DNA from: Halobaculum sp. CBA1158
GTDB lineage: Archaea > Halobacteriota > Halobacteria > Halobacteriales > Haloferacaceae
Reading direction: 5' to 3'
Length of the DNA: 64,000 nt
NCBI RefSeq assembly: GCF_021431925.1
Contig: NZ_CP090371.1
Location: 62,001-126,000, forward strand
Shown in pieces: positions 1 to 64,000 of the stretch. Made by a program: the position numbers and the translations under genes. The stretch's first letter is position 1, and the number at the start of each line of letters is the position of its first letter. The notes below the pieces were generated by a model. It was not told where the DNA came from. It saw nothing but the letters and a program-made list of their open reading frames with translations, and did no database searches.

Positions 1-1
1 G

Positions 2-394
2 GTCCGCGTGGTTCCGGGGATCTCCTCGGTACAGGTGGCCGCGAGCCGGGCGCGGACGCCGCTGGAGGACTCGACGTTCGTCACGCTCCACGTCCGCGGC
101 GACGTGACCGCGGACCTCGACCGGCTCGTCGGCGACGCCGGGGACCGGCACCTGATCGTCATTCCCCGTCCGTACGACTGGATGCCCGAGGACGTGGCGG
201 GGCGGCTGGTCGACGCGGGAGCCGACCCAGCGCTCGACGCGCTCGTCATGGAGCGGCTCACCCACTCGGACGAGGCGATCACGCGGACCGACCTCGGATC
301 GCTCGCCGAGGACGCCGGCGGCGACGCCCCGGAGGACAGCCCGTTCTCGGACCTGTCGGTGCTGGTCGTGCGACGGAACTCAGATCGGGTCTGA
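2..394 (+). CDS. cbiE: Cobalt-precorrin-7 (C5)-methyltransferase, C-terminal part
   Basis: The reading frame is already open at the left edge, so only the last 130 or so residues are present. The stretch VVPGISSVQVAASR is the conserved glycine/proline turn of tetrapyrrole (SAM) methyltransferases of the CbiE/CobL type, and the motif PRPYDWMPEDVA with a downstream ERLTHSDEAI fits the same family. CbiE methylates C5 of the corrin ring during anaerobic (cobalt-early) vitamin B12 synthesis in the cytoplasm. The frame stops just before a convergent acetyltransferase gene. The family is clear; CbiE rather than another cobalamin methyltransferase is inferred from the short motifs and cannot be settled without the N-terminus. 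Confidence 0.75.
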   Translation, partial: VRVVPGISSVQVAASRARTPLEDSTFVTLHVRGDVTADLDRLVGDAGDRHLIVIPRPYDWMPEDVAGRLVDAGADPALDALVMERLTHSDEAITRTDLGSLAEDAGGDAPEDSPFSDLSVLVVRRNSDRV

Positions 395-408
395 TAGCGG
401 GTCCCCGT

Positions 409-1140
409 TCAGAACGTGTACGCCATCATCGCCTCGTCGACGTACTCGTCGCCGATGGTGTAGTGGTCGCGGCGGATCGCCTCCGTCTCCCAGCCGTGGT
501 CGCCGAGGAACTCCAGGGCGGCGGCGTTCGTCACCGGGACGCTGTTGTACACCTTCCGGAAGCCGTTGGCCTCGGCCCAGTCGAGCCCGCGTCCCAGGAG
601 CTTTCCGCCGATCCCGGACCGCCGGTACTCGGGAACGACCCCGACGGTCTGCTTGGCCGTCTCGCGCACCCGCGACACCTGGGGCAAGTCGAGGTGAGTC
701 CACCCGACGATGGCGTCGTCGGCCACGGCGACGAAGAACACTCGCGACTCGACGGAGTTGTGCCGCGTCACCGTCTCCTCGTACAGCAACTGCTCGGCGA
801 TGCTCTCGGCGACGACGTACGTCTCCTCGTCGGTGACTTGCCGGATCGCCGCCACGAGCCCCTCGAAGTCGTCCTGATCGGCCGGTCGGATGGTGAACGA
901 CGTGTCGGCGCTCTCGTACTCCTCGACCGCGCCGACGTCCAGCGCGATCCGGAGGGTCCCCCCGTCGTCGTCGAGGTAGCCGCGCGACTCCAGGCGGTCG
1001 AGCTCCCGCTCGAACTCCTCGGCCGGTGCCGAGACGGTCTGCTGGACGACGAGACGGTTCGCAGTTCCGTGCCGCTCGACGTACTCGTATATCCGCTTGC
1101 TCACCTCGGACTCGAACGTGGGCCGCTCTGCGACCTCCAT
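409..1140 (-). CDS. GNAT family N-acetyltransferase with N-terminal winged-helix-like segment
   Basis: A 243-residue protein. Residues about 1-75 look like a small winged-helix segment (ERELDRLESRGYLDDDGG resembles a recognition helix and wing). Residues about 85-240 are a GNAT acetyltransferase: the acetyl-CoA loop is VGVVPEYRRSGIGGKLL, with the Arg/Gly-x-Gly pattern intact, followed by the usual late helix with NAAALEFLGDHGW. GNAT enzymes transfer acetyl from acetyl-CoA to an amine; the substrate here is unknown. The ATG start is directly visible. It stands alone, convergent with the cobalamin gene on its right-hand side in transcription. Confidence 0.8.
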   Translation of the reverse strand: MEVAERPTFESEVSKRIYEYVERHGTANRLVVQQTVSAPAEEFERELDRLESRGYLDDDGGTLRIALDVGAVEEYESADTSFTIRPADQDDFEGLVAAIRQVTDEETYVVAESIAEQLLYEETVTRHNSVESRVFFVAVADDAIVGWTHLDLPQVSRVRETAKQTVGVVPEYRRSGIGGKLLGRGLDWAEANGFRKVYNSVPVTNAAALEFLGDHGWETEAIRRDHYTIGDEYVDEAMMAYTF

Positions 1141-1211
1141 ATCGGCCTATCGACCGCTCGGGATTTAGCGTTTGGCACGCGGTAGCATCCAACGTGATTA
1201 CGCGCGTTCGC

Positions 1212-2255
1212 CTACTCCCAGGGCTTCACGAGCACCTTCACCGCCTCGCGCTCGTCCATCATCCGGTACCCCTCGGGAACGCCGTCAAGCCCCACGGTCT
1301 CCGTGAAGATCGGCGAGGGGTCGAGGGTCCCCTGCAACACGTCGTCCATCAGTTCCTCGGCGTACGCCCGGACGGGCGCGACGCCGCCGCGCAGCGCGAC
1401 GTTGTCGCCGAAGAACGGGAACAGGTCGAGGCCGCCCTCCATGCCGTGCGGGACGCCGACGTAGCCGACGGTGCCGCCGGGGCGGGCGACCTCGACGGCC
1501 GTCTCCATCGCCGAGGTCGCGCCGACGCACTCGAGCACGTGGTTCGCGCCGCCGTCGGTGACGTCGAGCACCTCCTCGACGGCCGCCTCGCCGCGTTCGG
1601 CGACCGTGTGGGTCGCGCCGAACTCCTCGGCGATCGCGAGGCGGTCCTCGTGGTGGCCGACGGCGACGATCCGCTCGGCACCGAGCCGGCGGGCGGCGGC
1701 GACGCCGCACAGGCCGACCGCGCCGTCGCCCACGACGACCGCGTCCTCGCCGGCTTCCACCCCCGCCGAGCGGGCGGCGTGGTGACCCGTCCCCATCACG
1801 TCGGTCAGTGGAAGCAGCGATTCGAGCACGTCCTCGTCGTCGGCGTACCGGTCGGGCACCCGGACGAGCGTGCCGTCGGCGTGTGTCGAGCGGACGAACT
1901 CGCCCTGGCCGCCGCCGTTGTCGCCGCCCCACGAGTCGCCGTTCACACAGGAGGTGTGCAGTCCCTTTCGACAGAACTCACAGGAGCCGCAGGAGATGGC
2001 GAACGGGGCGAGCACGCGGTCGCCCGGTTCGACCGAGCGCACGTCCTCGCCGACCGCCTCGACGACCCCCATCGGCTCGTGGCCGACGCCCGTGCCGGCG
2101 TCGCGGTCGCTCTCGCCGCGGTAGAACCACAGGTCCGAGCCGCAGATGGCGGTGTGGGTGACGCGGACGACGGCGTCGGTCGGCTCCTCGATCTCGGGCT
2201 TATCGACCTCCTCGACCCGGATGTCGCCGGGACCGTGGAAGACTGCTGCGCGCAT
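1212..2255 (-). CDS. Zinc-dependent alcohol dehydrogenase (MDR family)
   Basis: A 347-residue medium-chain dehydrogenase/reductase. The catalytic zinc region is seen at ICGSDLWFYRG and GHEPMGVVEAVG; the structural zinc cysteines are in CGSCEFCRKGLHTSC (four cysteines). The Rossmann turn VVGDGAVGLCGVAAA is present, so NAD(P)H is the likely cofactor. The ATG giving MRAAVFHGPGD is preferred over a GTG three codons upstream because the family starts with this strand. The enzyme should oxidise an alcohol or reduce an aldehyde; the exact substrate is not visible. It is followed on the same strand by unrelated genes. Confidence 0.88.
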   Translation of the reverse strand: MRAAVFHGPGDIRVEEVDKPEIEEPTDAVVRVTHTAICGSDLWFYRGESDRDAGTGVGHEPMGVVEAVGEDVRSVEPGDRVLAPFAISCGSCEFCRKGLHTSCVNGDSWGGDNGGGQGEFVRSTHADGTLVRVPDRYADDEDVLESLLPLTDVMGTGHHAARSAGVEAGEDAVVVGDGAVGLCGVAAARRLGAERIVAVGHHEDRLAIAEEFGATHTVAERGEAAVEEVLDVTDGGANHVLECVGATSAMETAVEVARPGGTVGYVGVPHGMEGGLDLFPFFGDNVALRGGVAPVRAYAEELMDDVLQGTLDPSPIFTETVGLDGVPEGYRMMDEREAVKVLVKPWE

Positions 2256-2335
2256 GGTCGACACCCACGGGCGGGGACGGCTTCAACCCCAGCGTGTCGG
2301 CGACGCGTCCGCGACCGCACCGGCGACGGGCGCGG

Positions 2336-2527
2336 TCAGGCCGGGATCGCCCGCGACGCGGGACGAACGGTCACCGTCGCGCCGCAGTCGGGGCACCGCA
2401 GCGCCTCGCCGCCGGGTCGCGTCTCGACGATCCAGTCGCCGCCGGTGGTCGCGGCGTGGTCGCACTCGGGACAAAACAGCGTGCGCTTCGGGGGCGGCCG
2501 TCGCGTCGGTGTGGAGGAGTCGTTCAT
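2336..2527 (-). CDS. Small zinc-ribbon protein
   Basis: Sixty-three residues with two CxxC knuckles, LFCPECDHA and LRCPDCGAT, spaced as in a classic zinc ribbon. Such proteins are frequent and conserved in haloarchaea but mostly have no assigned function. The zinc ribbon is directly visible; any role in nucleic-acid or protein binding is inference. It lies between the dehydrogenase and the FAD oxidoreductase, all on the minus strand. Confidence 0.7.
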   Translation of the reverse strand: MNDSSTPTRRPPPKRTLFCPECDHAATTGGDWIVETRPGGEALRCPDCGATVTVRPASRAIPA

Positions 2528-2604
2528 ACACGCGATACGCGCCGACGACGGATAACCCCGTCCCCGATATTTCGGCTCGAGAGAGACTCACACGCTCGAT
2601 CGTG

Positions 2605-4170
2605 TTACAATCGGCCGCTCGGCGAGAACACGCCCTCGGGGTCCCACTCGCGTTTCGCCCCGCGGAGCCAGCCGTAGTTGTCGCCGTACACGTCGCGGGC
2701 GGCCGACTCGCCGCGCTCGGTCCCCGAGAAGTTCGGGAGCTCGCCCGCGACGGTGCCGACCTCGCGGACGCGCGCCGCGGACTCCCGCGCCCACGACACG
2801 TGCGGGTCGTCGGCGGCGGGGTCCGACCAGCACGCCTCGAAGTTGCAGACGACCTCCGCGTCGCGCTCGGGCACGGCAGTCCCGTCGGGGTCGTGCTCCG
2901 CGATCGCCGCGCCCATCGGCCAGACGACGACCGTGCTGTCCGGTCCCGGACCCGGGTCGCCCGGGAGCGCCGCCATGCGGTCGGCGACGAGGTCGACGAG
3001 GTCGTCGGTGAACGACTCGACCGCGACCGACTTCCAGTAGTAGCGGTCGCCGGCGGCCGAGTCCCCTCCGAGGTACGCCTGTAGCTCCCTGTAGGGTACT
3101 CGCTCGGCGCGCTCGAACAGGGGATCGGCCGCGTCGCCGGCGCGGCCCGCCTCGCGCGCGAGGTCACGGAACGGCGCGAGGGCCCGCTCGCCCTCGGCGG
3201 GCGGGCCGGCGTGCGCGCCGAGGACACACACCGCGAGGTCGCCGACGCGGTCGTCCGGGAATCCCGGCTCGTCGGGGATCCGGGCGACGTACGGCGAGAC
3301 GTTCGTCTCGCGGCGGGCACCCCGGTGGAGCCGACGGTACGCCCGGAGGAGTCCCGCGATACCGTCGGCGTCGTCGACCGCGAACCACGCGTCGCACATC
3401 GCCAGTTCCTCGGGAATCGACACGAGGTCGAACTCGAGTTCGACGGCGACGCCGAAGTCGCCGCCAGCGCCCCGGACCGCCCGGAACAGGTCGGGGGTCG
3501 ACGACGGGCTTGCGGCGACGCGCTCCCCGTCGGCCGTCACCAGGTCGACCCGGCGGAGCCGGTCGCACGCGAGCCCGTGGGCCCGCGAGAGGTAGCCGGT
3601 TCCGCCGCCGAGCGTCAGGCCGGCCACGCCGACCTCGGGGGCGACCCCTTGGGGCGTCGCGAGGCCGTGGTCGGCCGTTGCGGCGTCGAGTTCGCCGATC
3701 GTGACGCCGGGTTCGACCACCGCCACCCCCTCCTCGGAGTCGACCTCGACCCGGTCCATCGTCCCCACGTCGCACACGAGCACGCCGTCGCCCGTCGAGG
3801 TGCCGACCGAGGAGTGGCCGCCCGACCGCGTCGCGATCCCCAGTCCCGTCTCGCGAGCGACTTCGACGACGCACGCGACGCCCTCGGGCGTCGTGGGATA
3901 CGCGACGGCCGCCGGAAACGCCGAGACGAGGCCGTTCCACACCCGCCGGGCGTCGTCGTAGCGGTCGTCGGCGGGAGCCACCACGTCGCCGGGGAACAGC
4001 GTCCGCCAGTCGCCGACGGCGTCGCGGGCGACGGGTCGCCCCCCGCCCGTCAGGTCGGTCGCCAGCGACGCGAGCGCGTCGCCGTGTTCGGCCGCGAGGG
4101 ACGCGGCGTCTCCGCGGTCGAACCCACCGTCCGCGGTCGCGCCCGCGGCAGCGTTTGATTCACTAGTCAT
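2605..4170 (-). CDS. FAD-binding oxidoreductase (PCMH / berberine-bridge family)
   Basis: A 521-residue flavoprotein. The FAD_binding_4 part spans residues about 85-260: ATRSGGHSSVGTSTG carries the R-x-G-G-H motif whose histidine is usually covalently linked to FAD, and LTLGGGTGYLSRAHGL is the second conserved FAD loop. The C-terminal BBE segment is recognisable by NYGWLRGAKREWDPEGVF. Family members oxidise sugars, alcohols or alkaloid-like substrates with O2. The substrate cannot be read from sequence. The long acidic N-terminus (about 40 residues) is typical for halophiles. Confidence 0.85.
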   Translation of the reverse strand: MTSESNAAAGATADGGFDRGDAASLAAEHGDALASLATDLTGGGRPVARDAVGDWRTLFPGDVVAPADDRYDDARRVWNGLVSAFPAAVAYPTTPEGVACVVEVARETGLGIATRSGGHSSVGTSTGDGVLVCDVGTMDRVEVDSEEGVAVVEPGVTIGELDAATADHGLATPQGVAPEVGVAGLTLGGGTGYLSRAHGLACDRLRRVDLVTADGERVAASPSSTPDLFRAVRGAGGDFGVAVELEFDLVSIPEELAMCDAWFAVDDADGIAGLLRAYRRLHRGARRETNVSPYVARIPDEPGFPDDRVGDLAVCVLGAHAGPPAEGERALAPFRDLAREAGRAGDAADPLFERAERVPYRELQAYLGGDSAAGDRYYWKSVAVESFTDDLVDLVADRMAALPGDPGPGPDSTVVVWPMGAAIAEHDPDGTAVPERDAEVVCNFEACWSDPAADDPHVSWARESAARVREVGTVAGELPNFSGTERGESAARDVYGDNYGWLRGAKREWDPEGVFSPSGRL

Positions 4171-4320
4171 ACCACCCGGTCACCGCTCGGGGGACGAAAA
4201 CCCGTCGGGCGGTGGCGGGAGCGGTCGCGACCGATCGCGAGCCGGAACCGGTCCCGAGCGACGGCCGCGGGTCGCCGCGATGGCGCAACGGCTATCCGCC
4301 GGCCGGCCCGACTGGCCCGC

Positions 4321-4704
4321 ATGGAGCGACGGCGGGCGCTTGCGTACGCGCGGGTCGGGGTCGCGTACCCCGTCGCCACGGTGGTCGCGGCCGCGGGCCT
4401 CGCGCGGCTGCTCGGGTGGGATCCCGGCCTGGCGGTGCTGGCGCTCTCGATGGGGTCGGCGGCGACGCTGGCGGGGCTGCTCCTCTCGGAGACGGGCGGG
4501 ATGCGTCCCCCGGAGGCCGACCGCGGGCGCGAGCAACAGCGCGGGGTCCTCGGGCTCGGCGGCGGCGGGGGCGGCGGCTCGAACGGCGACGTGCCGAACG
4601 TGGCCCGGAGCCGCCAGGCGCGACTGCGCGCGTTCTCGCTGGGGCTGTTCGTGCTCACCGTCGCGCTCGTGTTGGTGCTCGGCGGGGCGGTCCCGGGGCT
4701 GTAG
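4321..4704 (+). CDS. Small two-helix membrane protein, unknown function
   Basis: A 127-residue protein with a hydrophobic N-terminal half (two closely spaced membrane segments around residues 10-60), a polar glycine-rich loop (a run of glycines near residue 80), and one further membrane helix at the C-terminus (LGLFVLTVALVLVLGG). I do not recognise the family. The ATG lies in a 150-base gap after the divergent oxidoreductase, so it probably has its own promoter. Confidence 0.6.
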   Translation: MERRRALAYARVGVAYPVATVVAAAGLARLLGWDPGLAVLALSMGSAATLAGLLLSETGGMRPPEADRGREQQRGVLGLGGGGGGGSNGDVPNVARSRQARLRAFSLGLFVLTVALVLVLGGAVPGL

Positions 4705-4856
4705 GCGGACTCGTTCACGACTGACGGGCTCGTTTTCGGTTCGAGCGCGACACCGTGAGCCGCCGCTATCGGGCGCGGCGTCGAAGAAAATCGACGGTCG
4801 GTCGGGGAGCGATACGAGGGGGAGTCGGAGGTGGGTGGGGTGGCCTACGCCGCGAT

Positions 4857-6545
4857 CTACATCGCGCCGCCCATGCCGCCCATACCGCCCATGCCGCCCA
4901 TGCCGCCGGCCCCGCCGGGGCCGCCGGCGGGCTCGTCGCCGCCGTCGTCGGTGCCGCCGCCCTTGAGGTCGCCCGCGGCGATCACGTCGTCGATGCGGAG
5001 GATCATCGTGGCCGCCTCGGTGGCGGACTCGATGGCCTGCGTCTTGACGCGGCGCGGCTCGACGACGCCCTCGGCCTCCATGTCGATCACGTCGCCCGTG
5101 TAGGCGTCGAGACCGGCACCGAACTCGCCGCCGTCGTGGCGGGCGCGCAGGTCGACCAGCGAGTCGATCGGGTCGAGGCCGGCGTTCTCGGCGAGGGTGC
5201 GCGGGATGACCTCCAGCGCGTCGGCGAACGCCTCGACGGCGAGCTGCTCGCGGCCGCCGACGGAGTCGGCGAAGTTACGCAGCTCCAGCGCCAGTTCGGT
5301 CTCGGAGGCACCGCCGCCGGGCAGCACCTGTCCGTCTCGAAGCGTCGTGCGGACGACGCCCAGCGCGTCGTCGATGGCGCGTTCGACCTCGTCGACGACG
5401 TGCTCGGTGCCGCCGCGGAGGACGAGCGTGACCGAGCGGGCGTCCTCGACGTCCTCGACGAAGATGCGCTCGTCGCCGCCGATGTCCTTCTGGGCGACGG
5501 AGCCGGCGAAGCCGAGGTCGCTCTCCTCGATGTCGTCGAGGTTGGCGACGACGCGGCCGCCCGTCGAGCGGGCCAGCCGCTGGAGGTCGGAGTCCTTCGC
5601 GCGGCGGACGGCGAGGATGCCCTCCTGCGCGAGGTAGTGCTGGGCCATGTCGTCGATGCCGTCGCCGACGAAGACGACGTCCGTGCCGACGGCGGTCAGC
5701 TTGTCGACCATCTCCTTGAGCTGCTTCTCCTCCTGGTCGAGGAACTGCTGGAGCTGGTCGGGGTCGGTGACGTTGACCTCGGCGTCGATCTCGGTCTCCT
5801 TGACCTCGATTGCGCCGTCGAACAGCGCGACGTTGGCGTCCTCGACCGCGTAGGGCATGTTCTCGTCGACGCGCTCCTTGTCGACGATGACGCCCTCGAT
5901 GAGCTCGGAGTTCCCGATCGAGCCGCCGACGACCGTCTCGACGGAGACGTTGTCGGTGTCGACGCTGCCGTCGTCGTCGCGGACGGCGAGCACGGCGTCG
6001 ACGACGAGCTCGGCGAGCGTGTCGCGGGCGGACTCCGCGCCCTTGCCGGTCATCGCCGTCGCGGCGATCTTCTCGAGGGTCTCGCGGTCGTCCGCGGTGA
6101 CCTCGATGGCGTCCTCATCGAGAACCTCCTTGGCCTTCGCGGCGGCCTGGCGGTAGCCCTGGGCGATGGTCGTCGGGTGGACTTCCGAGTCGATGAGCTC
6201 CTCGGCCTGGTCGAGCAGCTCACCGGCGATGACGACGGCCGTCGTGGTGCCGTCGCCGACCTCGTCCTCCTGGGTCTCGGAGACCTCGACGATCATGTTG
6301 GCCGCCGGGTGGTCGATGTCCATCTCCTTCAGGATGGTCACGCCGTCGTTCGTGACGACGACGCCGCCCGAGGAGTCGACGAGCATCTTGTCCATCCCTT
6401 TCGGGCCGAGCGTGGTGCGGACGGACTCCGCGACGGCCTTGCCGGCCGTGATGTTCATCGACTGGGCGTCCTTGCCCGACGTTCGCTGGCTGTCCTCCGA
6501 GAGTACGATCATGGGCTGGTTGCCCATTCGCTGGCGCTGAGACAT
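4857..6545 (-). CDS. thsA: Thermosome (group II chaperonin) subunit
   Basis: A full-length 562-residue CCT/thermosome subunit. ATP-binding signatures are in place: [14 protein letters not shown] near residue 45, the GDGTTTAVV loop near residue 98, and a conserved apical and equatorial layout. The C-terminus ends in Gly-Gly-Met repeats, typical of haloarchaeal Cct proteins. It forms a double-ring cytoplasmic chaperonin that folds proteins using ATP. A strong BRE/TATA lies 27-42 bases before the ATG, consistent with a leaderless, heat-inducible transcript. Haloarchaea have two or three paralogues, so the alpha label is approximate. Confidence 0.95.
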
Positions 6546-6571
6546 GAGTCACTCTCTGATTGTTTTTGATT

Positions 6572-6587
6572 CTATAAAAAGGTTTCG
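6572..6587 (-). promoter_or_regulatory. BRE/TATA promoter of the thermosome gene
   Basis: Read on the minus strand, CGAAACC (BRE-like) runs directly into TTTTTATAG, whose centre is about 30 bases before the ATG at 6545. That spacing predicts transcription from at or next to the start codon. A second minus-strand TATA-like site, CGAA followed by TATATAAAC, sits at about 6651-6664 and could serve as an alternative upstream promoter. Confidence 0.7.
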
Positions 6588-6793
6588 CCAAGAGCTCGTC
6601 ACGCCGTCGCACGACCGCTGTCTCGCCATGTGTGACAAGTTACCATACAACGTTTATATATTCGAAGTTCGGCCGATTCCGGGTCGCGTCCGGGCGGTCC
6701 CGACGGCCGGTGGTCCCGACAGCCGGTCGGCTCGGCGGTCGGTCGTCGTCACGAGTTCGCGGTGACGGGCGTCGTCGAGCCGCCCGATCGCCG

Positions 6794-7357
6794 CTACCGC
6801 GGCTCCTCGGCGCTTCCCGACGGCGTCGAGAGGTCGGGCGCGCCGTGGAGTTCGTTGTGCTTGCGCTCGAGGAACGAGTACACAGCGCCGTGGGGAGCGC
6901 CGTCGAGGATCATCCCCGTCGCGCGCCGGACGGCCTCGACCTCCTCGGGCTGGCCGATGACGCCGAGGGTGGTGCCCTTGATGACGACGTCCGCGCCGGT
7001 GAGATCCTCCATCAGCTCCCGGGTGCGGCCGTTCTCGCCGATGAGCCGGCCCTTCTGGCGCTGGAGGTCGTTCTTGTTGCGCGTCTCGGCGGCCAGGTCC
7101 ACGAGTTCGAACCGGCGCAGGTCGTGATCCAGAAGCGACAGCGCCGCCTCGGGGGTGAATCCCCGACCGATGGCGCGAACGACGTCGGGGGCGACCAGCG
7201 CGGTGACGGGGTCGCCGACGGCGTCGATGGCGACCGAGCCCGACTCGGAGTCGATGTCGAGTCGCACCTCGGCGCGGTTCTCGATCTCCCGCATCGTCTC
7301 ACCGCCCTCGCCGATGAGCACGCCGATGCGGTCCTGCGGTACCTTCACGTGCTGCAT
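6794..7357 (-). CDS. KH-domain RNA-binding protein (Dim2/Krr1-like)
   Basis: A 187-residue protein with two KH modules: the first with VLIGEGGETMREIENR (GxxG loop), the second with GRLIGENGRTRELMEDLTG. This two-KH layout matches the archaeal relative of eukaryotic Dim2/Pno1, a small-subunit ribosome assembly factor that works with Rio kinases and Nob1. The Rio1 gene lies immediately upstream on the same strand and eIF1A beyond it, forming the classic archaeal eIF1A-Rio1-Dim2 gene order. Function follows from family and context. Confidence 0.88.
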   Translation of the reverse strand: MQHVKVPQDRIGVLIGEGGETMREIENRAEVRLDIDSESGSVAIDAVGDPVTALVAPDVVRAIGRGFTPEAALSLLDHDLRRFELVDLAAETRNKNDLQRQKGRLIGENGRTRELMEDLTGADVVIKGTTLGVIGQPEEVEAVRRATGMILDGAPHGAVYSFLERKHNELHGAPDLSTPSGSAEEPR

Positions 7358-7500
7358 ACACCCGGATTCCCGCCGGACGCGGTTAAGGGTTCCCTCGGAG
7401 ACACGCCGAGGCAGGCCCTCACACGGTGAGTTCGTCGGCGTCGCCGACGCGCCCGACGGCGTCCCGATCGCTCGTCGTCGCGGGCGCGGTCGGCACTTCG

Positions 7501-8427
7501 TTACTCGCGCTCGTCGCCGTCGCGGTCGGGATTCGGGTCCGTCGCGGGGTCGGGCTCGGCGGCCGGCTCCGGCTCGGCGGTCGTCACGTACTCGCGCACG
7601 TCGTCGCCGTCGAGGTCGAGCCCCTGTCGCGAGAAGAAGGAGGCGACGTTGCGGCAGTCGCGCTCGAGGAACTCCTCGGCGTTGGGGTGGTGAACCGTCG
7701 CCGCCTGTCCGAGATCGATGACGACCAGTTCGCCGTCGTGGATGATGAGGTTGTACTCAGAGAGGTCGCCGTGGACGAGCCCCGCCGAGTAGAGTCGGCG
7801 CATGTACTCGCGCACGACCTCGTAGGCGGTCTGCGGGTTCTCCACGTCGACCTCCGCGAGCCGGCGTGCGCGGTCGTCGGCGTGGCCCACCAGCTCCATC
7901 ACGAGCACGTTGCGCTGGACGGCGATCGGTTCGGGAACGCGGACGCCGGCCTTCCGGGCGCGCCGGAGGTTCGAGAACTCCTTGCGCACCCACGCGAGGA
8001 CGACCTTCTTCTTGTCCGAGCCGATGCCCTCGAAGCGCGGGTCGCCCTCGAGGTACTCGCGCATGTGGTGGAAGTTCGAGGCGTTGATCCGGTACACCTT
8101 CGCGGCCACCTCGCGCTCGTCGGCCCCGAGCGCCTCGTAGACGTTCGCCTCCTTGCCGGTGGAGACGGGGCCGCCGAAGGCGACGATGTGGCCGTCGCGG
8201 GTGAGCTTGTACAGCGCCGCCAGCGTGGCGTCGTCGAACACCGACGCCTCGACTTTGAACTGCTCGGTGTTCTTGATCCGCTTGCGGAACTCGTCGAACT
8301 CGTCGTCCTGTCGGCGTGCGATCTTGTCGGCCTCGGTCTGCGCGATCTCTTCGAGGTCGAGGTCTTCCCACTCGTCGCCGGGCGCGTCCGCCTCGTCGGA
8401 CTCGACGAACCCGAACTCTCCGGTCAT
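7501..8427 (-). CDS. rio1: Serine protein kinase Rio1
   Basis: A 308-residue RIO-type atypical kinase. The nucleotide loop is GGPVSTGKEANVYEA (the lysine and STGKEA signature of Rio1), the catalytic loop is LVHGDLSEYNL, and the metal-binding motif is VVIDLGQA. The N-terminus is acidic and the C-terminal 40 residues are a low-complexity acidic tail. Rio1 acts as an ATPase/kinase in late 40S/30S ribosome maturation. It sits between the eIF1A gene (102 bases away) and the Dim2-like gene on the same strand. Confidence 0.93.
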   Translation of the reverse strand: MTGEFGFVESDEADAPGDEWEDLDLEEIAQTEADKIARRQDDEFDEFRKRIKNTEQFKVEASVFDDATLAALYKLTRDGHIVAFGGPVSTGKEANVYEALGADEREVAAKVYRINASNFHHMREYLEGDPRFEGIGSDKKKVVLAWVRKEFSNLRRARKAGVRVPEPIAVQRNVLVMELVGHADDRARRLAEVDVENPQTAYEVVREYMRRLYSAGLVHGDLSEYNLIIHDGELVVIDLGQAATVHHPNAEEFLERDCRNVASFFSRQGLDLDGDDVREYVTTAEPEPAAEPDPATDPNPDRDGDERE

Positions 8428-8529
8428 CTACGGCGAGGTACGCGCCGGGGCGTGAAAAGCACCGGCACCGCGATCGTCCGTCGACGCCGCGCCCGTCGCG
8501 CGGGTGATCTCGTCGCCGTCGCCGACACG

Positions 8530-8820
8530 CTAGGCGATGTGGCCCTCCTCGCGCAGTTGGTCGGCCTCCTGGCTCTCGTACCGGTGCTCGATGTCCGCCT
8601 TCTCGTCCTGCCAGTCCCACGGGCTCACGAGGACGATGTCGCCCTCGCGGATCCAGGTGCGCTTTTGCATCCGGCCGGGGATGCGCGCGGTTCGTTCGGT
8701 GCCGTCGTTGCACCGCACCTTCACCCGGTTCGCGCCGAGCATGTCCGTCACCTCGGCGAACACCTCGTCGTCGTCGGGCATTCTGAGGTTCGTTCGGCCC
8801 GTCGCGTCGCCGTCGCTCAT
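8530..8820 (-). CDS. eif1a: Translation initiation factor 1A (eIF1A/aIF1A)
   Basis: Ninety-six residues from the ATG giving [11 protein letters not shown]; a longer open frame upstream is non-coding. The OB-fold S1-like core is clear: [35 protein letters not shown] and [14 protein letters not shown] are near-identical to archaeal aIF1A. It binds the A site of the small subunit and promotes scanning or start-codon selection. It heads the minus-strand group eIF1A, Rio1, Dim2-like. Confidence 0.93.
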
Positions 8821-8861
8821 AGTTCCGTGTTCTCGGTTCCGACAGTTAAACTCGGTGGGTG

Positions 8862-9012
8862 CGCGGTCGAACGGACGTGAGACCGCGACGACGCGAACGG
8901 GGAGTGGAACGACCCGTGAGTAGGTGCGAGGTGCGAGCGCAGCGAGCACCTCGAATCGAGCGGGGAGCGCGTCGCCGCGAGACGCTGCGCGGTCGAGCGT
9001 AGCGAGACCGCG
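8862..9012. repeat. Cluster of hairpins with conserved loop GARCG-N-AG-Y-GA
   Basis: Three perfect hairpins: CGCGGTC (8862-8868) pairs with GACCGCG (8881-8887); CGAGGTGC (8927-8934) pairs with GCACCTCG (8946-8953); CGCGGTC (8988-8994) pairs with GACCGCG (9006-9012). Stems differ in sequence but loops are alike: GAACGGACGTGA, GAGCGCAGCGA, GAGCGTAGCGA. The same loop occurs in the cluster at 15124-15296. Haloarchaeal intergenic regions are known to carry such repeats; function is not established. Confidence 0.7.
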
Positions 9013-9089
9013 GAAACGCGAACGGGAGCAGCGATCCCGACCGCGCGTCGACCCGCCGCCCTTTTCCCGGCCTGCGACCACGGGCGCGT

Positions 9090-9269
9090 ATGCTCGACAA
9101 ACTCGGAACCGCCGGCATCGCCGGCGCGGCGCTGCTGGTCGCGGGACTCGCGCTCGTCGCGTGGGCGGCCCCAGTCGTCGCCGCCGGCCTCGCGCTCGTG
9201 CTCGTCGGCACCGGACTCGTGGTGAAGGGACTCGCGACCGGCCTGATGCGACAGTTCGGGTTCGCGTAG
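9090..9269 (+). CDS. 59-residue membrane protein (DUF7470-like)
   Basis: A short gene from ATG at 9090 to TAG at 9269. The protein starts [16 protein letters not shown] and contains two membrane helices separated by a short turn, ending in GLMRQFGFA. Small proteins of this exact layout are conserved across haloarchaea as an unnamed family (DUF7470, from memory). The sequence is fully compatible with coding: high third-position G+C and no stops. Function unknown. Confidence 0.65.
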
Positions 9270-9304
9270 CGCCGCTGGACCGTCCGAGTGGCGGTCACCG
9301 CGGG

Positions 9305-9330
9305 TTGGAATATCCAAAAAATTCTTTACG
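9305..9330 (+). promoter_or_regulatory. Putative heat-shock promoter of hsp20
   Basis: TTGGA-ATA-TCCAA (9305-9317) is a perfect 5-bp inverted repeat directly before the A/T-rich ATTCTTTACG (9321-9330), the best TATA candidate. The expected start of transcription is near 9350, leaving a short leader with a Shine-Dalgarno-like GAGGTG at 9360-9365 before the ATG at 9373. Use as an operator is inference. Confidence 0.45.
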
Positions 9331-9372
9331 AACCACGAACAATACGCTAGTGCAACGCGAGGTGACACAGCC

Positions 9373-9753
9373 ATGGCGCTTCCCAGTAACACGGCGAGCT
9401 CCTGGATGCAGAACCTCGACCTGCCCTCGCGCGTCTTCGGCGAGGGCGGCTTCGGCGGCACCGACTACGAACTGTACGAGGAGGACGACGAGTTCGTCCT
9501 CACGATCGACATGCCCGGCTTCGACCGGGAGGAGATCGATCTCGCGTGGGACGACGGCGTCCTCAACGTCGCGGCCGAACACGTCGACGAGAACCGCGGG
9601 CGTCGCAAGACGTACCACCGACGCTTCCGGTTCCCGCGGGAGGTCGACGAGGACGCCATCTCGGCGCGCTACGAGAACGGCGTGCTCGAGGTGACGCTCC
9701 CCGCCGTCGTCGACGCGGCGGCGACGGGGACGACGATCCCCATCGAGGGCTGA
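9373..9753 (+). CDS. hsp20: Hsp20/alpha-crystallin small heat-shock protein
   Basis: A 126-residue protein consisting mainly of one alpha-crystallin domain: LYEEDDEFVLTIDMPGFDRE at the beginning of the domain and ARYENGVLEVTLPA at its end, which is the conserved A-x-x-x-n-GvL motif. It is an ATP-independent holdase that binds unfolding proteins. The N- and C-terminal arms are short and no IxI oligomerisation motif beyond TTIPIEG is evident. The gene is monocistronic. Confidence 0.92.
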   Translation: MALPSNTASSWMQNLDLPSRVFGEGGFGGTDYELYEEDDEFVLTIDMPGFDREEIDLAWDDGVLNVAAEHVDENRGRRKTYHRRFRFPREVDEDAISARYENGVLEVTLPAVVDAAATGTTIPIEG

Positions 9754-9839
9754 CGACAGCGTAGTCGGCCGCCGCGACGGCGGCGTCGCGACGGACGGTC
9801 GCGTCCCTGTTTCTTCGACGTATCGCGTCGGTCCGGACG

Positions 9840-10856
9840 CTACGTCCCGCCGAGTTCGCGCAGCACCTCGCGTCCCGGCGCGATCAGTTCGTCCAGGTAG
9901 TCGGCGAGCGCCCCCTTCGCGTCCGCGGGGTGGAGTTCGCCTGACTCCAGGTCCGCCGCCAGCGACTCGTAGTCGTCGTAAGTGAGGTCCCCGCCGTACT
10001 CCTCGGGGCGCTCGACGACGACGGTGTCGAACCGCGGGAACACGGAGTACTCGAAGATCTCGAGCACCGGGTTCTCCCGCTCGTTGCCGTCGTCGTCCGG
10101 CTCGGGATCGCGCGTCGGCGGGCAGTACGCGCCGTTGATCTTCGCTTCGATGTCCTCGCTGGAGTCCTCCATCGAGATGGTCGTTCCCGACGAGGAGGAC
10201 ATCTTGCCGACGCCGGTGTCCAGGTCCGCGAGGATCGGCGTGTGGAGGCACGGGCGAGCCTCGTAGTCGTGGTCGCTCTCGCCGTCCATCGCGGGCACTT
10301 GCTCGCGGTGGAGCATGTGGACCTTGCGCTGGTCGAGGCCGCCGACGGCCAGGTCGAGGTCGAGATAGACGATGTCGAGCGCCTGCATCAGCGGGTACAC
10401 GAGGTGGCTCACCTTCGCCGTGTCGCCGCCTTGGATCTCCGCCATCGCGCGCTGTGCGCGGTTGAGCGTCGTCGACACCTCCAGTTCGTGGGTGTCGAGG
10501 ACGTACTCCTCGTCGAGTTGGAACTCCGAGCCGTAGACGAACTCCGTCGCGTCGGCGTCGAGCCCGTACGCGAGGAACTGGTCGCGCATGCGCTCTGCGG
10601 TCTCGCGGATCTCGGCGAACGTCCCCTTGTCGTTGAGGTAGGCGTGCACGTCCGCCAGCAGGACGACGACCTCGAAGCCCGCTTCCTGCAGGTCGATCAG
10701 CTTGGTCGCCGTCAGCATGTGCCCGATGTGGAGAACGCCCGACGGCTCGTAGCCGACGTACACTCGCTTGCCCTCGGGCTCTTCGGCCAGCGCGCGTACC
10801 TCCTCGTCGGTGACCACCTCGGTCGCGTTCCGGGTGATCAACTCGTAGGCGTCCAT
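9840..10856 (-). CDS. tyrS: Tyrosyl-tRNA synthetase
   Basis: A 338-residue archaeal-type TyrRS from the ATG giving MDAYELITRN; an upstream in-frame start would add an unconserved tail. The class I signatures are HIGH at residues 43-46 (SGVLHIGHMLT) and KMSSS near residue 209 (GVGKMSSSSGT). A region typical for TyrRS tyrosine binding, DIVYLDLDLAVGGLDQRKVH, lies between them. It charges tRNA-Tyr in the cytoplasm. It lies in a minus-strand pair with orc1/cdc6, with 142 bases between. Confidence 0.95.
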   Translation of the reverse strand: MDAYELITRNATEVVTDEEVRALAEEPEGKRVYVGYEPSGVLHIGHMLTATKLIDLQEAGFEVVVLLADVHAYLNDKGTFAEIRETAERMRDQFLAYGLDADATEFVYGSEFQLDEEYVLDTHELEVSTTLNRAQRAMAEIQGGDTAKVSHLVYPLMQALDIVYLDLDLAVGGLDQRKVHMLHREQVPAMDGESDHDYEARPCLHTPILADLDTGVGKMSSSSGTTISMEDSSEDIEAKINGAYCPPTRDPEPDDDGNERENPVLEIFEYSVFPRFDTVVVERPEEYGGDLTYDDYESLAADLESGELHPADAKGALADYLDELIAPGREVLRELGGT

Positions 10857-10998
10857 ACCCGAGGGTGTCGGGTGCGCCGAGTATGTCTTTCGGATGTGTG
10901 TCACGGCTTTTCTCCCCGTGCCGAGCGTCCGGGCCGTTCGCGCTCGCGACCGCCCGCGTCGACCGCACAGGGCAGGGGGTCGCGCCGTCCGCGCCCGG

Positions 10999-12129
10999 CT
11001 ACCCCTCGATCCGCTCCAGCACGGCCTCGGGGTCGTACGCCAACGAGATCGACCGCGACCGCCCGCGCCCCTCGACCTCGGCGTACTCCGTCTCGACGAG
11101 TCCGAGTTGGTCCAGCTTGTTGACGATCTCCGAGTAGCGCGTGTAGCCCAGGTCGGTCCGGTCGTGGAACGCCTCGTAGACGGAGCCGGCCTGCTCGCCG
11201 TCGTGTTCCGCGAGCACCTCGACGAGCGCCGTCTCGGAGTCGGACAGCCCCCGCAGGCTCCGCGAGAGGTGGACGAACTTCGACTGCTCGTAGGCGGTCT
11301 CGATGTCCTCGCGGTTGATGCTGCGGGAGGCGCGCATCTCGGCGTTCAGCCCCGCCCGACGCAGCAGGTCGATGCCGACGCGGAGGTCGCCCGACTCGGC
11401 GGTCAGCTCGGCGACGCGGTCGAGTTCGGGCGCGCCGAGCACGCCCTCGTGAAAGCCGCGCTTGGCCCGCTCGCGGAGGATGTCGACCACCTCGTCGACG
11501 TCGTACTTCGGGAAGTACACCTCCTCCGGGCGGAACACCGACTGCACCCGCGAGTCCAACTCCTCGATGACCGACAGCGACAGGTCCGAGGAGACGCAGA
11601 TGACCCCGATCTTCGCGCCCGCGTGGGCCTCGTGGGCGCGCAACAGCGAGTACAGCGTGTCGGACGCCTCGTTCTCGTAGAACAGGTAGTTCACGTCGTC
11701 GAGCGCGACGACGAGCACCTCGTCGTCGTCGACGAGGCGGTCGGCGATCTGGCCGAACAGCTTCTTGAACGAGATGCCCGAGGAGGGCGGCTCGTAGTCG
11801 AAGATGCCCTCGAACACCCGCGAGAACACGGCGTATCGGGTGGAGTCGACCTGGCAGTTCACCCGGACCGTCCGCACGTCCGTCTGGGCGCGGAGTTCGC
11901 CGAACAGCTTCTGGACGGCCGTGGTCTTGCCGGTGCCGGGGGGGCCGCGGACGACGGTGTTGAGCGGGCGCGACCCGCGCGCGGCCGGTCGGAGCGCGTA
12001 CTTCAGCGACTCCAACTGGCTCTCCCGGTGGCGAAACGTCTCGGGAACGTAGTCGATCTCGAAGACGTGTTCGTCCCGGAAGACGGACTCGTCCCACGAG
12101 AGCATCTCGTCATCCGGGTCCCCGGACAT
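10999..12129 (-). CDS. Orc1/Cdc6 family replication initiator
   Basis: A 376-residue AAA+ protein: Walker A GPPGTGKTT at residues 63-71, Walker B VVALDDVNYLF near residue 150, and a C-terminal winged helix with YTRYSEIVNKLDQLGLV. Archaeal Orc1/Cdc6 proteins bind origin recognition boxes and load MCM. Haloarchaea carry many copies, often next to the origin they use. I looked in the 245-base upstream gap and saw no G-rich ORB repeat, so this copy may act elsewhere or as a regulator. Confidence 0.93.
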   Translation of the reverse strand: MSGDPDDEMLSWDESVFRDEHVFEIDYVPETFRHRESQLESLKYALRPAARGSRPLNTVVRGPPGTGKTTAVQKLFGELRAQTDVRTVRVNCQVDSTRYAVFSRVFEGIFDYEPPSSGISFKKLFGQIADRLVDDDEVLVVALDDVNYLFYENEASDTLYSLLRAHEAHAGAKIGVICVSSDLSLSVIEELDSRVQSVFRPEEVYFPKYDVDEVVDILRERAKRGFHEGVLGAPELDRVAELTAESGDLRVGIDLLRRAGLNAEMRASRSINREDIETAYEQSKFVHLSRSLRGLSDSETALVEVLAEHDGEQAGSVYEAFHDRTDLGYTRYSEIVNKLDQLGLVETEYAEVEGRGRSRSISLAYDPEAVLERIEG

Positions 12130-12374
12130 GATACCGGAGTCTCGCTCGCCCGGCCACTTAATCGTTCCCCGGTGGCGAGGCGGAAGTGAAACCGCCTTCG
12201 AGACCCGATGAGACGAGTACTCGTCCGGTATCGGATTTCAGTATCGCCTCGGTTGATACGGCCGGCTCGGCGGCAGCAAGCGGGGTCGTCGGGCCCGACG
12301 TGCGGGGTGAATCCGAGTTAATCCGGCGAACCTGTCGTCGGGGTTGAGGAGGGAGCCGGCCGTGCGTCGGATCG

Positions 12375-13004
12375 ATGACGGGGCACACCGACGGGGCGAG
12401 CGACGAGGGGGGCGATCCGGACCGGTCGGGTGTGCTCGTCGTCGACGACGAGCCGGACGTGCGCGAGCTGTACGCCGCCCGGCTGGCCGACGGCTACGAC
12501 GTTCGGACCGCCGCCGACGGGGCGGCCGCGCTCGACGCGCTCGACGACGCCGTCGACGTGGTGCTGCTCGACAGGCGAATGCCGGGGATCCACGGCGACG
12601 ACGTGCTCGAACGGATCCGGGCGTCCGGGACCGACGCCCGCGTGGCGGTCGTCACCGGCGTCGCCGCCGACCTCGACCTGGTCGGGCTTCCGGTAGACGC
12701 GTACCTGGAGAAGCCCGTCGACGCGGGCGAACTCCGAGACATGGTCGACCGGCTGACCCGGGTGTCGCGCTACGACGAGCGCGTCCGACAGTACCTCGCG
12801 GTGACGCGCAAGCGGGCCGCGCTCGACGACGCCGGCGTCTCCGAGTCCGCGTCGGCCTACCGCGAACTCGTTCGCCGCCAGGAGACGCTCGATAGGGGCA
12901 TCGACGACCTCCGCCGTCGGCTCGACCACGAGGACTACGCGCTGCTGTTTCGTGACCTCTCCTCGGACGACTCTCACGACGAGCCCGCGGACCTGTACGC
13001 GTAA
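12375..13004 (+). CDS. Response regulator with HalX domain
   Basis: A 209-residue protein. Residues 15-125 are a receiver domain: VVDDEPDVRELY has the acidic pair, VVLLDRRMPG contains the phospho-acceptor Asp, and AYLEKPVDAGEL the conserved Lys. Residues about 135-195 form a HalX-type helical region (QYLAVTRKRAALD, RRQETLDRGIDDLRRRL). HalX regulators lack a recognised DNA-binding domain and answer to haloarchaeal sensor kinases. No kinase gene is adjacent. Confidence 0.9.
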   Translation: MTGHTDGASDEGGDPDRSGVLVVDDEPDVRELYAARLADGYDVRTAADGAAALDALDDAVDVVLLDRRMPGIHGDDVLERIRASGTDARVAVVTGVAADLDLVGLPVDAYLEKPVDAGELRDMVDRLTRVSRYDERVRQYLAVTRKRAALDDAGVSESASAYRELVRRQETLDRGIDDLRRRLDHEDYALLFRDLSSDDSHDEPADLYA

Positions 13005-13040
13005 GCGCTGCATCGGGTCCCGCCGCGCGTCCGTCTCGAT

Positions 13041-15080
13041 TCAGAACTTCTCCAGCAGCCCCTCGTAGAACGCGCGGTCCCCCTCCCCGGAGTCGTTCGC
13101 GTTCCCACCGTCACCAGCGTTCCCGTCGCCGGCGTCCCCGTCGGCCTCTCTCGCGAGCTTTTCGACGATCAACTCCGGCGTCGACCGGGCGAGGTGATCC
13201 TTCTTCGGCGAGCGGTTCACCACGAGGTCGCCGTCCTTCAGTCCGACCGCCTCGATGCCGTCGACGGCGACGGGCACGTCCGCGGCCTCGCGGATCTGCC
13301 TGGCGAGGTGGGAGACGAACACGCCCGTCGCGCCCTGCTCGTCGAGCGCCTCCAGGATGCCGGCGATGATCTTCGCGGAGGCACCCGGCTCTGTGATCGA
13401 CTCCAGTTCGTCGACGAGGACGAGCCGACCGGACGCCCCGTCGACGAGGTCGCCGAAGTCCCGCAGCGTCGCCTCGAACGCACCGGCGTCGAGCGTCCCC
13501 TGCGACTTCGCGTAGTAGTGAAGCTCCGAGACGCGCCCGACGCGCGCCGAGTCGGCGGGGACGGGCAGCCCCATGTGCGCGAGGGTGACGATCAACGCGA
13601 CGAGATCCAGCGTCGAGGTCTTCCCGCCGGAGTTGACGCCCGACAGCAGGGTGACGCCCGACACCGCGTAGTCGACTGGGTCGACGTCCCCGAACGGCAC
13701 GTCGAGCAGCGGCGACCGGCCCTCCTCGATCGCGAAGCCGGTGCCCTCGTCGTCGATCTCGGGGACGACGCAGTCGAAGTCGCGGGCGAAGCGCGCGACC
13801 GCCAGCTCCACGTCGAGCTCCAGCGCGTCGGCGATCAGCGCGTCGGCGGCCTCCCGGAGCGCGGCGAGGTCGGACGCGAGCTCGGACTTGAGCGACGCGG
13901 CGCGACGGTCGCGCGCGGTCTTCAGCTCGGTTCTGAGCCGGTTCAACGGCTCCTCGTTGTGCTCGGTCGGGAAGGAGGGATCGCCCGCGAACACGCGCTC
14001 GGCGAACTCCGCTTCCCCCTCCCGGAGGTCGAGCGCGTCGACGAAGTGCTCGCGCGCCCGGCGGATCGCTTCGTCGTGCTCGTCGGCCAACTCCCGCGAG
14101 AGGAGGCTGTCGACGCGCGCGCCCTGCTCGACCAGCGAGAGGAAGTCGGTGCCCTCGATGGTCACGTCGCGCTCGCGGATCGCGTCGCGGAGGTGGTCGT
14201 TGGCGACCGAGGCCGCCGTCGACGCCGCGGCGTCGAGGTCGTCGACGGCGTTCGAGAGCCGCGTCAGCTCCTCGTCGCCGCGGACGGTCCCGTCGTCGTC
14301 CAGCCGCGAGAGCGCGTCCCGCAGCGCCGCGGGGTCGAGCCCGGGATCGATCCCGGCGGCCTCGTGCACGTCCAGCGCCGCCAGCAGTTCCTCGCGGTTC
14401 GCCGCGAAGAAGGCCAGCAGGCGCTCGGGGACGACCGTCTCCAGGTGGTCCTCGGGCTCGGTGATCACGCGCACGTCGCCGTCGACGTCGACGCCGGCGA
14501 ACTCCTCGTCGACGGCGACGACGGTCGCGTACGAGCGCGCCAGCTCCGCCAGGTCGCGCGCGTTCTCGACGACTTCGACCGACAGCTCGGGGAACGCGTC
14601 CGACACCGCCGCGTAGCGCTCGGCGTCGGCGGTCGCGAGCGCCCGGTCCCGGACCCGCACGTCGCGCGGCTCGGTCGGTCGTTCGACGCCCGACAGCGCC
14701 GACCGGACCGCCTCGCTGGGCTCGCGTTCGACGGCCTCGGCGGCCCACTCGCGGGCCTCCCGGATCCGCGACTCCGTCCGCGACGGGTACAGGGTTCGCA
14801 GGCGCTTCTCGGCGTAGTCGGTGACCGCTCGCTCCTGGAGGAGGCCGAGGGCGTCCTCGTACACCTCGCGGGCGCGGTCGGTCGCGAGCCAGCCGCCGGG
14901 GTCGTCGTGTCGCCTGCGGATGGCCCCGCGCGCGATGGCCGCGGCCCGACCCTCGGTGAGCCCGCGGGCCCGCGCCAGCGTCGCCACGTCCCCGCGCCGC
15001 AGCGCCGCCTCCGCTCCGTCCAGATCCGCGAGGGCGGCGGCGGTCTTCTCGCCGACGCCCGGGACCGACGTGAACTCCAT
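13041..15080 (-). CDS. MutS-family ATPase with N-terminal helix-hairpin-helix
   Basis: From the ATG giving MEFTSVPGVGEKTAAALADL, 679 residues. An N-terminal helix-hairpin-helix (VPGVGEKTAAAL) is followed by a long helical clamp/lever region rich in heptads, and a C-terminal MutS ATPase: Walker A LLSGVNSGGKTSTLD near residue 470, Walker B RLVLVDELESITEPGAS, and FVSHLARQI. There is no mismatch-recognition domain and no Smr domain, so it is closer to the MutS2/MutS5 group than to classical MutS. Likely role: binding branched DNA or recombination intermediates; mismatch repair is not supported by sequence. Confidence 0.88.
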   Translation of the reverse strand: MEFTSVPGVGEKTAAALADLDGAEAALRRGDVATLARARGLTEGRAAAIARGAIRRRHDDPGGWLATDRAREVYEDALGLLQERAVTDYAEKRLRTLYPSRTESRIREAREWAAEAVEREPSEAVRSALSGVERPTEPRDVRVRDRALATADAERYAAVSDAFPELSVEVVENARDLAELARSYATVVAVDEEFAGVDVDGDVRVITEPEDHLETVVPERLLAFFAANREELLAALDVHEAAGIDPGLDPAALRDALSRLDDDGTVRGDEELTRLSNAVDDLDAAASTAASVANDHLRDAIRERDVTIEGTDFLSLVEQGARVDSLLSRELADEHDEAIRRAREHFVDALDLREGEAEFAERVFAGDPSFPTEHNEEPLNRLRTELKTARDRRAASLKSELASDLAALREAADALIADALELDVELAVARFARDFDCVVPEIDDEGTGFAIEEGRSPLLDVPFGDVDPVDYAVSGVTLLSGVNSGGKTSTLDLVALIVTLAHMGLPVPADSARVGRVSELHYYAKSQGTLDAGAFEATLRDFGDLVDGASGRLVLVDELESITEPGASAKIIAGILEALDEQGATGVFVSHLARQIREAADVPVAVDGIEAVGLKDGDLVVNRSPKKDHLARSTPELIVEKLAREADGDAGDGNAGDGGNANDSGEGDRAFYEGLLEKF

Positions 15081-15123
15081 TCGCCACCCGGTAGCGCGGC
15101 GGGGGTCAAAACCGTGCCGGGGG

Positions 15124-15296
15124 CGAGGCGGGAGCGCAGCGACCGCCTCGGAGACGCGAGCGAGGAACGGAGTGACTCGCGAGCAGGGCGTGGCCGAGCG
15201 AGCGGAGCGAGCGAGGCCACGGAAACGCGAACGGCGAGCGTGCGCGGTCGAACGGAGGTGAGACCGCGGCAGCGAACGGCGAACGGAGTGAGCCGT
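15124..15296. repeat. Second cluster of hairpins with conserved loop GARCG-N-AG-Y-GA
   Basis: Five hairpins: CGAGGCGG/CCGCCTCG (15124-15131 with 15143-15150), GCGAG/CTCGC (15160-15164 with 15176-15180), GTGGCC/GGCCAC (15190-15195 with 15215-15220), CGCGGTC/GACCGCG (15243-15249 with 15262-15268), ACGGC/GCCGT (15276-15280 with 15292-15296). Loops: GAGCGCAGCGA, GAACGGAGTGA (twice), GAACGGAGGTGA, and a longer one made of GAGCGA units. The array fills the gap between the divergent MutS-like and LarE genes. Confidence 0.7.
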
Positions 15297-15356
15297 GAGC
15301 GACTCGCCCACGCCGGTGTCGGGGGGCTTTTGCGTCCACACCCCCTCGCTCCGGGC

Positions 15357-16262
15357 ATGAACGACGACGTGGCGGCGAAGGCGGCGGACGCGCGCTCGGC
15401 GCTCGCGGAACGCGACGGCGTGCTCGTCGCCTTCTCCGGCGGCGTCGACTCGTCGGTGGTGGCGGCGCTCGCACGCGACGCCCTCGGCGACGACGCGGTC
15501 GCGTGCACCGCGAAAAGCGAGACGCTTCCGGCCGAGGAACTGGAGGACGCGACCCGCGTCGCCGACGACATCGGTATCGACCACGCGATCGTCGAGTTCT
15601 CCGAACTGGACGACCCGGACTTCGTCGCCAACGGCGACGACCGCTGTTACCACTGCCGGACGATGCGGCTCTCGCGGATGTACGAAGCCGCCGCGGACCG
15701 CGGCATCGGCACGGTCTGCGACGGAACGAACGCCTCCGACCCGGGAGAGGGGCACCGCCCGGGGCTCGAGGCCGTCGAGGAACTCGACGTGGTCTCCCCG
15801 CTCCTGCAGGCCGGCATCACGAAGGAGGAGGTCCGCCAGATCGCCGACCACTACGGCCTCGACGTTGCCGACAAGCCCTCGATGGCGTGTCTCTCCTCGC
15901 GCATCCCGACCGGGCTGGAGGTGACCGAGGAGCGTCTCACCCGAATCGAGAAGGCCGAGCGCCTGCTGCGCACGTGGGGCTTCTCCCAGTTCCGCGTCCG
16001 CGACCACGACGGCCTCGCGCGGATCGAGGTCGGACGCGACGAGCTTGAGGCGGCGCTGAACCCCGACTTCGTCGCCGCCGCCCGCGAGCACATACTCGAT
16101 CTCGGCTTCGACCACGTCACCCTCGACCTCCAGGGGTACGAGACCGGCAGCGTCAGCCCGGCCGGCGAGCCGGGTTCCGCCGACGGCGACGAGCAGAGCG
16201 CGAACCGCGACGGCGAGCCGGTGGTCGAGGACGTGTTCGCGCGCGACTACCCGACATCGTAG
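15357..16262 (+). CDS. larE: ATP-dependent sacrificial sulfur transferase LarE
   Basis: A 301-residue protein from the ATG at 15357. The PP-loop ATP-binding motif SGGVDSS is at residues 27-33, a zinc-like or structural CYHC at 97-100, and PSMACLSSRIP places a cysteine at residue 178 where LarE enzymes have the cysteine that donates its sulfur. LarE thiolates the pyridinium dicarboxylate precursor of the nickel pincer cofactor of lactate racemase. Neither larB nor larC is in view. Archaeal homologues may serve other thiolation reactions, so the family is secure and the pathway is inferred. Confidence 0.85.
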   Translation: MNDDVAAKAADARSALAERDGVLVAFSGGVDSSVVAALARDALGDDAVACTAKSETLPAEELEDATRVADDIGIDHAIVEFSELDDPDFVANGDDRCYHCRTMRLSRMYEAAADRGIGTVCDGTNASDPGEGHRPGLEAVEELDVVSPLLQAGITKEEVRQIADHYGLDVADKPSMACLSSRIPTGLEVTEERLTRIEKAERLLRTWGFSQFRVRDHDGLARIEVGRDELEAALNPDFVAAAREHILDLGFDHVTLDLQGYETGSVSPAGEPGSADGDEQSANRDGEPVVEDVFARDYPTS

Positions 16263-16295
16263 GGTCGTCGTCGATCCGACCGCCGTCGCTCCCGT

Positions 16296-16967
16296 TCAGT
16301 AGTTCTCCTGCGTCGTCGCTTCCGAAAGGAACGACGTGACGTTCTCGCGGACCAACTCGACCGTCGCCGATCCGTCGGACGCGACTCCGCCGTCGTCGTG
16401 TCCGACTCGAATCTCGTTCACCGCGCAGTTCCCCTGATCCTGGTCCAGCACCGCCGCGACCACGTCGAGCCCCTTGATATCGCCGGTCACGGCGTAGAGC
16501 GGACCGCCGTGGGCGACGACCGCGACCGTCTCCCCCTCGCCGAGGTCGTCCCGGAGACCGGTGAACCCCTCGCGGACGCGCTCCCACATGTCGAGGAGGG
16601 ACTCGCCGCTCTCGGGGACCGCCTCGGCGGCGGCGTAGCCGATCTCGGAGAGCGTGTACTCGGGGTACGCGCCGAACAGTTCGTCGTAGGTGAGCCCCTG
16701 CATCCGGCCGAAGTCGCGCTCGCGCCACCGGGCGTCGAACGTCGCCTCCGCCCCCGTCGCCCGCGAGACGCCCCGGGCGGTCTCGGCGGCGCGCTCGAGG
16801 TCAGAGGCGACGACTCGGTCGACGGCGTACTCGGCGTCGAGGAACCCCGCGAGCGCGTCGGCTTGCGCGCGACCGCGCCCGGTCAACTCCGTCGGTGCCC
16901 ACCCCTGGACGCGACGGTCGCGGTTCCACGTGGTCTCGCCGTGGCGACACAGCAGGATCGTTCCCAT
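16296..16967 (-). CDS. Histidine phosphatase (phosphoglycerate-mutase-like) family protein
   Basis: A 223-residue protein starting MGTILLCRHGETTWN, with the catalytic RHG. Other family residues follow: SDLERAAETARG (Arg that binds phosphate), ERDFGRMQGLTYDE and VVAHGGPL (second histidine). Related enzymes include cobalamin phosphatases (CobC/CobZ type), phosphoglycerate mutases and nucleotide phosphatases; the substrate is not predictable here. The upstream open frame overlapping tatC1 is a shadow; this ATG is the family start. Confidence 0.87.
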   Translation of the reverse strand: MGTILLCRHGETTWNRDRRVQGWAPTELTGRGRAQADALAGFLDAEYAVDRVVASDLERAAETARGVSRATGAEATFDARWRERDFGRMQGLTYDELFGAYPEYTLSEIGYAAAEAVPESGESLLDMWERVREGFTGLRDDLGEGETVAVVAHGGPLYAVTGDIKGLDVVAAVLDQDQGNCAVNEIRVGHDDGGVASDGSATVELVRENVTSFLSEATTQENY

Positions 16968-17032
16968 TCGGTTGGAGGTGAGCGTGGAGACGGCAAAAGC
17001 GTGTCTCGGGGCCGCGGCGGGATCGGTTCGGG

Positions 17033-18493
17033 CTAGTTCCCGGTCCAGCGCAACAGCGCGAGGGTCCCCTCGAAGAGCACGATCATCGTCGCGCCGACGA
17101 TGATCGGCGACATCCCGGTCGGGTCCGGAGAGACGATGAACGCCAGCCCGACGAACGCCGACCAGAACAGCAGCCGGCGGTCCTCCATCCACTCGCGGGT
17201 GACGATACCCATCATGATCGCGAGCTGGATGAACAGCGGGATCTGAAAGACGATCGCCATGTAGCCCATCAACAGGAGAATGAGGTTGAACGTCTCCCGG
17301 AGACTGAACGCCAGCACCGCGCTGTCCTCGGTGTAGCTGATGAAGTAGTTGAAGATCGCCGGCAGGACGATGAAGTGTGCGAACGCGACCCCGACCAGCC
17401 CCAACACGAGGCTCGTCGGGACGGCCGCCAGGTAGTAGCGCCGTTCGTGGGGGTAGAGCCCGGGGCGCATGAAGCGGTACGTCTGGTAGACGAACACCGG
17501 CAGGCCGACGAGCAGCCCCGCCAGCGACGCCACCTTCAGCTTCGTCAGGAGGAACTCCAGCGGGCCGTACACCCGCGGGGCGTTCTGCTCGAAGCCGACG
17601 TGCGTGTCCCACAGGAACGCGATGATCTCCTCGGCGCTGGGGATCGTCGGCGAGACCGTCCCGACGAGCAACACCGCGACCACGACGACGCCGGCGATCG
17701 CGAACACGACGCCGAGCCGCCGCATCATCTCCTCGATGTGCTCGGTCAGCGGCATCTCCTGGTCCGCGCTCGGCCCGTCCTCGCCGCCGCCGAGCGCGTC
17801 GACGCCCTTGTTCACCGCCGCCATCCCCTTCTCGGCGGCCGTCAGGTCCTCGTCGGGGGCGGCCGGCGCGTCGCCGCCCGCGCCGACGCCGTCCGGCTCG
17901 TCTCGACCCCGCTCCTCGTCGACCGACGGCGTCGGTACCGGCTGCTCCGGCTCCATTTCCGGCTCCCGCACGACCGCCTCGGCGTCCGGCGCGCCGTCGC
18001 CGTCGCTGTCAGGATCGCGGTCGCCGTCGGAGTCACCGCCGCCGGCGTTGTGATTCTCGGGCATGAACCCCCCGTCGATACCCTCCACGCCGTCGTAGTT
18101 GTCGGACCCTGCATCGTCGTCGCCATCGCCGTCGCCGTCGCCGTCGTCGCCGTCGTCGCCATCGCCGTCGCCGTCGCCGTCGTCGCCGTCGTCGCCATCG
18201 CCGTCGCCGTCGTCGCCATCGCCGTCGCCGTCGCCGTCGTCGCCATCACCGTCGCCGTCGCTGCCGCGGTCCTCGAACGGGCTCCGACGGTCGATCTCGG
18301 ACTCCTCGTCGTCTGCGTCGCGTGGTTCGTCCGAATCGCCGTCGGCGGTCGCGGTCGACGGCTCGGCCGACGCGTCGGGGTCGGAACCGCCGTCGGTGGC
18401 GTCCTCGGGTGGGTCGGTGGACTCGGGACCGCCGGCGTCGTCGCCGTCGTCGTCCGCCGGGGAGTCCTCCGGCGGGTCCGAGTCCGCAGTCAT
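17033..18493 (-). CDS. tatC1: Sec-independent translocase subunit TatC (TatCo type) with Asp-Gly tail
   Basis: A 486-residue membrane protein. Residues about 235-486 are a TatC domain with six membrane helices: PLTEHIEEMMRRLG is the conserved cytoplasmic N-terminal motif, FRPGLYPHERRYYL-like loop and a Glu-containing FSLRETFN follow. The first 230 residues are soluble and extremely acidic, with an Asp-Gly-Asp low-complexity block at residues about 80-130. Tat exports folded proteins across the cytoplasmic membrane, and haloarchaea use it for most secreted proteins. The gene is divergent from the double tatC (18622), as in other haloarchaea. The tail length is unusual. Confidence 0.92.
   Translation of the reverse strand: MTADSDPPEDSPADDDGDDAGGPESTDPPEDATDGGSDPDASAEPSTATADGDSDEPRDADDEESEIDRRSPFEDRGSDGDGDGDDGDGDGDGDDGDGDGDDGDDGDGDGDGDDGDDGDGDGDGDDDAGSDNYDGVEGIDGGFMPENHNAGGGDSDGDRDPDSDGDGAPDAEAVVREPEMEPEQPVPTPSVDEERGRDEPDGVGAGGDAPAAPDEDLTAAEKGMAAVNKGVDALGGGEDGPSADQEMPLTEHIEEMMRRLGVVFAIAGVVVVAVLLVGTVSPTIPSAEEIIAFLWDTHVGFEQNAPRVYGPLEFLLTKLKVASLAGLLVGLPVFVYQTYRFMRPGLYPHERRYYLAAVPTSLVLGLVGVAFAHFIVLPAIFNYFISYTEDSAVLAFSLRETFNLILLLMGYMAIVFQIPLFIQLAIMMGIVTREWMEDRRLLFWSAFVGLAFIVSPDPTGMSPIIVGATMIVLFEGTLALLRWTGN
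18113..18258 (-). repeat. Low-complexity Asp-Gly coding repeat in tatC1
   Basis: The top strand consists almost wholly of GCCGTC and GCCATC hexamers and GCCGTCGTC nonamers, which read GAC-GGC-GAT on the coding strand. Repeat order is irregular, suggesting slippage or unequal crossover. Repeat number is likely to vary between strains. Confidence 0.85.
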
Positions 18494-18621
18494 GGTGAGG
18501 GTCTCACCTCCGGTCGGTTATAGGCCTTTTCGGATTGGCTCGCGAGCGCGGGCCGCACGCGCCGCCGGGGGCGACGCCCGTGTTGAAAAGGTTGATAACC
18601 GGCAAGCGGCACCCATCCGGT

Positions 18622-21444
18622 ATGTCCAGCGCGCTCGACGAGGACACCCAACGGACGCTGGCGGCCGGTCGCGAGACCGCCGGCGCGATGTTGCGGTCCG
18701 CACAGAAGGACCTCCAGAAGGTGTTCATCGTCTTCCTCGTCGGGTTCATGGGAACGTTCTACGCCCTCCGGCTGTACGTCTGGGACTTCCTCAAGCGCGT
18801 GACCCGCGCGCGACTCAGCGAAACCGCCGGGCAGGAGGTGGAGATCATCGCGCAGACGCCGTTCGACGTGATCCTGTTGCAGGCGAAGATCGGACTGATC
18901 GTCGGGATCGCCGTCGGGATCCCGCCGCTGTTGTACTTCTCTCGTGACGCCCTCCGGGACCGGGGGATGTGGCCGCAGTCGCCCGTCCCGCGGTGGAAAC
19001 TCGCGCTCATCGCCGTGGTCGCCGTCGGACTGTTCGCGGTCGGCGTCGCCTACGGCTACCTCGTGTTCTTCCCGTTCATGTTCGCGTTCCTCGCGAACAA
19101 CGCCCTCTCGGCGGGCATCCAGCCCACCTACTCGATCGTCAAGTGGGCGCAGTTCATCGCGCTGCTCACCTTCTCGTTCGGCTTCGCCGCCCAGATGCCC
19201 CTCCTCATCACGGCGCTGTCGTACGCCGAGATCGTCCCCTACGAGACGTTCCGCGACAAGTGGCGGCACGCAGTCGTCGCGATCTTCGTGTTCGGGGCGG
19301 TCTTCTCCCCGCCCGACCCGTTCACCCAGGTCATGTGGGCAGCGCCGCTGCTGGTGCTGTACGGCGCGTCGCTGTACCTCGCGAAGGTCGTCGTCACGGC
19401 CAGACGGGGCAGCGAACGGATCGACGCCGCCGCGACCGCCCGCCTGCATTGGAACGCCCTCGCCGGCGTCGGCGTCGCCGCCGCGGCCGGGGTGTACCTG
19501 TTCTACGACCGCGGCGGCGCGGCCGCGGTCAACGACCTCGTCGCCTCGACGAACCTCACGAACTACCGATTCCTCACGGATCTCGCGACGCCGGCGCTGT
19601 CGGCGCTCGCCGTCGCCGTCGGCCTCGTCGCGGCGGTCGTGACGCTCGCGTACTACGTGTACGCCGAACTCGACGCCACGACCGACCTCGTCGGCGAGAC
19701 GGGCGATCCCGACGCGATCGATCTGGTGGCGCTCGACGAGGCAGGCGTGCGCGCGGCCCCGCCGGAGGCGTTCGAAGGGATGAGCGAGCCCGAGGCGCTC
19801 TCGGCGGCACAGACCGCGATGGACGCCGACGAGCCCAGAAAGGCGAAGGCGATCCTCGACCGCTTCGACGAGGCCGCTGCCGCTGGCGACGCCGGGGAGG
19901 CGACCGGCACGGGCGACGCGGAGGGGGGTGCCGCCGCGGGCGACGCCGCCGGCGCGGGAGCCGGGGCCGCGGCCGCGGGACCCCCCCGCGACCTCCTGGC
20001 GGGCGACGGAGGCGTCGCGGCCGCGATCCGCCGCGGCGCGGGCCTCGTCGACTGGCGCGGGCGACTCGGCTCGCTGTGGAACGTCCTGCTGGGGATCGCG
20101 GGCGTCGTCGCCGCCGCGGGCTACGTGCTCGTCGAGCGCCCGGCCCTCGCCGACTCGGTGCTGACCGAGTACGGCACCAGCGCGTCGGCGATCCTCGCGT
20201 CGCTGGGCGTCGACGGCACGGTCGCGCTGGCGGCGTTCGTCGCCGCCGGCCTGTCGCTGTCGGCGGTGCTGGCGCTGGCGCTTGCGGTCTACGTCGCGTA
20301 CCTCGCCGGCACCGACCCGACGGCGGTCGACCTGGAGGTGCTGACCGCCGAGGAGGTGCGACGCGCGCCCGACGCGACGTTCGCGGCCCTCTCGGAGCGC
20401 CGGGCGAACTACCTCGCGGACCGCGCCGCATCCGCCGACGACTCGGCGAAGGCGCGGGCGGTGTTGGACCGCTTCGACGAGGTACAGTCCGTCACGGAGG
20501 CCGCCGAGTCGGCGGGCGGTCCCGGCGTCGACCCCTCGGCCGTCCCCGGGGCGGCCGACGACGTGGGGGACCGCGCCTCCCGGGCGACGGGGACGTTCCT
20601 CGAGGGGCTGACCGACGGCGACGCCGACGAGGACGACATCGGCGGCTACTACGACGACCTCGCGTTCATCGCGGCGTCGCTGCGCTCGCGGGCGTTCATC
20701 CTGACGGGCGTGTTCGGGGTGACGCTCGCGAGCGTGTTCGCGTTCCTCTATCTCGGCGGGATCGGGACGGTCCGGGAGAACTTCGTCAACCGGATCCCCG
20801 AGGAGATCGTCGGTCCGAACGCCGAGAACTTCGGGGTGATCGTGCTCCACCCGGTCGAGGCGCTCATCTTCGAGGTGAAGATATCGACCATCGCCGGGGC
20901 GGTCGCGGTGTTGCCGTTCGCGGCGTACTTCGCGTGGCCCGCGCTCAGGAACCGCGGGTTCGTCAGGGGTCGCAGACAGGTCATCTTCGGGTGGATCGCG
21001 GCCCTGTTGGCGGGCTTTCTGGGCGGGCTGACGCTCGGCTACAACGTCATCGCGCCGGCGGTCATCTCGTGGCTCGTCAGCGACGCGCTCCAGGCGGGCA
21101 TGGTGATCAGCTTCCGCATCAGCGACTTCGCGTGGCTCGTGTTCTTCACCACCCTGGGGATCGGCTTCCTCGCCGACATCCCGGTGCTGATGGTGCTGCT
21201 CAACACCGCCGGCGTCTCCTACCGGGCGATGCGCTCGCGCTGGCGCGAGGTCACGGTCGCGATCCTGCTCGCGGCGGCGCTGTTCACCCCCGCGGACGTG
21301 TTCACCATGTTCCTCGTGACGGTCCCGCTGATGGCCGCCTACGGCGTCGGTCTCGCGATCCTGTGGGTGGTGACGCTCGGCGGCCGCCGCGACCTCGCCG
21401 AGCCGACGCTCGACCTGGTGCGCGACTCGAAACCCGGGACGTGA
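18622..21444 (+). CDS. tatC2: Double TatC protein (TatCt type)
   Basis: A 940-residue protein from the ATG giving MSSALDEDTQRTLAAG. It contains two TatC domains: residues about 35-290 (KVFIVFLVGFMGTFYAL, then IEI-type loop and several helices) and residues about 680-925 (AFILTGVFGVTLASVFAFL to LGGRRDLAEP). They are joined by a linker with two extra membrane hairpins (about 290-370 and 490-600) and acidic soluble stretches. Such natural TatC fusions are characteristic of haloarchaea and form the receptor for twin-arginine signals. It is divergent from tatC1, with about 128 bases between. Linker length accounts for most of the excess over two plain TatCs. Confidence 0.93.
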   Translation: MSSALDEDTQRTLAAGRETAGAMLRSAQKDLQKVFIVFLVGFMGTFYALRLYVWDFLKRVTRARLSETAGQEVEIIAQTPFDVILLQAKIGLIVGIAVGIPPLLYFSRDALRDRGMWPQSPVPRWKLALIAVVAVGLFAVGVAYGYLVFFPFMFAFLANNALSAGIQPTYSIVKWAQFIALLTFSFGFAAQMPLLITALSYAEIVPYETFRDKWRHAVVAIFVFGAVFSPPDPFTQVMWAAPLLVLYGASLYLAKVVVTARRGSERIDAAATARLHWNALAGVGVAAAAGVYLFYDRGGAAAVNDLVASTNLTNYRFLTDLATPALSALAVAVGLVAAVVTLAYYVYAELDATTDLVGETGDPDAIDLVALDEAGVRAAPPEAFEGMSEPEALSAAQTAMDADEPRKAKAILDRFDEAAAAGDAGEATGTGDAEGGAAAGDAAGAGAGAAAAGPPRDLLAGDGGVAAAIRRGAGLVDWRGRLGSLWNVLLGIAGVVAAAGYVLVERPALADSVLTEYGTSASAILASLGVDGTVALAAFVAAGLSLSAVLALALAVYVAYLAGTDPTAVDLEVLTAEEVRRAPDATFAALSERRANYLADRAASADDSAKARAVLDRFDEVQSVTEAAESAGGPGVDPSAVPGAADDVGDRASRATGTFLEGLTDGDADEDDIGGYYDDLAFIAASLRSRAFILTGVFGVTLASVFAFLYLGGIGTVRENFVNRIPEEIVGPNAENFGVIVLHPVEALIFEVKISTIAGAVAVLPFAAYFAWPALRNRGFVRGRRQVIFGWIAALLAGFLGGLTLGYNVIAPAVISWLVSDALQAGMVISFRISDFAWLVFFTTLGIGFLADIPVLMVLLNTAGVSYRAMRSRWREVTVAILLAAALFTPADVFTMFLVTVPLMAAYGVGLAILWVVTLGGRRDLAEPTLDLVRDSKPGT

Positions 21445-21533
21445 CGCCCGGAACGCGAGTCGGCCGGCGGCCCGGCGGGGCCGACCGCTCTCGTCGCCCG
21501 CGTCGCCACCGAAGTGAGAAGACTCAAACCTTC

Positions 21534-21550
21534 CTCAGATAATCTCTGAG
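21534..21550. promoter_or_regulatory. Palindromic operator candidate before the CopG gene
   Basis: CTCAGA (21534-21539), TAATC, TCTGAG (21545-21550) form a perfect 6-bp inverted repeat that ends one base before the ATG at 21552. CopG-type regulators usually bind palindromes in their own promoter and repress it, so autoregulation is plausible. There is no space for a ribosome-binding site, consistent with a leaderless transcript. Confidence 0.45.
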
Positions 21551-21551
21551 T

Positions 21552-21809
21552 ATGCCCAAAATAAGCGTGGAGATGCCCGGAGAGCTGTTGGCGGACCTCG
21601 ACGAGCACGTCGGCGACGACGGGAAGTTCGTGAACCGAAGCGACGCGATCCGCGCGTCGGTGCGCAAGACGCTGGACGTGCTCGACGAGATCGACGCCCG
21701 ACACGGCCGCCTGGAGACCGATGGCGCAGCCACGGCTGTCGCGGACGCCGCGAATTCGGATGCCGATGCCGAGGCCGATACCGAGGCCGACGACGAGGGC
21801 GAACGATGA
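21552..21809 (+). CDS. CopG/ribbon-helix-helix DNA-binding protein
   Basis: Eighty-five residues. The N-terminus PKISVEMPGELLADLDEHVG followed by NRSDAIRASVRKTLD is a standard ribbon-helix-helix domain (one beta-strand and two helices), which dimerises to bind DNA. The rest is an acidic Ala-Asp tail. It overlaps the next gene by four bases (ATGA), so the pair is translationally coupled: the regulator may control the transporter gene. Target genes beyond that are unknown. Confidence 0.85.
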   Translation: MPKISVEMPGELLADLDEHVGDDGKFVNRSDAIRASVRKTLDVLDEIDARHGRLETDGAATAVADAANSDADAEADTEADDEGER

Positions 21810-22543
21810 GCGCCGGCGAGGGGGGAACGGACGGCGTCGCGGTCGCGGAGCCGCCCCGGCTGCGCGTGCCGCTCGCGGCGGTCGTGCTCACCGCGCTGTT
21901 CGTCGCGGCGCTGGTCACCGCGCAGGTCATCTCGGCGAAGCTGCTGGCGGTGTCGCTGCCCGTGCTCGGGGCCGTCACCGCGCCCGGCGGGACGCTGGCG
22001 TACGCGGTCACGTTCTTCGCCTCCGACTGCCTGTCGGAGCTGTACGGAAAGGAGTACGCCCGGAAGGTGGTCAACGTCGCGTTCGTGATGAACTTCGTCC
22101 TGCTGGCGCTGGTGTTCGCCACCATCGCCGTCCCCGCCGCCGAGGGGTCGGTCGACCCCGCCGCCTTCGAGACGGTGCTGGGCCTGTCGGGCAACGTCGT
22201 CATCGGCTCGCTCGCCGCCTACGTGCTCAGCCAGAACTGGGACGTGATCGCCTTCCACCGCATCCGGGAGCTCACTGACGGCGACGCGCTGTGGCTGCGC
22301 AACGTCGGCTCGACGGCGACGAGCCAGCTCATCGACACGGTCGTGTTCACCCTCGTCGCGTTCGCGGTCGCGCCCGCGGTGTTCGGCGTCGGGGTTGCGC
22401 TGCCGAGTTCGGTGCTCGCGTCGCTGATCGTCGGGCAGTACGTCCTCAAACTCCTCATCGCGCTGGTCGACACGCCGCTGGTGTACGCCGCCGTCGCGGT
22501 CGTGCGCCGCGACGAAGCCGACACCGCGGGCGTGAGCGTCTGA
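21806..22543 (+). CDS. Queuosine/archaeosine precursor transporter (YhhQ/VUT family)
   Basis: A 245-residue membrane protein with about six helices. The family signature is visible: TAQVISAKLLAV, FFASDCLSELYGKEYARKVV (acidic/Arg stretch at the substrate site), and LRNVGSTATSQLIDTVVF. YhhQ imports preQ0 or preQ1, the deazapurines used for queuosine in bacteria and archaeosine in archaeal tRNA. Coupled by overlap to the CopG gene, which suggests regulated uptake. Substrate preference is inferred from family. Confidence 0.83.
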   Translation: MSAGEGGTDGVAVAEPPRLRVPLAAVVLTALFVAALVTAQVISAKLLAVSLPVLGAVTAPGGTLAYAVTFFASDCLSELYGKEYARKVVNVAFVMNFVLLALVFATIAVPAAEGSVDPAAFETVLGLSGNVVIGSLAAYVLSQNWDVIAFHRIRELTDGDALWLRNVGSTATSQLIDTVVFTLVAFAVAPAVFGVGVALPSSVLASLIVGQYVLKLLIALVDTPLVYAAVAVVRRDEADTAGVSV

Positions 22544-22559
22544 GGCGGAAAAACGGGGG

Positions 22560-23369
22560 TCAGTCGACGCGCTCGGCGAAGCCGAACCGCGGCTTCACGT
22601 CGTCGACGACGACCTCGACGGTCTCGCCGGTCTCCGCGCCGGGGACGAACAGCGTGTACCCCTCGACGCGGGCGACGCCGTCGCCCTCCTCGCCGGTGTC
22701 GGTCACCTCGACCGTCAGGCGTTCGCCCTCGCTCACGGGCGCGTCGGTGCGGCCGCGGGCGATGAGGTAGCGCTCGGAGGAGCGCTTCCGGCTGGCCTCG
22801 GGCGTGTACGCCCGGACGTACTGGAAGCGCTCGGCCACGTCGTCGCGGAAGTCGGACAGGTCGGGGCCGTCGAACACCTTCACGACGAAGTCGCCGCCCG
22901 GCTCGAGGAGTTCCAGCGCGGTGTCGAACGCCTGGCGCGCGAGGTGGATCGAGCGGGCGTGATCCAGCGAGTACTCGCCGCTCATGTTCGGTGCCATGTC
23001 CGAGAGCACCACGTCGACCGGGCGCTCGGGGTCGGTGTCGTCCGCGGGATCCGGGTCCGGGTCGACCCCGAGTGCCTTCCGGAGGTAGTAGCGCGTGCGC
23101 TCGTCGGTCATGTCGCCGCGGACCGTCTCGACGTGCGGTGCTTCGAGGTCGTCGATGGCTTGGAGATCGACGCCGACGACGGTGCCGGCCTCGGTCACCT
23201 CCTCGGCGGCGACCTGGAGCCAGCCGCCCGGTGCGGCCCCCAGGTCGACGACGGTGTCGCCGCGGTCGAACAGGCCGACCTCCGCGTCGATCTGCTTGAG
23301 CTTGTAGGCCGAGCGGGCGCGGTAGCCCTCCTGTTTCGCTCGGTTGTAGTACTTATCCCGGTCTGTCAT
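22560..23369 (-). CDS. rlmE: 23S rRNA uridine-2'-O-methyltransferase RlmE with TRAM domain
   Basis: A 269-residue protein. The FtsJ/RrmJ core begins DKYYNRAKQEGYRARSAYKL, with SAM motif VVDLGAAPGGWLQVA and the catalytic D-K region (LSDMAPNMSGEYSLDH, VVKVFDG). The C-terminal 60 residues are a TRAM RNA-binding domain (GERLTVEVTDTGEEGDG). It methylates the ribose of a uridine in 23S rRNA (U2552 in bacteria). It is the last core gene before the composition shifts, and so marks the left border of the island. Confidence 0.9.
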   Translation of the reverse strand: MTDRDKYYNRAKQEGYRARSAYKLKQIDAEVGLFDRGDTVVDLGAAPGGWLQVAAEEVTEAGTVVGVDLQAIDDLEAPHVETVRGDMTDERTRYYLRKALGVDPDPDPADDTDPERPVDVVLSDMAPNMSGEYSLDHARSIHLARQAFDTALELLEPGGDFVVKVFDGPDLSDFRDDVAERFQYVRAYTPEASRKRSSERYLIARGRTDAPVSEGERLTVEVTDTGEEGDGVARVEGYTLFVPGAETGETVEVVVDDVKPRFGFAERVD

Positions 23370-23602
23370 ACGTACCTCACCAAATTCCTTGACATGTTCC
23401 GCGCAGGAACTGCCGGCGAATTCGCGTTCATACGAGAAGAGACGACGTCAAAGCGGAAAGGGACATCGGATGGATACCCTGAGGACGACTCCTAATGTGT
23501 AGCCTGATGACCGGTATATATCTCCTCGCAGTAGCCAGTTGAGTCTTTATAGTGAATAGTGACCTTGGCTGTAACTGTAATCGGGACACGTCCCACCGAC
23601 GA

Positions 23603-23609
23603 TATTTTA
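23603..23609 (+). promoter_or_regulatory. TATA box of the first island gene
   Basis: TATTTTA lies about 24-30 bases before the ATG at 23633, fitting a leaderless transcript. The rest of the 263-base gap after RlmE (23370-23632) has a second TTTATA at 23546-23551 and no gene that I can see. Confidence 0.5.
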
Positions 23610-23632
23610 GGAGTTAGTGATAATTACTCTGT

Positions 23633-24523
23633 ATGATGGAAGATTCTCGATTGGCGTACGCATCAATAACTGACTTTGATTGTTACGTCTGTGGAACTCC
23701 GTTTGAAATACAGCGTTTGAAATTTGAGTCGGGAGATGATACTGATTTCATTTCGGATTATGATTGTCACAAATGCGAAGCAGAATATGTGGTAGAGGTG
23801 GATGTTGACGAAGATGGGGTTGAAGCATATGCCTCCAGAACAGATCCTGAAGTACCCGACACTGAACTAGAATTTGATATTTCTCGCAGTTCAACTAGAG
23901 AAGCACTGTATGAAACAGCACATCCCGCACGAGACCTCGTTCAGGCATTGACTGACTTGAATAAAGCCGCAAGTATTCTATTTAGTAATGAAGAACGAGT
24001 GATGGATGTACAACAAGAGCTTGAATCAATCGACAATCTTGCTGAAGAGAGTCTAGATTCCGACCCATATCTTGAGACCCACAATTATCTATCGTCATCA
24101 TATACATTTGACCAAATACTAGAGACAATCAAACCAGATTTACCAACAGGTGGGCCGGTTGCTGAAGCGATGGAGACGTATAATGAACAGCGTAGAGTGA
24201 TTAATGGTCTTAGAATATATGCCCAGCATCATCTCATACCTGAGATTGGGTTTACGCACTATTATAGCTCTGAAGCAGACGAACAACGCTTTGCCCTTAC
24301 TATTGATCTGGAAGAAGTCTCGACTATTGACTCATTAGAAGACGGGTATGAAAACGGTGTTGAGCACCACTATGGACATATTGACGATGACCTAATAGAT
24401 GTCCCATTATGGACACAGAGATATTCTGAGGCCGCGAATGAGCTAATTGAGACGATCTGGACACACGTAGAAGACACAAAAGGAGATGATCTGGAAGATT
24501 ATCAGGAAAAGACAAGCAGGTGA
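23633..24523 (+). CDS. Unknown protein with N-terminal zinc-finger-like cysteines
   Basis: A 296-residue protein not recognised by me. The N-terminus has CYVCGTPFEIQ and, 30 residues on, YDCHKCEAEYV: two CxxC pairs that could bind one zinc. The rest is largely helical and acidic (SSTREALYETAHPARDLVQAL; EEVSTIDSLEDGYENG), with no catalytic motif I can identify. The gene is markedly A+T-rich compared with the core to its left (24061-24120: 22 G/C of 60), so it looks acquired. It may act with the convergent PD-(D/E)XK-like gene at 24585. Confidence 0.55.
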   Translation: MMEDSRLAYASITDFDCYVCGTPFEIQRLKFESGDDTDFISDYDCHKCEAEYVVEVDVDEDGVEAYASRTDPEVPDTELEFDISRSSTREALYETAHPARDLVQALTDLNKAASILFSNEERVMDVQQELESIDNLAEESLDSDPYLETHNYLSSSYTFDQILETIKPDLPTGGPVAEAMETYNEQRRVINGLRIYAQHHLIPEIGFTHYYSSEADEQRFALTIDLEEVSTIDSLEDGYENGVEHHYGHIDDDLIDVPLWTQRYSEAANELIETIWTHVEDTKGDDLEDYQEKTSR

Positions 24524-24584
24524 GTTACGGAAACGTGATTGCGGTAGTTGTAAATTAGATAGAGGGTACATACACGCATTTATG

Positions 24585-25196
24585 TTAATTATTCTCAATT
24601 GACCACGAAATGGCTGCCCCCTGTCTATGGACATCGTGCTGGAGGCCGTCGAATTCGGCGATGCGACACACGCTCGCATCAATCCCGTACCAGTGCTCGA
24701 TATCCCGGACGATCTTCTCGGCGATCTCTCCCGCCGTGTACCGCTCCGGTAGCGCCTCTACCGTCTCTGGGTCGTCGTCGCTATGCTTGTAGAACAGGCC
24801 GAGCAACCCACTCAGTCCGCTGAACTCCGACGCATAAAGTCGGCGTGCATCCGTTAGCAGCGTGTTCTGGTGGAATGGGCTGAACACGTGGCCGTACATA
24901 GCGGGCTCCGGATCGCCGTTCGCCCGCCAGTAGCGGATCAGTTTCGCTTCGATGGGCATCCCGTTCGGCAGAACAAGATCGCATTTCTCGCTGCTATCAG
25001 GATACGGCACCTCGCGGTTGATCTCTTCGTAGCGGTCGTCCATCTCGCGGAGATGGTTGAGCAGCAATTCCACCTGACGTTCCTCGTCTTCCGACCCGAT
25101 CCCATCGCCGTACTGGCCAGTTGTGTTGCGGTCGACCGTCGGTACTGCGTCAGCGATGGCCCCAGTGAACACATCAAGCGACAGGGCGTCCTCCAT
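24585..25196 (-). CDS. PD-(D/E)XK-like protein, possible endonuclease
   Basis: A 203-residue protein. EVPYPDSSEKCDLVLPNG then MPIEAKLIRY resembles the PD-(D/E)XK core (acidic residue in a strand, then E-x-K), which is found in restriction enzymes and Holliday resolvases. The conserved helix-strand order before the motif (long helix DEERQVELLLNHLREMDDRYEE) fits. No fused DNA-recognition domain is visible. Endonuclease activity is inference. The ATG is preceded by A/T-rich sequence, and the gene converges on the unknown gene at 23633. Confidence 0.5.
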   Translation of the reverse strand: MEDALSLDVFTGAIADAVPTVDRNTTGQYGDGIGSEDEERQVELLLNHLREMDDRYEEINREVPYPDSSEKCDLVLPNGMPIEAKLIRYWRANGDPEPAMYGHVFSPFHQNTLLTDARRLYASEFSGLSGLLGLFYKHSDDDPETVEALPERYTAGEIAEKIVRDIEHWYGIDASVCRIAEFDGLQHDVHRQGAAISWSIENN

Positions 25197-25323
25197 ATAT
25201 TCACCAGAGGCGTGGCTGTGATAGAACTGCCGTCAGAGTCAAGCAGGACACTTCAAGACATTTGCGGGCTTTCAGTCTCTGGAAAGCGGAATTTCAAGTT
25301 TTTCGCCCTCGGTATGAGTTGGT

Positions 25324-25740
25324 GTGTGCAACGAACGCGACTATCGCGAGCAGCGGTGGCACAGAGAGAGAAACTCACCTCCGTACGAGAGCGTAGCGGA
25401 GGCGCGTCAGGAACTCGATGATCTTGGGGTGTCGCCCGCAACGATCAACGAACTCTTCGAGGCCGCACAGAATGCGGCCGTCTCGCTTGTTTCCGAGTAC
25501 GGGGTGAGAGATGAAGTGGATGCCGAGGTAGTCGCAAGGTGGCTGATGATCTCGGCGTGCGAATCCAGCGTGCAGTTCATCGAGAACGACGTGTGGGAAG
25601 ATCCTCAGGAGGGCGTAGAGAGGCTGGTTGCGGATATGGATCAGAGTGCGGTCACGCTGGTCGGCGGAACGGAGACTCGCAACCGAGATATGGCCGTCCT
25701 GTTCAACGCAATGCTGGGCGAGAATCACGCGCAAAGATAG
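25324..25740 (+). CDS. Small unknown protein, paralogue of the one at 63425
   Basis: A 138-residue protein starting with GTG; the start is uncertain because the first 30 residues are unlike its relative. From LDDLGVSPATINELF to the end it aligns by eye with the product of the gene at 63425-63808 (shared EYGV-x3-EVD, VVxxxL, CE, VW and a final RDM stretch). This shows a family with one copy at each end of the island. Entirely helical in appearance, with no catalytic motif. Possible roles (small regulatory or immunity protein) are guesswork. Confidence 0.6.
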   Translation: MCNERDYREQRWHRERNSPPYESVAEARQELDDLGVSPATINELFEAAQNAAVSLVSEYGVRDEVDAEVVARWLMISACESSVQFIENDVWEDPQEGVERLVADMDQSAVTLVGGTETRNRDMAVLFNAMLGENHAQR

Positions 25741-25870
25741 TTGAGAGTAATGCACTCGTCAGTTCCATAGCGGGCATCCGCGCGACTCGGTCGTATGATA
25801 TGCGGTTCTATCGCCGTCCGCTTTCTGATAGAAGAAATCCTTATCGGGCTTTAGAGAATCTATGCCGGCA

Positions 25871-25877
25871 TTTATTA
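25871..25877 (+). promoter_or_regulatory. TATA box that supports the start of the first recombinase gene
   Basis: TTTATTA lies 23-29 bases before the ATG at 25900. This spacing favours the ATG rather than the in-frame GTG at 25882 as the start codon of the recombinase. Confidence 0.45.
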
Positions 25878-25899
25878 TCGTGTGGACGCTGGGGCCGAT

Positions 25900-27444
25900 A
25901 TGCCCAGTGGGAGTGACCCCGGTCGCGTGGAGGAATACACCGATCGACAGGTGGAACGCGTTAGGCGCACCGTCCAAGAACCAAATCGCTCGGACATCCT
26001 GAAAACTGTCCGGAAGGGGCGGCGAGGGAACATCGCGAGCCCGAAACCGAACCAGCGCACCAAGCCGTCGTGGAGCAAGGCGACAATCCGCAACAACGCT
26101 CGGGATCTCCGCATTCTTGCAGGACAACTGCAGGGGCTGGACGAGGTGGAGTACGAGGGTACGACGTGGACGGGTCGCGAGGGACGCGACGATTATCCCG
26201 ACCGTCTCCTCGATCTCACGCCCGAACAAGTGACCGAACTGATCACCGAGATGTCCATCGAACGCGACTGGGCAAGAAGCAACGAGCGAGATTACTGCCT
26301 GACCGTACGGAATCACTTTCTCGCGCACGACCGAGTCGAGACTGCCACGGAAATCGACTATCCGCAGGTCGGACTGGAAAACGCCGCCGTGGATATCGAG
26401 ACAGTTCCCAGCCGCGAGGATCTGCTCACGCTCATCGACAGCGAAAGCATCCGCGACAAGGCGATGTACACCGTTCTCTGGGAGTCGGGCTGTCGCGTCA
26501 CCGCCCTTGCCTCCCTGAAGATCAAGCACTGGAAGCCGAAGGGCGAGGGATACGGCGTCGTCCAAGTTCCCGGCGCCTACGTCACCGGTCTCAAGGGTGC
26601 CGAACACTCGGCGAAACCCATCACATTCGCACGCGGGTACTTGGACAACTGGCTATCGGAACACGAGCTGTCCGACGATCCCGAGGCTCCTCTCTTCCAC
26701 GGGATCCGCCCGCAAGATGATCCCTCCGAGCACCTGCACCCACACAGCGTTCACCAGCAACTCAAGCGGATCGCTCGTCGAACCGAGGAGATCGATGCCG
26801 AACACATCAGCCCGCACACCTTCAAGCACGGTCGCGCGAGCGAGATGCGGGCCTCCGACAAGTACAGCAAGGAAGATATCGAGCAGATCCTCGACTGGGA
26901 GGAGGGCACTCCGATGCACGGGAGATACGAACACGTCACGGAGATCGACGAGGCCGAACGTATCTTGAGAAAGCACGGCTTCGCGCCGACGGACGACGGC
27001 GACAGCGTCGAACACCGGGAGTGTCCTCGCTGCGGCACCATCGTGGACATAGATGCAGAGTACTGCCCGAAATGCTCGCTTCGGCAGCGCAACGAGCCCC
27101 CGCGCTGGTGGCGCATCTACCGCAGCATCACCGACGAGGACGATCCGGTTCGGGAGAAATATCGCGAAGAGCTACCGCCAGCCGACGCTGCCGAACTGGT
27201 TCCCGACCTCTTCGACCACGTGAAACGCGTGTTCCTGAGCGGGATGATCGGGGGTGCAGTCCGAAGCAAGGTTGACGGAGAACTTGCCGAAGAGCAGAAA
27301 GATACGTACCATCGGTCTATCGAAGACCCCGATGACAGGCAGTGGGTCTACGACAATATCAGCGGAATTGATCAACAGCACGTCGAAGAACATCCTCATG
27401 CAACGGACATCCGGCGTATCGAACCGAGCGAACTCGAAGGCTGA
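25900..27444 (+). CDS. Tyrosine recombinase/integrase with C-terminal zinc ribbon
   Basis: A 514-residue protein. A SAM-like core-binding domain (about 20-150) is followed by a catalytic domain: SGCRVTALASLK holds the first Arg, HTFKHGRASEM the His-x-x-Arg, and MHGRYEHVT the nucleophile Tyr. The H-x-x-R pair is intact. A zinc ribbon CPRCGTIV...CPKCSLRQ follows at residues about 370-395, then a helical tail. Such proteins integrate or excise mobile DNA; zinc ribbons after the catalytic domain are usual in haloarchaeal relatives. It is accompanied by a second recombinase (27901-29406) on the opposite strand. Confidence 0.85.
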   Translation: MPSGSDPGRVEEYTDRQVERVRRTVQEPNRSDILKTVRKGRRGNIASPKPNQRTKPSWSKATIRNNARDLRILAGQLQGLDEVEYEGTTWTGREGRDDYPDRLLDLTPEQVTELITEMSIERDWARSNERDYCLTVRNHFLAHDRVETATEIDYPQVGLENAAVDIETVPSREDLLTLIDSESIRDKAMYTVLWESGCRVTALASLKIKHWKPKGEGYGVVQVPGAYVTGLKGAEHSAKPITFARGYLDNWLSEHELSDDPEAPLFHGIRPQDDPSEHLHPHSVHQQLKRIARRTEEIDAEHISPHTFKHGRASEMRASDKYSKEDIEQILDWEEGTPMHGRYEHVTEIDEAERILRKHGFAPTDDGDSVEHRECPRCGTIVDIDAEYCPKCSLRQRNEPPRWWRIYRSITDEDDPVREKYREELPPADAAELVPDLFDHVKRVFLSGMIGGAVRSKVDGELAEEQKDTYHRSIEDPDDRQWVYDNISGIDQQHVEEHPHATDIRRIEPSELEG

Positions 27445-27646
27445 CACTCTGGTTTTCATACAGTTCGGATAGTGGCAGGCATTTTGCTTCCACTCTCAAA
27501 CAAACTACATTTTTCAATGGGTTTTTATCCGATCGGAAGATCTCGGCCGGCAGCGATGCTCACAAAAATCGGTTTGGAGGTGTCCGGCGGCGGACAGGAG
27601 AGATACAACAACTACTGGCCAGTGTTCCAGCACGGCCGTCTTACCG

Positions 27647-27874
27647 ATGGGATCTATGACTGAATCCAGTTCGCCACCTTCGAGTCCGGATGAGTTCGTT
27701 GACGAACACCGGGAGGAGCTGATGGAAATCCTGCTTAACGGTGATAGAACACTCCGTGCGCTGGCCATTGCTATTCTTTTGGAAGGTGGCGATGAACCCG
27801 ATGTCGATCTCGTCAAGCGCGAGTTGGAGTTGTTCGAAGACCTTGACGAAAAAGTTCGAGAGGAGTTGAGATAG
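27647..27874 (+). CDS. Small acidic protein, unknown
   Basis: Seventy-five residues, with an acidic, helical C-terminal half (LVKRELELFEDLDEKVREELR). No family recognised. It stands in a 450-base gap between two convergent recombinase genes; a second ATG (27656) is possible. An even shorter frame (27556-27663) overlaps its start but I do not consider it supported. Confidence 0.4.
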   Translation: MGSMTESSSPPSSPDEFVDEHREELMEILLNGDRTLRALAIAILLEGGDEPDVDLVKRELELFEDLDEKVREELR

Positions 27875-27900
27875 GCTGTAAAAGGGCTATTTAAAGAATA

Positions 27901-29406
27901 TTACGAGCCCTTGAAAATAGTTCGAAGGTCATCCTCCCCCTCACCCAACAATTCCATCACGCGATCGATGTTGATCCCATCGTATTCGGTCATCAAGGTG
28001 AATGCGACACTCTCTTTCGTTAGTTCGGGGTTGGAGTCCATCGCCTCAACTATATCAAGAGCGGTTTCCATCGAGCTAGCACTCACATCATAGTCACTAA
28101 TCCGTTCCCTCAGATTCGACTTGGCGGCATGATTCATCTCCGCTTTGTTACGCAGTCTCTCCACTTCTGAGTCCCCTGTTTGCTCGTCTCCGGTCAGGTT
28201 CGAGCCACACCAGAAACAGGCCTCCAAATGTTGGGGAGACCACTGCTCACAACTGGAGCATTTGATCGGCGAGGGCTCGACATAGTCCTCCGCGATTTGG
28301 ATCGGCGCACCGTCGATATCTGCGATCTGTTGGTTCGCTTCATCGCTGAATCTCGCGATGTAGTGTGCAGGAGCGGATGATCCAGCTTCCCAACCGAATC
28401 GGGTTCTAAGTGTGGATTGGTTGACCCCTTTCGCAGCGAGTATGCTCGCTCGACTTTTTCGAAATTGTTTGAGATTTGTTGGTCGACGATATCCGAGACG
28501 GTTTCCGATTCTACTACCACGCTGTTCAAATGTTGACTCCTTCAGTTTCTCGGAGTCTTTTTGTTTTGTCCATACCGGCTGGTCTGGAGGGAGGGACAGA
28601 GGCGAGGTCGGCAGTTTGACATCGTTGGTCATCTTGTCAACCTCCAAGAGCCACTTACGAAGGTACGGCATAGAGACCTGCAGGTGCGGGGTTCGATCGT
28701 ATGTTTTGCTGTCTTCCACCTCGAATAAGAAGTAATCCCCCCGGTCGGAAAGATGGCCAGCTTTCATCCTAAATATTTCCGAGGGGCGAGCACCCGAGTC
28801 CCATGCGACTGCGATCAGGGCCTTATCTCGCAAGTGAACTTTCCCAGAGTCCAAGATCGGAACGACTGACTCATCCCAATAATGAATATTACTTCGTTTA
28901 GGTGTTGGATCAGTGTCTTTTTGTCGTGGAGAGAGGCTAGAGATATTTTCGATGTGGCTCGGTCGACCATTGTCTCCCATAAGATCGCCGTACTGCCGAA
29001 CCATATTTCGATAATGCGACTCTGTTTTCGGCGCAATTCGATCGCCATCTTCGGTCTTGTGTTGAGTGATCCAATCTACGAACCGTTCTGCTGCGCTCGG
29101 TTCCTCTAAAAGTGCTTCAAGCGAGATGCTGTGAGCGGAGTCGTCGTACCCGTTCGGTGTTGGCGGATTTCGGTATCTACAGAAAGCGAGGGTCTTCTGC
29201 AAAAGAGTCGTATGATATCTGTCTTTTTTATGTCGGGTCAAGCGTTCATCAAATTCTATCAGCAGCGGTTTGTCTTCTGAATCGACGGGAAGGGATTCCA
29301 TGGCTTGGTGTTCCGGGGCATCCTCGTGACACCGCTGTATGACCGTTCCGTCAGTCGGTACCTCCCGAATGGTTGCCTGCACCCGAGCGAGGCGTTCCTG
29401 AGTCAT
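27901..29406 (-). CDS. Second tyrosine recombinase with zinc ribbon
   Basis: A 501-residue protein, organised like the recombinase at 25900 but distant in sequence. SGARPSEIFRM has the first Arg; LKQFRKSRASILAAKG occupies the position of H-x-x-R but a clear His is missing (Gln/Phe instead), so activity is uncertain; PAHYIARFSDE holds the Tyr. A zinc ribbon CSSCEQWSPQHLEACFWCG follows, then an acidic helical C-terminus. It points towards the recombinase at 25900. Two recombinases of different type may reflect two integration events. Confidence 0.82.
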   Translation of the reverse strand: MTQERLARVQATIREVPTDGTVIQRCHEDAPEHQAMESLPVDSEDKPLLIEFDERLTRHKKDRYHTTLLQKTLAFCRYRNPPTPNGYDDSAHSISLEALLEEPSAAERFVDWITQHKTEDGDRIAPKTESHYRNMVRQYGDLMGDNGRPSHIENISSLSPRQKDTDPTPKRSNIHYWDESVVPILDSGKVHLRDKALIAVAWDSGARPSEIFRMKAGHLSDRGDYFLFEVEDSKTYDRTPHLQVSMPYLRKWLLEVDKMTNDVKLPTSPLSLPPDQPVWTKQKDSEKLKESTFEQRGSRIGNRLGYRRPTNLKQFRKSRASILAAKGVNQSTLRTRFGWEAGSSAPAHYIARFSDEANQQIADIDGAPIQIAEDYVEPSPIKCSSCEQWSPQHLEACFWCGSNLTGDEQTGDSEVERLRNKAEMNHAAKSNLRERISDYDVSASSMETALDIVEAMDSNPELTKESVAFTLMTEYDGINIDRVMELLGEGEDDLRTIFKGS

Positions 29407-29777
29407 CGATCTGTGGGCATTCTATTTGTGGCGAGGGTGTTAAACCTCTAGGATAGTTTACACTACCACAATAATACTTATGCTTTTGAGGGGTGCCAGA
29501 TGACCTCAGGGAGCAATAGAATTCATAAATAATATGTTAAATGCGGCCTTTAAATAGTATCCATCTAGCCCCTGTTGCACCACGGATTCGAACCCTCAAA
29601 CCACCACTGCTAGAGGGATCCTTAAAAAGCGGCGTTCCGTAACCAGTCTTCGTCAACCGACATAAGATACGGAAGACAATCTCGAAGCATAGAATCAGAG
29701 GACATCTCTGGCGAGTGAGAGGGCTGTAACTGGGGCCACATACGCTTTTATGAGACAGGCGTGAAATCAACTAACAA
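29407..29777. other. 371-base intergenic stretch with tRNA T-arm-like remnant
   Basis: A/T-rich sequence separating divergent genes. On the minus strand, GGGTTCGAATCC at about 29581-29594 looks like a tRNA T-arm, followed by GTGGTGCA. The flanking T-stem pairs imperfectly and no acceptor, D- or anticodon arm is present, so no intact tRNA is here. It could be the remnant of an attachment site used by an integrase, or chance. The promoter for the McrB-like gene should lie near its right end. Confidence 0.35.
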
Positions 29778-31022
29778 ATGAGTAATTCTTCGGGCGACTA
29801 TACTGTAGAGGAGGCGAAGGAAAATCTCGATGTCCTTCGAGCAGTCCCGGATCAGGTTGTCGAAGCAATTGGTGATGCGAGCGATGAACGCGTTCTCGAA
29901 TTCCTAATCCGCGAACAGCAACTCGACATCCATCATGAGGGCGACCAAGGTGTGGGAGTGATCAGGCAGGCCGTCCTCGAGTCACCTCTTGCGTCACAGG
30001 AACTGAAGCGGACAGTCATCACTCGAGGTGACGACACTCCAGAAGAGATACTGGTTCCCGATGATGTCGAGAGGAACGCGAGAACTGCCCTACGGACAGG
30101 CAAGCCGGTAGTTCTCTATGGCCCAACTGGAACCGGGAAGACGACGTTCGCAAAACAACTCGCTCTCCAGCACTGCGTCGGTTTCTCACTACACACGGCA
30201 ACGCCCTCGTGGACAGCGAAGGACATCATCGGGGGTATCGGGCCAAATCTAACTGGCTCCTCGGGCTATCGGTCGTTGAACTACGAGACTGAACTCGGTG
30301 CTGTCTCGGAAGGTGTTAAGCGGGCTCGCGACTTCGACATCCCATACGCAGTCATCCTCGACGAGATCACCCGGGCCGATATCTCCCAGATCTTCGGGCC
30401 GCTGTACACGGCCATCGAGAATCGCAACCAGACCCTCATCGAGACCGACGACGGTGAGACCATCGAGTTGGACGAGGACGTGAGCATCATCTGCACGATG
30501 AACATGTCCGACCGGACGGTCAACGAGCTGGACAACGCCATCACCCGGCGATTCGCGATGGTCGAACTCGACGAGTACGAGGACGACGACCGACGGGCAC
30601 TATTCGAGGGCTGGCTTGAGGATAACCTCGGAGACATCCCTCTCCTCGGCAATGACGATCTGCTCGACCTTTTCGAGGCCGACTACGACGGTATCAACAA
30701 CGGCTCCGAACAGGCATCACGTGGCCCGATTATGCGGTTTGGGCCGATGCATTACCGCGACGTGACGATCTTCCTGCGTGAGGCACTCCAAGACGAGGCC
30801 CTGTATATGGACGCTCCCGAGCAGGCGGTCGGACAGGCGTTCCGCACGTTCATCGTACCGCGCCTGCTGAACTCGGCGGCCTTCCCGCAGATCGAACAAA
30901 TTGAGGAGCACTATCGGGCACTCGACAACGACTTCGAGATGTTCGATCTCGCGCCGGCAGCCGACCTCGCCAGCCGGGAGCTTGAGGCTGAACGCCGTCA
31001 GATGGGTACCTACGAGCAATGA
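29778..31022 (+). CDS. McrB-like AAA+ NTPase
   Basis: A 414-residue AAA+ protein. Walker A LYGPTGTGKTTFAKQLA near residue 115, then VILDEITRADISQIFG, the McrB signature following Walker B, then CTMNMSDRTVNELDNAITRRF with sensor and arginine finger. McrB proteins power McrBC restriction of modified DNA. The N-terminal 100 residues contain no modified-base reader that I recognise. The stop overlaps the next gene by four bases (ATGA), so it is coupled to the McrC-like nuclease. Confidence 0.82.
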   Translation: MSNSSGDYTVEEAKENLDVLRAVPDQVVEAIGDASDERVLEFLIREQQLDIHHEGDQGVGVIRQAVLESPLASQELKRTVITRGDDTPEEILVPDDVERNARTALRTGKPVVLYGPTGTGKTTFAKQLALQHCVGFSLHTATPSWTAKDIIGGIGPNLTGSSGYRSLNYETELGAVSEGVKRARDFDIPYAVILDEITRADISQIFGPLYTAIENRNQTLIETDDGETIELDEDVSIICTMNMSDRTVNELDNAITRRFAMVELDEYEDDDRRALFEGWLEDNLGDIPLLGNDDLLDLFEADYDGINNGSEQASRGPIMRFGPMHYRDVTIFLREALQDEALYMDAPEQAVGQAFRTFIVPRLLNSAAFPQIEQIEEHYRALDNDFEMFDLAPAADLASRELEAERRQMGTYEQ

Positions 31023-32794
31023 GCGTCTCCGATCCGGACGCATCGTACACCTACCAGCCCGGCACGTTCAGCGTGCCCGAGCGCGGTGAAATTCGCATCG
31101 AGGGATGTCCGCCCTCGATCGACGACCAACTCCGCCGGGCCTCCTTCGAGCAGGAAAGCGACAACGTCTTCGTGAAGACGCAGGAGTCGCTCGACGACCG
31201 CGACAAGGAGTACCGGGTCGTCAAAGTCCGGGTCGATGGCCCGGTACTGCACGTGACGGCGCGGGACAACGTGGGCATCGTCAGCCTCACGCCCCGGTCG
31301 AAGCTCCGCATCGAGCCGAAGATCGACTGGGACTACATTTTCGATATGCTGCTGGCGGTACACGGCCGCAAGCGGTCGGTCGAATACCACGGCATCCCGC
31401 TCGACGAGTTCCGCACCGAGGACGTCGATCTGGAGGACGTATTCCTGATTCTGGCGATCAACTACCTCAACGGGTTAGAGACCATCCACCGCAACGGGTT
31501 CGTACGGCGACTGGAGACGCGGCGTGCTGACCTCGAACAGCCTCGGGGTGTCATTGACATCGAGCAGTCGCTGGTTAATCAAGCCGAGGGTCGCGCCCAG
31601 CAACACTGTCTGCTAAAGGAGGTCAACTACGATAACGCGGCCAACTCGCTTCTCCACTACGCAGGCACGCACCTTCTTCGTCTCTTCCGGCAATACGAGG
31701 ACGAGTACGACCATCAGGCGTACTATCATATCTTCTCGCAGGTGCATCAAGAGGTGCGCCACTTGGAGGAGCTGGACGTGACGAGCGGCCGTCGACGTAT
31801 TCCCGAATACCGACGCTTCTCTCTCCACGACCTCCCCAAGCAGCGCCACTACTATCGACAGGCCATCGAGGTTGCGAAGGCGGTAGTGGCTTCCTCGCTT
31901 GGAACGCCGTCGATGGAGGGCGACCGAGAGCTGGTCGTGGATTACGTGTTGAATATGGAGTCGCTGTTCGAGCAGTACTCGCAGGTCGCCATCGAGGATG
32001 AGTTGGACGCCATCAAGACCTATGACCGGCTCGACCAGACCGCGAACGTCTCGGCCGTCCGGTCGCCAACGCTCCAGCCCTTCGAGAAGGAGGGACAAGT
32101 GTTCCACCAACCGGATCACGCCGTCGAGGAGGGCGACGAGACGCTGGCCGTCCTCGACTCGAAGTACTACGCCGAGGGCAAGGATCCGGTGAAGAGTGGC
32201 GGCTCGCGGTCGCGGCTGTTCAGTTACGCGTACCTGCTGAATACGCCACGGATGGGTTTCCTGACACCGCTCGGTGAGCCGCGGACGCGGACGGTCGCCC
32301 AAACCGGGGCGGAACTACAGGTGATCTCGCCCGACAGCGACCACTTCTCGCTCGATGGATACCACGCCTGCGTCCGTGACTACCTGCACGAGGCGCTCGC
32401 TGACGTGTATCCCGCCCTCGACGTCTACCGTGCCGTTGAGGAGCACGCTCTCTGTCTCGATCAGCACGACGCGTCCGCACTGGATCGCCTGACCGACCCG
32501 GATGGGCCGTTCGACTTCAGCAACGTCCACGAGTTCTCGCTTCGCGTGATCAACGCAGCCGCGGACACGCTATCGACACAGTACCGGTCGCGCTCCGATC
32601 TCGAACAAGATGGCAAGTGGACGCGGCGGCAAATCGAGACGCAATGCCGAGAACGGTCGGCGGAGTTCACGACTTGCGTCCCGGTCTTTCGTCGCGAGAA
32701 CCGCGAGGAGCGAATCGACCTGTACTTCGTGACGCGTGGTGAAGACGGGAAGCCTACAGACGTTTCCGCCGAAGGCGATTTCCGGTTGCTCTGA
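31019..32794 (+). CDS. McrC-like nuclease subunit
   Basis: A 591-residue protein overlapping the McrB-like gene. Residues about 370-410 hold a PD-(D/E)XK core: HQPDHAVEEGDETLAVLDSKYY. An extended N-terminal region fits McrC relatives that bind McrB and stimulate its NTPase, while the C-terminal 180 residues are unrecognised. McrBC complexes translocate on DNA and cut between modified sites. Whether this pair targets methylated or phage DNA is not visible. Confidence 0.78.
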   Translation: MSVSDPDASYTYQPGTFSVPERGEIRIEGCPPSIDDQLRRASFEQESDNVFVKTQESLDDRDKEYRVVKVRVDGPVLHVTARDNVGIVSLTPRSKLRIEPKIDWDYIFDMLLAVHGRKRSVEYHGIPLDEFRTEDVDLEDVFLILAINYLNGLETIHRNGFVRRLETRRADLEQPRGVIDIEQSLVNQAEGRAQQHCLLKEVNYDNAANSLLHYAGTHLLRLFRQYEDEYDHQAYYHIFSQVHQEVRHLEELDVTSGRRRIPEYRRFSLHDLPKQRHYYRQAIEVAKAVVASSLGTPSMEGDRELVVDYVLNMESLFEQYSQVAIEDELDAIKTYDRLDQTANVSAVRSPTLQPFEKEGQVFHQPDHAVEEGDETLAVLDSKYYAEGKDPVKSGGSRSRLFSYAYLLNTPRMGFLTPLGEPRTRTVAQTGAELQVISPDSDHFSLDGYHACVRDYLHEALADVYPALDVYRAVEEHALCLDQHDASALDRLTDPDGPFDFSNVHEFSLRVINAAADTLSTQYRSRSDLEQDGKWTRRQIETQCRERSAEFTTCVPVFRRENREERIDLYFVTRGEDGKPTDVSAEGDFRLL

Positions 32795-32803
32795 GCAGGC
32801 ACC

Positions 32804-33190
32804 TCAGAATGGTGCCGTGAGCCAGCCACCACTCCGACGCTCAATCTGCGGCCCAAACACGCGGCTGAGCCGGTAGAGATCACCGCCAGTCTGTAATTCA
32901 AAGTCCCGCTGACGTCGCTGAAACGACCCCTCGACGGCGAATTGGATAGTCGGCAGTGGACTGCGATTTTCAAGGGTGTTTGCGCTGCGATCCATCAGCG
33001 TCGACAGCTCGCTCGCCGCATCGTCGTCGCCAAACAGGTCGTCGAGGCCGACGACGCACACCTCGTCGGGCACATCGTTCTCGCGGAGCATCTCTTCGAA
33101 CTCCTCGACCGGCACTCGGTGATCGAAGAGATCGTACTCGTCCTCGACGACGATGTTATACTCGCCGGGAAGTTTGCCGTGTTCGACCAT
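32804..33190 (-). CDS. Small protein coupled to the DUF499-type ATPase
   Basis: A 128-residue protein of unknown function. It starts two bases after the stop of the large ATPase gene on the same strand, so it is the second gene of that transcription unit. Mixed strands and helices, with a hydrophobic-basic C-terminus RLSRVFGPQIERRSGGW. No family recognised. A role as partner of the ATPase is inferred from the spacing alone. It converges on the McrC-like gene. Confidence 0.6.
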   Translation of the reverse strand: MVEHGKLPGEYNIVVEDEYDLFDHRVPVEEFEEMLRENDVPDEVCVVGLDDLFGDDDAASELSTLMDRSANTLENRSPLPTIQFAVEGSFQRRQRDFELQTGGDLYRLSRVFGPQIERRSGGWLTAPF

Positions 33191-33192
33191 CG

Positions 33193-36100
33193 TTACTCGA
33201 AGTTGATCTCGACCGAGATGTTTGATGCCTCGTCAGGCATACGCTCGAAGAGGTCGCGCACCTTCGTGAAGTCCTCGCCGGATTCAAGAGTGAGCTTTGT
33301 CATCGTCTCCTCGACTCTTGCAGTACCTTGGAGCGGCCCGGGAATCCCCATTCGATTGGTCAGCTGGAACCTCACCTCGCCGTAGGTGACCTCCCCGGAG
33401 TCTTCCTCCTCTCGCCATTTCCGACGCAGCGCGGCTGCGTCGTCGCCGTTGAACACGAACCGCCAGCCACCGCTCGGTATGCGGAACTGGTAGCCCGGCG
33501 ACCACCGTGTCGGGTCGCCAGAGCCGTCAGAGGCGATGACGTACTCGGGCTCCGCCTCACGTCCGAGGTTTCGAAGCAGGAATGTCTGAACGGCGTCTTC
33601 TGAGACCGACGCATCAAACCGGTCAGCCACACTCCCAACCGTGAACTCGTCGCCCCCATCGAGCCCCTCGATGTAGTCGAGGATCTGTTCGGCGATGTCA
33701 TCCGAAACTACGGGGACAAGCGTAACGTCGGTCGGATCGCGCTTGTCAAGCCCGTCAGCGTACTCGCGGTTGATGTCGACGAGGTAGTCATCGACGAGGA
33801 AGTCCGTCACAGCCTCGCGGAACGCACGCTCGGTCTCGCCGTCAGGGAGATAGACGGTTTCGTCGCGTCGAATGTCTTCGAGGATACGGTGGGTATTCGC
33901 TCGACCGCTGTCCTCTAGGGCTTCGTCGATGCGCTCGCGAACTTCGGACGCACCGATACGTTCAGCCTCGGAGATATCGCGGATCGTCGCGTCGGACTGG
34001 GCCTTCGTGACGATCTCGGTGCCGCTGTAGATGACGTATTGGCCGTCCTGTGCAAGTCGGCCAGCAGCGGTCATCACGGTGTCGTGGCCGTCACCTTCCA
34101 GCCATATCTCGGTGTCTTCGAGAAGTTCAAGCTCGAAATTCCCAATGTCGACCGACTTGGTACCGCTCCCGAATCGCTGGCGGAGTTCCTGCTCGACATC
34201 ATCGGACGTCCACCGCTGGACGTCGCGTTCGTGGAGGAGCGTCGTGTCGAGAGAACTCCCCTCAAGCGACTCCGAGAAGCCGTTCGAACCGTGGGTGATC
34301 ACTGGCTTGTCTTCAAGGGCATCAACGACGGCATCAACTACGTCGCCCGGACTACCCGGGATTGGATAGGTGGGCTGTCGGAGGAACTGCTCGTAGACAT
34401 CTTCGATGCTGGCCTCGCCTCGCCGGTCGAGGAGGTCGTCAACGATCCCCCAGACGTGCTGTTGGAGGTCAATCCCTTCGGCAGCGACACTGTCGGCAAT
34501 GTCGCCAGCGTTGAGCGGCTCGCCATCGGAGACGAACACGTCGAGATCCATCTCGGCGGCCAGATCGAACTCGTTCAGGAGGTCGTCGCCGTCGAGAATC
34601 TCGCCGTAGGCGAGTTCGACGCGATCGCGGAGTTCACGCTGCTCGTCCTCGCGCTGGCGCCTGACAGACGAGCGAATCTCGTCGTCGAGTGAGTTGTCTT
34701 CGAGGACGCGCTCGGCACCCTCGATGTAGCGAGCCTTCTCGATGAAGCCCGTTCCCGACTCGATTGCCTTGTCGCCGGCCGGCTGGACGAACACGAGCGT
34801 GTTACGCCACTCGCGCCCGGGACTGCCGTCCGCGTTCTTGATGACAGTCTCGACCTCCTCTTGCGTCCAGTCATCCACCTTGACGACGACCTTGACCTCC
34901 CGGTTGTCAGGCACCTGTTTGAGATCGCCGTCAGTGAACCCAACGGGGTACGCGTCGGAGCCAAAGACCTGCTCGACTGTGTCTGCGATCTGGCCAAGAG
35001 CAACCTTCTCGTCGACGTCCTCGGCCTTGTTCTGAATGAGCGCGTTGGGGTTTTGCCGGTCGCGGATAGCGTACTTGCCGTTGAGCTTGTGGAGGTACCA
35101 CGCGACGCCGTAGAGCTGTTCGAGGTTGAGGACGATATCCGAGACGAGGTCTCCCGTCTGGTAGGTGCCCATCACGATCTCGGCCTTGCCAGCGCCCTCG
35201 CCCTCGTCGGGCTTGAGGCTGTAGAGGAGGATCGTGTTCAGGATGCGCCGGCCGTAGGGAATCGAATCGGGATCGACGCGGTTGCGGATATCGTCGATGC
35301 AGACGCCCGGACGATCGATATTGATCCGGGTCAGTTCGTCGTCGAACAGGACGGCGTCGATGTCGCCGTGTGTGACGAGGTCGGTCTCCTCGATGAGTCG
35401 GGAGGCGTCCTCATCGTCTGGATCGGCCTCGGGATCCGCGGCAGTCGTGAGAATTTTTGAGAAGAGATAGATCATCCCCCGCGTGTTCTGGTTGCCCTCG
35501 TCCGCGTAGTAGCGGGTCTCGAGGGCGTTGAGGAGAACGGGGTGGAACGGGTACGTGTCCCGCATCTTCTGCGCGAGGTCGCTCGGGATGTCGGAGTCCG
35601 GGACGTGGTCGTTGTCGGCGTACGCGTCCACGTAGCCCGAGACAATCTCGCTAACCGCACTCTCATCGATGTCGTCGATGAGGCGGTGGCGGATGACCTC
35701 CTGCTTGCTCACCTTGCTACTCATATTGACCTCGGACGCGTTCTCGCGGTCGAGGATGTTGTGAACCTCCGAGCCCTTGCGGAGGACGGACACGATGGCG
35801 AAGATGTCGCTATCGTCGAGGTCGGCGGTTTCGAGGAAAGCCTGCAGGAAGCCACGATTCCGCTTCTTGCGGTCGCCGCTGAGCGGTTCGAACCAGTCCT
35901 CGAGTTCGTCCATCAGGTAGGCGACCGTGCGCCCGTCGACCGCCTCCTGAATCGTCTCCATGTCGGGGTAGGGATCGAGGTCGCTGTCGGAGGGCTCGTA
36001 GTCGAGAATGTCGAAGAAGGGCTCCCAGAGGTAGTCCGGCTGGCGTTGCTGGAGGGAAACGGTGACCGCTTCCGAGTTCTCGGCCTCGGGCAACGCATCG

Positions 36101-36453
36101 CTGAAACCGTCGACGTGGCGGTCGCCGAACTCGCCAGCGGCCTCGGGATCGGCGAAGCAGTGGTACATCGCCACCATCTGGTGGGACTTCCCACTCCCGT
36201 ACGGCCCGTAGAGGATGTGCGTGCCGTAGTTCGCGTCACCACGGAGCGTATCTCGAAGGTCAACGAACCCCTCGCGGAGTCCCTGTGTCATCAGCGTCCG
36301 GTCGAAGAAAGTGGACGCGTCGGCCTCGAATTCGTCGTCTTCATCGACGTTATAGAGCTTGACTTGGCCGTCGATTTCGCCCTCTTCTCGGAGTTCTTGG
36401 CTTATTGTGACCGTGTCCGCGATTGATTGTGAGAGAGATTCCGTACTGGCCAT
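33193..36453 (-). CDS. Large P-loop ATPase of DUF499/BrxC type
   Basis: A 1086-residue protein. Walker A GPYGSGKS at residues 83-90, a Walker B-like AYLMDELEDWF, and MRDTYPFHPVLLNALE with the Tyr-Pro-Phe-His motif typical of DUF499 and of BrxC/PglY in BREX. The long C-terminal part is helical with winged-helix-like pieces (EFTVGSVADRFDASVSEDAVQTFLL). DUF499-type ATPases occur in anti-phage clusters with a methyltransferase and helicase. The BREX phosphatase PglZ was not found, so this is not a standard BREX. It is transcribed divergently from the HEPN gene. Confidence 0.75.
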   Translation of the reverse strand: MASTESLSQSIADTVTISQELREEGEIDGQVKLYNVDEDDEFEADASTFFDRTLMTQGLREGFVDLRDTLRGDANYGTHILYGPYGSGKSHQMVAMYHCFADPEAAGEFGDRHVDGFSDALPEAENSEAVTVSLQQRQPDYLWEPFFDILDYEPSDSDLDPYPDMETIQEAVDGRTVAYLMDELEDWFEPLSGDRKKRNRGFLQAFLETADLDDSDIFAIVSVLRKGSEVHNILDRENASEVNMSSKVSKQEVIRHRLIDDIDESAVSEIVSGYVDAYADNDHVPDSDIPSDLAQKMRDTYPFHPVLLNALETRYYADEGNQNTRGMIYLFSKILTTAADPEADPDDEDASRLIEETDLVTHGDIDAVLFDDELTRINIDRPGVCIDDIRNRVDPDSIPYGRRILNTILLYSLKPDEGEGAGKAEIVMGTYQTGDLVSDIVLNLEQLYGVAWYLHKLNGKYAIRDRQNPNALIQNKAEDVDEKVALGQIADTVEQVFGSDAYPVGFTDGDLKQVPDNREVKVVVKVDDWTQEEVETVIKNADGSPGREWRNTLVFVQPAGDKAIESGTGFIEKARYIEGAERVLEDNSLDDEIRSSVRRQREDEQRELRDRVELAYGEILDGDDLLNEFDLAAEMDLDVFVSDGEPLNAGDIADSVAAEGIDLQQHVWGIVDDLLDRRGEASIEDVYEQFLRQPTYPIPGSPGDVVDAVVDALEDKPVITHGSNGFSESLEGSSLDTTLLHERDVQRWTSDDVEQELRQRFGSGTKSVDIGNFELELLEDTEIWLEGDGHDTVMTAAGRLAQDGQYVIYSGTEIVTKAQSDATIRDISEAERIGASEVRERIDEALEDSGRANTHRILEDIRRDETVYLPDGETERAFREAVTDFLVDDYLVDINREYADGLDKRDPTDVTLVPVVSDDIAEQILDYIEGLDGGDEFTVGSVADRFDASVSEDAVQTFLLRNLGREAEPEYVIASDGSGDPTRWSPGYQFRIPSGGWRFVFNGDDAAALRRKWREEEDSGEVTYGEVRFQLTNRMGIPGPLQGTARVEETMTKLTLESGEDFTKVRDLFERMPDEASNISVEINFE

Positions 36454-36588
36454 CTGATGTCATATACACCGTATGTTGACCGCTTAAGTACTGTGACTCG
36501 ACGCACACACATAATCCTCAATGGGAATAGTGGAGGATTGGTCAATCTCGACAAAGAGATTATTATATAAGCGGGAGACGTCCGGGAC
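36454..36588. promoter_or_regulatory. Bidirectional promoter region of the defence cluster
   Basis: A 135-base gap between divergent genes. On the plus strand, TATTATATAA (36561-36570) lies about 20-28 bases before the ATG at 36589. On the minus strand ACTTAAG, reading from about 36489, lies about 30-36 bases before the ATG at 36453. The two genes could be switched together. Confidence 0.5.
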
Positions 36589-38553
36589 ATGCTCCTCCAT
36601 TTCGTTAATGATGATAAACATGCCTTCTATTTTCCAGATGCCTCTGATTTTGATCAGCACTGGAAAGAAGCCCAGTCCGATCCCGACCAGAACTACCATA
36701 TCAAGGCGACTCTCCGTTCCGTGTTCGTTTGGATTGAGGTTGCGGAGGCGTTCGGTGAATCACCACGGTACAAGATTTGGGATTTGATAGAGAATACAAG
36801 TACGAATAGTCGAGCGTTAGTCGCGGCTGGAGCCGCCACTGAGTGGTACGAAAAGAGTGGACGAGACGCCTATGATAATGCCCGTGCTGCAATTTCCTTA
36901 CTCGATCAGGCCTACGAAGATGCTATTGCACGAGGGTGGAATTCAGTTGCTCTGTTTTGTCTTCAGAGGATCACCGATCTCGAAAACCAGCTTAACTCCG
37001 CAGGTTCCATCGAGAAGGAACGAGCCGTTGATCTGATCGAGATCATCACCGATACGTCCGATGTCCATCTCGGAAATCTATCTGAGGCGCTGCAACTGCT
37101 CGTTGACAACGAACCAATTCTCAACCCACAGGGACAACACGAAAAGCGAGCATTTGTATTGTGTATTAAGCAGGCCAACCGTCTACGCAATCAGAAGCAG
37201 TTCTCCCAAGAGCGGAGCCTTCTGTCGACTACCATCGAATTGGCAGAGATACTGAACATACCGACAGCAGATCTAGAAGACAGGTATGTCGACACCTATC
37301 GACTCAATGCCGATCTACAATCGGAGCGAAGCCCCTCCCTTGAAGCCCACGAGCTTGTTCGAGCATTCGAAGACCAGACTGTACTTGATCGCCTCTCGGA
37401 TGACGAAAAAGAAGAGTGGAAATCACGGTTGCGTTCCGCTGTTCAATCCGCTGCACAAGAACTGAAGCGTGAGGGTGCGACCATAGACTCACCCCACCAA
37501 CGGTATCTTCATCAGGCTAGCGTAGGGAAATTCGTTCGCCAATTCGAGCAGATCAAGGACGTGTACGATTCTGATGCTGCCTTGTTTTGGCTCCTGACTC
37601 ACGATGAACTCATTCCAACTTACACTAAGGACACGGAATCATTCGGTATCCACGATATAATAACTCAGACGATGTACTCTCTCCAAGGGCATCTAATCGA
37701 GTTTGACCCTGACGAAGCAGATCTCTCAGCACGATATGCGATCGAAGCTAGAATTGCTATATCTACGATTGTCAACGTGATTAGCACGCTTATCTCCACT
37801 GGCAGTCTGACAGAGGCAGAGATCCACGCCTTCCTTAACGGGGTTCCAGATCTGGACTCGGAGAATCAGTGGTACCTCACGCGATTCATCTCCAACGTCT
37901 TTGACGGTAATGATGTTGAGGCAATTCATCTCGGTGCTACCCGAATCGAACCGATCTTGTACAATCTACTGCGGGAAGAGGGAGAGGACGTAGACGCGCT
38001 TATGGAAGAGGGGACTGGAACGCGGACACTCGGGAGTCTCATTCCAAAGCTAGACCAGTACGTGAGTGCGGATTTTCAGGAGTACCTTCGCTATGCGTAC
38101 CATAAACCAGTCGGGCAGATGTTTAGTGGGAATATCCGAAATCGGGTCGCTCACGGGTTATTACTCCCGAGAGAGAACAACAGATTGTACTCGTTGCTCA
38201 TACTGACTGACCTCCTCCGAATTGTGACTCGAATGAATCTCACAGTGCATCACGCCAGACACGGTATTCCAGACACTGTTCTCCTACCAACTCGGGGCTT
38301 GAACCCGTCTTTCCCTCTTGTGATACGGTCGTATAGTCAATCTGAGCTACCCGATCTGGATCGATTCTTGGAATATCTCGATGGTCAATCTCGCACAGTC
38401 GATGAAGTCGCCGAGTACTTCGACATTCCCTACAGTTTGGCGTTGACAAGTATCCGCCTCTCAGAAGCCGAAGCGGATGTTTCGTTTGATGAAAAGTCCG
38501 GAGTAGTTGAGAAAGACTGGCTCTCTGGTCATAGCTTGCCTGCGTGGTTTTAA
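36589..38553 (+). CDS. HEPN-motif protein of DUF4209 type
   Basis: A 654-residue helical protein. Residues 517-522 read RNRVAH, the R-N-x-x-x-H of HEPN nucleases, in a context (FSGNIRNRVAHGLLLPREN) that resembles the end of DUF4209. HEPN proteins are typically RNases in toxin or abortive-infection systems. The N-terminal 500 residues look like a helical-repeat scaffold (DNARAAISLLDQAYEDA, KRAFVLCIKQANRL). A C-terminal DNA-binding-like segment (SRTVDEVAEYFDIPYSLALTS) is present. The gene is more A+T-rich than its neighbours. Activity is inferred from one motif. Confidence 0.6.
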   Translation: MLLHFVNDDKHAFYFPDASDFDQHWKEAQSDPDQNYHIKATLRSVFVWIEVAEAFGESPRYKIWDLIENTSTNSRALVAAGAATEWYEKSGRDAYDNARAAISLLDQAYEDAIARGWNSVALFCLQRITDLENQLNSAGSIEKERAVDLIEIITDTSDVHLGNLSEALQLLVDNEPILNPQGQHEKRAFVLCIKQANRLRNQKQFSQERSLLSTTIELAEILNIPTADLEDRYVDTYRLNADLQSERSPSLEAHELVRAFEDQTVLDRLSDDEKEEWKSRLRSAVQSAAQELKREGATIDSPHQRYLHQASVGKFVRQFEQIKDVYDSDAALFWLLTHDELIPTYTKDTESFGIHDIITQTMYSLQGHLIEFDPDEADLSARYAIEARIAISTIVNVISTLISTGSLTEAEIHAFLNGVPDLDSENQWYLTRFISNVFDGNDVEAIHLGATRIEPILYNLLREEGEDVDALMEEGTGTRTLGSLIPKLDQYVSADFQEYLRYAYHKPVGQMFSGNIRNRVAHGLLLPRENNRLYSLLILTDLLRIVTRMNLTVHHARHGIPDTVLLPTRGLNPSFPLVIRSYSQSELPDLDRFLEYLDGQSRTVDEVAEYFDIPYSLALTSIRLSEAEADVSFDEKSGVVEKDWLSGHSLPAWF

Positions 38554-38582
38554 TTGCGCACGATCCGTCTACCGGGGTAGTA

Positions 38583-39911
38583 ATGACATCTCCTGATGAG
38601 GTCTTTCGAGATTTCGCCGATAGTGAGGAGGCTCAGGAGTACTACGACGACCACAACCGTACGCGAGACGAGGTAGCTGAAGAGAACCTCGGGCCACTCA
38701 TCGACGAGTTCCTAAACGGTGAAGTAGACATTGTCGAGTTTCGGAACCGGAATAACGGACTCAACAAGCAACACCCGCTCTGGGGATTCGACGGGTTCGT
38801 CGGCGGGATGCACTTCAACAAACTGCTCAAGGCCGTCCCGGACGAGTCCGAGTTAGAGCAGAAGCTCCGAGACGTCATCCAGCCACCAGAGAGTGATGCA
38901 GAAGCCCACGAAACGATCGACGCATTCGCCGAATACACACAGCGGCTCAAGGAGAACGACCTCGATTCTGACCCGTTTCCGAAATCGACGATTTTCTTCC
39001 TCAGCTATTTCTGGCACATCCAACAACCGGGCGAGTGGCCGTTGTACTACCCGACGACGGAGCAGTACCTCAAAGAGGTGGGGCTATTCGAGATGGAGGA
39101 ATCGTACGGAGCGAGCTACGTCGACTTTATCGAGACGATGGATGATCTCCGGGAGGAAGCGTCCACGTGGTTAGAGGCTCCCGTTGAATACCGAGATGTC
39201 TCGAATGCGATCTACTGGCACGAGGAGTGGGATGAGTCTGAAATTGAGGAAGAGGAGACAAGCGGAGAAACCGAGGAAAGGGACACGTTCGTCGATGTGG
39301 ACAAACCGTATCTTCCACCTGTTGTGGCCGATCTGGACGAGGTGGCGGCTGGTACTGACGAGGCCGTAAATCGGTACGCACCGGTCGAGACGGATCTCGC
39401 GGTCGTCTTCGAAAAGAAATGCGGGAGACTGTTCGAGATGCTCGGGTTCGACACTGAAATCTTGGGACAGGGGTCAGGGCGAAACCCAGACGGGATCGCC
39501 ATCGCAGTTCGGAATGACTACGCGGTCATCTACGACGCCAAGAAGCGGGAAGACGGATATCGAATTGGCCGGGACGACCGAACGATCCGGGAGTACATTG
39601 AGGCGCACACGCGTCGGCTCCGCGATCAGGGGAAGCGGCACATCTACTTCGCTATCGTCTCAAGTTCGTTCCGGGACACCGAGGAGTCGACGCTTCGTGA
39701 CCTGCGGACGAATACCGACATCGACAACATCGTCCTGCTCAAGGCCGGCGTGCTGCAGGAGTTGCTCAGGATTCGGTTGGAGGAACCGTATCTGAATCTT
39801 GACGACGTAGAGTGGGTTTTTGGGAACCGTCCCGGAGAAATTCAATCCGAGGAGTTAGAGAATATTGTACCTGAGTGGCGACAGAGTGACAGTGAGTTCT
39901 CTGTTTCGTGA
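38583..39911 (+). CDS. Restriction-type endonuclease with PD-(D/E)XK core
   Basis: A 442-residue protein; the ATG at 38583 is preferred over an upstream in-frame ATG. The N-terminal half (about 1-210) has FFLSYFWHIQQPGEWPLYYPT, similar to substrate-recognition or McrB-N-like regions of restriction enzymes. Residues about 280-390 form the nuclease: EKKCGRLFEMLGFDTEIL, NPDGIAIAV, and VIYDAKKREDGY with the D...D-x-K catalytic set. It most likely cuts DNA that is not protected by the neighbouring methyltransferase, or is modified. Specificity is not visible. Confidence 0.75.
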   Translation: MTSPDEVFRDFADSEEAQEYYDDHNRTRDEVAEENLGPLIDEFLNGEVDIVEFRNRNNGLNKQHPLWGFDGFVGGMHFNKLLKAVPDESELEQKLRDVIQPPESDAEAHETIDAFAEYTQRLKENDLDSDPFPKSTIFFLSYFWHIQQPGEWPLYYPTTEQYLKEVGLFEMEESYGASYVDFIETMDDLREEASTWLEAPVEYRDVSNAIYWHEEWDESEIEEEETSGETEERDTFVDVDKPYLPPVVADLDEVAAGTDEAVNRYAPVETDLAVVFEKKCGRLFEMLGFDTEILGQGSGRNPDGIAIAVRNDYAVIYDAKKREDGYRIGRDDRTIREYIEAHTRRLRDQGKRHIYFAIVSSSFRDTEESTLRDLRTNTDIDNIVLLKAGVLQELLRIRLEEPYLNLDDVEWVFGNRPGEIQSEELENIVPEWRQSDSEFSVS

Positions 39912-40040
39912 CCGATATTGTCTACACTCGATAGTATCGAAGGAAGACTGGTAAAGACCATATAGAATATCAATTTAGCGTCTTCACCAGACAGGACGAG
40001 AAGCTATACAACCCTCCCGAGAGCACGTAGAAGATAATCA

Positions 40041-42713
40041 ATGTCTCAGGAGACCGGCGACTCTGAAAAAGGGGAGCGTAAAACGCTGCCCATTGAAAGA
40101 GGCTACCCCATCAAGCGAGTGAATGAAATTGTTGATAAAGAGAATCAAGCTAAAAGGTACTATCGCCCACTTTACACTATGCACAAATGGTGGGCTCGTC
40201 GTTTAGGGTCTGTCTTTCGCACAATCTGTTTATATACACTAGCGGATAATCCCGATTCGATTACCGTCAACGAACCGGGCAGTGACAACAGAAAATTAGC
40301 CGAGTTCTCAGAACGTGATGTAGATCTAAGTAAAATTGTAGAGGACGTCAATTTAGAGGATCCGTCTTCTCTATGGGCTCTTTATAACAAAGATACAACT
40401 ATCGATGATAAGAAAATTCTTGATCCGTTTATGGGTGGGGGAACTTCCTTAATAGAAGCATCTCGGTTCGGTGCATCTATTGTCGGAAACGATCTAAATC
40501 CCGTTGCTTGGTTTGTTGTAAAGAAAGAACTTGAAGCCGCAGATACAAGCATTAGTGAGCTTGAGTCGGCGTATGAAAGAGTGAAATCTAGGGTCAAAGA
40601 TGAGATAACAAGACACTACAAAACAGATTGTCCAAATTGTGATGAGAAAGCCGATGTGATGTATCATCTTTGGGTCGATGGAGTTCAATGCGTTTCCTGC
40701 GATGAGGTTGTTTCTCTATTTAAAGATTACAGAGTGGCAAAAGGTCGGTATGAACACAAGGGCACGTACAATGTGCTATGCCCCTCTTGTGAACACATCA
40801 ATCGAGTAGATGACTGGAAGGACGAGTGTACTTGTGAATCATGTCAGGCAGAGTTTGTTCCGGCAGAAGGGAACGTAGGTAGTGGTGATTACTCTTGTCC
40901 GGCATGCGGGCAACAATATGGAGTGATGGATGCTGGTCAAGAACAAGGTGGGTACAGTTCTCACTTGTATGCTATCGAGTATTATTGCCCACATTGTGAC
41001 GAAAATGGCGAGGAAAGATCGGTATATAAGGGTTATAAATCAGCAACCTCCGAAGATCGAGAAAAGTACAGGGAAGCAGTTGAGCAGTGGGAAGAGAGTA
41101 CAGAGCTTCGTGAATTTGTTCCATCACAAGAAATTCCCTTAGGTATTAAAACAGATAGTTCCGCATTTGATGGCAGTATTGGGGGTGGATTTAATGTTCT
41201 CAGACAGGGATTCGAAGACTGGACAGACATGTTCAATGATAGGCAGCTTCTGCTATTATCTAAACTTCTTAAAGAAATAAATGAAATTGAAAACAAGAAT
41301 ATTAGAGAATATCTTCTCTTAGCATTCTCTGATTCCCTGATGTTCAATAACCGATTTACTATATATAACTTGCAGGGGCACAAGATCGAAGGTATATTCA
41401 AAGAAAATTCATTTAATCCACAGAGAGAATATGTGGAAAACAACGTATGGGGAACTGAGTATGGACGAGGGACTTTCGAAAAGAGTTGGAAAAAAGTTCT
41501 CGCAGGAATAGAGTGGGCACAGAATCCTGTTGAGCGTTATATTGAGGATGACGGGTCAACAGCAAAAACAGCCCCATTCAATACACCAGCAGGAGGCGAA
41601 CACGAGATCTATTGTAGTGATGCCCGTGATCTTGAGTTTGAAAACGAATTTGATGCCGTAATAACTGACCCCCCATATTATCACAACGTAATCTACTCAG
41701 AATTATCAAATTTCTTTTATGTATGGCTTCGACTAGTGCTGGAACAAGACTATGACCAGTTTAAACCCGACACCACACCGAGAAAGGAAAGCATCGTAGC
41801 CAACCCTGCAGAGAATAAAACAGAGGCGACATTTGAGGATGAGTTGAGGGAGTCATTTGAAACGGTTCAAAAGGCGTTAAAGGATGATGGAGCACTTGTA
41901 TTTACTTATCATCATAGTGATTCAGAGTCATGGGGGGAGCTTCTGGGGGCACTTTGCGATGTCGGATTTGAGGTTACCGCTACATACCCAATAACAGCAG
42001 ACACAAACCGTGCTACTTCGAAGCTGACAGAAGGCGAATCGGTAGATTTCGATATTATTATTGTTGCTCGTACAGCTGTGGAGCGAAAATCTATTTCTTG
42101 GAACAGTCTACGCCGGAATATTTATCGAACCGCTCAAAAGACTCGCCAACGCTTGGAAGAAAATCGTGAATTATCTCGCGGGGATATTGGAGTAATTGAG
42201 ATGGGACGGTGTTTCCACGAGTATTCGAAGCACCACGGCAAAGTCGAACGCGCCGGCGAGACGATGACTGCCAAGGAGGTAGTCGACGAGATCTATGGCG
42301 TCATTCAGCACGGCAGCGACATCGGCGAAATCGATGTCTTCCTCGACCTGCTGGAGACGCCGGATGCGTCCTACGACGATCTCAACAAGCTCTCTCGGGG
42401 GACGAACGCTACCCCCGAGCGTATGGAGGATATGCACCTCTACCGGATGGACGACGGCTTCACACTCGGAACGTGGGACGACGAGAAGCGCATCGCCTAC
42501 ATCCAGTCACGCGTCGACAGCGACGAAGAACTCACCGACCTCGACAAGGCGCAGTTCCTCCGCTATCGCTGGGAACACGGCAAGTCCGTCTCCGAGTACC
42601 TCGGTAAATGGGAGATCACCGACGATTTGCGAGAGCTGTGTGAGGGGCTGGCCGATGCGACCGGCGACGACACCTACCGGAACATTCTGGAGTCACGGCT
42701 GAGCGACTACTGA
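40041..42713 (+). CDS. DUF1156-type DNA methyltransferase
   Basis: An 890-residue protein. The DUF1156 N-terminus is clear: PIERGYPIKRVNEIVDKE and RYYRPLYTMHKWWARRLGS. SAM-binding motif I is LDPFMGGGTSLIEAS (about residues 126-140) and the catalytic motif IV ITDPPYYHNVIYSE (about 541), so it is an N4-cytosine or N6-adenine methyltransferase. Four CxxC pairs in residues about 200-330 suggest zinc-binding inserts (CPNCDEKAD, CPSCEHIN, CPACGQQYG, CPHCDENG). The gene changes from A+T-rich to G+C-rich near base 42,190 (residue about 716). Expected role: modify host DNA and so mark self in the restriction cluster. Confidence 0.85.
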   Translation: MSQETGDSEKGERKTLPIERGYPIKRVNEIVDKENQAKRYYRPLYTMHKWWARRLGSVFRTICLYTLADNPDSITVNEPGSDNRKLAEFSERDVDLSKIVEDVNLEDPSSLWALYNKDTTIDDKKILDPFMGGGTSLIEASRFGASIVGNDLNPVAWFVVKKELEAADTSISELESAYERVKSRVKDEITRHYKTDCPNCDEKADVMYHLWVDGVQCVSCDEVVSLFKDYRVAKGRYEHKGTYNVLCPSCEHINRVDDWKDECTCESCQAEFVPAEGNVGSGDYSCPACGQQYGVMDAGQEQGGYSSHLYAIEYYCPHCDENGEERSVYKGYKSATSEDREKYREAVEQWEESTELREFVPSQEIPLGIKTDSSAFDGSIGGGFNVLRQGFEDWTDMFNDRQLLLLSKLLKEINEIENKNIREYLLLAFSDSLMFNNRFTIYNLQGHKIEGIFKENSFNPQREYVENNVWGTEYGRGTFEKSWKKVLAGIEWAQNPVERYIEDDGSTAKTAPFNTPAGGEHEIYCSDARDLEFENEFDAVITDPPYYHNVIYSELSNFFYVWLRLVLEQDYDQFKPDTTPRKESIVANPAENKTEATFEDELRESFETVQKALKDDGALVFTYHHSDSESWGELLGALCDVGFEVTATYPITADTNRATSKLTEGESVDFDIIIVARTAVERKSISWNSLRRNIYRTAQKTRQRLEENRELSRGDIGVIEMGRCFHEYSKHHGKVERAGETMTAKEVVDEIYGVIQHGSDIGEIDVFLDLLETPDASYDDLNKLSRGTNATPERMEDMHLYRMDDGFTLGTWDDEKRIAYIQSRVDSDEELTDLDKAQFLRYRWEHGKSVSEYLGKWEITDDLRELCEGLADATGDDTYRNILESRLSDY

Positions 42714-42826
42714 GGGCTGCAAATTTCCTCAACCACTTGAAGACGGTTTATTGCTTATCGCCTGTAGCAAGAGGTGGAAACGATTACGTAGGAGTGAACT
42801 GATGACCGTAACAACTAGAGATCCTG

Positions 42827-43906
42827 ATGAAGTTGGAACGTTATTTCACTTGGAAGATCTATAGGGGCGGGGAGAAAGATGAAGAATATACGACTAGAAT
42901 CGAGGTAGGTCACAGTGACACAGATATATTTCTCCTCGCAGAAGCGAAAAACAGGAAGAAGACACTCTACGAAGGGTTCCAGACACAATCTGATAAGGTG
43001 CTTAATTTCTGGACACAGAACCCTGAAGCGTTTACCCCTCTCATTAATAGCATATCACAGGCCCTGTCGACCCCGTCCGGTACAACAGTAACGGGAGTGA
43101 TACCAGATGTATCTGGTGAATTCAAGGATCGATACGAGGATGAACCAGAACTGGATTTTGACTCGGTAAAGCACGAGATCGATGAACGTGCCCTTCATCT
43201 CCATCCCTACAACGATGATGAGTTTCTCGGTCACGTATTTGTCCCCTCCCGCCCCGAGATGCGAGATGGAGAACTATCAGAAGAAAGTCAGTTAGAAGAA
43301 TTGAAGAGTCTACTTGAGTCAGTCCAGTCCTCGTTCAATTCCTCCGACAGTGATGATGAAACGGCTCCGGAAGGAGAATCAGCAGAGGAGTCAGGCCCCG
43401 ATATTAGCGAACTACGAAAGAAAGAACTTGTCGAACTTTTGGAACAGGGAGAATCAGAACGGATTGAGTTCAAGGAGACGTTTCTATATCACACATATAA
43501 AGAAGAGCCGGATAAAGAACTCAAACAAGAGATTGCCAAGGAGGTCTGCTCATTTGCTAATACAGAGGGTGGTGTAGTCATTATCGGTGTTGAAGACGAT
43601 GAAAAGGAGGTAACGGGCCTAAGCCGCGATTATGATATTATAAATAAGGGGAAAGATGGCTTCGAGGTTCAATTGCACACGGAGATCGCAAGCAGACTTG
43701 GAGATACAGTTGATGCGTCGTGTGTCGAGTCAGAATTCAGAACTCAAGATGAAAAAGAGATATGTCTGATTTGGGTTAGTACTAGTTCTGAACCTGTCTA
43801 TTTCGAGGATGATGACAATACAACCTTCTACGTGAGGAGTGGGTCATCCAAACGGCCCTTGTCTATAGATGATGCTGTTAGATATATTGGCGAACATTGG
43901 AATTGA
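42827..43906 (+). CDS. AlbA_2 (Schlafen-type) domain protein
   Basis: A 359-residue protein. Residues about 200-350 are AlbA_2: ESERIEFKETF, then EVCSFANTEGGVVIIGVEDDEK, then YVRSGSSKRPLSIDDAVRYI at the end. AlbA_2 domains bind or cleave nucleic acid and recur in Schlafen-like immune proteins. The N-terminal 180 residues (FTWKIYRGGEKDEEYTTRIE) are a domain I do not know, plus an acidic Ser/Glu linker. The gene is A+T-rich, between two G+C-rich segments. Its place between methyltransferase and helicase suggests an inserted effector or regulator. Confidence 0.7.
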   Translation: MKLERYFTWKIYRGGEKDEEYTTRIEVGHSDTDIFLLAEAKNRKKTLYEGFQTQSDKVLNFWTQNPEAFTPLINSISQALSTPSGTTVTGVIPDVSGEFKDRYEDEPELDFDSVKHEIDERALHLHPYNDDEFLGHVFVPSRPEMRDGELSEESQLEELKSLLESVQSSFNSSDSDDETAPEGESAEESGPDISELRKKELVELLEQGESERIEFKETFLYHTYKEEPDKELKQEIAKEVCSFANTEGGVVIIGVEDDEKEVTGLSRDYDIINKGKDGFEVQLHTEIASRLGDTVDASCVESEFRTQDEKEICLIWVSTSSEPVYFEDDDNTTFYVRSGSSKRPLSIDDAVRYIGEHWN

Positions 43907-43967
43907 ATTACAGAATGACACAAACCGACAGGAGCCTTTGAATATGAAAAAATTCAGGAGGCGATAG

Positions 43968-45725
43968 ATGGTGTCAGAAGACCTCGTGGACGTCGAATTC
44001 CGCCACGAGGGCACCGATGGGTTGGTAACCCAAATTGTTGACGCGTCCTCGCTGGATGATCACTTCCTCACCGTGCAAGCCAACCGGCTCCAAGCCGGCC
44101 AGCCGGACTCGGAACTCCGGTCGCTCTCCCACCTCGACGAGGAGAACGTCAAACTTCTCGAACATCAGGTGGACGCCGCCCATCGCGCCCTCTTCGAGAT
44201 GGACGGAAAGGCTCTTCTCGCCGACGAGGTCGGCCTCGGCAAGACCATCGAGGTCGGGATGATACTGAAGGAGATGCACTACCGCGGTACCGACGACGCG
44301 GTGTTAATCCTCACGCCGGCACAGCTCGCTCAGCAGTGGCAGGCCGAGATGCTGGAGAAGTTCGGCCTCGACTTCACCTGCAACTACGACGACGACTTCG
44401 CCGGATTCGATGCCCACGACCACATCATCGCCAGCATCGACACCGCCAAGAGCGATCGTCACCGCTCGACCGTTCTCGCCCGCGACTGGGACGTCCTCGT
44501 ACTGGACGAGGCCCACTACGTGAAGAACGAGGACACCGACCGCTACGCTCTCCTCGAGAAGCTCTCCTACGACTACGCGTTCTTCCTCACCGCGACGCCC
44601 ATCCAGAACGACGTCACCGACCTCTACAACATCATATCGCTGCTCCGCCCGGGCCTGTTCGGCACGCGCGAGGCGTTCCACAACTACTTCGTCAACTCCT
44701 CGCAGGAGACGCTGGTCAACCGCAACGAACTCCAGAACCGGCTCCGCGAGGTGATGATCCGCAACCGTCGCGAAGAGACGGACATCGACTTCACGCCGCG
44801 CAACGTCACCACGCATACCTTCGATCCGTCGCCGGAGGAGCGCGACCTCTACGAGGCTGTCACCGACTACGTTCGGACGGCGTACCGCGAGAGTCAGGGC
44901 CAGAAGCTCGTCCTGATGACCCTCCAGAAGGAGGTCGTCAGCAGCCCCGCTGCACTCAAACAGACCGTCGAGCGCCAGCTCGAAGGCGACGACGTGGAAC
45001 CCGAGCACGTCGCCCCGCTCAAGCAGATTCTGGAGCGGATCGACGCCATCGAGACGCCGACCAAGCTCGAACGCGTCCGGCGCATCACTCGCGAGGCTCG
45101 AGACCGCGTCGACAAGGGCCGGGTGATCGTCTTCACGCAGTTCCGGGCGACCCAGCAGGAGTTGCTGGAGACGCTCGACGACAAGGGCTACACCACGCAT
45201 CCGTTCCACGGGGGCCACTCCAGCGACGAGAAGGAGGAAATCGTCGAGCGATTCGAGGAAGAAGGCGGTGTCCTCGTGTCGACGGATGCGATGAACGAGG
45301 GGCGCAACCTCCAGTTCTGCAACGTGATGGTCAATTACGACCTGCCGTGGAACCCGATGAAGGTCGAACAGCGCATCGGGCGCATCCACCGGATCGGACA
45401 GGATCGCGAGGTCTACGTGTTCAACACCGCACTGAAAGATACTATCGAGGAATACGTGCTGGAACGGCTCTACCACAAGATCGACCTGTTCCAGCAGTCT
45501 GTCGGTGAACTGAGCGAGATCCTCACTCGACTGGAGGAGACTGGTCGTAACTTCGAGGACGAAGTGTTCGAGCGGCTGGTCGAAGCGGACTCAGAGATCG
45601 AGCTGGAGAACGACTTCGACGCGATGGCCGTCGACCTGCAGGAGCAGCGCGACCTCGCCGACAAGGTCGAGGACTTCAACAGCGGCGTTTTCGAGGGGTT
45701 CGACTTGGGGGCCAGCGATGACTGA
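43968..45725 (+). CDS. SNF2/RapA-like helicase-family ATPase
   Basis: A 585-residue SF2 protein. Motifs in order: Q-like LLEHQVDAAHRAL, Walker A LADEVGLGKTIEVG (about 83), DEAH in VLVLDEAHYVKNE (about 176), motif III FLTATPIQND, then a helicase C-domain with GRVIVFTQFRATQQ and MKVEQRIGRIHRIGQ. It is like the SNF2/RapA translocases in DISARM-like and other restriction clusters. A GGAGG Shine-Dalgarno-like sequence (43957-43961) precedes the ATG. The stop overlaps the next gene by eight bases. It probably remodels or moves along DNA in restriction. Confidence 0.87.
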   Translation: MVSEDLVDVEFRHEGTDGLVTQIVDASSLDDHFLTVQANRLQAGQPDSELRSLSHLDEENVKLLEHQVDAAHRALFEMDGKALLADEVGLGKTIEVGMILKEMHYRGTDDAVLILTPAQLAQQWQAEMLEKFGLDFTCNYDDDFAGFDAHDHIIASIDTAKSDRHRSTVLARDWDVLVLDEAHYVKNEDTDRYALLEKLSYDYAFFLTATPIQNDVTDLYNIISLLRPGLFGTREAFHNYFVNSSQETLVNRNELQNRLREVMIRNRREETDIDFTPRNVTTHTFDPSPEERDLYEAVTDYVRTAYRESQGQKLVLMTLQKEVVSSPAALKQTVERQLEGDDVEPEHVAPLKQILERIDAIETPTKLERVRRITREARDRVDKGRVIVFTQFRATQQELLETLDDKGYTTHPFHGGHSSDEKEEIVERFEEEGGVLVSTDAMNEGRNLQFCNVMVNYDLPWNPMKVEQRIGRIHRIGQDREVYVFNTALKDTIEEYVLERLYHKIDLFQQSVGELSEILTRLEETGRNFEDEVFERLVEADSEIELENDFDAMAVDLQEQRDLADKVEDFNSGVFEGFDLGASDD

Positions 45726-46878
45726 CGCCGCCCTTGCGGTTACAGAGCGGGCTGTCGAGCGATTCACCGAGACCTACCTCAAGTCTCTCGGAGCCGAAAT
45801 TACGAAGGAAGGACGCCAGTGGACGGTCAGCCTCCCCGAGGATGCCCCCACTGATCTGGAACTGGATGGGGCGGTACTGGAGATCATCGACGATCCGAAC
45901 GATGTGGACGAGGGAGTCTTTGCCATCGCCCCAGAGAGTCCCTTCGTAGAGCGTTTGCTCGACGAAGCGGCCGATCGAACCCCCACCGGTTCACTAGCGC
46001 TAACTGGCGAGCGGGTAGATATCCACCTCCCGCCGTGGCTGACTGATTCCCCGGTCGACGTTGTGGATCAGACGTTCACGCCGTACTACGACCGGCGGGC
46101 GGTCTGTGCGCTCTTTCACGTTGGAATCGAAACCGTCAGCGAATATCAGCGGGAAGAGCTTCACGCCGTCGCGATCGATCTCAACGATCACGAGGAGCGT
46201 CCCCGGCTCGCAGACACGTATCTTGAGCTGACCGACGACGAACAACCGGAACTCGACGAGGGGCGGGCTATCGACGAGCAGGAGCTGACGGACGCACTCG
46301 ATGTTGCATATACCACCCTCGAAAACGAGCTATCGTCGACGGTACGAGAGACTCGCGAGCGGGCGACACGTGCCGCCGAGGTCGAACTTGACGAGTATCG
46401 CCAGTTCGTACGCCAGCGACGTGACGAACTATCGGACGAGATCGATAGCCTGACGACGCGAATAGAGGACGTGACCGAAACGATCGACACTGCCTCCCAA
46501 CAGGAGGAACGCGTCGAGGCACTCCGGAAGCGGAAGGAACTCCGAGCAGAACGGGATGATCTCCGTTCCGAATTGGACGACTTGACGACCAAGATTGAAG
46601 CTGGATTCCCCGACAAGCGCCAAGAGATACAGGAGCGCCACGCCCTCACTGTTCGTTTGCGACCGGTGGCTGCGACAGCAGTTTCGTACGAACGTGGCGA
46701 TCTCGATCTCACGCTTGGAGCTGACGAGACTACAATCTCGAAATCGTACGGATACGCCCTCGGTGTCGGCGTCGTAGAAGAAGTCGCCTGCGACAGGTGT
46801 GGGAAACAACTGACGGCCGAGAACCCGCTGGATATAGATGGGAAGCAAACGGTGGGAGCAGCCTGCTGTGACGATTGA
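45718..46878 (+). CDS. Coiled-coil protein with C-terminal zinc knuckle, helicase partner
   Basis: A 386-residue protein coupled to the helicase by an eight-base overlap. The N-terminal 200 residues resemble the region after the helicase core in RapA-like proteins (LPEDAPTDLELDGAVLEI; LTGERVDIHLPPWL). Residues about 190-310 are a long coiled coil (TRIEDVTETIDTASQQEERV, KRKELRAERDDLRSEL). The C-terminus has CDRCGKQLT and a late CC pair, a possible zinc knuckle. It may be the split C-terminal part of a larger helicase. Function inferred from context. Confidence 0.65.
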   Translation: MTDAALAVTERAVERFTETYLKSLGAEITKEGRQWTVSLPEDAPTDLELDGAVLEIIDDPNDVDEGVFAIAPESPFVERLLDEAADRTPTGSLALTGERVDIHLPPWLTDSPVDVVDQTFTPYYDRRAVCALFHVGIETVSEYQREELHAVAIDLNDHEERPRLADTYLELTDDEQPELDEGRAIDEQELTDALDVAYTTLENELSSTVRETRERATRAAEVELDEYRQFVRQRRDELSDEIDSLTTRIEDVTETIDTASQQEERVEALRKRKELRAERDDLRSELDDLTTKIEAGFPDKRQEIQERHALTVRLRPVAATAVSYERGDLDLTLGADETTISKSYGYALGVGVVEEVACDRCGKQLTAENPLDIDGKQTVGAACCDD

Positions 46879-46882
46879 TCGG

Positions 46883-47587
46883 TTAGTCACCCACCCGATA
46901 GAGGAGAACATCTGAGGGGTGAGCGAGAACGCTCCCCACGAGAGCATCGGTGGTTGACCCGGCGGTCGAAACGCCGAACGCACAGACGGAAGCCGGATCT
47001 TGATACCCAACGTCGATCAGGGTCTCCCGTATCTCGGGCGCCAACTCTGCCTTCCCCACATCGACAGTTGGCACTCCCGCATCGCGGAACGCCTCGAAAG
47101 CCGCCGATGTCCTTGACAACACGAGTTCGCCGGAGTGCAGGAAAGAAAACTCCTCGTCGAGGATTGCCAGCAACCGCTCTTGCCGATCAGGATCGTCAAC
47201 GACGTTTGCCCATTCGAGGTCATCCGAAGCTGTCTCACTGGAGTAGGTCTCGACGTCATTCTCGTCGAGAAGGTCGACAACATCGTCTGGGAATGCCGCT
47301 TCGGCCTGTCCACGGTAGAAGTCCCATACATCCGTCTTCTGTACGGTTGACTGTTCCTCGCTCGATAGGAGTTCGTGAAAGGTTGCGGGCACGTACAAGT
47401 CTCCAAGACGAGGTTCCGTGGGTGTCCGACCGAGTGTAGCCTGCGTCTGTGACGCGAAGACCGTCGAGTCGGCCAATCGTTCGAGAGAGCGGTTAGCAAC
47501 GAGTAGTGACGGATCGAGTAGTACGTCGATCGGTGGTTGGAATTTGCGATCGAGTTCGGTTCGGAGTTGGTCGTTACCCGCACTCAT
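46883..47587 (-). CDS. PIN-like domain protein (tentative)
   Basis: A 234-residue protein on the opposite strand. VLLDPSLLVANRS near the N-terminus, DDLEWANVVDD in the middle and a hydrophobic strand followed by GELVLSRTSAAFEAFRDAG fit the spaced acidic residues of a PIN nuclease, but no strict PIN tetrad can be assigned by eye. It ends four bases after the stop of the coiled-coil gene, and heads away from the AddAB-like pair. An RNase role is a guess. Confidence 0.4.
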   Translation of the reverse strand: MSAGNDQLRTELDRKFQPPIDVLLDPSLLVANRSLERLADSTVFASQTQATLGRTPTEPRLGDLYVPATFHELLSSEEQSTVQKTDVWDFYRGQAEAAFPDDVVDLLDENDVETYSSETASDDLEWANVVDDPDRQERLLAILDEEFSFLHSGELVLSRTSAAFEAFRDAGVPTVDVGKAELAPEIRETLIDVGYQDPASVCAFGVSTAGSTTDALVGSVLAHPSDVLLYRVGD

Positions 47588-47643
47588 TGTTACATCATTC
47601 AGTCCAACTCCTGATAAATCACGTCGTACTCTTTCAGGTACTG

Positions 47644-50532
47644 CTATCGAATAATCGGATCTTCCTCGCCGTCAGGCTGCGCTTCGGCATAGTCCCGATC
47701 GATCAAGTCGGCAATCTCGTCCTTCGAGAGAGGATCAATCTCGATGCGATCGCCATCAGCAGTGTAGAAGAGTGTCGTCGTGACGCGGGAATCAGGGAAT
47801 GCGGCCCGAACGACGTGGTAATAGACGCTCAACTGCTTCCGATACTCCGATTCGGCATGGCGACCGAGATCGGTCTTGTAGTCCACGATGTCGACCCTGC
47901 CTTCGGCGACGTGGAGCAGGTCGATGATTCCAGAGATGGTCACCTCCTGTTCACCGACCGTCACCGGGAGGTAGGCGTTCTCCTCGGCTCGTAGCTCGCC
48001 GTCGAGAGCGTCCAAAAACTCGGCGACGCGCCGTTCATCTTCGTTCGACGGTTCGACGACCGCTCCCTCGGCATACTGTTCTGCGAAGTCGTGAACCTGA
48101 TTGCCGAACTCGATCCCCCGACCCTCGTCAACATCGCTGAACACCCGGTCGTCCATCAGCGAGTGCGGGGACTGACCGGCCGGTATATCGGGGACTGGAA
48201 CGGATACCTGCAACCGGGACTGTTCCGTCCGCGCTGTCCTTGCCTCCTCCACATCGGGTTCGACCGTCTCGGGCTCGAGCGGCAGGTTCTCGAAGAGCGG
48301 ACTGGGTGATGAGCCAGCGGAGAACAGGACGTGGCTCTCCGCACGAGTGATCGCGACGTACATCAGCCGGCGCTCCTCGTCGTAGTCACGGTTGAGACAC
48401 TTCGAGAGGATGCGGTATCGCCAGTTATCGTAGATGTGGGGGCGTCCGTGAGCATCCGCGTAGTGTTTCGTTTGCCGGAGCGCGACCGGATCCTCGTACC
48501 GAATTCGGTCGGCTCCGCCACCTGACGGCGGGAAGCTGTACTGGTTGATGTTCGCCAGAATGACGATCGGATGTTCGAGGCCCTTCGCGGCGTGGATCGT
48601 CTGGACGGTTATCGAGTCGCCACCGGGGTTGTCGTCCACGTCGTGGGTGGCGTCGGCCTCCAGACTCTGCTCCATGAAGCGAACGATGGCCCCACGGTTG
48701 TGGGTCGTGCTGTCGAACGTTCCCTGCAATACCGCCACCAGTGCATCCGCGTAGGCGTCCTCGAAGCCGTATCGATCGAACACCAGCCGTGCGATCCCCC
48801 CGACAGTCTCGGCGCTGGCGAGCCGTTCCCGGAACGAGAGCATATTCGACGGATACGACTCCCTCTCGAGGATCGCCTTGACCTCATCGAGTGTGTACCC
48901 CGCCTCTTCCAGCACGACCGCCCAACCTCGCTCTGAATGCCGATCTTCGAGGAGGCGCAACCACGCCAGCAGTAGGATCGCCTGTTCGGTGCCGAACAGC
49001 TCGACACCACCCTCGTAGGCGACCGGGATGTTGTACTCGCGGGCGTGACTCTGCAACTCACGACCGAACCGACGAGTCCGGGTCAAGACCGCGATATCCT
49101 CGTGAGAGGGAGGACGCAACTCACCGTCTTCGCCCTCGACAGCGTACGCACGATTGCCGACGATCTCCTGCACTCGCGTCAGAATGGCCTCGCACTCGTC
49201 GTCGCTCGTGAACGCCTCGATGTTCGAGTGGTCGTGGTCGGTGGTGGCCGTCAGTGGTGTGATGTCGTCCTCGATATCGAGGGCGACCTCCTCGTTGCTC
49301 GTCGCCGGCAAGCCGAGACTGTGCCGCGAAAAGTCCAGTATCGACTGGGTAGAGCGGTAGTTCTTCTCCAGTTTGATCTCGGTCACGTCGTCGACCGGAA
49401 ATGCGACCCGCTCGCTGTCGCTGTTGAGTTCCCGCTTGTAGTTCTCGAGACGTTCCCCGAACTGACGGATGTTGTCGACCGAGGCGTACTGGAACCCGTA
49501 GATGCTCTGCTTCCAATCGCCCACCACGCAGAGGTTGTCTGTCCCCGCGAGCAACAGGGCGAGCTTGAACTGAATCTCGCTGGTGTCCTGAAACTCGTCG
49601 ACCATCACGTGGTCGAACTGCACTGACTCCCGCAACGCGTGATCCTCACACAGCAACACGAAGGCGAACATCTGGAGGAAACTGAAGTTCAGATAGTTCT
49701 GGCGGAGCGCGAACTCGATGTACTCGAAATAGATGTCGTGGACGAACGCCTTCAGCGCATCGCGCTCCTCGTCGAAGGCACGGCCGGCCCACTCGTGGTC
49801 GATACTCGGGTAGTTGTCCCGGAGTTCCGACTCGGCCGGGGCGTCGGGAAGGAAACAGCGGTCACGCTCGAACCCACTTAGACCATCCCGTAAATCGGAT
49901 TGCGTCGGCCCGTTTGCCCCCTCATTCGGCTCGTTTGCCGCCTCGAACAGTTCCTCGAAGGCCTCGAAATCGCCGTCGAGGTAGGACTCCCCGTTCCGGT
50001 ACCAGCCGTCGGCAGTCGGGAAAATTCCCTTCGCAGCCAGTTCGCGGATCACCTCCAACAGCGACGTGTTCTCATTGAGAACACGGAGGTAGTCGTGGTG
50101 TTCGGGATGCTCGTCGGCGAACTGCGATATGAACTCCCGGAACCGATCTTCCTCGACCACCTCGTTTTCGAGCAGGCGCGTCGAGGACGTGATCCGATCG
50201 TCGATCCCGAGGTGTGTCGGAGCCGAGAATCCGTCCCGGAGCAGTAGGTCGTGACAGTGTCCGTGGAACGTGTTGATGGGCGCGTCCCGGAGCGCCGACA
50301 TCGAGTAATCGCAGTTCGTGACGACGCGCTCCTTCATTTCGGCTGCAGCGTTGTTCGTGAACGTGATCAGCAGGATATCGTCCGGTTCGGTCTCGTCCTG
50401 CTGCAGGAGGTTCGCATACCGACGCGTGATGGTGAACGTCTTGCCCGTCCCGGCACCGGCGTCGACGACGTGAATGCCGCTCGTGGCATCGATTAACTCC
50501 TGCTGCTGGTCGTTGGGTTCGAAGTCAGTCAT
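47644..50532 (-). CDS. AddA-like UvrD-family helicase/nuclease
   Basis: A 962-residue protein from the ATG that overlaps the end of the upstream gene. SF1 motifs: AGAGTGKTFTITRRYA (residues 25-40), DILLITFTNNAAAEMKER (Ia), VMVDEFQDTSEIQ (DExx), VGDWKQSIYGFQYA, KNYRSTQSILDFSR, TIHAAKGLEHPIVIL and MYVAITRAESHVLF. The C-terminal nuclease core is GIIDLLHVAEGRVDIVDYKT, a RecB-like PD-(D/E)XK. It pairs with the AddB-like gene; together they would degrade or resect DNA ends. Chi recognition is not testable here. Confidence 0.87.
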   Translation of the reverse strand: MTDFEPNDQQQELIDATSGIHVVDAGAGTGKTFTITRRYANLLQQDETEPDDILLITFTNNAAAEMKERVVTNCDYSMSALRDAPINTFHGHCHDLLLRDGFSAPTHLGIDDRITSSTRLLENEVVEEDRFREFISQFADEHPEHHDYLRVLNENTSLLEVIRELAAKGIFPTADGWYRNGESYLDGDFEAFEELFEAANEPNEGANGPTQSDLRDGLSGFERDRCFLPDAPAESELRDNYPSIDHEWAGRAFDEERDALKAFVHDIYFEYIEFALRQNYLNFSFLQMFAFVLLCEDHALRESVQFDHVMVDEFQDTSEIQFKLALLLAGTDNLCVVGDWKQSIYGFQYASVDNIRQFGERLENYKRELNSDSERVAFPVDDVTEIKLEKNYRSTQSILDFSRHSLGLPATSNEEVALDIEDDITPLTATTDHDHSNIEAFTSDDECEAILTRVQEIVGNRAYAVEGEDGELRPPSHEDIAVLTRTRRFGRELQSHAREYNIPVAYEGGVELFGTEQAILLLAWLRLLEDRHSERGWAVVLEEAGYTLDEVKAILERESYPSNMLSFRERLASAETVGGIARLVFDRYGFEDAYADALVAVLQGTFDSTTHNRGAIVRFMEQSLEADATHDVDDNPGGDSITVQTIHAAKGLEHPIVILANINQYSFPPSGGGADRIRYEDPVALRQTKHYADAHGRPHIYDNWRYRILSKCLNRDYDEERRLMYVAITRAESHVLFSAGSSPSPLFENLPLEPETVEPDVEEARTARTEQSRLQVSVPVPDIPAGQSPHSLMDDRVFSDVDEGRGIEFGNQVHDFAEQYAEGAVVEPSNEDERRVAEFLDALDGELRAEENAYLPVTVGEQEVTISGIIDLLHVAEGRVDIVDYKTDLGRHAESEYRKQLSVYYHVVRAAFPDSRVTTTLFYTADGDRIEIDPLSKDEIADLIDRDYAEAQPDGEEDPIIR

Positions 50533-53095
50533 CGATTTGAATGAGGTCGCGGTGATCGACGCGGTCGACGTTCGGATCGCCGATGGGGAACTGGGAGCGC
50601 CGATACTCGTTGATTCGCTCGATCTGTCCTTGCAGGAACTGCTCGAAGGCATCCACCTCGTCCTCGAAGTAGTTTCGGCCACGCAGCCTGTGAAGTTCCT
50701 TCAGCGCTGAGTCGGTTCCATCGTCCACGTACACGTAGTCACCCACCTCTGCTTTCGCGCGTTCGGTGAACTCGGCGGCGAGGTCGGTTTCGAGCAGCGC
50801 GTCCGTGTCCTCGACGTCCGGGAAGTCGTGGCGGTCGAAGAACGCCTCGTAGACATCGTAGCCCATTCGTTCGAGCGTCTTGCGGCGGTCGTTGCTCTCG
50901 GCGACGCCTTCTCGAAGTGTGTCGAACGCCGCCCGTCGCTTGGCGAACTCGTGGAACGGTTCGGGATGGTACGTGACCCGGGTCAACGCGTCTTCGAGGG
51001 TAGCTTCCCCGACCACCTCCTCGTCGACCAACTCGAGAAAGTGGAAGAACACGAATCGAATCCGCTCGTCGGGATGGACGCGCCGGTGGTGAGCGAGGTA
51101 GAGGAGGGCTTGGAAATCCGGTTCATCGCTGATCTCATCGATTGCCGACTTGTCGACGACCTTGGAGGCCGACGTGTGGCTGCCGCTCTTGTAATCGACC
51201 AACTGCGATGGGGTGTGGATGAGGTCGACTTTTCCTTCCCCGCCGAGGGTGGGGTTCTCGAACCATCGCTCCGTGATGGGCGAATCAATCGGCTGGTCGA
51301 AGTGCTCGGCAAAGAAGTTCGAGTCTTCGCGATGCCCGTATCCCTCGTATTCACGTTCCGTCGGGTGTTCCTCGGTCAGGAATCGCTGGATGAGATCGAT
51401 ACCGATCTCGAACTCCGTCCGTAGCACCTCCAAGTCGACATCGTCGATGTAGGGGCGCATCTCGGCCAGCATACGGTCGACCAACTCGTCTCCGGCGGTC
51501 GCGTCGATGATGTCGGGATGGTTGACGTAGAACTCGGCAAAGTCGTGAAAGAGATTGCCCTTCTGGAAGTGATCGCGGTCGGGGCTGGTCACGACGCGAT
51601 CAAAGAAATAATCGCGCGGACAGTTGGCAAAGGTGCTCAGACTCGACGGGCTGAGCGTCTCGATGGTCGTCGGCTCAGCGTCGATCGGTTCCTTCTCGAA
51701 TCCGTCTCCATCACGACCGAGGAACCGAGTATGGGACGTGCTCGGAAGATCTCCGAACGTATCGAAATCTCCGTCGAGCAGGTCATGGAAGTAGAGACAC
51801 GGTGTTACTGGTTCGCCGGCACTCGTCTCCTGCACGAGGAAGTACTGCTCGTTGCCGTTCTGCAGGAGCAACTGGAATTGCCGGAGGTACTGGCGATCCT
51901 TGGCATCGGCGTCGATCCACGGCCGGTCGAGGATGCGGTGCGTCCAGTCGGCGTCCATCCCGAGATAGAATACGGCCGGGCGATCCACGTAGGCCGCCGC
52001 GGTCGCGTCCGCAAGCAGGACGCCGGCGTCGTCTCGGTCGATTGGGACGTCGAACGACTGAAGGTAGAATTCGATCCCGTCGAGCGTGCCTTCCCTGACA
52101 GTAGCGTGTCGCACGCCGAGCCGATCCAACTCCTCGCGGAAGGCGTCTAACGACCGATCGCACCACGTCTCGAACGTGGAGAGAGCCTCGTCAATTGATT
52201 GCTCGTGAATGGTTTCACAGAACTGCTGGAGCGGTTCGATCTCCGGATGATCGAGTTCGTGCAGGCGTTTGTTATCGTCCTCGACTGACGGCCGGATACC
52301 GAGATGGTGAAGAATCGGTCGAACGTCGCCCAGCCGCGCGTGTCTATCGACGTGGGCCGTCCGCAACAAGCGGATGAATGTCCGCAAACTCTCGTCGTCG
52401 GCGAAGCCGGGGCCGCCATAGAACGGGATGTCGTTCGCCTCGAGTGCGGACTCGACAAGCGCGGGGTACTCACTGCCCCGATCCATGATGATGGCCACGT
52501 CTTCAGCGTTCTCGGGCGTCACGTTGCTAACGACGGTGTCGACGATGTCGGTTGTGGACTCGTAGAGATGGAACTCCGGCAACTCGAAGTCGTCGCCACC
52601 GAATGGGTCAACCGTCTCGTACTCGTCGGGGAGAACGGATCGGTCAAGTGCCGTGAATTGCTCTTCGCCGATGACGGCGACAGACCGCTCCTTTGGGATC
52701 GTATACTCGGCGAGGTCGTTGTGAGCACTGTCGGCAGTATCGATCACGTCGATGGCGCGGCGCGTGGCGCGGGTGTCGAACTGGTCGTATTCGAGGATGG
52801 CACGGAGGTCTCCGGTCTCCTCCCAGCAGCCGAGGATGCTTTCTAAGAGATACGCGGCGTGCTTCCAATTCAGGTCGGTTGCGTCGATGAGTTCGAGAAA
52901 GAGCTGTCGGTCGTCACGTGGACGAAACTCCCCGGAAGCCAGCATCCGCGGTGTCGCGGCAAATGTCCCGAGCCGGGGGCGATCTATCCGTCGGTTCAGA
53001 GCCTGACTGAGTGGTGCATCTGTCGTCAACACCAAGTCGTAGTCGTCGACTTCGTCATAGAGATCATCAATAGTTCGAGCCCGTCTTATTGACAC
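50525..53095 (-). CDS. AddB-like nuclease/inactivated-helicase subunit
   Basis: An 856-residue protein; the GTG at 53095 is favoured by a TATA-like ATCTTTTTGAG upstream, while a TTG at 53155 would add 20 residues. The middle part lacks a Walker A, as in AddB, and the C-terminus is a RecB-like nuclease: LSPSSLSTFANCPRDYFFDR, GNLFHDFAEFY and DLIHTPSQLVDYKSG. Only one cysteine is near the expected iron-sulfur site, so the AddB cluster seems absent. It overlaps the AddA-like gene by eight bases. AddAB pairs are uncommon in archaea and suggest transfer. Confidence 0.75.
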   Translation of the reverse strand: MSIRRARTIDDLYDEVDDYDLVLTTDAPLSQALNRRIDRPRLGTFAATPRMLASGEFRPRDDRQLFLELIDATDLNWKHAAYLLESILGCWEETGDLRAILEYDQFDTRATRRAIDVIDTADSAHNDLAEYTIPKERSVAVIGEEQFTALDRSVLPDEYETVDPFGGDDFELPEFHLYESTTDIVDTVVSNVTPENAEDVAIIMDRGSEYPALVESALEANDIPFYGGPGFADDESLRTFIRLLRTAHVDRHARLGDVRPILHHLGIRPSVEDDNKRLHELDHPEIEPLQQFCETIHEQSIDEALSTFETWCDRSLDAFREELDRLGVRHATVREGTLDGIEFYLQSFDVPIDRDDAGVLLADATAAAYVDRPAVFYLGMDADWTHRILDRPWIDADAKDRQYLRQFQLLLQNGNEQYFLVQETSAGEPVTPCLYFHDLLDGDFDTFGDLPSTSHTRFLGRDGDGFEKEPIDAEPTTIETLSPSSLSTFANCPRDYFFDRVVTSPDRDHFQKGNLFHDFAEFYVNHPDIIDATAGDELVDRMLAEMRPYIDDVDLEVLRTEFEIGIDLIQRFLTEEHPTEREYEGYGHREDSNFFAEHFDQPIDSPITERWFENPTLGGEGKVDLIHTPSQLVDYKSGSHTSASKVVDKSAIDEISDEPDFQALLYLAHHRRVHPDERIRFVFFHFLELVDEEVVGEATLEDALTRVTYHPEPFHEFAKRRAAFDTLREGVAESNDRRKTLERMGYDVYEAFFDRHDFPDVEDTDALLETDLAAEFTERAKAEVGDYVYVDDGTDSALKELHRLRGRNYFEDEVDAFEQFLQGQIERINEYRRSQFPIGDPNVDRVDHRDLIQIDD

Positions 53096-53229
53096 ATTCC
53101 AAATCCGCCTGTTGGCCTCAAAAAGATTGGTAGCCAAGTCGCATCTAAGCGGCAACAGTCCCTGTAACAGTAGTTGGGACTGCGATTCCGTTATTCAGCA
53201 CACTTATGAAATGATATGCGACGTATCTT

Positions 53230-53586
53230 CTATCGCAATCCGAGAGAGATGCGGATTGCGTCATCAACAGCATCCATTTGCGACTGAGAGAGGCTACCGT
53301 ACTTTTTCGTGATTCGCGCACTGATGTCAACGGTGCGAATCTGGTCAAGCTGGACATGCGAGTCTTTCTCCAGCTCCGGCATCGTTCCGGGTAGATTCAC
53401 GTGGAACGGGTATCCCGTGTGGCCGTCAGAAATCGGGGCGATAATGGTCGTCGGGGAATTCTGGTTGCCCGCATCGTTTTGAATTACCACCGAACGGCGC
53501 GGTTTGTATATTTCACTTCCGCGGGTGTCGTCATCGTGTTTGCCCCCGAGATCCACTCGTACGACATCTCCTCGCTGAATATTCAT
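53230..53586 (-). CDS. mazF: MazF/PemK-like toxin
   Basis: A 118-residue protein with the MazF core RGDVVRVDLGG and VVIQNDAGNQNSPTTIIAPI, characteristic of the PemK/MazF fold, and a basic C-terminus. MazF toxins are sequence-specific mRNA endonucleases. The gene starts at the last bases of the antitoxin gene (ATGA), the normal antitoxin-toxin order. It stabilises mobile regions or acts in stress or phage defence. Confidence 0.88.
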   Translation of the reverse strand: MNIQRGDVVRVDLGGKHDDDTRGSEIYKPRRSVVIQNDAGNQNSPTTIIAPISDGHTGYPFHVNLPGTMPELEKDSHVQLDQIRTVDISARITKKYGSLSQSQMDAVDDAIRISLGLR

Positions 53587-53819
53587 TCGTCTCGTGGGGG
53601 GTCACCGAGATGCTGGTTTGCTTCCGTGCTGACCGCTGACCACTCCTCGTTCGTTTCCGCCGCGTGCTCGGCGTTCGCTTGATATGCCGCCGCGAGTTCG
53701 TCCTCCGTGGGACTCATTTCCTCATCAATCGCGTCTTGGACGAGTTGCGACAGGTTGATGTCTTGCTCATCAACCCACTCCTCCTGATCTTCTCGGATGG
53801 TGACGTTTTTCCGCTCCAT
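53583..53819 (-). CDS. Ribbon-helix-helix antitoxin of the MazF-like toxin
   Basis: A 78-residue protein from the ATG that gives MERKNVTIREDQEEWVDEQD. This is a ribbon-helix-helix N-terminus followed by NLSQLVQDAIDEEM and an acidic, disordered tail that would wrap the toxin. It overlaps the toxin by four bases. RHH antitoxins repress their own promoter when bound to toxin; the TATA at 53841-53850 lies right upstream. Confidence 0.82.
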   Translation of the reverse strand: MERKNVTIREDQEEWVDEQDINLSQLVQDAIDEEMSPTEDELAAAYQANAEHAAETNEEWSAVSTEANQHLGDPPRDE

Positions 53820-53840
53820 ATGAGTGTGTATCGAGTGTGT

Positions 53841-53850
53841 ATTATTAAAC
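53841..53850 (-). promoter_or_regulatory. TATA box of the toxin-antitoxin operon
   Basis: On the minus strand GTTTAATAAT lies about 22-31 bases before the ATG at 53819, so the transcript should be leaderless or nearly so. The flanking GTGTGT-like steps may hold the antitoxin operator, but no clear palindrome is seen. Confidence 0.55.
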
Positions 53851-53958
53851 TCACCGATGGTTCCTCGGGTTCTTGTTTTCAATAGAAATGCGAACGAAAA
53901 GCACACTCCCGACTACTGGTAATGAAAGGACTGAACGAGCGAAGCGATGGAAGCCCGC

Positions 53959-54708
53959 TTACTGGGAGTCTCTGACAGCATCTACGAACAATCCGACTCC
54001 CTTCACGGGATGATATCCATCGTCGGATTCGGAAATCAAGCGCAGTTCTTGCAAGAATCTCATCGTCGGACGATCCCTGTCGACAATCCCATTCGAATTC
54101 AGCTGGGTGAGAATTTCGTATGGTTCAAGCGGTGTATCGCTGATTCTGTCGACCTCGCTTTCGACTGTCGCTCCCGTCGGCGGAAGCTTTGTTGAGTCGT
54201 TCTGATCCGTGTCGAACGTTTGATCCGGTTGGTCGGTAATCTCGTCCGATGATGCCGCGGGATATGTGTGTATGATTCGGATGATCGATGCCGCTATCCT
54301 CTTCAACTCCTCCCGCTCAACTCCCGGTACTGCCGTGAACGTGTCTTTCTCGGTTATTTCCGCAGACTCAAGAGGGGAGGCTACCCGCTCAAACCGCTGT
54401 CCTGAAGCCTCCGTTCGTTCCCGATACTGGAGGAGGGTGTGCCATCCATCACTCGCCATGCCACTCTCTCCAATTACCCAAATGTGTGGAGTTGCAAGCT
54501 GTGTCTCCTCGCCAACGCTTCCAAACAATTTCAACAGTCCCGCATCTCGGTCGACATAGGACTCTGTCACCCTTGCGCTGAAGGATCTGTCCGCAGTTTG
54601 GAACTGGAGTATATCGCCGCTGGAACTCCGGTCGATCACCTTAACGATCTCTTCGTCAGAAGACGATCCCCCGTGAGCCGAAGGATTGGACTCCTCTTCC
54701 CTCGACAT
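53959..54708 (-). CDS. Unknown acidic protein
   Basis: A 249-residue protein, starting at ATG 54708 rather than an upstream TTG. Beta-rich N-terminal half (QTADRSFSARVTESYVDR, LATPHIWVIGESG), an acidic Ser/Asp/Gln linker (about 150-185), then a helical segment EPYEILTQLNSNGIV with a DNA-binding-like look. No family recognised. It is separated from MazEF by 139 bases and divergent from nothing obvious. Confidence 0.5.
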   Translation of the reverse strand: MSREEESNPSAHGGSSSDEEIVKVIDRSSSGDILQFQTADRSFSARVTESYVDRDAGLLKLFGSVGEETQLATPHIWVIGESGMASDGWHTLLQYRERTEASGQRFERVASPLESAEITEKDTFTAVPGVEREELKRIAASIIRIIHTYPAASSDEITDQPDQTFDTDQNDSTKLPPTGATVESEVDRISDTPLEPYEILTQLNSNGIVDRDRPTMRFLQELRLISESDDGYHPVKGVGLFVDAVRDSQ

Positions 54709-54808
54709 CAGAGTCAACTAACATATTGCATTCCAATCAGCGTTATCCCATCTGCTCCATCTCGAATTGAGTAGACGAAAAACAGTGGGTGGCTGTGAGA
54801 ACGTTGAG

Positions 54809-55348
54809 CTACTCAGGGTCAGCAGGCGGGTCGAAATAGAACGTGTCGTCGCACTCCGTGTCCGAGTAGTGTTCGAGGAACTCATAGCGACACCCCATAC
54901 GAATGGCGTCTAATGGGATCGCCTCTGTCCACGGAATCTGGACGAGCGTTTTCCCGTCCATCGTAGGGTGTGACGCTTTGAACGATACCGCTCCGTCGGT
55001 CGATATCGCGTAGTTCGGCAGCAGTTGTGTTGCGAGTACTGATGGGGGATCTAGCGGCACGTAGACCAGCAGGGCGATGTAGCCATCGTGCCGAAACAGC
55101 TTCGTCAGCTGTTCAAACCAGATCTTGAAGTTGCCTATCTGTCCGTCCTCGTATCGGTACTGGCAAGACTTGAGTTCGACTTTCTCACCTTCGCGCGTCC
55201 GGGCATCGTACCATGACCCGTGGTCTTCCTCCAGATCGAATTTCTCACGGAGATACCTCTCGGCACGCCACCAGATCGGCGGATCGTCTGAACTCGAAGA
55301 GGTGTGGTCGAGCTGGTACTCCTCATCGCGTAGAGGGTAGCGTCGCAT
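54809..55348 (-). CDS. Small PD-(D/E)XK-like protein
   Basis: A 179-residue protein from ATG 55348. YDARTREGEKVELKSCQYR looks like the end of a nuclease core: an Asp in a turn and E-x-K in a strand, followed by a helix and strand YIALLVYVPLDPP. This resembles Holliday-junction or restriction nucleases but could be chance. No neighbour suggests the target. Confidence 0.4.
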   Translation of the reverse strand: MRRYPLRDEEYQLDHTSSSSDDPPIWWRAERYLREKFDLEEDHGSWYDARTREGEKVELKSCQYRYEDGQIGNFKIWFEQLTKLFRHDGYIALLVYVPLDPPSVLATQLLPNYAISTDGAVSFKASHPTMDGKTLVQIPWTEAIPLDAIRMGCRYEFLEHYSDTECDDTFYFDPPADPE

Positions 55349-55706
55349 CAGCGTCACCTCCAACCCCTATGGAATCGCTTTGAGGAGAGGGTGAAGCGAC
55401 TCTTCAGCCCTCTTAATTGATGGCGAGAGGTTATGAATGGGTTGTCTCTCCCGGGCCGATCAACTGATCGTGCCAATCTTCCAGATAACCGTCTTCCGGC
55501 TGGTTGAATGTCAGTGCCTCTCCATCGTGGTCTTAGATGGCCAGTCATGCCTGTCTCGATCATTGTTTGCCCGTCTCCTGTGGTCGCTCTATAGCACCGA
55601 CTGCTGGTGCTGCCCTCGAGGATCTACCCCGGGTAAATAAGAATTATGTCAGGAGTGGGATCTCGATGACTCCGGCCGTATTTATGGACAATAGGTATGA
55701 GTGGAA

Positions 55707-55803
55707 TGCCCCGCTCAAAGAAGCGGTAAATTAGTTGCACCCTCCCAAAGGGCCAACAGCCCACCGCAGTCCGTGCGGTGAGTGCCGCCGACTGAGCGGG
55801 GCA
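55707..55803. ncRNA. Candidate three-branched structured RNA
   Basis: An 11-bp perfect stem (TGCCCCGCTCA 55707-55717 with TGAGCGGGGCA 55793-55803) encloses two further stem-loops: GTTG...CCC/GGG..CAAC (55734-55757) and CACCGCA/TGCGGTG (55762-55780). A competing hairpin CCGCT/AGCGG lies at 55711-55726. A TATA-like TATTTAT (55679-55685) is 25 bases upstream on the plus strand; a possible minus-strand TATA also exists, so the strand is unsettled. No terminator seen. Structure is from the sequence; an RNA is inference. Confidence 0.4.
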
Positions 55804-55898
55804 ACAGCATATAGTGACGTGATAAAAATGGGTGTAATACTGCCGGTAGATGTTGCAGGTTCTCCTCTTGATGACCTCACCTGACGTTCCCGCGGGAG

Positions 55899-55985
55899 CA
55901 CACACCCCGTGTCTTGAATGAATATCTCGGCCCTCCACCTCTGTAGAGTCTCGGAGACTCTGGCACACACCCCTCGTCTTGAATG
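55899..55985 (-). repeat. Two ORB-like G-rich repeats (minus orientation)
   Basis: Read on the minus strand, copies at 55964-55985 and 55899-55920 begin CATTCAAGAC and end GGGGTGTGTG, 65 bases apart. Between them is a perfect palindrome AGAGTCTC-G-GAGACTCT (55945-55961). The G-rich half recalls haloarchaeal origin recognition boxes. Copies in the opposite orientation lie at 57171-57333. Confidence 0.6.
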
Positions 55986-56083
55986 TAATTGCGAATCACG
56001 CTCCGTGAGAGAGGAGCCCTCACTCGATACTTTCTGTTATCGGAAAGGCAACATATTCTATCATACAGTGCATTGTCCCGAGT

Positions 56084-56389
56084 ATGGAACGCCGCGAGTT
56101 CTTCGTAGCGGCTGCTGCTACGCCCATCGTGGGGTTTCCCGACTTTGAGAAGGCGCAGAGCGATTCCTCGAAGCTTCCAGACTCAGATGATCCGATGGTT
56201 TGGTTTGGCCTGCTCTCCGTGGCTGTAGAAGCGCCGGTCGACGAGGCGGAGGCGCTTGAGGCAGCTGAGTGGATTCGTGATGACCGCGAGATAGAGGAAG
56301 CGATACAACGGGCAGCTCGGGACGAGTACGACGAAGATGAACTGATCGAACGGTTTGTTGCGACATCGGACTGGGTGGAGTATGAGTGA
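56084..56389 (+). CDS. Small protein with Tat-signal-like N-terminus
   Basis: A 101-residue protein beginning MERREFFVAAAATPIVGF, with an arginine pair followed by a hydrophobic stretch, much like a short twin-arginine signal. The rest is acidic and helical (DDREIEEAIQRAARDEYDED). The tatC genes of this window would provide the export machinery. No lipobox cysteine. The last eight bases overlap the next gene, so the two are likely coupled. Function unknown. Confidence 0.5.
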   Translation: MERREFFVAAAATPIVGFPDFEKAQSDSSKLPDSDDPMVWFGLLSVAVEAPVDEAEALEAAEWIRDDREIEEAIQRAARDEYDEDELIERFVATSDWVEYE

Positions 56390-56780
56390 CGAGCTTCCTT
56401 CACACTCTGAATTGGATGATCTCCCGGATGTGATCCTTGAGCCGCCAGAACGGTTCGACCGGATCGAGAACCGGATCGGGTGTTGTGGCGTGAAACCGAA
56501 CCTCGTCTATGGTGGGTATGTCCATCGGATTTGGGTGACGCACGCCGTCGATTTCGTTCGGGAAGTGTATGACGGAGATGTCGACGCCTATGTAGATATG
56601 TTCGCACCCAATCTCTGTTCCCCAGAGGTAGAGAAAGAAATGCGGGAAGCTGTCAAGCAGGCTCTCGAGTTCCACGACGAATACGAGCGAGAATTCGAGA
56701 CACTGCGTGAGTACCGAGAACAGGAGTGGCAGCGGATCCGTGAGGAGAGCAGTAACAGTGGCTCAGATACCGTCCAATAG
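56382..56780 (+). CDS. Small unknown protein coupled to the gene at 56084
   Basis: A 132-residue protein from the ATG overlapping the previous stop. Middle part GCCGVKPNLVYGGYVHRIWV has a Cys pair; the C-terminal half is a long charged helix (EKEMREAVKQALEFHDEYER, EFETLREYREQEWQRI). No family recognised. Together with the Tat-like gene it could form an exported pair and its cytoplasmic partner, but that is guesswork. Confidence 0.5.
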   Translation: MSDELPSHSELDDLPDVILEPPERFDRIENRIGCCGVKPNLVYGGYVHRIWVTHAVDFVREVYDGDVDAYVDMFAPNLCSPEVEKEMREAVKQALEFHDEYEREFETLREYREQEWQRIREESSNSGSDTVQ

Positions 56781-56990
56781 CTCCTGTAGCTCCCGCATTT
56801 TCTGCTCAGCTTCCCACTCCTCCGTCTTCTCGTGTTCTCCAGCGATTCGATAGGAGTGGGCGACGAGCGAGTTCACGCTTGCCAGAAAGTTCTGCATATT
56901 GTGTCGTAGCTGCTCGTCTGACTCGCTGCTTTCCAGCTCTTCGTAGTTCCTCCTCAGGATCTCCATTGTTGTGCCAAGGTCATCGGGCAT
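56763..56990 (-). CDS. Small helical protein, unknown
   Basis: A 75-residue, helical, acidic protein (MPDDLGTTMEILRRNYEELE; HNMQNFLASVNSLVAH). The end overlaps the end of the convergent gene by 18 bases, which is compatible with coding but not proof. No family recognised. Confidence 0.4.
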   Translation of the reverse strand: MPDDLGTTMEILRRNYEELESSESDEQLRHNMQNFLASVNSLVAHSYRIAGEHEKTEEWEAEQKMRELQELLDGI

Positions 56991-57341
56991 ATCCGGATCC
57001 GATGACTCAACCCTAATGAATGCCGGCCTGCAGCTGTTCTGACGTCTCTTTGACTGTGATGGCGTTCTGGCCTATTCCCGTAGGCACCATACTAACTTCA
57101 CGGCTCTAATCAGTACGTCACGACCGGGATTTTAGAGTTCCACGAGAAACAGAGGGGTTAGAGTAGATTTCATTCAAGACGTGGGGTGTGTGGGTATCCA
57201 ACTGGACTCCGGGACTGGTGAACTGTATTCTTGAGTTTTCATTCAAGACGTGGCGTGTGTGGGTGCTCAATTCAACTGCGGTGTCGATGATCTATACTCT
57301 CAAGCTTACATTCAAGACGTGGGGCGTGTGGGTAGATTTTG
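56991..57341. other. 351-base region without genes, containing three tandem repeats
   Basis: No supported gene. Its right half (57171-57333) carries three ORB-like repeats at an exact 69-base period. The spacer segments resemble each other moderately, mainly through transitions, so this looks like a diverged tandem array and not a CRISPR. Confidence 0.6.
57171..57333 (+). repeat. Three tandem ORB-like repeats, 69-base period
   Basis: Copies begin at 57171, 57240 and 57309. Each reads CATTCAAGACG followed by TGG(G/C)G(T/C)GTGTGGGT. They are the inverted counterpart of the two copies at 55899-55985. Inverted, G-rich repeats flanking about 1.2 kb resemble the layout of haloarchaeal origins. Confidence 0.65.
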
Positions 57342-57749
57342 TTAGTCCTCGCGTGGGTCGCCAACTGGAACATCACCGTATTCCGGACAGGAGACCCAGC
57401 CCTGTCCAAAGGCACCGCCGAGCCCCTCATCAGGTCGCCACTCGTGTTTCTCGCCACAGTTTGGACACTCGACCACGGGTGGATCGATCTTGATCGCTTC
57501 TCTGCGAATGTAGTGGTTGCCTTGATAGGAATCGCAGTGCTGGCAGACGTTTCCCCACACCTCTTTTTCGAGAGTGTTGCTGTAGACACGCTCAACAGGC
57601 GTGTCGTAATTCGCAAGGACATCGCCGATTGGTGTATCGAGATGATCGTGCCGTGGCCAAACAACAGGAGTGTCCTTACCACACTGCCAACACTCTGTGC
57701 GCCACGTCAGCAACTGATCGGCGTCGACAGGAAGATCATCGGGAAGCAT
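57342..57749 (-). CDS. Zinc-binding protein with multiple CxxC pairs
   Basis: A 135-residue protein with three CxxC pairs: CWQCGKD, CQHCDSY and CPNCGEK, and a fourth site CPEYGD in which the second Cys is replaced. This is enough to bind two zincs. It resembles small zinc proteins of haloarchaea that are poorly characterised. It is adjacent to the repeat array and read away from the operon at 57955. Confidence 0.55.
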   Translation of the reverse strand: MLPDDLPVDADQLLTWRTECWQCGKDTPVVWPRHDHLDTPIGDVLANYDTPVERVYSNTLEKEVWGNVCQHCDSYQGNHYIRREAIKIDPPVVECPNCGEKHEWRPDEGLGGAFGQGWVSCPEYGDVPVGDPRED

Positions 57750-57869
57750 CTTAACTAAGATTTCTCAGCACAGTATTTGATTGCTATCTTCAGCGTGAGT
57801 AGTCGCACGCCGGTATTCCACCAGCACGGTCTTATCCAAGTAGAGGAGTACCAGTCGCGATATGTCTAT

Positions 57870-57892
57870 CTCCCTTAAAAATATAAAGGGAG
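57870..57892 (+). promoter_or_regulatory. Palindromic promoter/operator of the 57955-60191 operon
   Basis: CTCCCTT (57870-57876) and AAGGGAG (57886-57892) are perfect 7-bp inverted arms; the loop AAAAATATA is itself a TATA-like sequence. A regulator that binds the arms would block TBP. The ATG at 57955 lies 63 bases downstream, so a short 5' leader is expected, unlike most genes in the window. Confidence 0.5.
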
Positions 57893-57954
57893 CTTCCGTT
57901 GGTCAAAAGCAGAACTATCGTAAGTGCAGAAAGAGAACATCAGACAGGTGAACG

Positions 57955-59019
57955 ATGGAAACCGACCCACGTATCGACGCAACCACTCTCGACGACTTTC
58001 TTCTCGCGGCTCGTGAGCGGATGCGCGATGACGGTCGGATCAACTTTCGCGTCGTCTGTGTAACATCAGAGTTGGAGTGGGAGGATTTTCTTACTCGGTG
58101 TAGAGGCTGGTTTGACATCGAAGAACAGGGTGATTTCTATGAACTGCACGCAACATACACGAAGCACAACAAGAAGTTTGATGTCTTTCTCTACCTGTTC
58201 CGGCATCCCGAGACGGGATCGCCAACCTTCCTCACTCTGAACTCGCACGACGACTTCCGCCGGACAGCAGACTCGATGATCACCCGGGCCGAAGGAATCT
58301 ACTATATGTGGTTCCCGCCTGACGAGATGTCTTTGCTGAAGGAGCAGATTCTTGACGAGGAGGGCAGTCGTCTAATCAAGTTTGAGGGCAAGAAGTTCGG
58401 TCGTGACCGGAAGTACGAGGAAGAGCGGAGACCGGGGACTCGCCGTGAAGGTGAATACGCCGGTGAAGATGCCGCAGAGACTCTTGAGGAACGGAAGAAA
58501 GAGTACGGGATTACGCCCACCCATCTCTACTTCGAATGGCCGACGAAGGGCGACTTCCACTTCCGCGACGAAGGTGAGTTCGTCCTCACGCGTGGCGACC
58601 CCAAGTATTTCTTCAATGAAATAGTCACTTCGGGCCTCAACGAGGTTGAGCCGCTCAACACCGCAATCAAAGCCTCGGAACTCCACATCGTAGAGCAGCA
58701 AGGCGTTCAGCAAATCGAGAAGGAAACCTTAGAGATCAAGCTGACGAAACCGCTGGAATATGAAGAGGCCGACGACCTCATTAATCAGATGAAAAACGTC
58801 GGTTTCTACCCGTACTCCTATCAAGCTGCCGAGGGCAGTCTACTTCTTAACGGCCGCATCGTTGACGAGTCGAATGGCGGGATGATTTCTCTCTCGACTG
58901 ATGGCGAGGTTCTTTCTGTTCTCCCGCGGTACGAGTCTGGCTTCGACTCTCTCCTTCGATTCTACCGATTCATCGTGGAGCAAATTGACGCCGATGCCAC
59001 CGTCGTGGGGGTGTCCTGA
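57955..59019 (+). CDS. Unknown protein, first gene of a two-gene operon
   Basis: A 354-residue protein not recognised. N-terminal third helical and mixed (DDFLLAARERMRDDGRINF; HDDFRRTADSMITRAEGIYY), a very charged segment near 150-185 (RDRKYEEERRPGTRREGEYA), then strands and helices in the second half. No catalytic motif visible. It ends with TGA overlapping the ATG of the next gene by one base. Composition is nearer to the core than the early island genes. Confidence 0.55.
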   Translation: METDPRIDATTLDDFLLAARERMRDDGRINFRVVCVTSELEWEDFLTRCRGWFDIEEQGDFYELHATYTKHNKKFDVFLYLFRHPETGSPTFLTLNSHDDFRRTADSMITRAEGIYYMWFPPDEMSLLKEQILDEEGSRLIKFEGKKFGRDRKYEEERRPGTRREGEYAGEDAAETLEERKKEYGITPTHLYFEWPTKGDFHFRDEGEFVLTRGDPKYFFNEIVTSGLNEVEPLNTAIKASELHIVEQQGVQQIEKETLEIKLTKPLEYEEADDLINQMKNVGFYPYSYQAAEGSLLLNGRIVDESNGGMISLSTDGEVLSVLPRYESGFDSLLRFYRFIVEQIDADATVVGVS

Positions 59020-60191
59020 TGACAAGCAAAGATCTCGATGCACGGATCGAAAATCTCCCCGAGGAGAAACGCGAGGAGTTTGAGGCTCGAATTGAGCCAT
59101 TCGAGGAAGAGTTACATGAAGAGTTGTTTGACCAACATACGAGCGAGATTGAGAACCAGATCACGGATGACGAGGCCGAATTGAGTGACTTCAACGTCGT
59201 CGTCTCCGGATTTCTTGAACGGGATGGCACCGAGTACACGTTCATTAGGACGGAACCCCTCATACACGAGCAGGACAAGAACTTCGACCTGCTTGTCGCG
59301 GCCCCCTCAAAAGGGGTAGCGGTGCTAGTTGAGATTGAACGCACGCTTCTTGACCGGCTTCCGGGGAAACTCTCGAAATTCGAGGGTAAGATGGATGTCG
59401 TCAAGTCTAACGGGGCCGACTTTGACGTGAATGAATACTTCGAGAGGGTACTATCGATCAAGCCCGACGAGACCGATTACGTCCTCTCTTCCCAGCACCT
59501 CGGTGAGAGTGAACTCCGGGATGCGGCCGCTGCCGAAGACCTCAATTTCATCGCATGGTTGTTGGGATCCCATGGGAACACCTGTCGAATCAAGGACTTC
59601 ACCATCAAGACAGACAGAACAGCTCCCTTCGACGGACACGCGGATGACGAGTTGACAGAGTACATCCAGACAGAGTTGGCCAAGGGAGTTGAGAAGCAGG
59701 ATTACGTCAGCTTCACCTACTCCTCGTCGAAGTATTTGAAGCTGAAGCATATGTCGATCGCGCTGGTTAACCGATACCAGCGGCACTCCGAAGACGGCTC
59801 GTTTGATTACGAGGATTGGAAGCGACTGTTTGAGGCGGACGTTGATTTGTACAACTACCTTGAAGAGGAGAAGCGGACGCTGTTCAAGCGATATATCAAG
59901 TACGCGAAAGAGATTGGCGTCGTCACGGTTGAGGAGGACAACGGTGACCGTTTCGAGAACAAATACCGAGTGAAGTCGCGGGCAACGAAGGATCAGGAGA
60001 AGCTTATTGACGAGTTGATGGAGAAAATGGCGAAGACACGGATGGAGGAAGACTTTGAGGAGGCGTTGCGCGAGAAGAAAGAGCAGATTGTGACTGAACT
60101 GGAGCAGGATCACGCGACCGGTGGCACGACATTATTCGATTTCGAGGGCATCGAACTTGAGGAAGACGACGCTGAAGCGGATGATGATTAA
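59019..60191 (+). CDS. Unknown coiled-coil protein, second gene of the operon
   Basis: A 390-residue protein coupled to the preceding gene. Residues about 30-120 contain HEQDKNFDLLVAAPSKGVAV followed by LVEIERTLL, reminiscent of a PD-(D/E)XK core (D in a strand, then E-x-E in place of E-x-K). The C-terminal 130 residues are highly charged helices (DQEKLIDELMEKMAKTRMEED, ALREKKEQIVTELEQD). No family recognised. If the nuclease resemblance is real, this pair could be a defence module. Confidence 0.5.
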   Translation: MTSKDLDARIENLPEEKREEFEARIEPFEEELHEELFDQHTSEIENQITDDEAELSDFNVVVSGFLERDGTEYTFIRTEPLIHEQDKNFDLLVAAPSKGVAVLVEIERTLLDRLPGKLSKFEGKMDVVKSNGADFDVNEYFERVLSIKPDETDYVLSSQHLGESELRDAAAAEDLNFIAWLLGSHGNTCRIKDFTIKTDRTAPFDGHADDELTEYIQTELAKGVEKQDYVSFTYSSSKYLKLKHMSIALVNRYQRHSEDGSFDYEDWKRLFEADVDLYNYLEEEKRTLFKRYIKYAKEIGVVTVEEDNGDRFENKYRVKSRATKDQEKLIDELMEKMAKTRMEEDFEEALREKKEQIVTELEQDHATGGTTLFDFEGIELEEDDAEADDD

Positions 60192-60524
60192 GTCTTAGTG
60201 AAGGAGAAAGTACGATAAACTCTTGTCACAGAATTCAGTTCGCGTTCTCACACACCCCATCTGTGAGAGTATGCATGCAAAGTGAGTACTAGCACCCGCG
60301 CGAACGGGGGGAGCGTGATTCACTGAACCGAGGTCGAAGGTCGAGGTTCAGCCTTTTAAAATAGATTTTTGGGAGTGATTCCCGTAGCGAGCGAAGCGGG
60401 CGAGGAAATCCGACCGGAAAAAGTACGATGTATTGAACGAATACTGCTTGAGAGTGGAAACGGTCTATGTGACTCTTCCCCATAAGCAAATTCATATATC
60501 CAATACGTACCACGATTGTAAGTA
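60192..60524. other. 333-base gap between operons, hairpins and promoter
   Basis: No gene seen. Contains CTCACA..TGTGAG (60247-60252 with 60262-60267), a hairpin that includes a short ACACACCCCA piece like the G-rich repeats, then a CCCG-TAGCGAGCGAAG-CGGG element at 60381-60400, and the TATA-like TTCATATATC (60491-60500) 25-34 bases before the ATG at 60525. Confidence 0.55.
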
Positions 60525-61898
60525 ATGAGCGACGCGGAACTATTAGACGACCTCTCTGGCTTCGAGTTTGAGGATCTGATGGAGGATGTTTTCCGGAATC
60601 TCGGCTACGAGAACGTTCGACAGGCCGAGCGTACAGCCGACAAAGGACGGGACATCCTTATGGAAGAGGTCGTCGACGGAACGCGTCGCGCAATCGTCGT
60701 GGAGTGCAAGCACACCGGTTCGGTTGGCCGGCCCGTGGTTCAGAAACTCCACTCGGCGGTGTCGACGTTCGACTTCGACGGCCCCAAACGCGGCATGGTC
60801 GTGACGACAGGCCGGTTCACCTCGCCGGCAAAAGAGTACGCTGACGACCTCCGCGAGGCCGGCGATCCCCATGCCATCGAACTCATCGACGGTACCGACC
60901 TGCGAGAGATCGCCGACGAGATCGGCCTTGATCTCTACAACGGCCGCATCGAGATCATCTGTGACGAGACCCTGCGCCCGTTCGATCCCACCAGCGGTGT
61001 CGATGCTCCCGTGCGCGAGGCCTTCCGCGACATCGACAACATCGACGCGGGTGAGATACCAACGCCCCAAGCACGGGCGGAATTCCAGCCGGTCGTCCTG
61101 ATCACGGCGGATGTCAACGCCGTGTTCGAAACGTCGGTCGGCGTCATCCATCGTGTTGACGAAACCGACCGCTTCGTCGTCCACGCTCGGCGAGGACGGC
61201 CCGACATAATGAAAGGGGCGGTTCGTAGGCTCATTCAGGAGAACAGGCGCCAGACGACCGATCTGGATGAAGACGAGTTCGCCGATGTGTTCGATGCCAT
61301 CGACATCCACCGGTTCGGCCAGACTGAGACAGAATACAAGGACTGGGCCGTCGACCGCCTACAGGAGCGCCACACCACGACGGTCTCCTACACCGGCGAC
61401 AACAACGTCACCTACACCAAGACGTGCGAGCCGAATCAGTCGGACATCTCAGTGCAGTCGATCACTCCGATCTACCTCCCGGAGATCCGCCAGACCACAC
61501 GTCTCCAGCAGTACGAGTACCCCTACGAGTACTATGCCGCTGGCCCGTCACGCGTGACAGTTGAGGATGGCATCCATCGGTGTGTCCACTGCGAGACGGC
61601 CGGACAGGATACCGACTACACGTTCTGTACCAACTGCGGGAGTATCAACTGTCCAGACCACACCAAGACGGAGCGGCTGGAACAGGCGCCCGTTTGCACG
61701 GGCTGTGCCGTCACCGAGCGATTCGCGTTCAAGACGAAGTACTTCTACGACGAGGAGAATCTGGAGACGTTCCGTGCCGAGTACGAGGAGATGCCGCTGC
61801 ACGAAAAGGCACGAGAAAATCCACCTCTCGTTGCAGGTGTACTGGTATCGATGCTTCTTGCACTCATAGTCGGTCTCGTCAGTACAGGCATCATCTGA
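60525..61898 (+). CDS. Mrr-like endonuclease with zinc ribbon and C-terminal membrane helix
   Basis: A 457-residue protein. Residues about 10-130 are an Mrr_cat nuclease: FEFEDLMEDVFRNLGYENV, TADKGRDILMEE (Asp), RAIVVECKHTGSVG (E-x-K as ECK), KRGMVVTTGRFTSPAKEYAD. A long middle region of unknown fold follows. Residues about 345-405 carry several cysteines (CVHCETA, CTNCGSI, CTGCAV), and the end is one membrane helix (LVAGVLVSMLLALIVGLV). Mrr proteins cut modified DNA. The membrane anchor is unusual and could place it at the site of phage DNA entry. Confidence 0.83.
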   Translation: MSDAELLDDLSGFEFEDLMEDVFRNLGYENVRQAERTADKGRDILMEEVVDGTRRAIVVECKHTGSVGRPVVQKLHSAVSTFDFDGPKRGMVVTTGRFTSPAKEYADDLREAGDPHAIELIDGTDLREIADEIGLDLYNGRIEIICDETLRPFDPTSGVDAPVREAFRDIDNIDAGEIPTPQARAEFQPVVLITADVNAVFETSVGVIHRVDETDRFVVHARRGRPDIMKGAVRRLIQENRRQTTDLDEDEFADVFDAIDIHRFGQTETEYKDWAVDRLQERHTTTVSYTGDNNVTYTKTCEPNQSDISVQSITPIYLPEIRQTTRLQQYEYPYEYYAAGPSRVTVEDGIHRCVHCETAGQDTDYTFCTNCGSINCPDHTKTERLEQAPVCTGCAVTERFAFKTKYFYDEENLETFRAEYEEMPLHEKARENPPLVAGVLVSMLLALIVGLVSTGII

Positions 61899-62073
61899 CT
61901 GAGGGAGAACTCTATCGCAAATCGCTCCCCGTCAAGTACGTCGTTTGCCGTCGAATCGGTCTGTGAGCCGCTCCTTTGGGGAGTAACTCGGCAAGATAAA
62001 CTGGCTACCACCTTCTTCGGCGAGAGCTTACGACCTTCTCGACCACTGGGTCTTCCCGGGTGCGCAGGCAGTA

Positions 62074-62631
62074 TCAACCATTGAGGGCTGATGGCCCACC
62101 GTGGTCGCCTGAGTCGGTGTAGGCCTCGACGGCCTCTGTTGCGTCTGCGAGCGCGAGTGCGGCCCGTGCAAGCTTCAGGTTCCGATGCGTCGTCTGCCAC
62201 TCTGTCACTGCCGCCGCATCCAGTTCTGTGTCATCGATGGCCGCGGCGCGTGGGGATTCTGCGCCGGTCTGTTCCTCGAATTCCCGGACAGTCTCGCGAA
62301 GCTCTGTGACGCGAGCCGAAAGCGTCTCAACATCGACCGAATGGAGGATCTGCCCCGCGCGTTCGAGGACAACCGAGCGGGGAGCGCGTTTGTACCGCGT
62401 CCCGTTCTCATCCGGCGGGGAGGCTGTCTTGACGAAGCCCTCCTCGGCGAGGATATCCAGATGCTTGCGTGCAGTCGTCTCCGAGATTAGCGCCCGTTTG
62501 GCGATGGTGACGACCGACTGGGGGTCGTACGTCCGTTTCATCACGGTGCGAACGCGCTCGCCGGGGTTGGTGTCCGCCGCCCACTCCTTGGTAACACGCT
62601 TGTTCACGTTGGTGGGACGGTCGTCGGCCAT
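62074..62631 (-). CDS. Winged-helix transcriptional regulator (ArsR/DUF7342-like)
   Basis: A 185-residue protein: a helix-turn-helix at residues about 25-75 (SVVTIAKRALISETTARKHL, then LAEEGFVKT and a wing TRYKRAPRSVV), followed by a long helix (ARVTELRETVREFEEQTG) and a helical tail. It matches haloarchaeal ArsR-like regulators with a C-terminal coiled coil. Targets unknown; the small genes to its right are candidates. No metal ligands visible. Confidence 0.8.
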   Translation of the reverse strand: MADDRPTNVNKRVTKEWAADTNPGERVRTVMKRTYDPQSVVTIAKRALISETTARKHLDILAEEGFVKTASPPDENGTRYKRAPRSVVLERAGQILHSVDVETLSARVTELRETVREFEEQTGAESPRAAAIDDTELDAAAVTEWQTTHRNLKLARAALALADATEAVEAYTDSGDHGGPSALNG

Positions 62632-62773
62632 ACGTCATCTCGTGGACGCGGATTAATTTATTTTGGGAGCAGCATACCTGTTCCCTGTCAGCCGCGATAT
62701 CCATACAGAACACCAATGGTTCACGCTTTTGCTGTAGCCGGCTCTTTTCTCCTTTGGGGTGTAATATCCGAAT

Positions 62774-62959
62774 ATGGACGTGATCGAGGCTCTGGATAAG
62801 TTGCGTGAGGGCGAGATTGAGGCCGACGAAGTCCGTGAAATGCATTCGGATATAGACGGGATAGAACGATCGATCTCGGTCGCTATCGTACAGCGCGAGC
62901 AGACAATGGACGAGGATGAATTTAAGCAGTCATTTGAAGCGGATTTCGAGTTGGAGTGA
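62774..62959 (+). CDS. Small acidic protein, unknown
   Basis: Sixty-one residues, acidic and helical (MDVIEALDKLREGEIEADEV; ERSISVAIVQREQTM). No family recognised. An ATG with a plausible A/T-rich promoter (ATATCCGAATATG) supports expression. It lies 44 bases before the next gene on the same strand and may be in one operon with it. Confidence 0.45.
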   Translation: MDVIEALDKLREGEIEADEVREMHSDIDGIERSISVAIVQREQTMDEDEFKQSFEADFELE

Positions 62960-63003
62960 ATCCGACGCCGGCAACTAAGTTACCACACGGAGGATCCGGA
63001 GTC

Positions 63004-63354
63004 ATGACCGATGACCTCCCCGACTCCATCCGAGACGCGCTCAACGATGCCAAGGAGGCATTCGAGCCACCTGCCGATCCCGACGAACTGGAGCCCGACT
63101 ATCCCGCCGATATGACCCCGGAAGAGCGGGTCGATCACGTCCTCACGAACGAGTACCCGCGGTGGCGGGGGATGGAGTGGATCGCCGCTGCCGCCGACAC
63201 TGATATCGAGCAGGCGCAAAGCGTTGTCCGAGAACGCCTCTCCGAGGGGGAAATTGAGGCCTCCGGTGAGGGAGTGAGGCGGAACCGGTATCACGTCTAC
63301 TTCGAGGAGGTCGAGGAGCTGACTGAGAAGCTGGACGATCGGGGCCAGATCTGA
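63004..63354 (+). CDS. Small unknown protein with helix-turn-helix look
   Basis: A 116-residue protein from the ATG giving MTDDLPDSIRDALNDAKEAF; an upstream in-frame ATG is less likely. MEWIAAAADTDIEQAQSVV followed by RERLSEGEIEASGEGVRRNR reads as helix-turn-helix then a wing, with a short C-terminal strand/helix. It could be a regulator of the small genes here. No family assigned. Confidence 0.5.
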   Translation: MTDDLPDSIRDALNDAKEAFEPPADPDELEPDYPADMTPEERVDHVLTNEYPRWRGMEWIAAAADTDIEQAQSVVRERLSEGEIEASGEGVRRNRYHVYFEEVEELTEKLDDRGQI

Positions 63355-63424
63355 TAGTCTGGTCGGGAATGGGCTGTCACCCAGTCGACCGACCAGTCGG
63401 GAAATATGCTCGAGTGACCGTGAC

Positions 63425-63808
63425 CTACTTGCTGCTAAATGTCTCCTGCATAATAGCACCGCTGAGTCGCATCATATCTCGGTGACGGGAGGCGACCCGA
63501 CCCACCATCATTTTCGTGTTCGCCTCTGCGCACTCGTCCATCTCGGTGACGATCCGCTCCACATCTTCGTCTCCATCCCACACTCCCTGATCCGTCATCC
63601 ACGCGATGTCCTCGCAGCAGGCGATCTTCAGGTACTCCCTCACAACATCGATGTCGACCTCTTCTTCAACACCGTACTCTTCGAGGAGTTTGGGAGCGAC
63701 CTCGTCGGTTTTATCGAACAGTTTGTCGATCGACGCACGACTGATTCCATGAACTGTGGCCAGCGCGTCTTTGCCGTCCTCGCTGGAGTCGAACTTGGGC
63801 CCTCGCAT
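63425..63808 (-). CDS. Small unknown protein, paralogue of the one at 25324
   Basis: A 127-residue helical protein. From HGISRASIDKLF onwards it aligns by eye with the product of the gene at 25324-25740: EYGVEEEVDIDVV against EYGVRDEVDAEVV, then CCEDI against ACESS, GVWDGDEDVERIV against DVWEDPQEGVERLV and RHRDMMRLSGAIM against RNRDMAVLFNAML. The two are separated by 38 kb and lie at opposite ends of the island in view. Function unknown. The gene is read away from the palindromic cluster at 63866. Confidence 0.6.
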   Translation of the reverse strand: MRGPKFDSSEDGKDALATVHGISRASIDKLFDKTDEVAPKLLEEYGVEEEVDIDVVREYLKIACCEDIAWMTDQGVWDGDEDVERIVTEMDECAEANTKMMVGRVASRHRDMMRLSGAIMQETFSSK

Positions 63809-63865
63809 ATGGCGCCGACGTCACTGGATTCGGATAAATGCCGGCCCGATCACTGGGAGTTCAAA

Positions 63866-63918
63866 TAAGGTAATTCAGAATTAGGTATTCTAAAATACCC
63901 TATTTTAATCTACCTTAT
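63866..63918. promoter_or_regulatory. Overlapping palindromes between divergent genes
   Basis: ATAAGGTA (63865-63872) and TACCTTAT (63911-63918) are inverted arms; inside are GGTATT/AATACC (63884-63889, 63894-63899) and TAAAATA/TATTTTA (63891-63897, 63901-63907), which overlap and exclude each other. AATT-cag-AATT lies at 63872-63882. A regulator's operators are likely, between the gene at 63425 (minus) and the frame at 63957 (plus). Confidence 0.5.
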
Positions 63919-63956
63919 CCGACGCTGTTATTGCGGTGGCCCCAGACTGTGAGCAT

Positions 63957-64000
63957 ATGGACGCGTTCGTTGACCGTGATGCGGACATTGCGGCCCTCCA
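63957..64000 (+). CDS. Start of a gene, possibly an archaeal AAA ATPase
   Basis: Only the first 14 codons are visible: MDAFVDRDADIAAL. The pattern F-V-x-R-x-x-x-[IL]-A-x-L is often found at the start of archaeal AAA-family ATPases (Arch_ATPase/DUF234 type). The window ends here, so the product cannot be confirmed. The palindromic region at 63866 would be its promoter. Confidence 0.4.
   Translation, partial: MDAFVDRDADIAAL

Follow-up and report, generated by a model that had tools for sequence, protein, structure and literature searches.

Inverted ORB-type boxes bracket a three-gene cassette with no adjacent orc1/cdc6 gene in Halobaculum sp. CBA1158

What might a cluster of inverted, ORB-like boxes do at a site that has no orc1/cdc6 gene beside it? 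This question is raised by a locus in Halobaculum sp. CBA1158 (GCF_021431925.1), a haloarchaeon whose 3.32-Mb genome is assembled in four contigs. The locus lies on contig NZ_CP090371.1 (C1) within a stretch of 64,000 nt (C1:62001-126000) that was analyzed as a whole and is referred to here as the window; coordinates are those of the window unless a contig is named.

The initial annotation had reported five repeats, two in one orientation and three in the opposite one, and all of them were present. They share the consensus CATTCAAGAC(G/A)NGG(G/C)G(T/C)GTGTG, of which the minus strand carries two copies (55899-55985) and the plus strand three (57171-57330). The CATTCAAGAC cores occupy positions 55911-55920 and 55976-55985 (minus) and 57171-57180, 57240-57249 and 57309-57318 (plus). 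The features of the locus, in order, are:

55899..55920, minus strand: box L1, ORB-type (CATTCAAGACACGGGGTGTGTG), G-string outward
55945..55961, no strand: palindrome AGAGTCTC-G-GAGACTCT, 17 nt, in the gap between L1 and L2, read from the sequence
55964..55985, minus strand: box L2, ORB-type (CATTCAAGACGAGGGGTGTGTG), G-string outward
56018..56086, plus strand: 69-bp segment that leads up to and covers the start of gene 1, invariant in four genera by alignment
56084..56389, plus strand: gene 1, 101 aa, no known family
56382..56780, plus strand: gene 2, 132 aa, overlapping gene 1 (ATGA)
56763..56990, minus strand: gene 3, 75 aa, convergent to gene 2
57171..57192, plus strand: box R1, ORB-type (CATTCAAGACGTGGGGTGTGTG), G-string outward
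57240..57261, plus strand: box R2, ORB-type (CATTCAAGACGTGGCGTGTGTG)
57309..57330, plus strand: box R3, ORB-type (CATTCAAGACGTGGGGCGTGTG)

With the left boxes on the minus strand and the right boxes on the plus strand, every G-rich end points out of the interval and every TTTCATTC end into it. Left and right boxes, compared pairwise, were 86-92% complementary across 22-26 nt, and the copies are spaced by 69 and 69 nt on the right and by 65 nt on the left. The G-rich end described for each copy is present but varies between boxes, with R2 (GGCGTGTGTG) and R3 (GGGGCGTGTG) deviating. The palindrome with 8-bp arms noted between the left copies is real, but its sequence was not kept in the relatives aligned. 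The core 10-mer occurred five times in the window against 0.13 expected, a count that none of 100 dinucleotide shuffles reached. Amongst all sites in the 3.32-Mb genome with at most three mismatches to the 22-mer CATTCAAGACGWGGSGYGTGTG, only the five boxes were recovered, and the reversed control gave no occurrence in the whole genome at the same threshold. Searches elsewhere yielded an exact 22-mer match in a lone Ensifer contig of the genome contig collection, as well as chance-like 20-mer and 16-mer matches in viral contigs, and these were set aside.

The boxes were compared with plasmid ORBs by a blastn search of a 30-nt consensus (TTTTCATTCAAGACGTGGGGTGTGTGGGTA) against 72,556 plasmid records. 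Of the 35 records matched, 34 were haloarchaeal, and in none of these did an annotated gene underlie the match (three records carry no annotation). The reversed query gave a single match in this plasmid collection, in a bacterial record inside a Legionella gene, and the consensus matched phage records only in bacterial phages. An orc1/cdc6 gene adjoined 20 of the 21 matches inspected, including one on a Halolamina plasmid whose neighbouring gene is annotated as an AAA ATPase and was recognized as an Orc homologue by tblastn; the exception is a set of three boxes on a plasmid of Halomicrobium urmianum, where an Orc homologue is absent from the surrounding 9 kb. Single-box matches were weak (E 0.4 to 5), so the case for ORBs rests on the collective pattern. 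The matched records are not independent of each other and represent mainly two Orc groups, one with an Orc of 425 aa and the ORB TTTTCACTCTGGACGAGGGGTGTGTGGGT, the other with Orc4 of 410 aa and the ORB ATTACGACGGAAACGTGGGGTGTGTGGGT.

The closest ORB was TTTTCACTCTGGACGAGGGGTGTGTGGGT of the 425-aa group, with 25 of 29 positions identical to the box and a geometry that is also inverted and G-outward. This group is found at plasmid origins of Natrinema sp. J7-2 (pJ7-1), N. versiforme (pNVE500) and Halorubrum trapanicum (pCBA1232-01), which resemble the locus in the 29-nt box, the G-string GGGGTGTGTGGGT, the inverted, G-outward arrangement and the intergenic position. Unlike the boxes studied here, these plasmid ORBs adjoin an orc1/cdc6 gene and have about 370-470 bp of mostly AT-richer DNA between the inner boxes, whereas the present locus has no orc gene and three genes in the 1.2 kb between its inner boxes. 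A weight matrix built from seven orc-linked ORBs ranked the five boxes 1 to 5 of 407,552 positions in the window and neighbouring chromosome, which is a check and not a proof because some of the seven ORBs were picked by similarity to the query. The ORBs of the strain's own oriC1 (GTTCCACACGAAACGAGGGGGTGGGGGG) and the boxes at its own Orcs on C2, on C3 and at C1:1.74 Mb share the general design of the five boxes, but their sequences are different. By definition, an ORB includes a TTTCA half and a halophile-specific G-string (PMC3528665), and the dyad/TTTCA half followed by such a G-string was found in the five boxes. Altogether, the assignment of the boxes to the haloarchaeal ORB type is well supported at the sequence level, as is their standing as candidate binding sites of Orc1/Cdc6 of the haloarchaeal plasmid type. 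The comparison with known ORBs that the initial annotation proposed was thus favorable, as the consensus retrieved plasmid ORBs adjacent to orc1/cdc6 and the reversed control did not; likewise, the noted resemblance to haloarchaeal origins held, with G-strings pointing outward here as at real origins.

The inner boxes L2 and R1 are 1,185 bp apart and enclose the three small genes. The invariant segment at the start of gene 1 is a probable promoter, judging from the TATA/BRE-like ACATATTC and CGGAAAG, and its AT content was not above the island background in the AT profile. The N-terminus of the gene 1 product (MERREFF) resembles a twin-arginine motif and may represent one. The C-terminal half of the gene 2 product aligned, via an intermediate, with a DUF433 (antitoxin-like) protein, and the gene 3 product was predicted to form a three-helix bundle (pLDDT 82), with no significant match of this fold in the PDB. 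No close relatives of genes 1-3 were found in plasmids, nor of genes 2-3 in viral contigs.

A sample of 392 genomes from the order and 170 from the family showed that the box-bracketed unit is present in four genera of one family, represented by the strain itself (G000) and by genomes G071, G091 and G104. Between the boxes, sequence identity among the four genomes is mostly 89-98%, and the flanks have changed. The number of boxes varies (two left and three right in the strain itself, one and three in G071, two and four in G091, two and one in G104), and the orientation of the unit relative to shared flanks is the same in all genomes. The G104 sequence stops matching the window unit almost precisely where L1 and R1 have their outer edges; thus, the unit appears to move as a box-bounded block. 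From these alignments, the cassette appears to be a conserved, horizontally moving set of three genes with no orc of its own. In G091, an insertion sequence flanked by an 8-bp duplication (AATCACGA) splits the unit between L2 and gene 1 (L036 1-130 / L037 11905-12035); the contig break inside that unit was accordingly read as this insertion and not as a circular form. Gene 3 homologues were found in only 6 of the 392 genomes of the order, and the 16-bp box CATTCAAGACGWGGSG is carried by five of these six. The distance from box to gene 3 was about 3 kb or less in the four genomes checked (the strain itself, G104, G174 and G225). G174 and G225 represent two further genera, belong to another family and carry one and two boxes, respectively, in the same orientation and with no inverted pair. 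The G174 box and one of the G225 boxes lie just downstream of gene 3' ends, another G225 box is upstream of the gene 3 operon, and both genomes likewise diverge at a box; in G225, a small tyrosine recombinase is found near the boxes.

Does an orc gene accompany the boxes anywhere? The absence of an orc1/cdc6 gene next to the repeats, noted from the start, was borne out; the nearest lies at 10999-12129, about 44 kb away, and no orc gene was found in the stretches read to the right of the window. Near the units or boxes of G091, G104, G174 and G225, the stretches read likewise contained none; in G071, an orc gene lies about 20 kb from the unit, and in G091 a distant Orc homologue lies about 43 kb away (C8:24282). 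The strain's own Orcs reach at best 36% identity to the 425-aa plasmid class with the closest ORBs. Several of its Orc paralogues have no recognized ORB, and its own orc-linked ORBs differ from the boxes. An Orc with the exact ORB class of the cassette (CATTCAAGACGTGGGG boxes) was found in no genome searched. As candidate cognates, the Orcs of G071, G104, G174, G021 and G225 (48-58% identity to the plasmid class) were rejected, as their ORBs differ, and the Orc beside a box match in G057 was rejected because it has its own, different ORBs (ATAACTCAGGAAAACTGCTGTGTG).

Single plasmid-class boxes were also observed adjoining an Orc gene of another group, in G057 (L039 4952) and on the Halolamina plasmid (L157 2501), which suggests that stray foreign-class ORBs are no rarity. 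On the Halomicrobium urmianum plasmid unnamed2 (L161), an inverted array of plasmid-class ORBs at 8286-9029 adjoins a gene for an ATP-dependent DNA helicase; lacking any Orc homologue within 9 kb, it is a second orc-less example.

These observations bear on whether the locus is a replication origin, as had been proposed. Orc-dependent haloarchaeal origins have an adjacent orc1/cdc6 gene and an AT-rich unwinding element (PMC3528665, PMC3936714). The locus, 119 kb from oriC1, does have at least two inverted ORBs. It has no adjacent orc1/cdc6, and no AT-rich element was found between L2 and R1, where the best 60 bp are 62% AT, equal to the island median for comparable stretches, against 63-75% between the inner ORBs of orc-linked plasmid origins. 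Because these two defining features fail, we did not file the locus as an origin, although it could still act as one with an Orc supplied in trans. The proposal of a replication origin is therefore only partly supported: the inverted, G-outward boxes of ORB type speak for it, and the lack of an AT-rich element, the three genes inside and the orc-less state of the unit in four of four genomes speak against it.

A low-GC island of about 70 kb (about C1:84-153 kb), rich in defence-type genes, surrounds the unit, which has a roughly central position in it. The suggestion that the site belongs to an integrated plasmid was not supported, since no partition, conjugation or replication gene was present among the approximately 40 island proteins scanned with Pfam, which are part of the island genes. 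Two tyrosine integrases are encoded in the left part of the island (25882-27444 and 27901-29406). At 29778-53155, a defence-type region contains a McrBC pair and a DUF499/DUF1156 methylase/SNF2 helicase set, for which the best PADLOC matches include HmaA, HmaB and HmaC, together with a weakly FokI-nuclease-like protein and a Schlafen/AlbA protein. Further genes there encode a UvrD-like helicase and a PD-(D/E)XK protein, then a MazF-like toxin pair. To the left of L1, a 131-nt stretch (55690-55820) folds far better than its shuffles (z -4.4); an 11-bp stem closes the structure, which has hairpins inside. The stretch falls in about 227 bp absent from G104, matched neither Rfam at the gathering threshold nor any plasmid, and is possibly a structured RNA or a small mobile hairpin element.

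Our preferred reading, tentative at a probability of about 0.45, is that the locus is an orphan, ORB-bracketed cassette to which a plasmid-type Orc would bind in trans, with Orc capture (titration and/or promoter control) and not independent firing as its main role. It starts from what was observed directly, namely the identity of the boxes, the conservation of the unit and the lack of both a nearby orc gene and an AT-rich element. An Orc1/Cdc6 made elsewhere, by a co-resident or incoming plasmid or by an orphan Orc paralogue of the host, would bind the boxes; going by known ORB structures, its AAA+ domain would read the G-string and its winged helix the CATTCAAG half. The boxes would then titrate the initiator and/or let Orc control the promoters adjoining the inner boxes, which might be those at L2, before genes 1-2, and at R1, before gene 3. 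Orc capture is favored over independent firing because there is no distinct unwinding element and because relatives exist with a single box; it is chiefly the association of gene 3 with single boxes that prompts the preference. Weighing against Orc capture are the failure to find an Orc of the exact ORB class in any genome and the origin-like arrangement, an inverted set of two and three boxes with outward G-strings, which titration would not need. The distance of R2 and R3 from any promoter counts against promoter control. In short, we read the locus from its sequence as a site of titration or control, or else as an origin that is not autonomous.

A non-autonomous or dormant origin is the main rival to Orc capture, although we consider it rather unlikely. 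Its inverted ORBs would assemble Orc/Cdc6 supplied in trans and would fire conditionally, or did so formerly on a plasmid that lost its orc gene. The outward G-strings on sides of two and three boxes, as at orc-linked origins, the orc-less array of the same class in Halomicrobium urmianum and the existence of dormant origins in haloarchaea (PMC4595724) are in its favor. It fits less well with a best 60-bp AT content of 0.62, equal to the island median, against 0.63-0.75 at orc-linked plasmid origins, with inner boxes separated by 1,185 bp and three genes instead of about 370-470 bp, and with own Orcs of at most 36% identity to the plasmid class. Additionally, the dormant origins on record have a cdc6 beside them (PMC4595724). 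Those of Haloferax mediterranei, oriC4-cdc6H and oriP1-cdc6L (PMC4595724), share with the present locus inverted ORBs, a variable chromosomal context and horizontal acquisition, but they carry, and depend on, the adjacent cdc6 that is lacking here. For Orc capture, a close parallel amongst the systems compared is oriC2D of Haloarcula hispanica, an ORB-rich region that titrates Cdc6E (PMC3936714). Both are ORB clusters apart from a firing origin for which initiator titration is proposed, but oriC2D sits directly downstream of its own cdc6E, whereas here an orc gene is missing and a cassette is enclosed by the boxes.

The limits of the unit in G104 and the divergence of G174 and G225 at a box, along with the recombinase near the G225 boxes, would also suit recombinase or transposase sites (Tn7-like multi-site ends, or sites of a tyrosine recombinase) in which the ORB likeness is secondary. 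This is quite improbable: the unit contains no recombinase or transposase, no target duplication was seen by eye, so that the features of a Tn7-like or multi-site transposon were lacking, the orientation relative to shared flanks is constant in all genomes, and the boxes match orc-linked ORBs. Operators of an ordinary transcription factor controlling genes 1-3 would account for the placement of L2 and R1 upstream of two operons in the same relative orientation, and for the box upstream of the gene 3 operon in G225. With L1, R2 and R3 distant from promoters, the single G174 box and one in G225 placed just past the 3' ends of genes, and the retrieval of orc-linked ORBs left unexplained, we regard this as very improbable.

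A further, improbable variant is a plasmid-sensing or exclusion cassette, in which ORBs of a plasmid Orc class, set in a chromosomal defence island, would sense or capture the initiator that an incoming plasmid brings and block replication of that plasmid by titration and/or switch on the small genes between the boxes, one of them DUF433-like and one small and helical. If true, this would amount to an archaeal anti-plasmid immunity based on the initiator. In the main survey of haloarchaeal origins, only ORBs touching orc1/cdc6 were taken, a limit stated there (PMC3528665), and ORB-type boxes kept as an orc-less unit across genera fall outside the scope of such orc-anchored surveys. The unit offers a concrete test of whether Orc acts in trans on orphan boxes, be it to titrate, regulate or initiate, and searches for the boxes themselves can uncover origin-related elements that orc-anchored surveys have missed.
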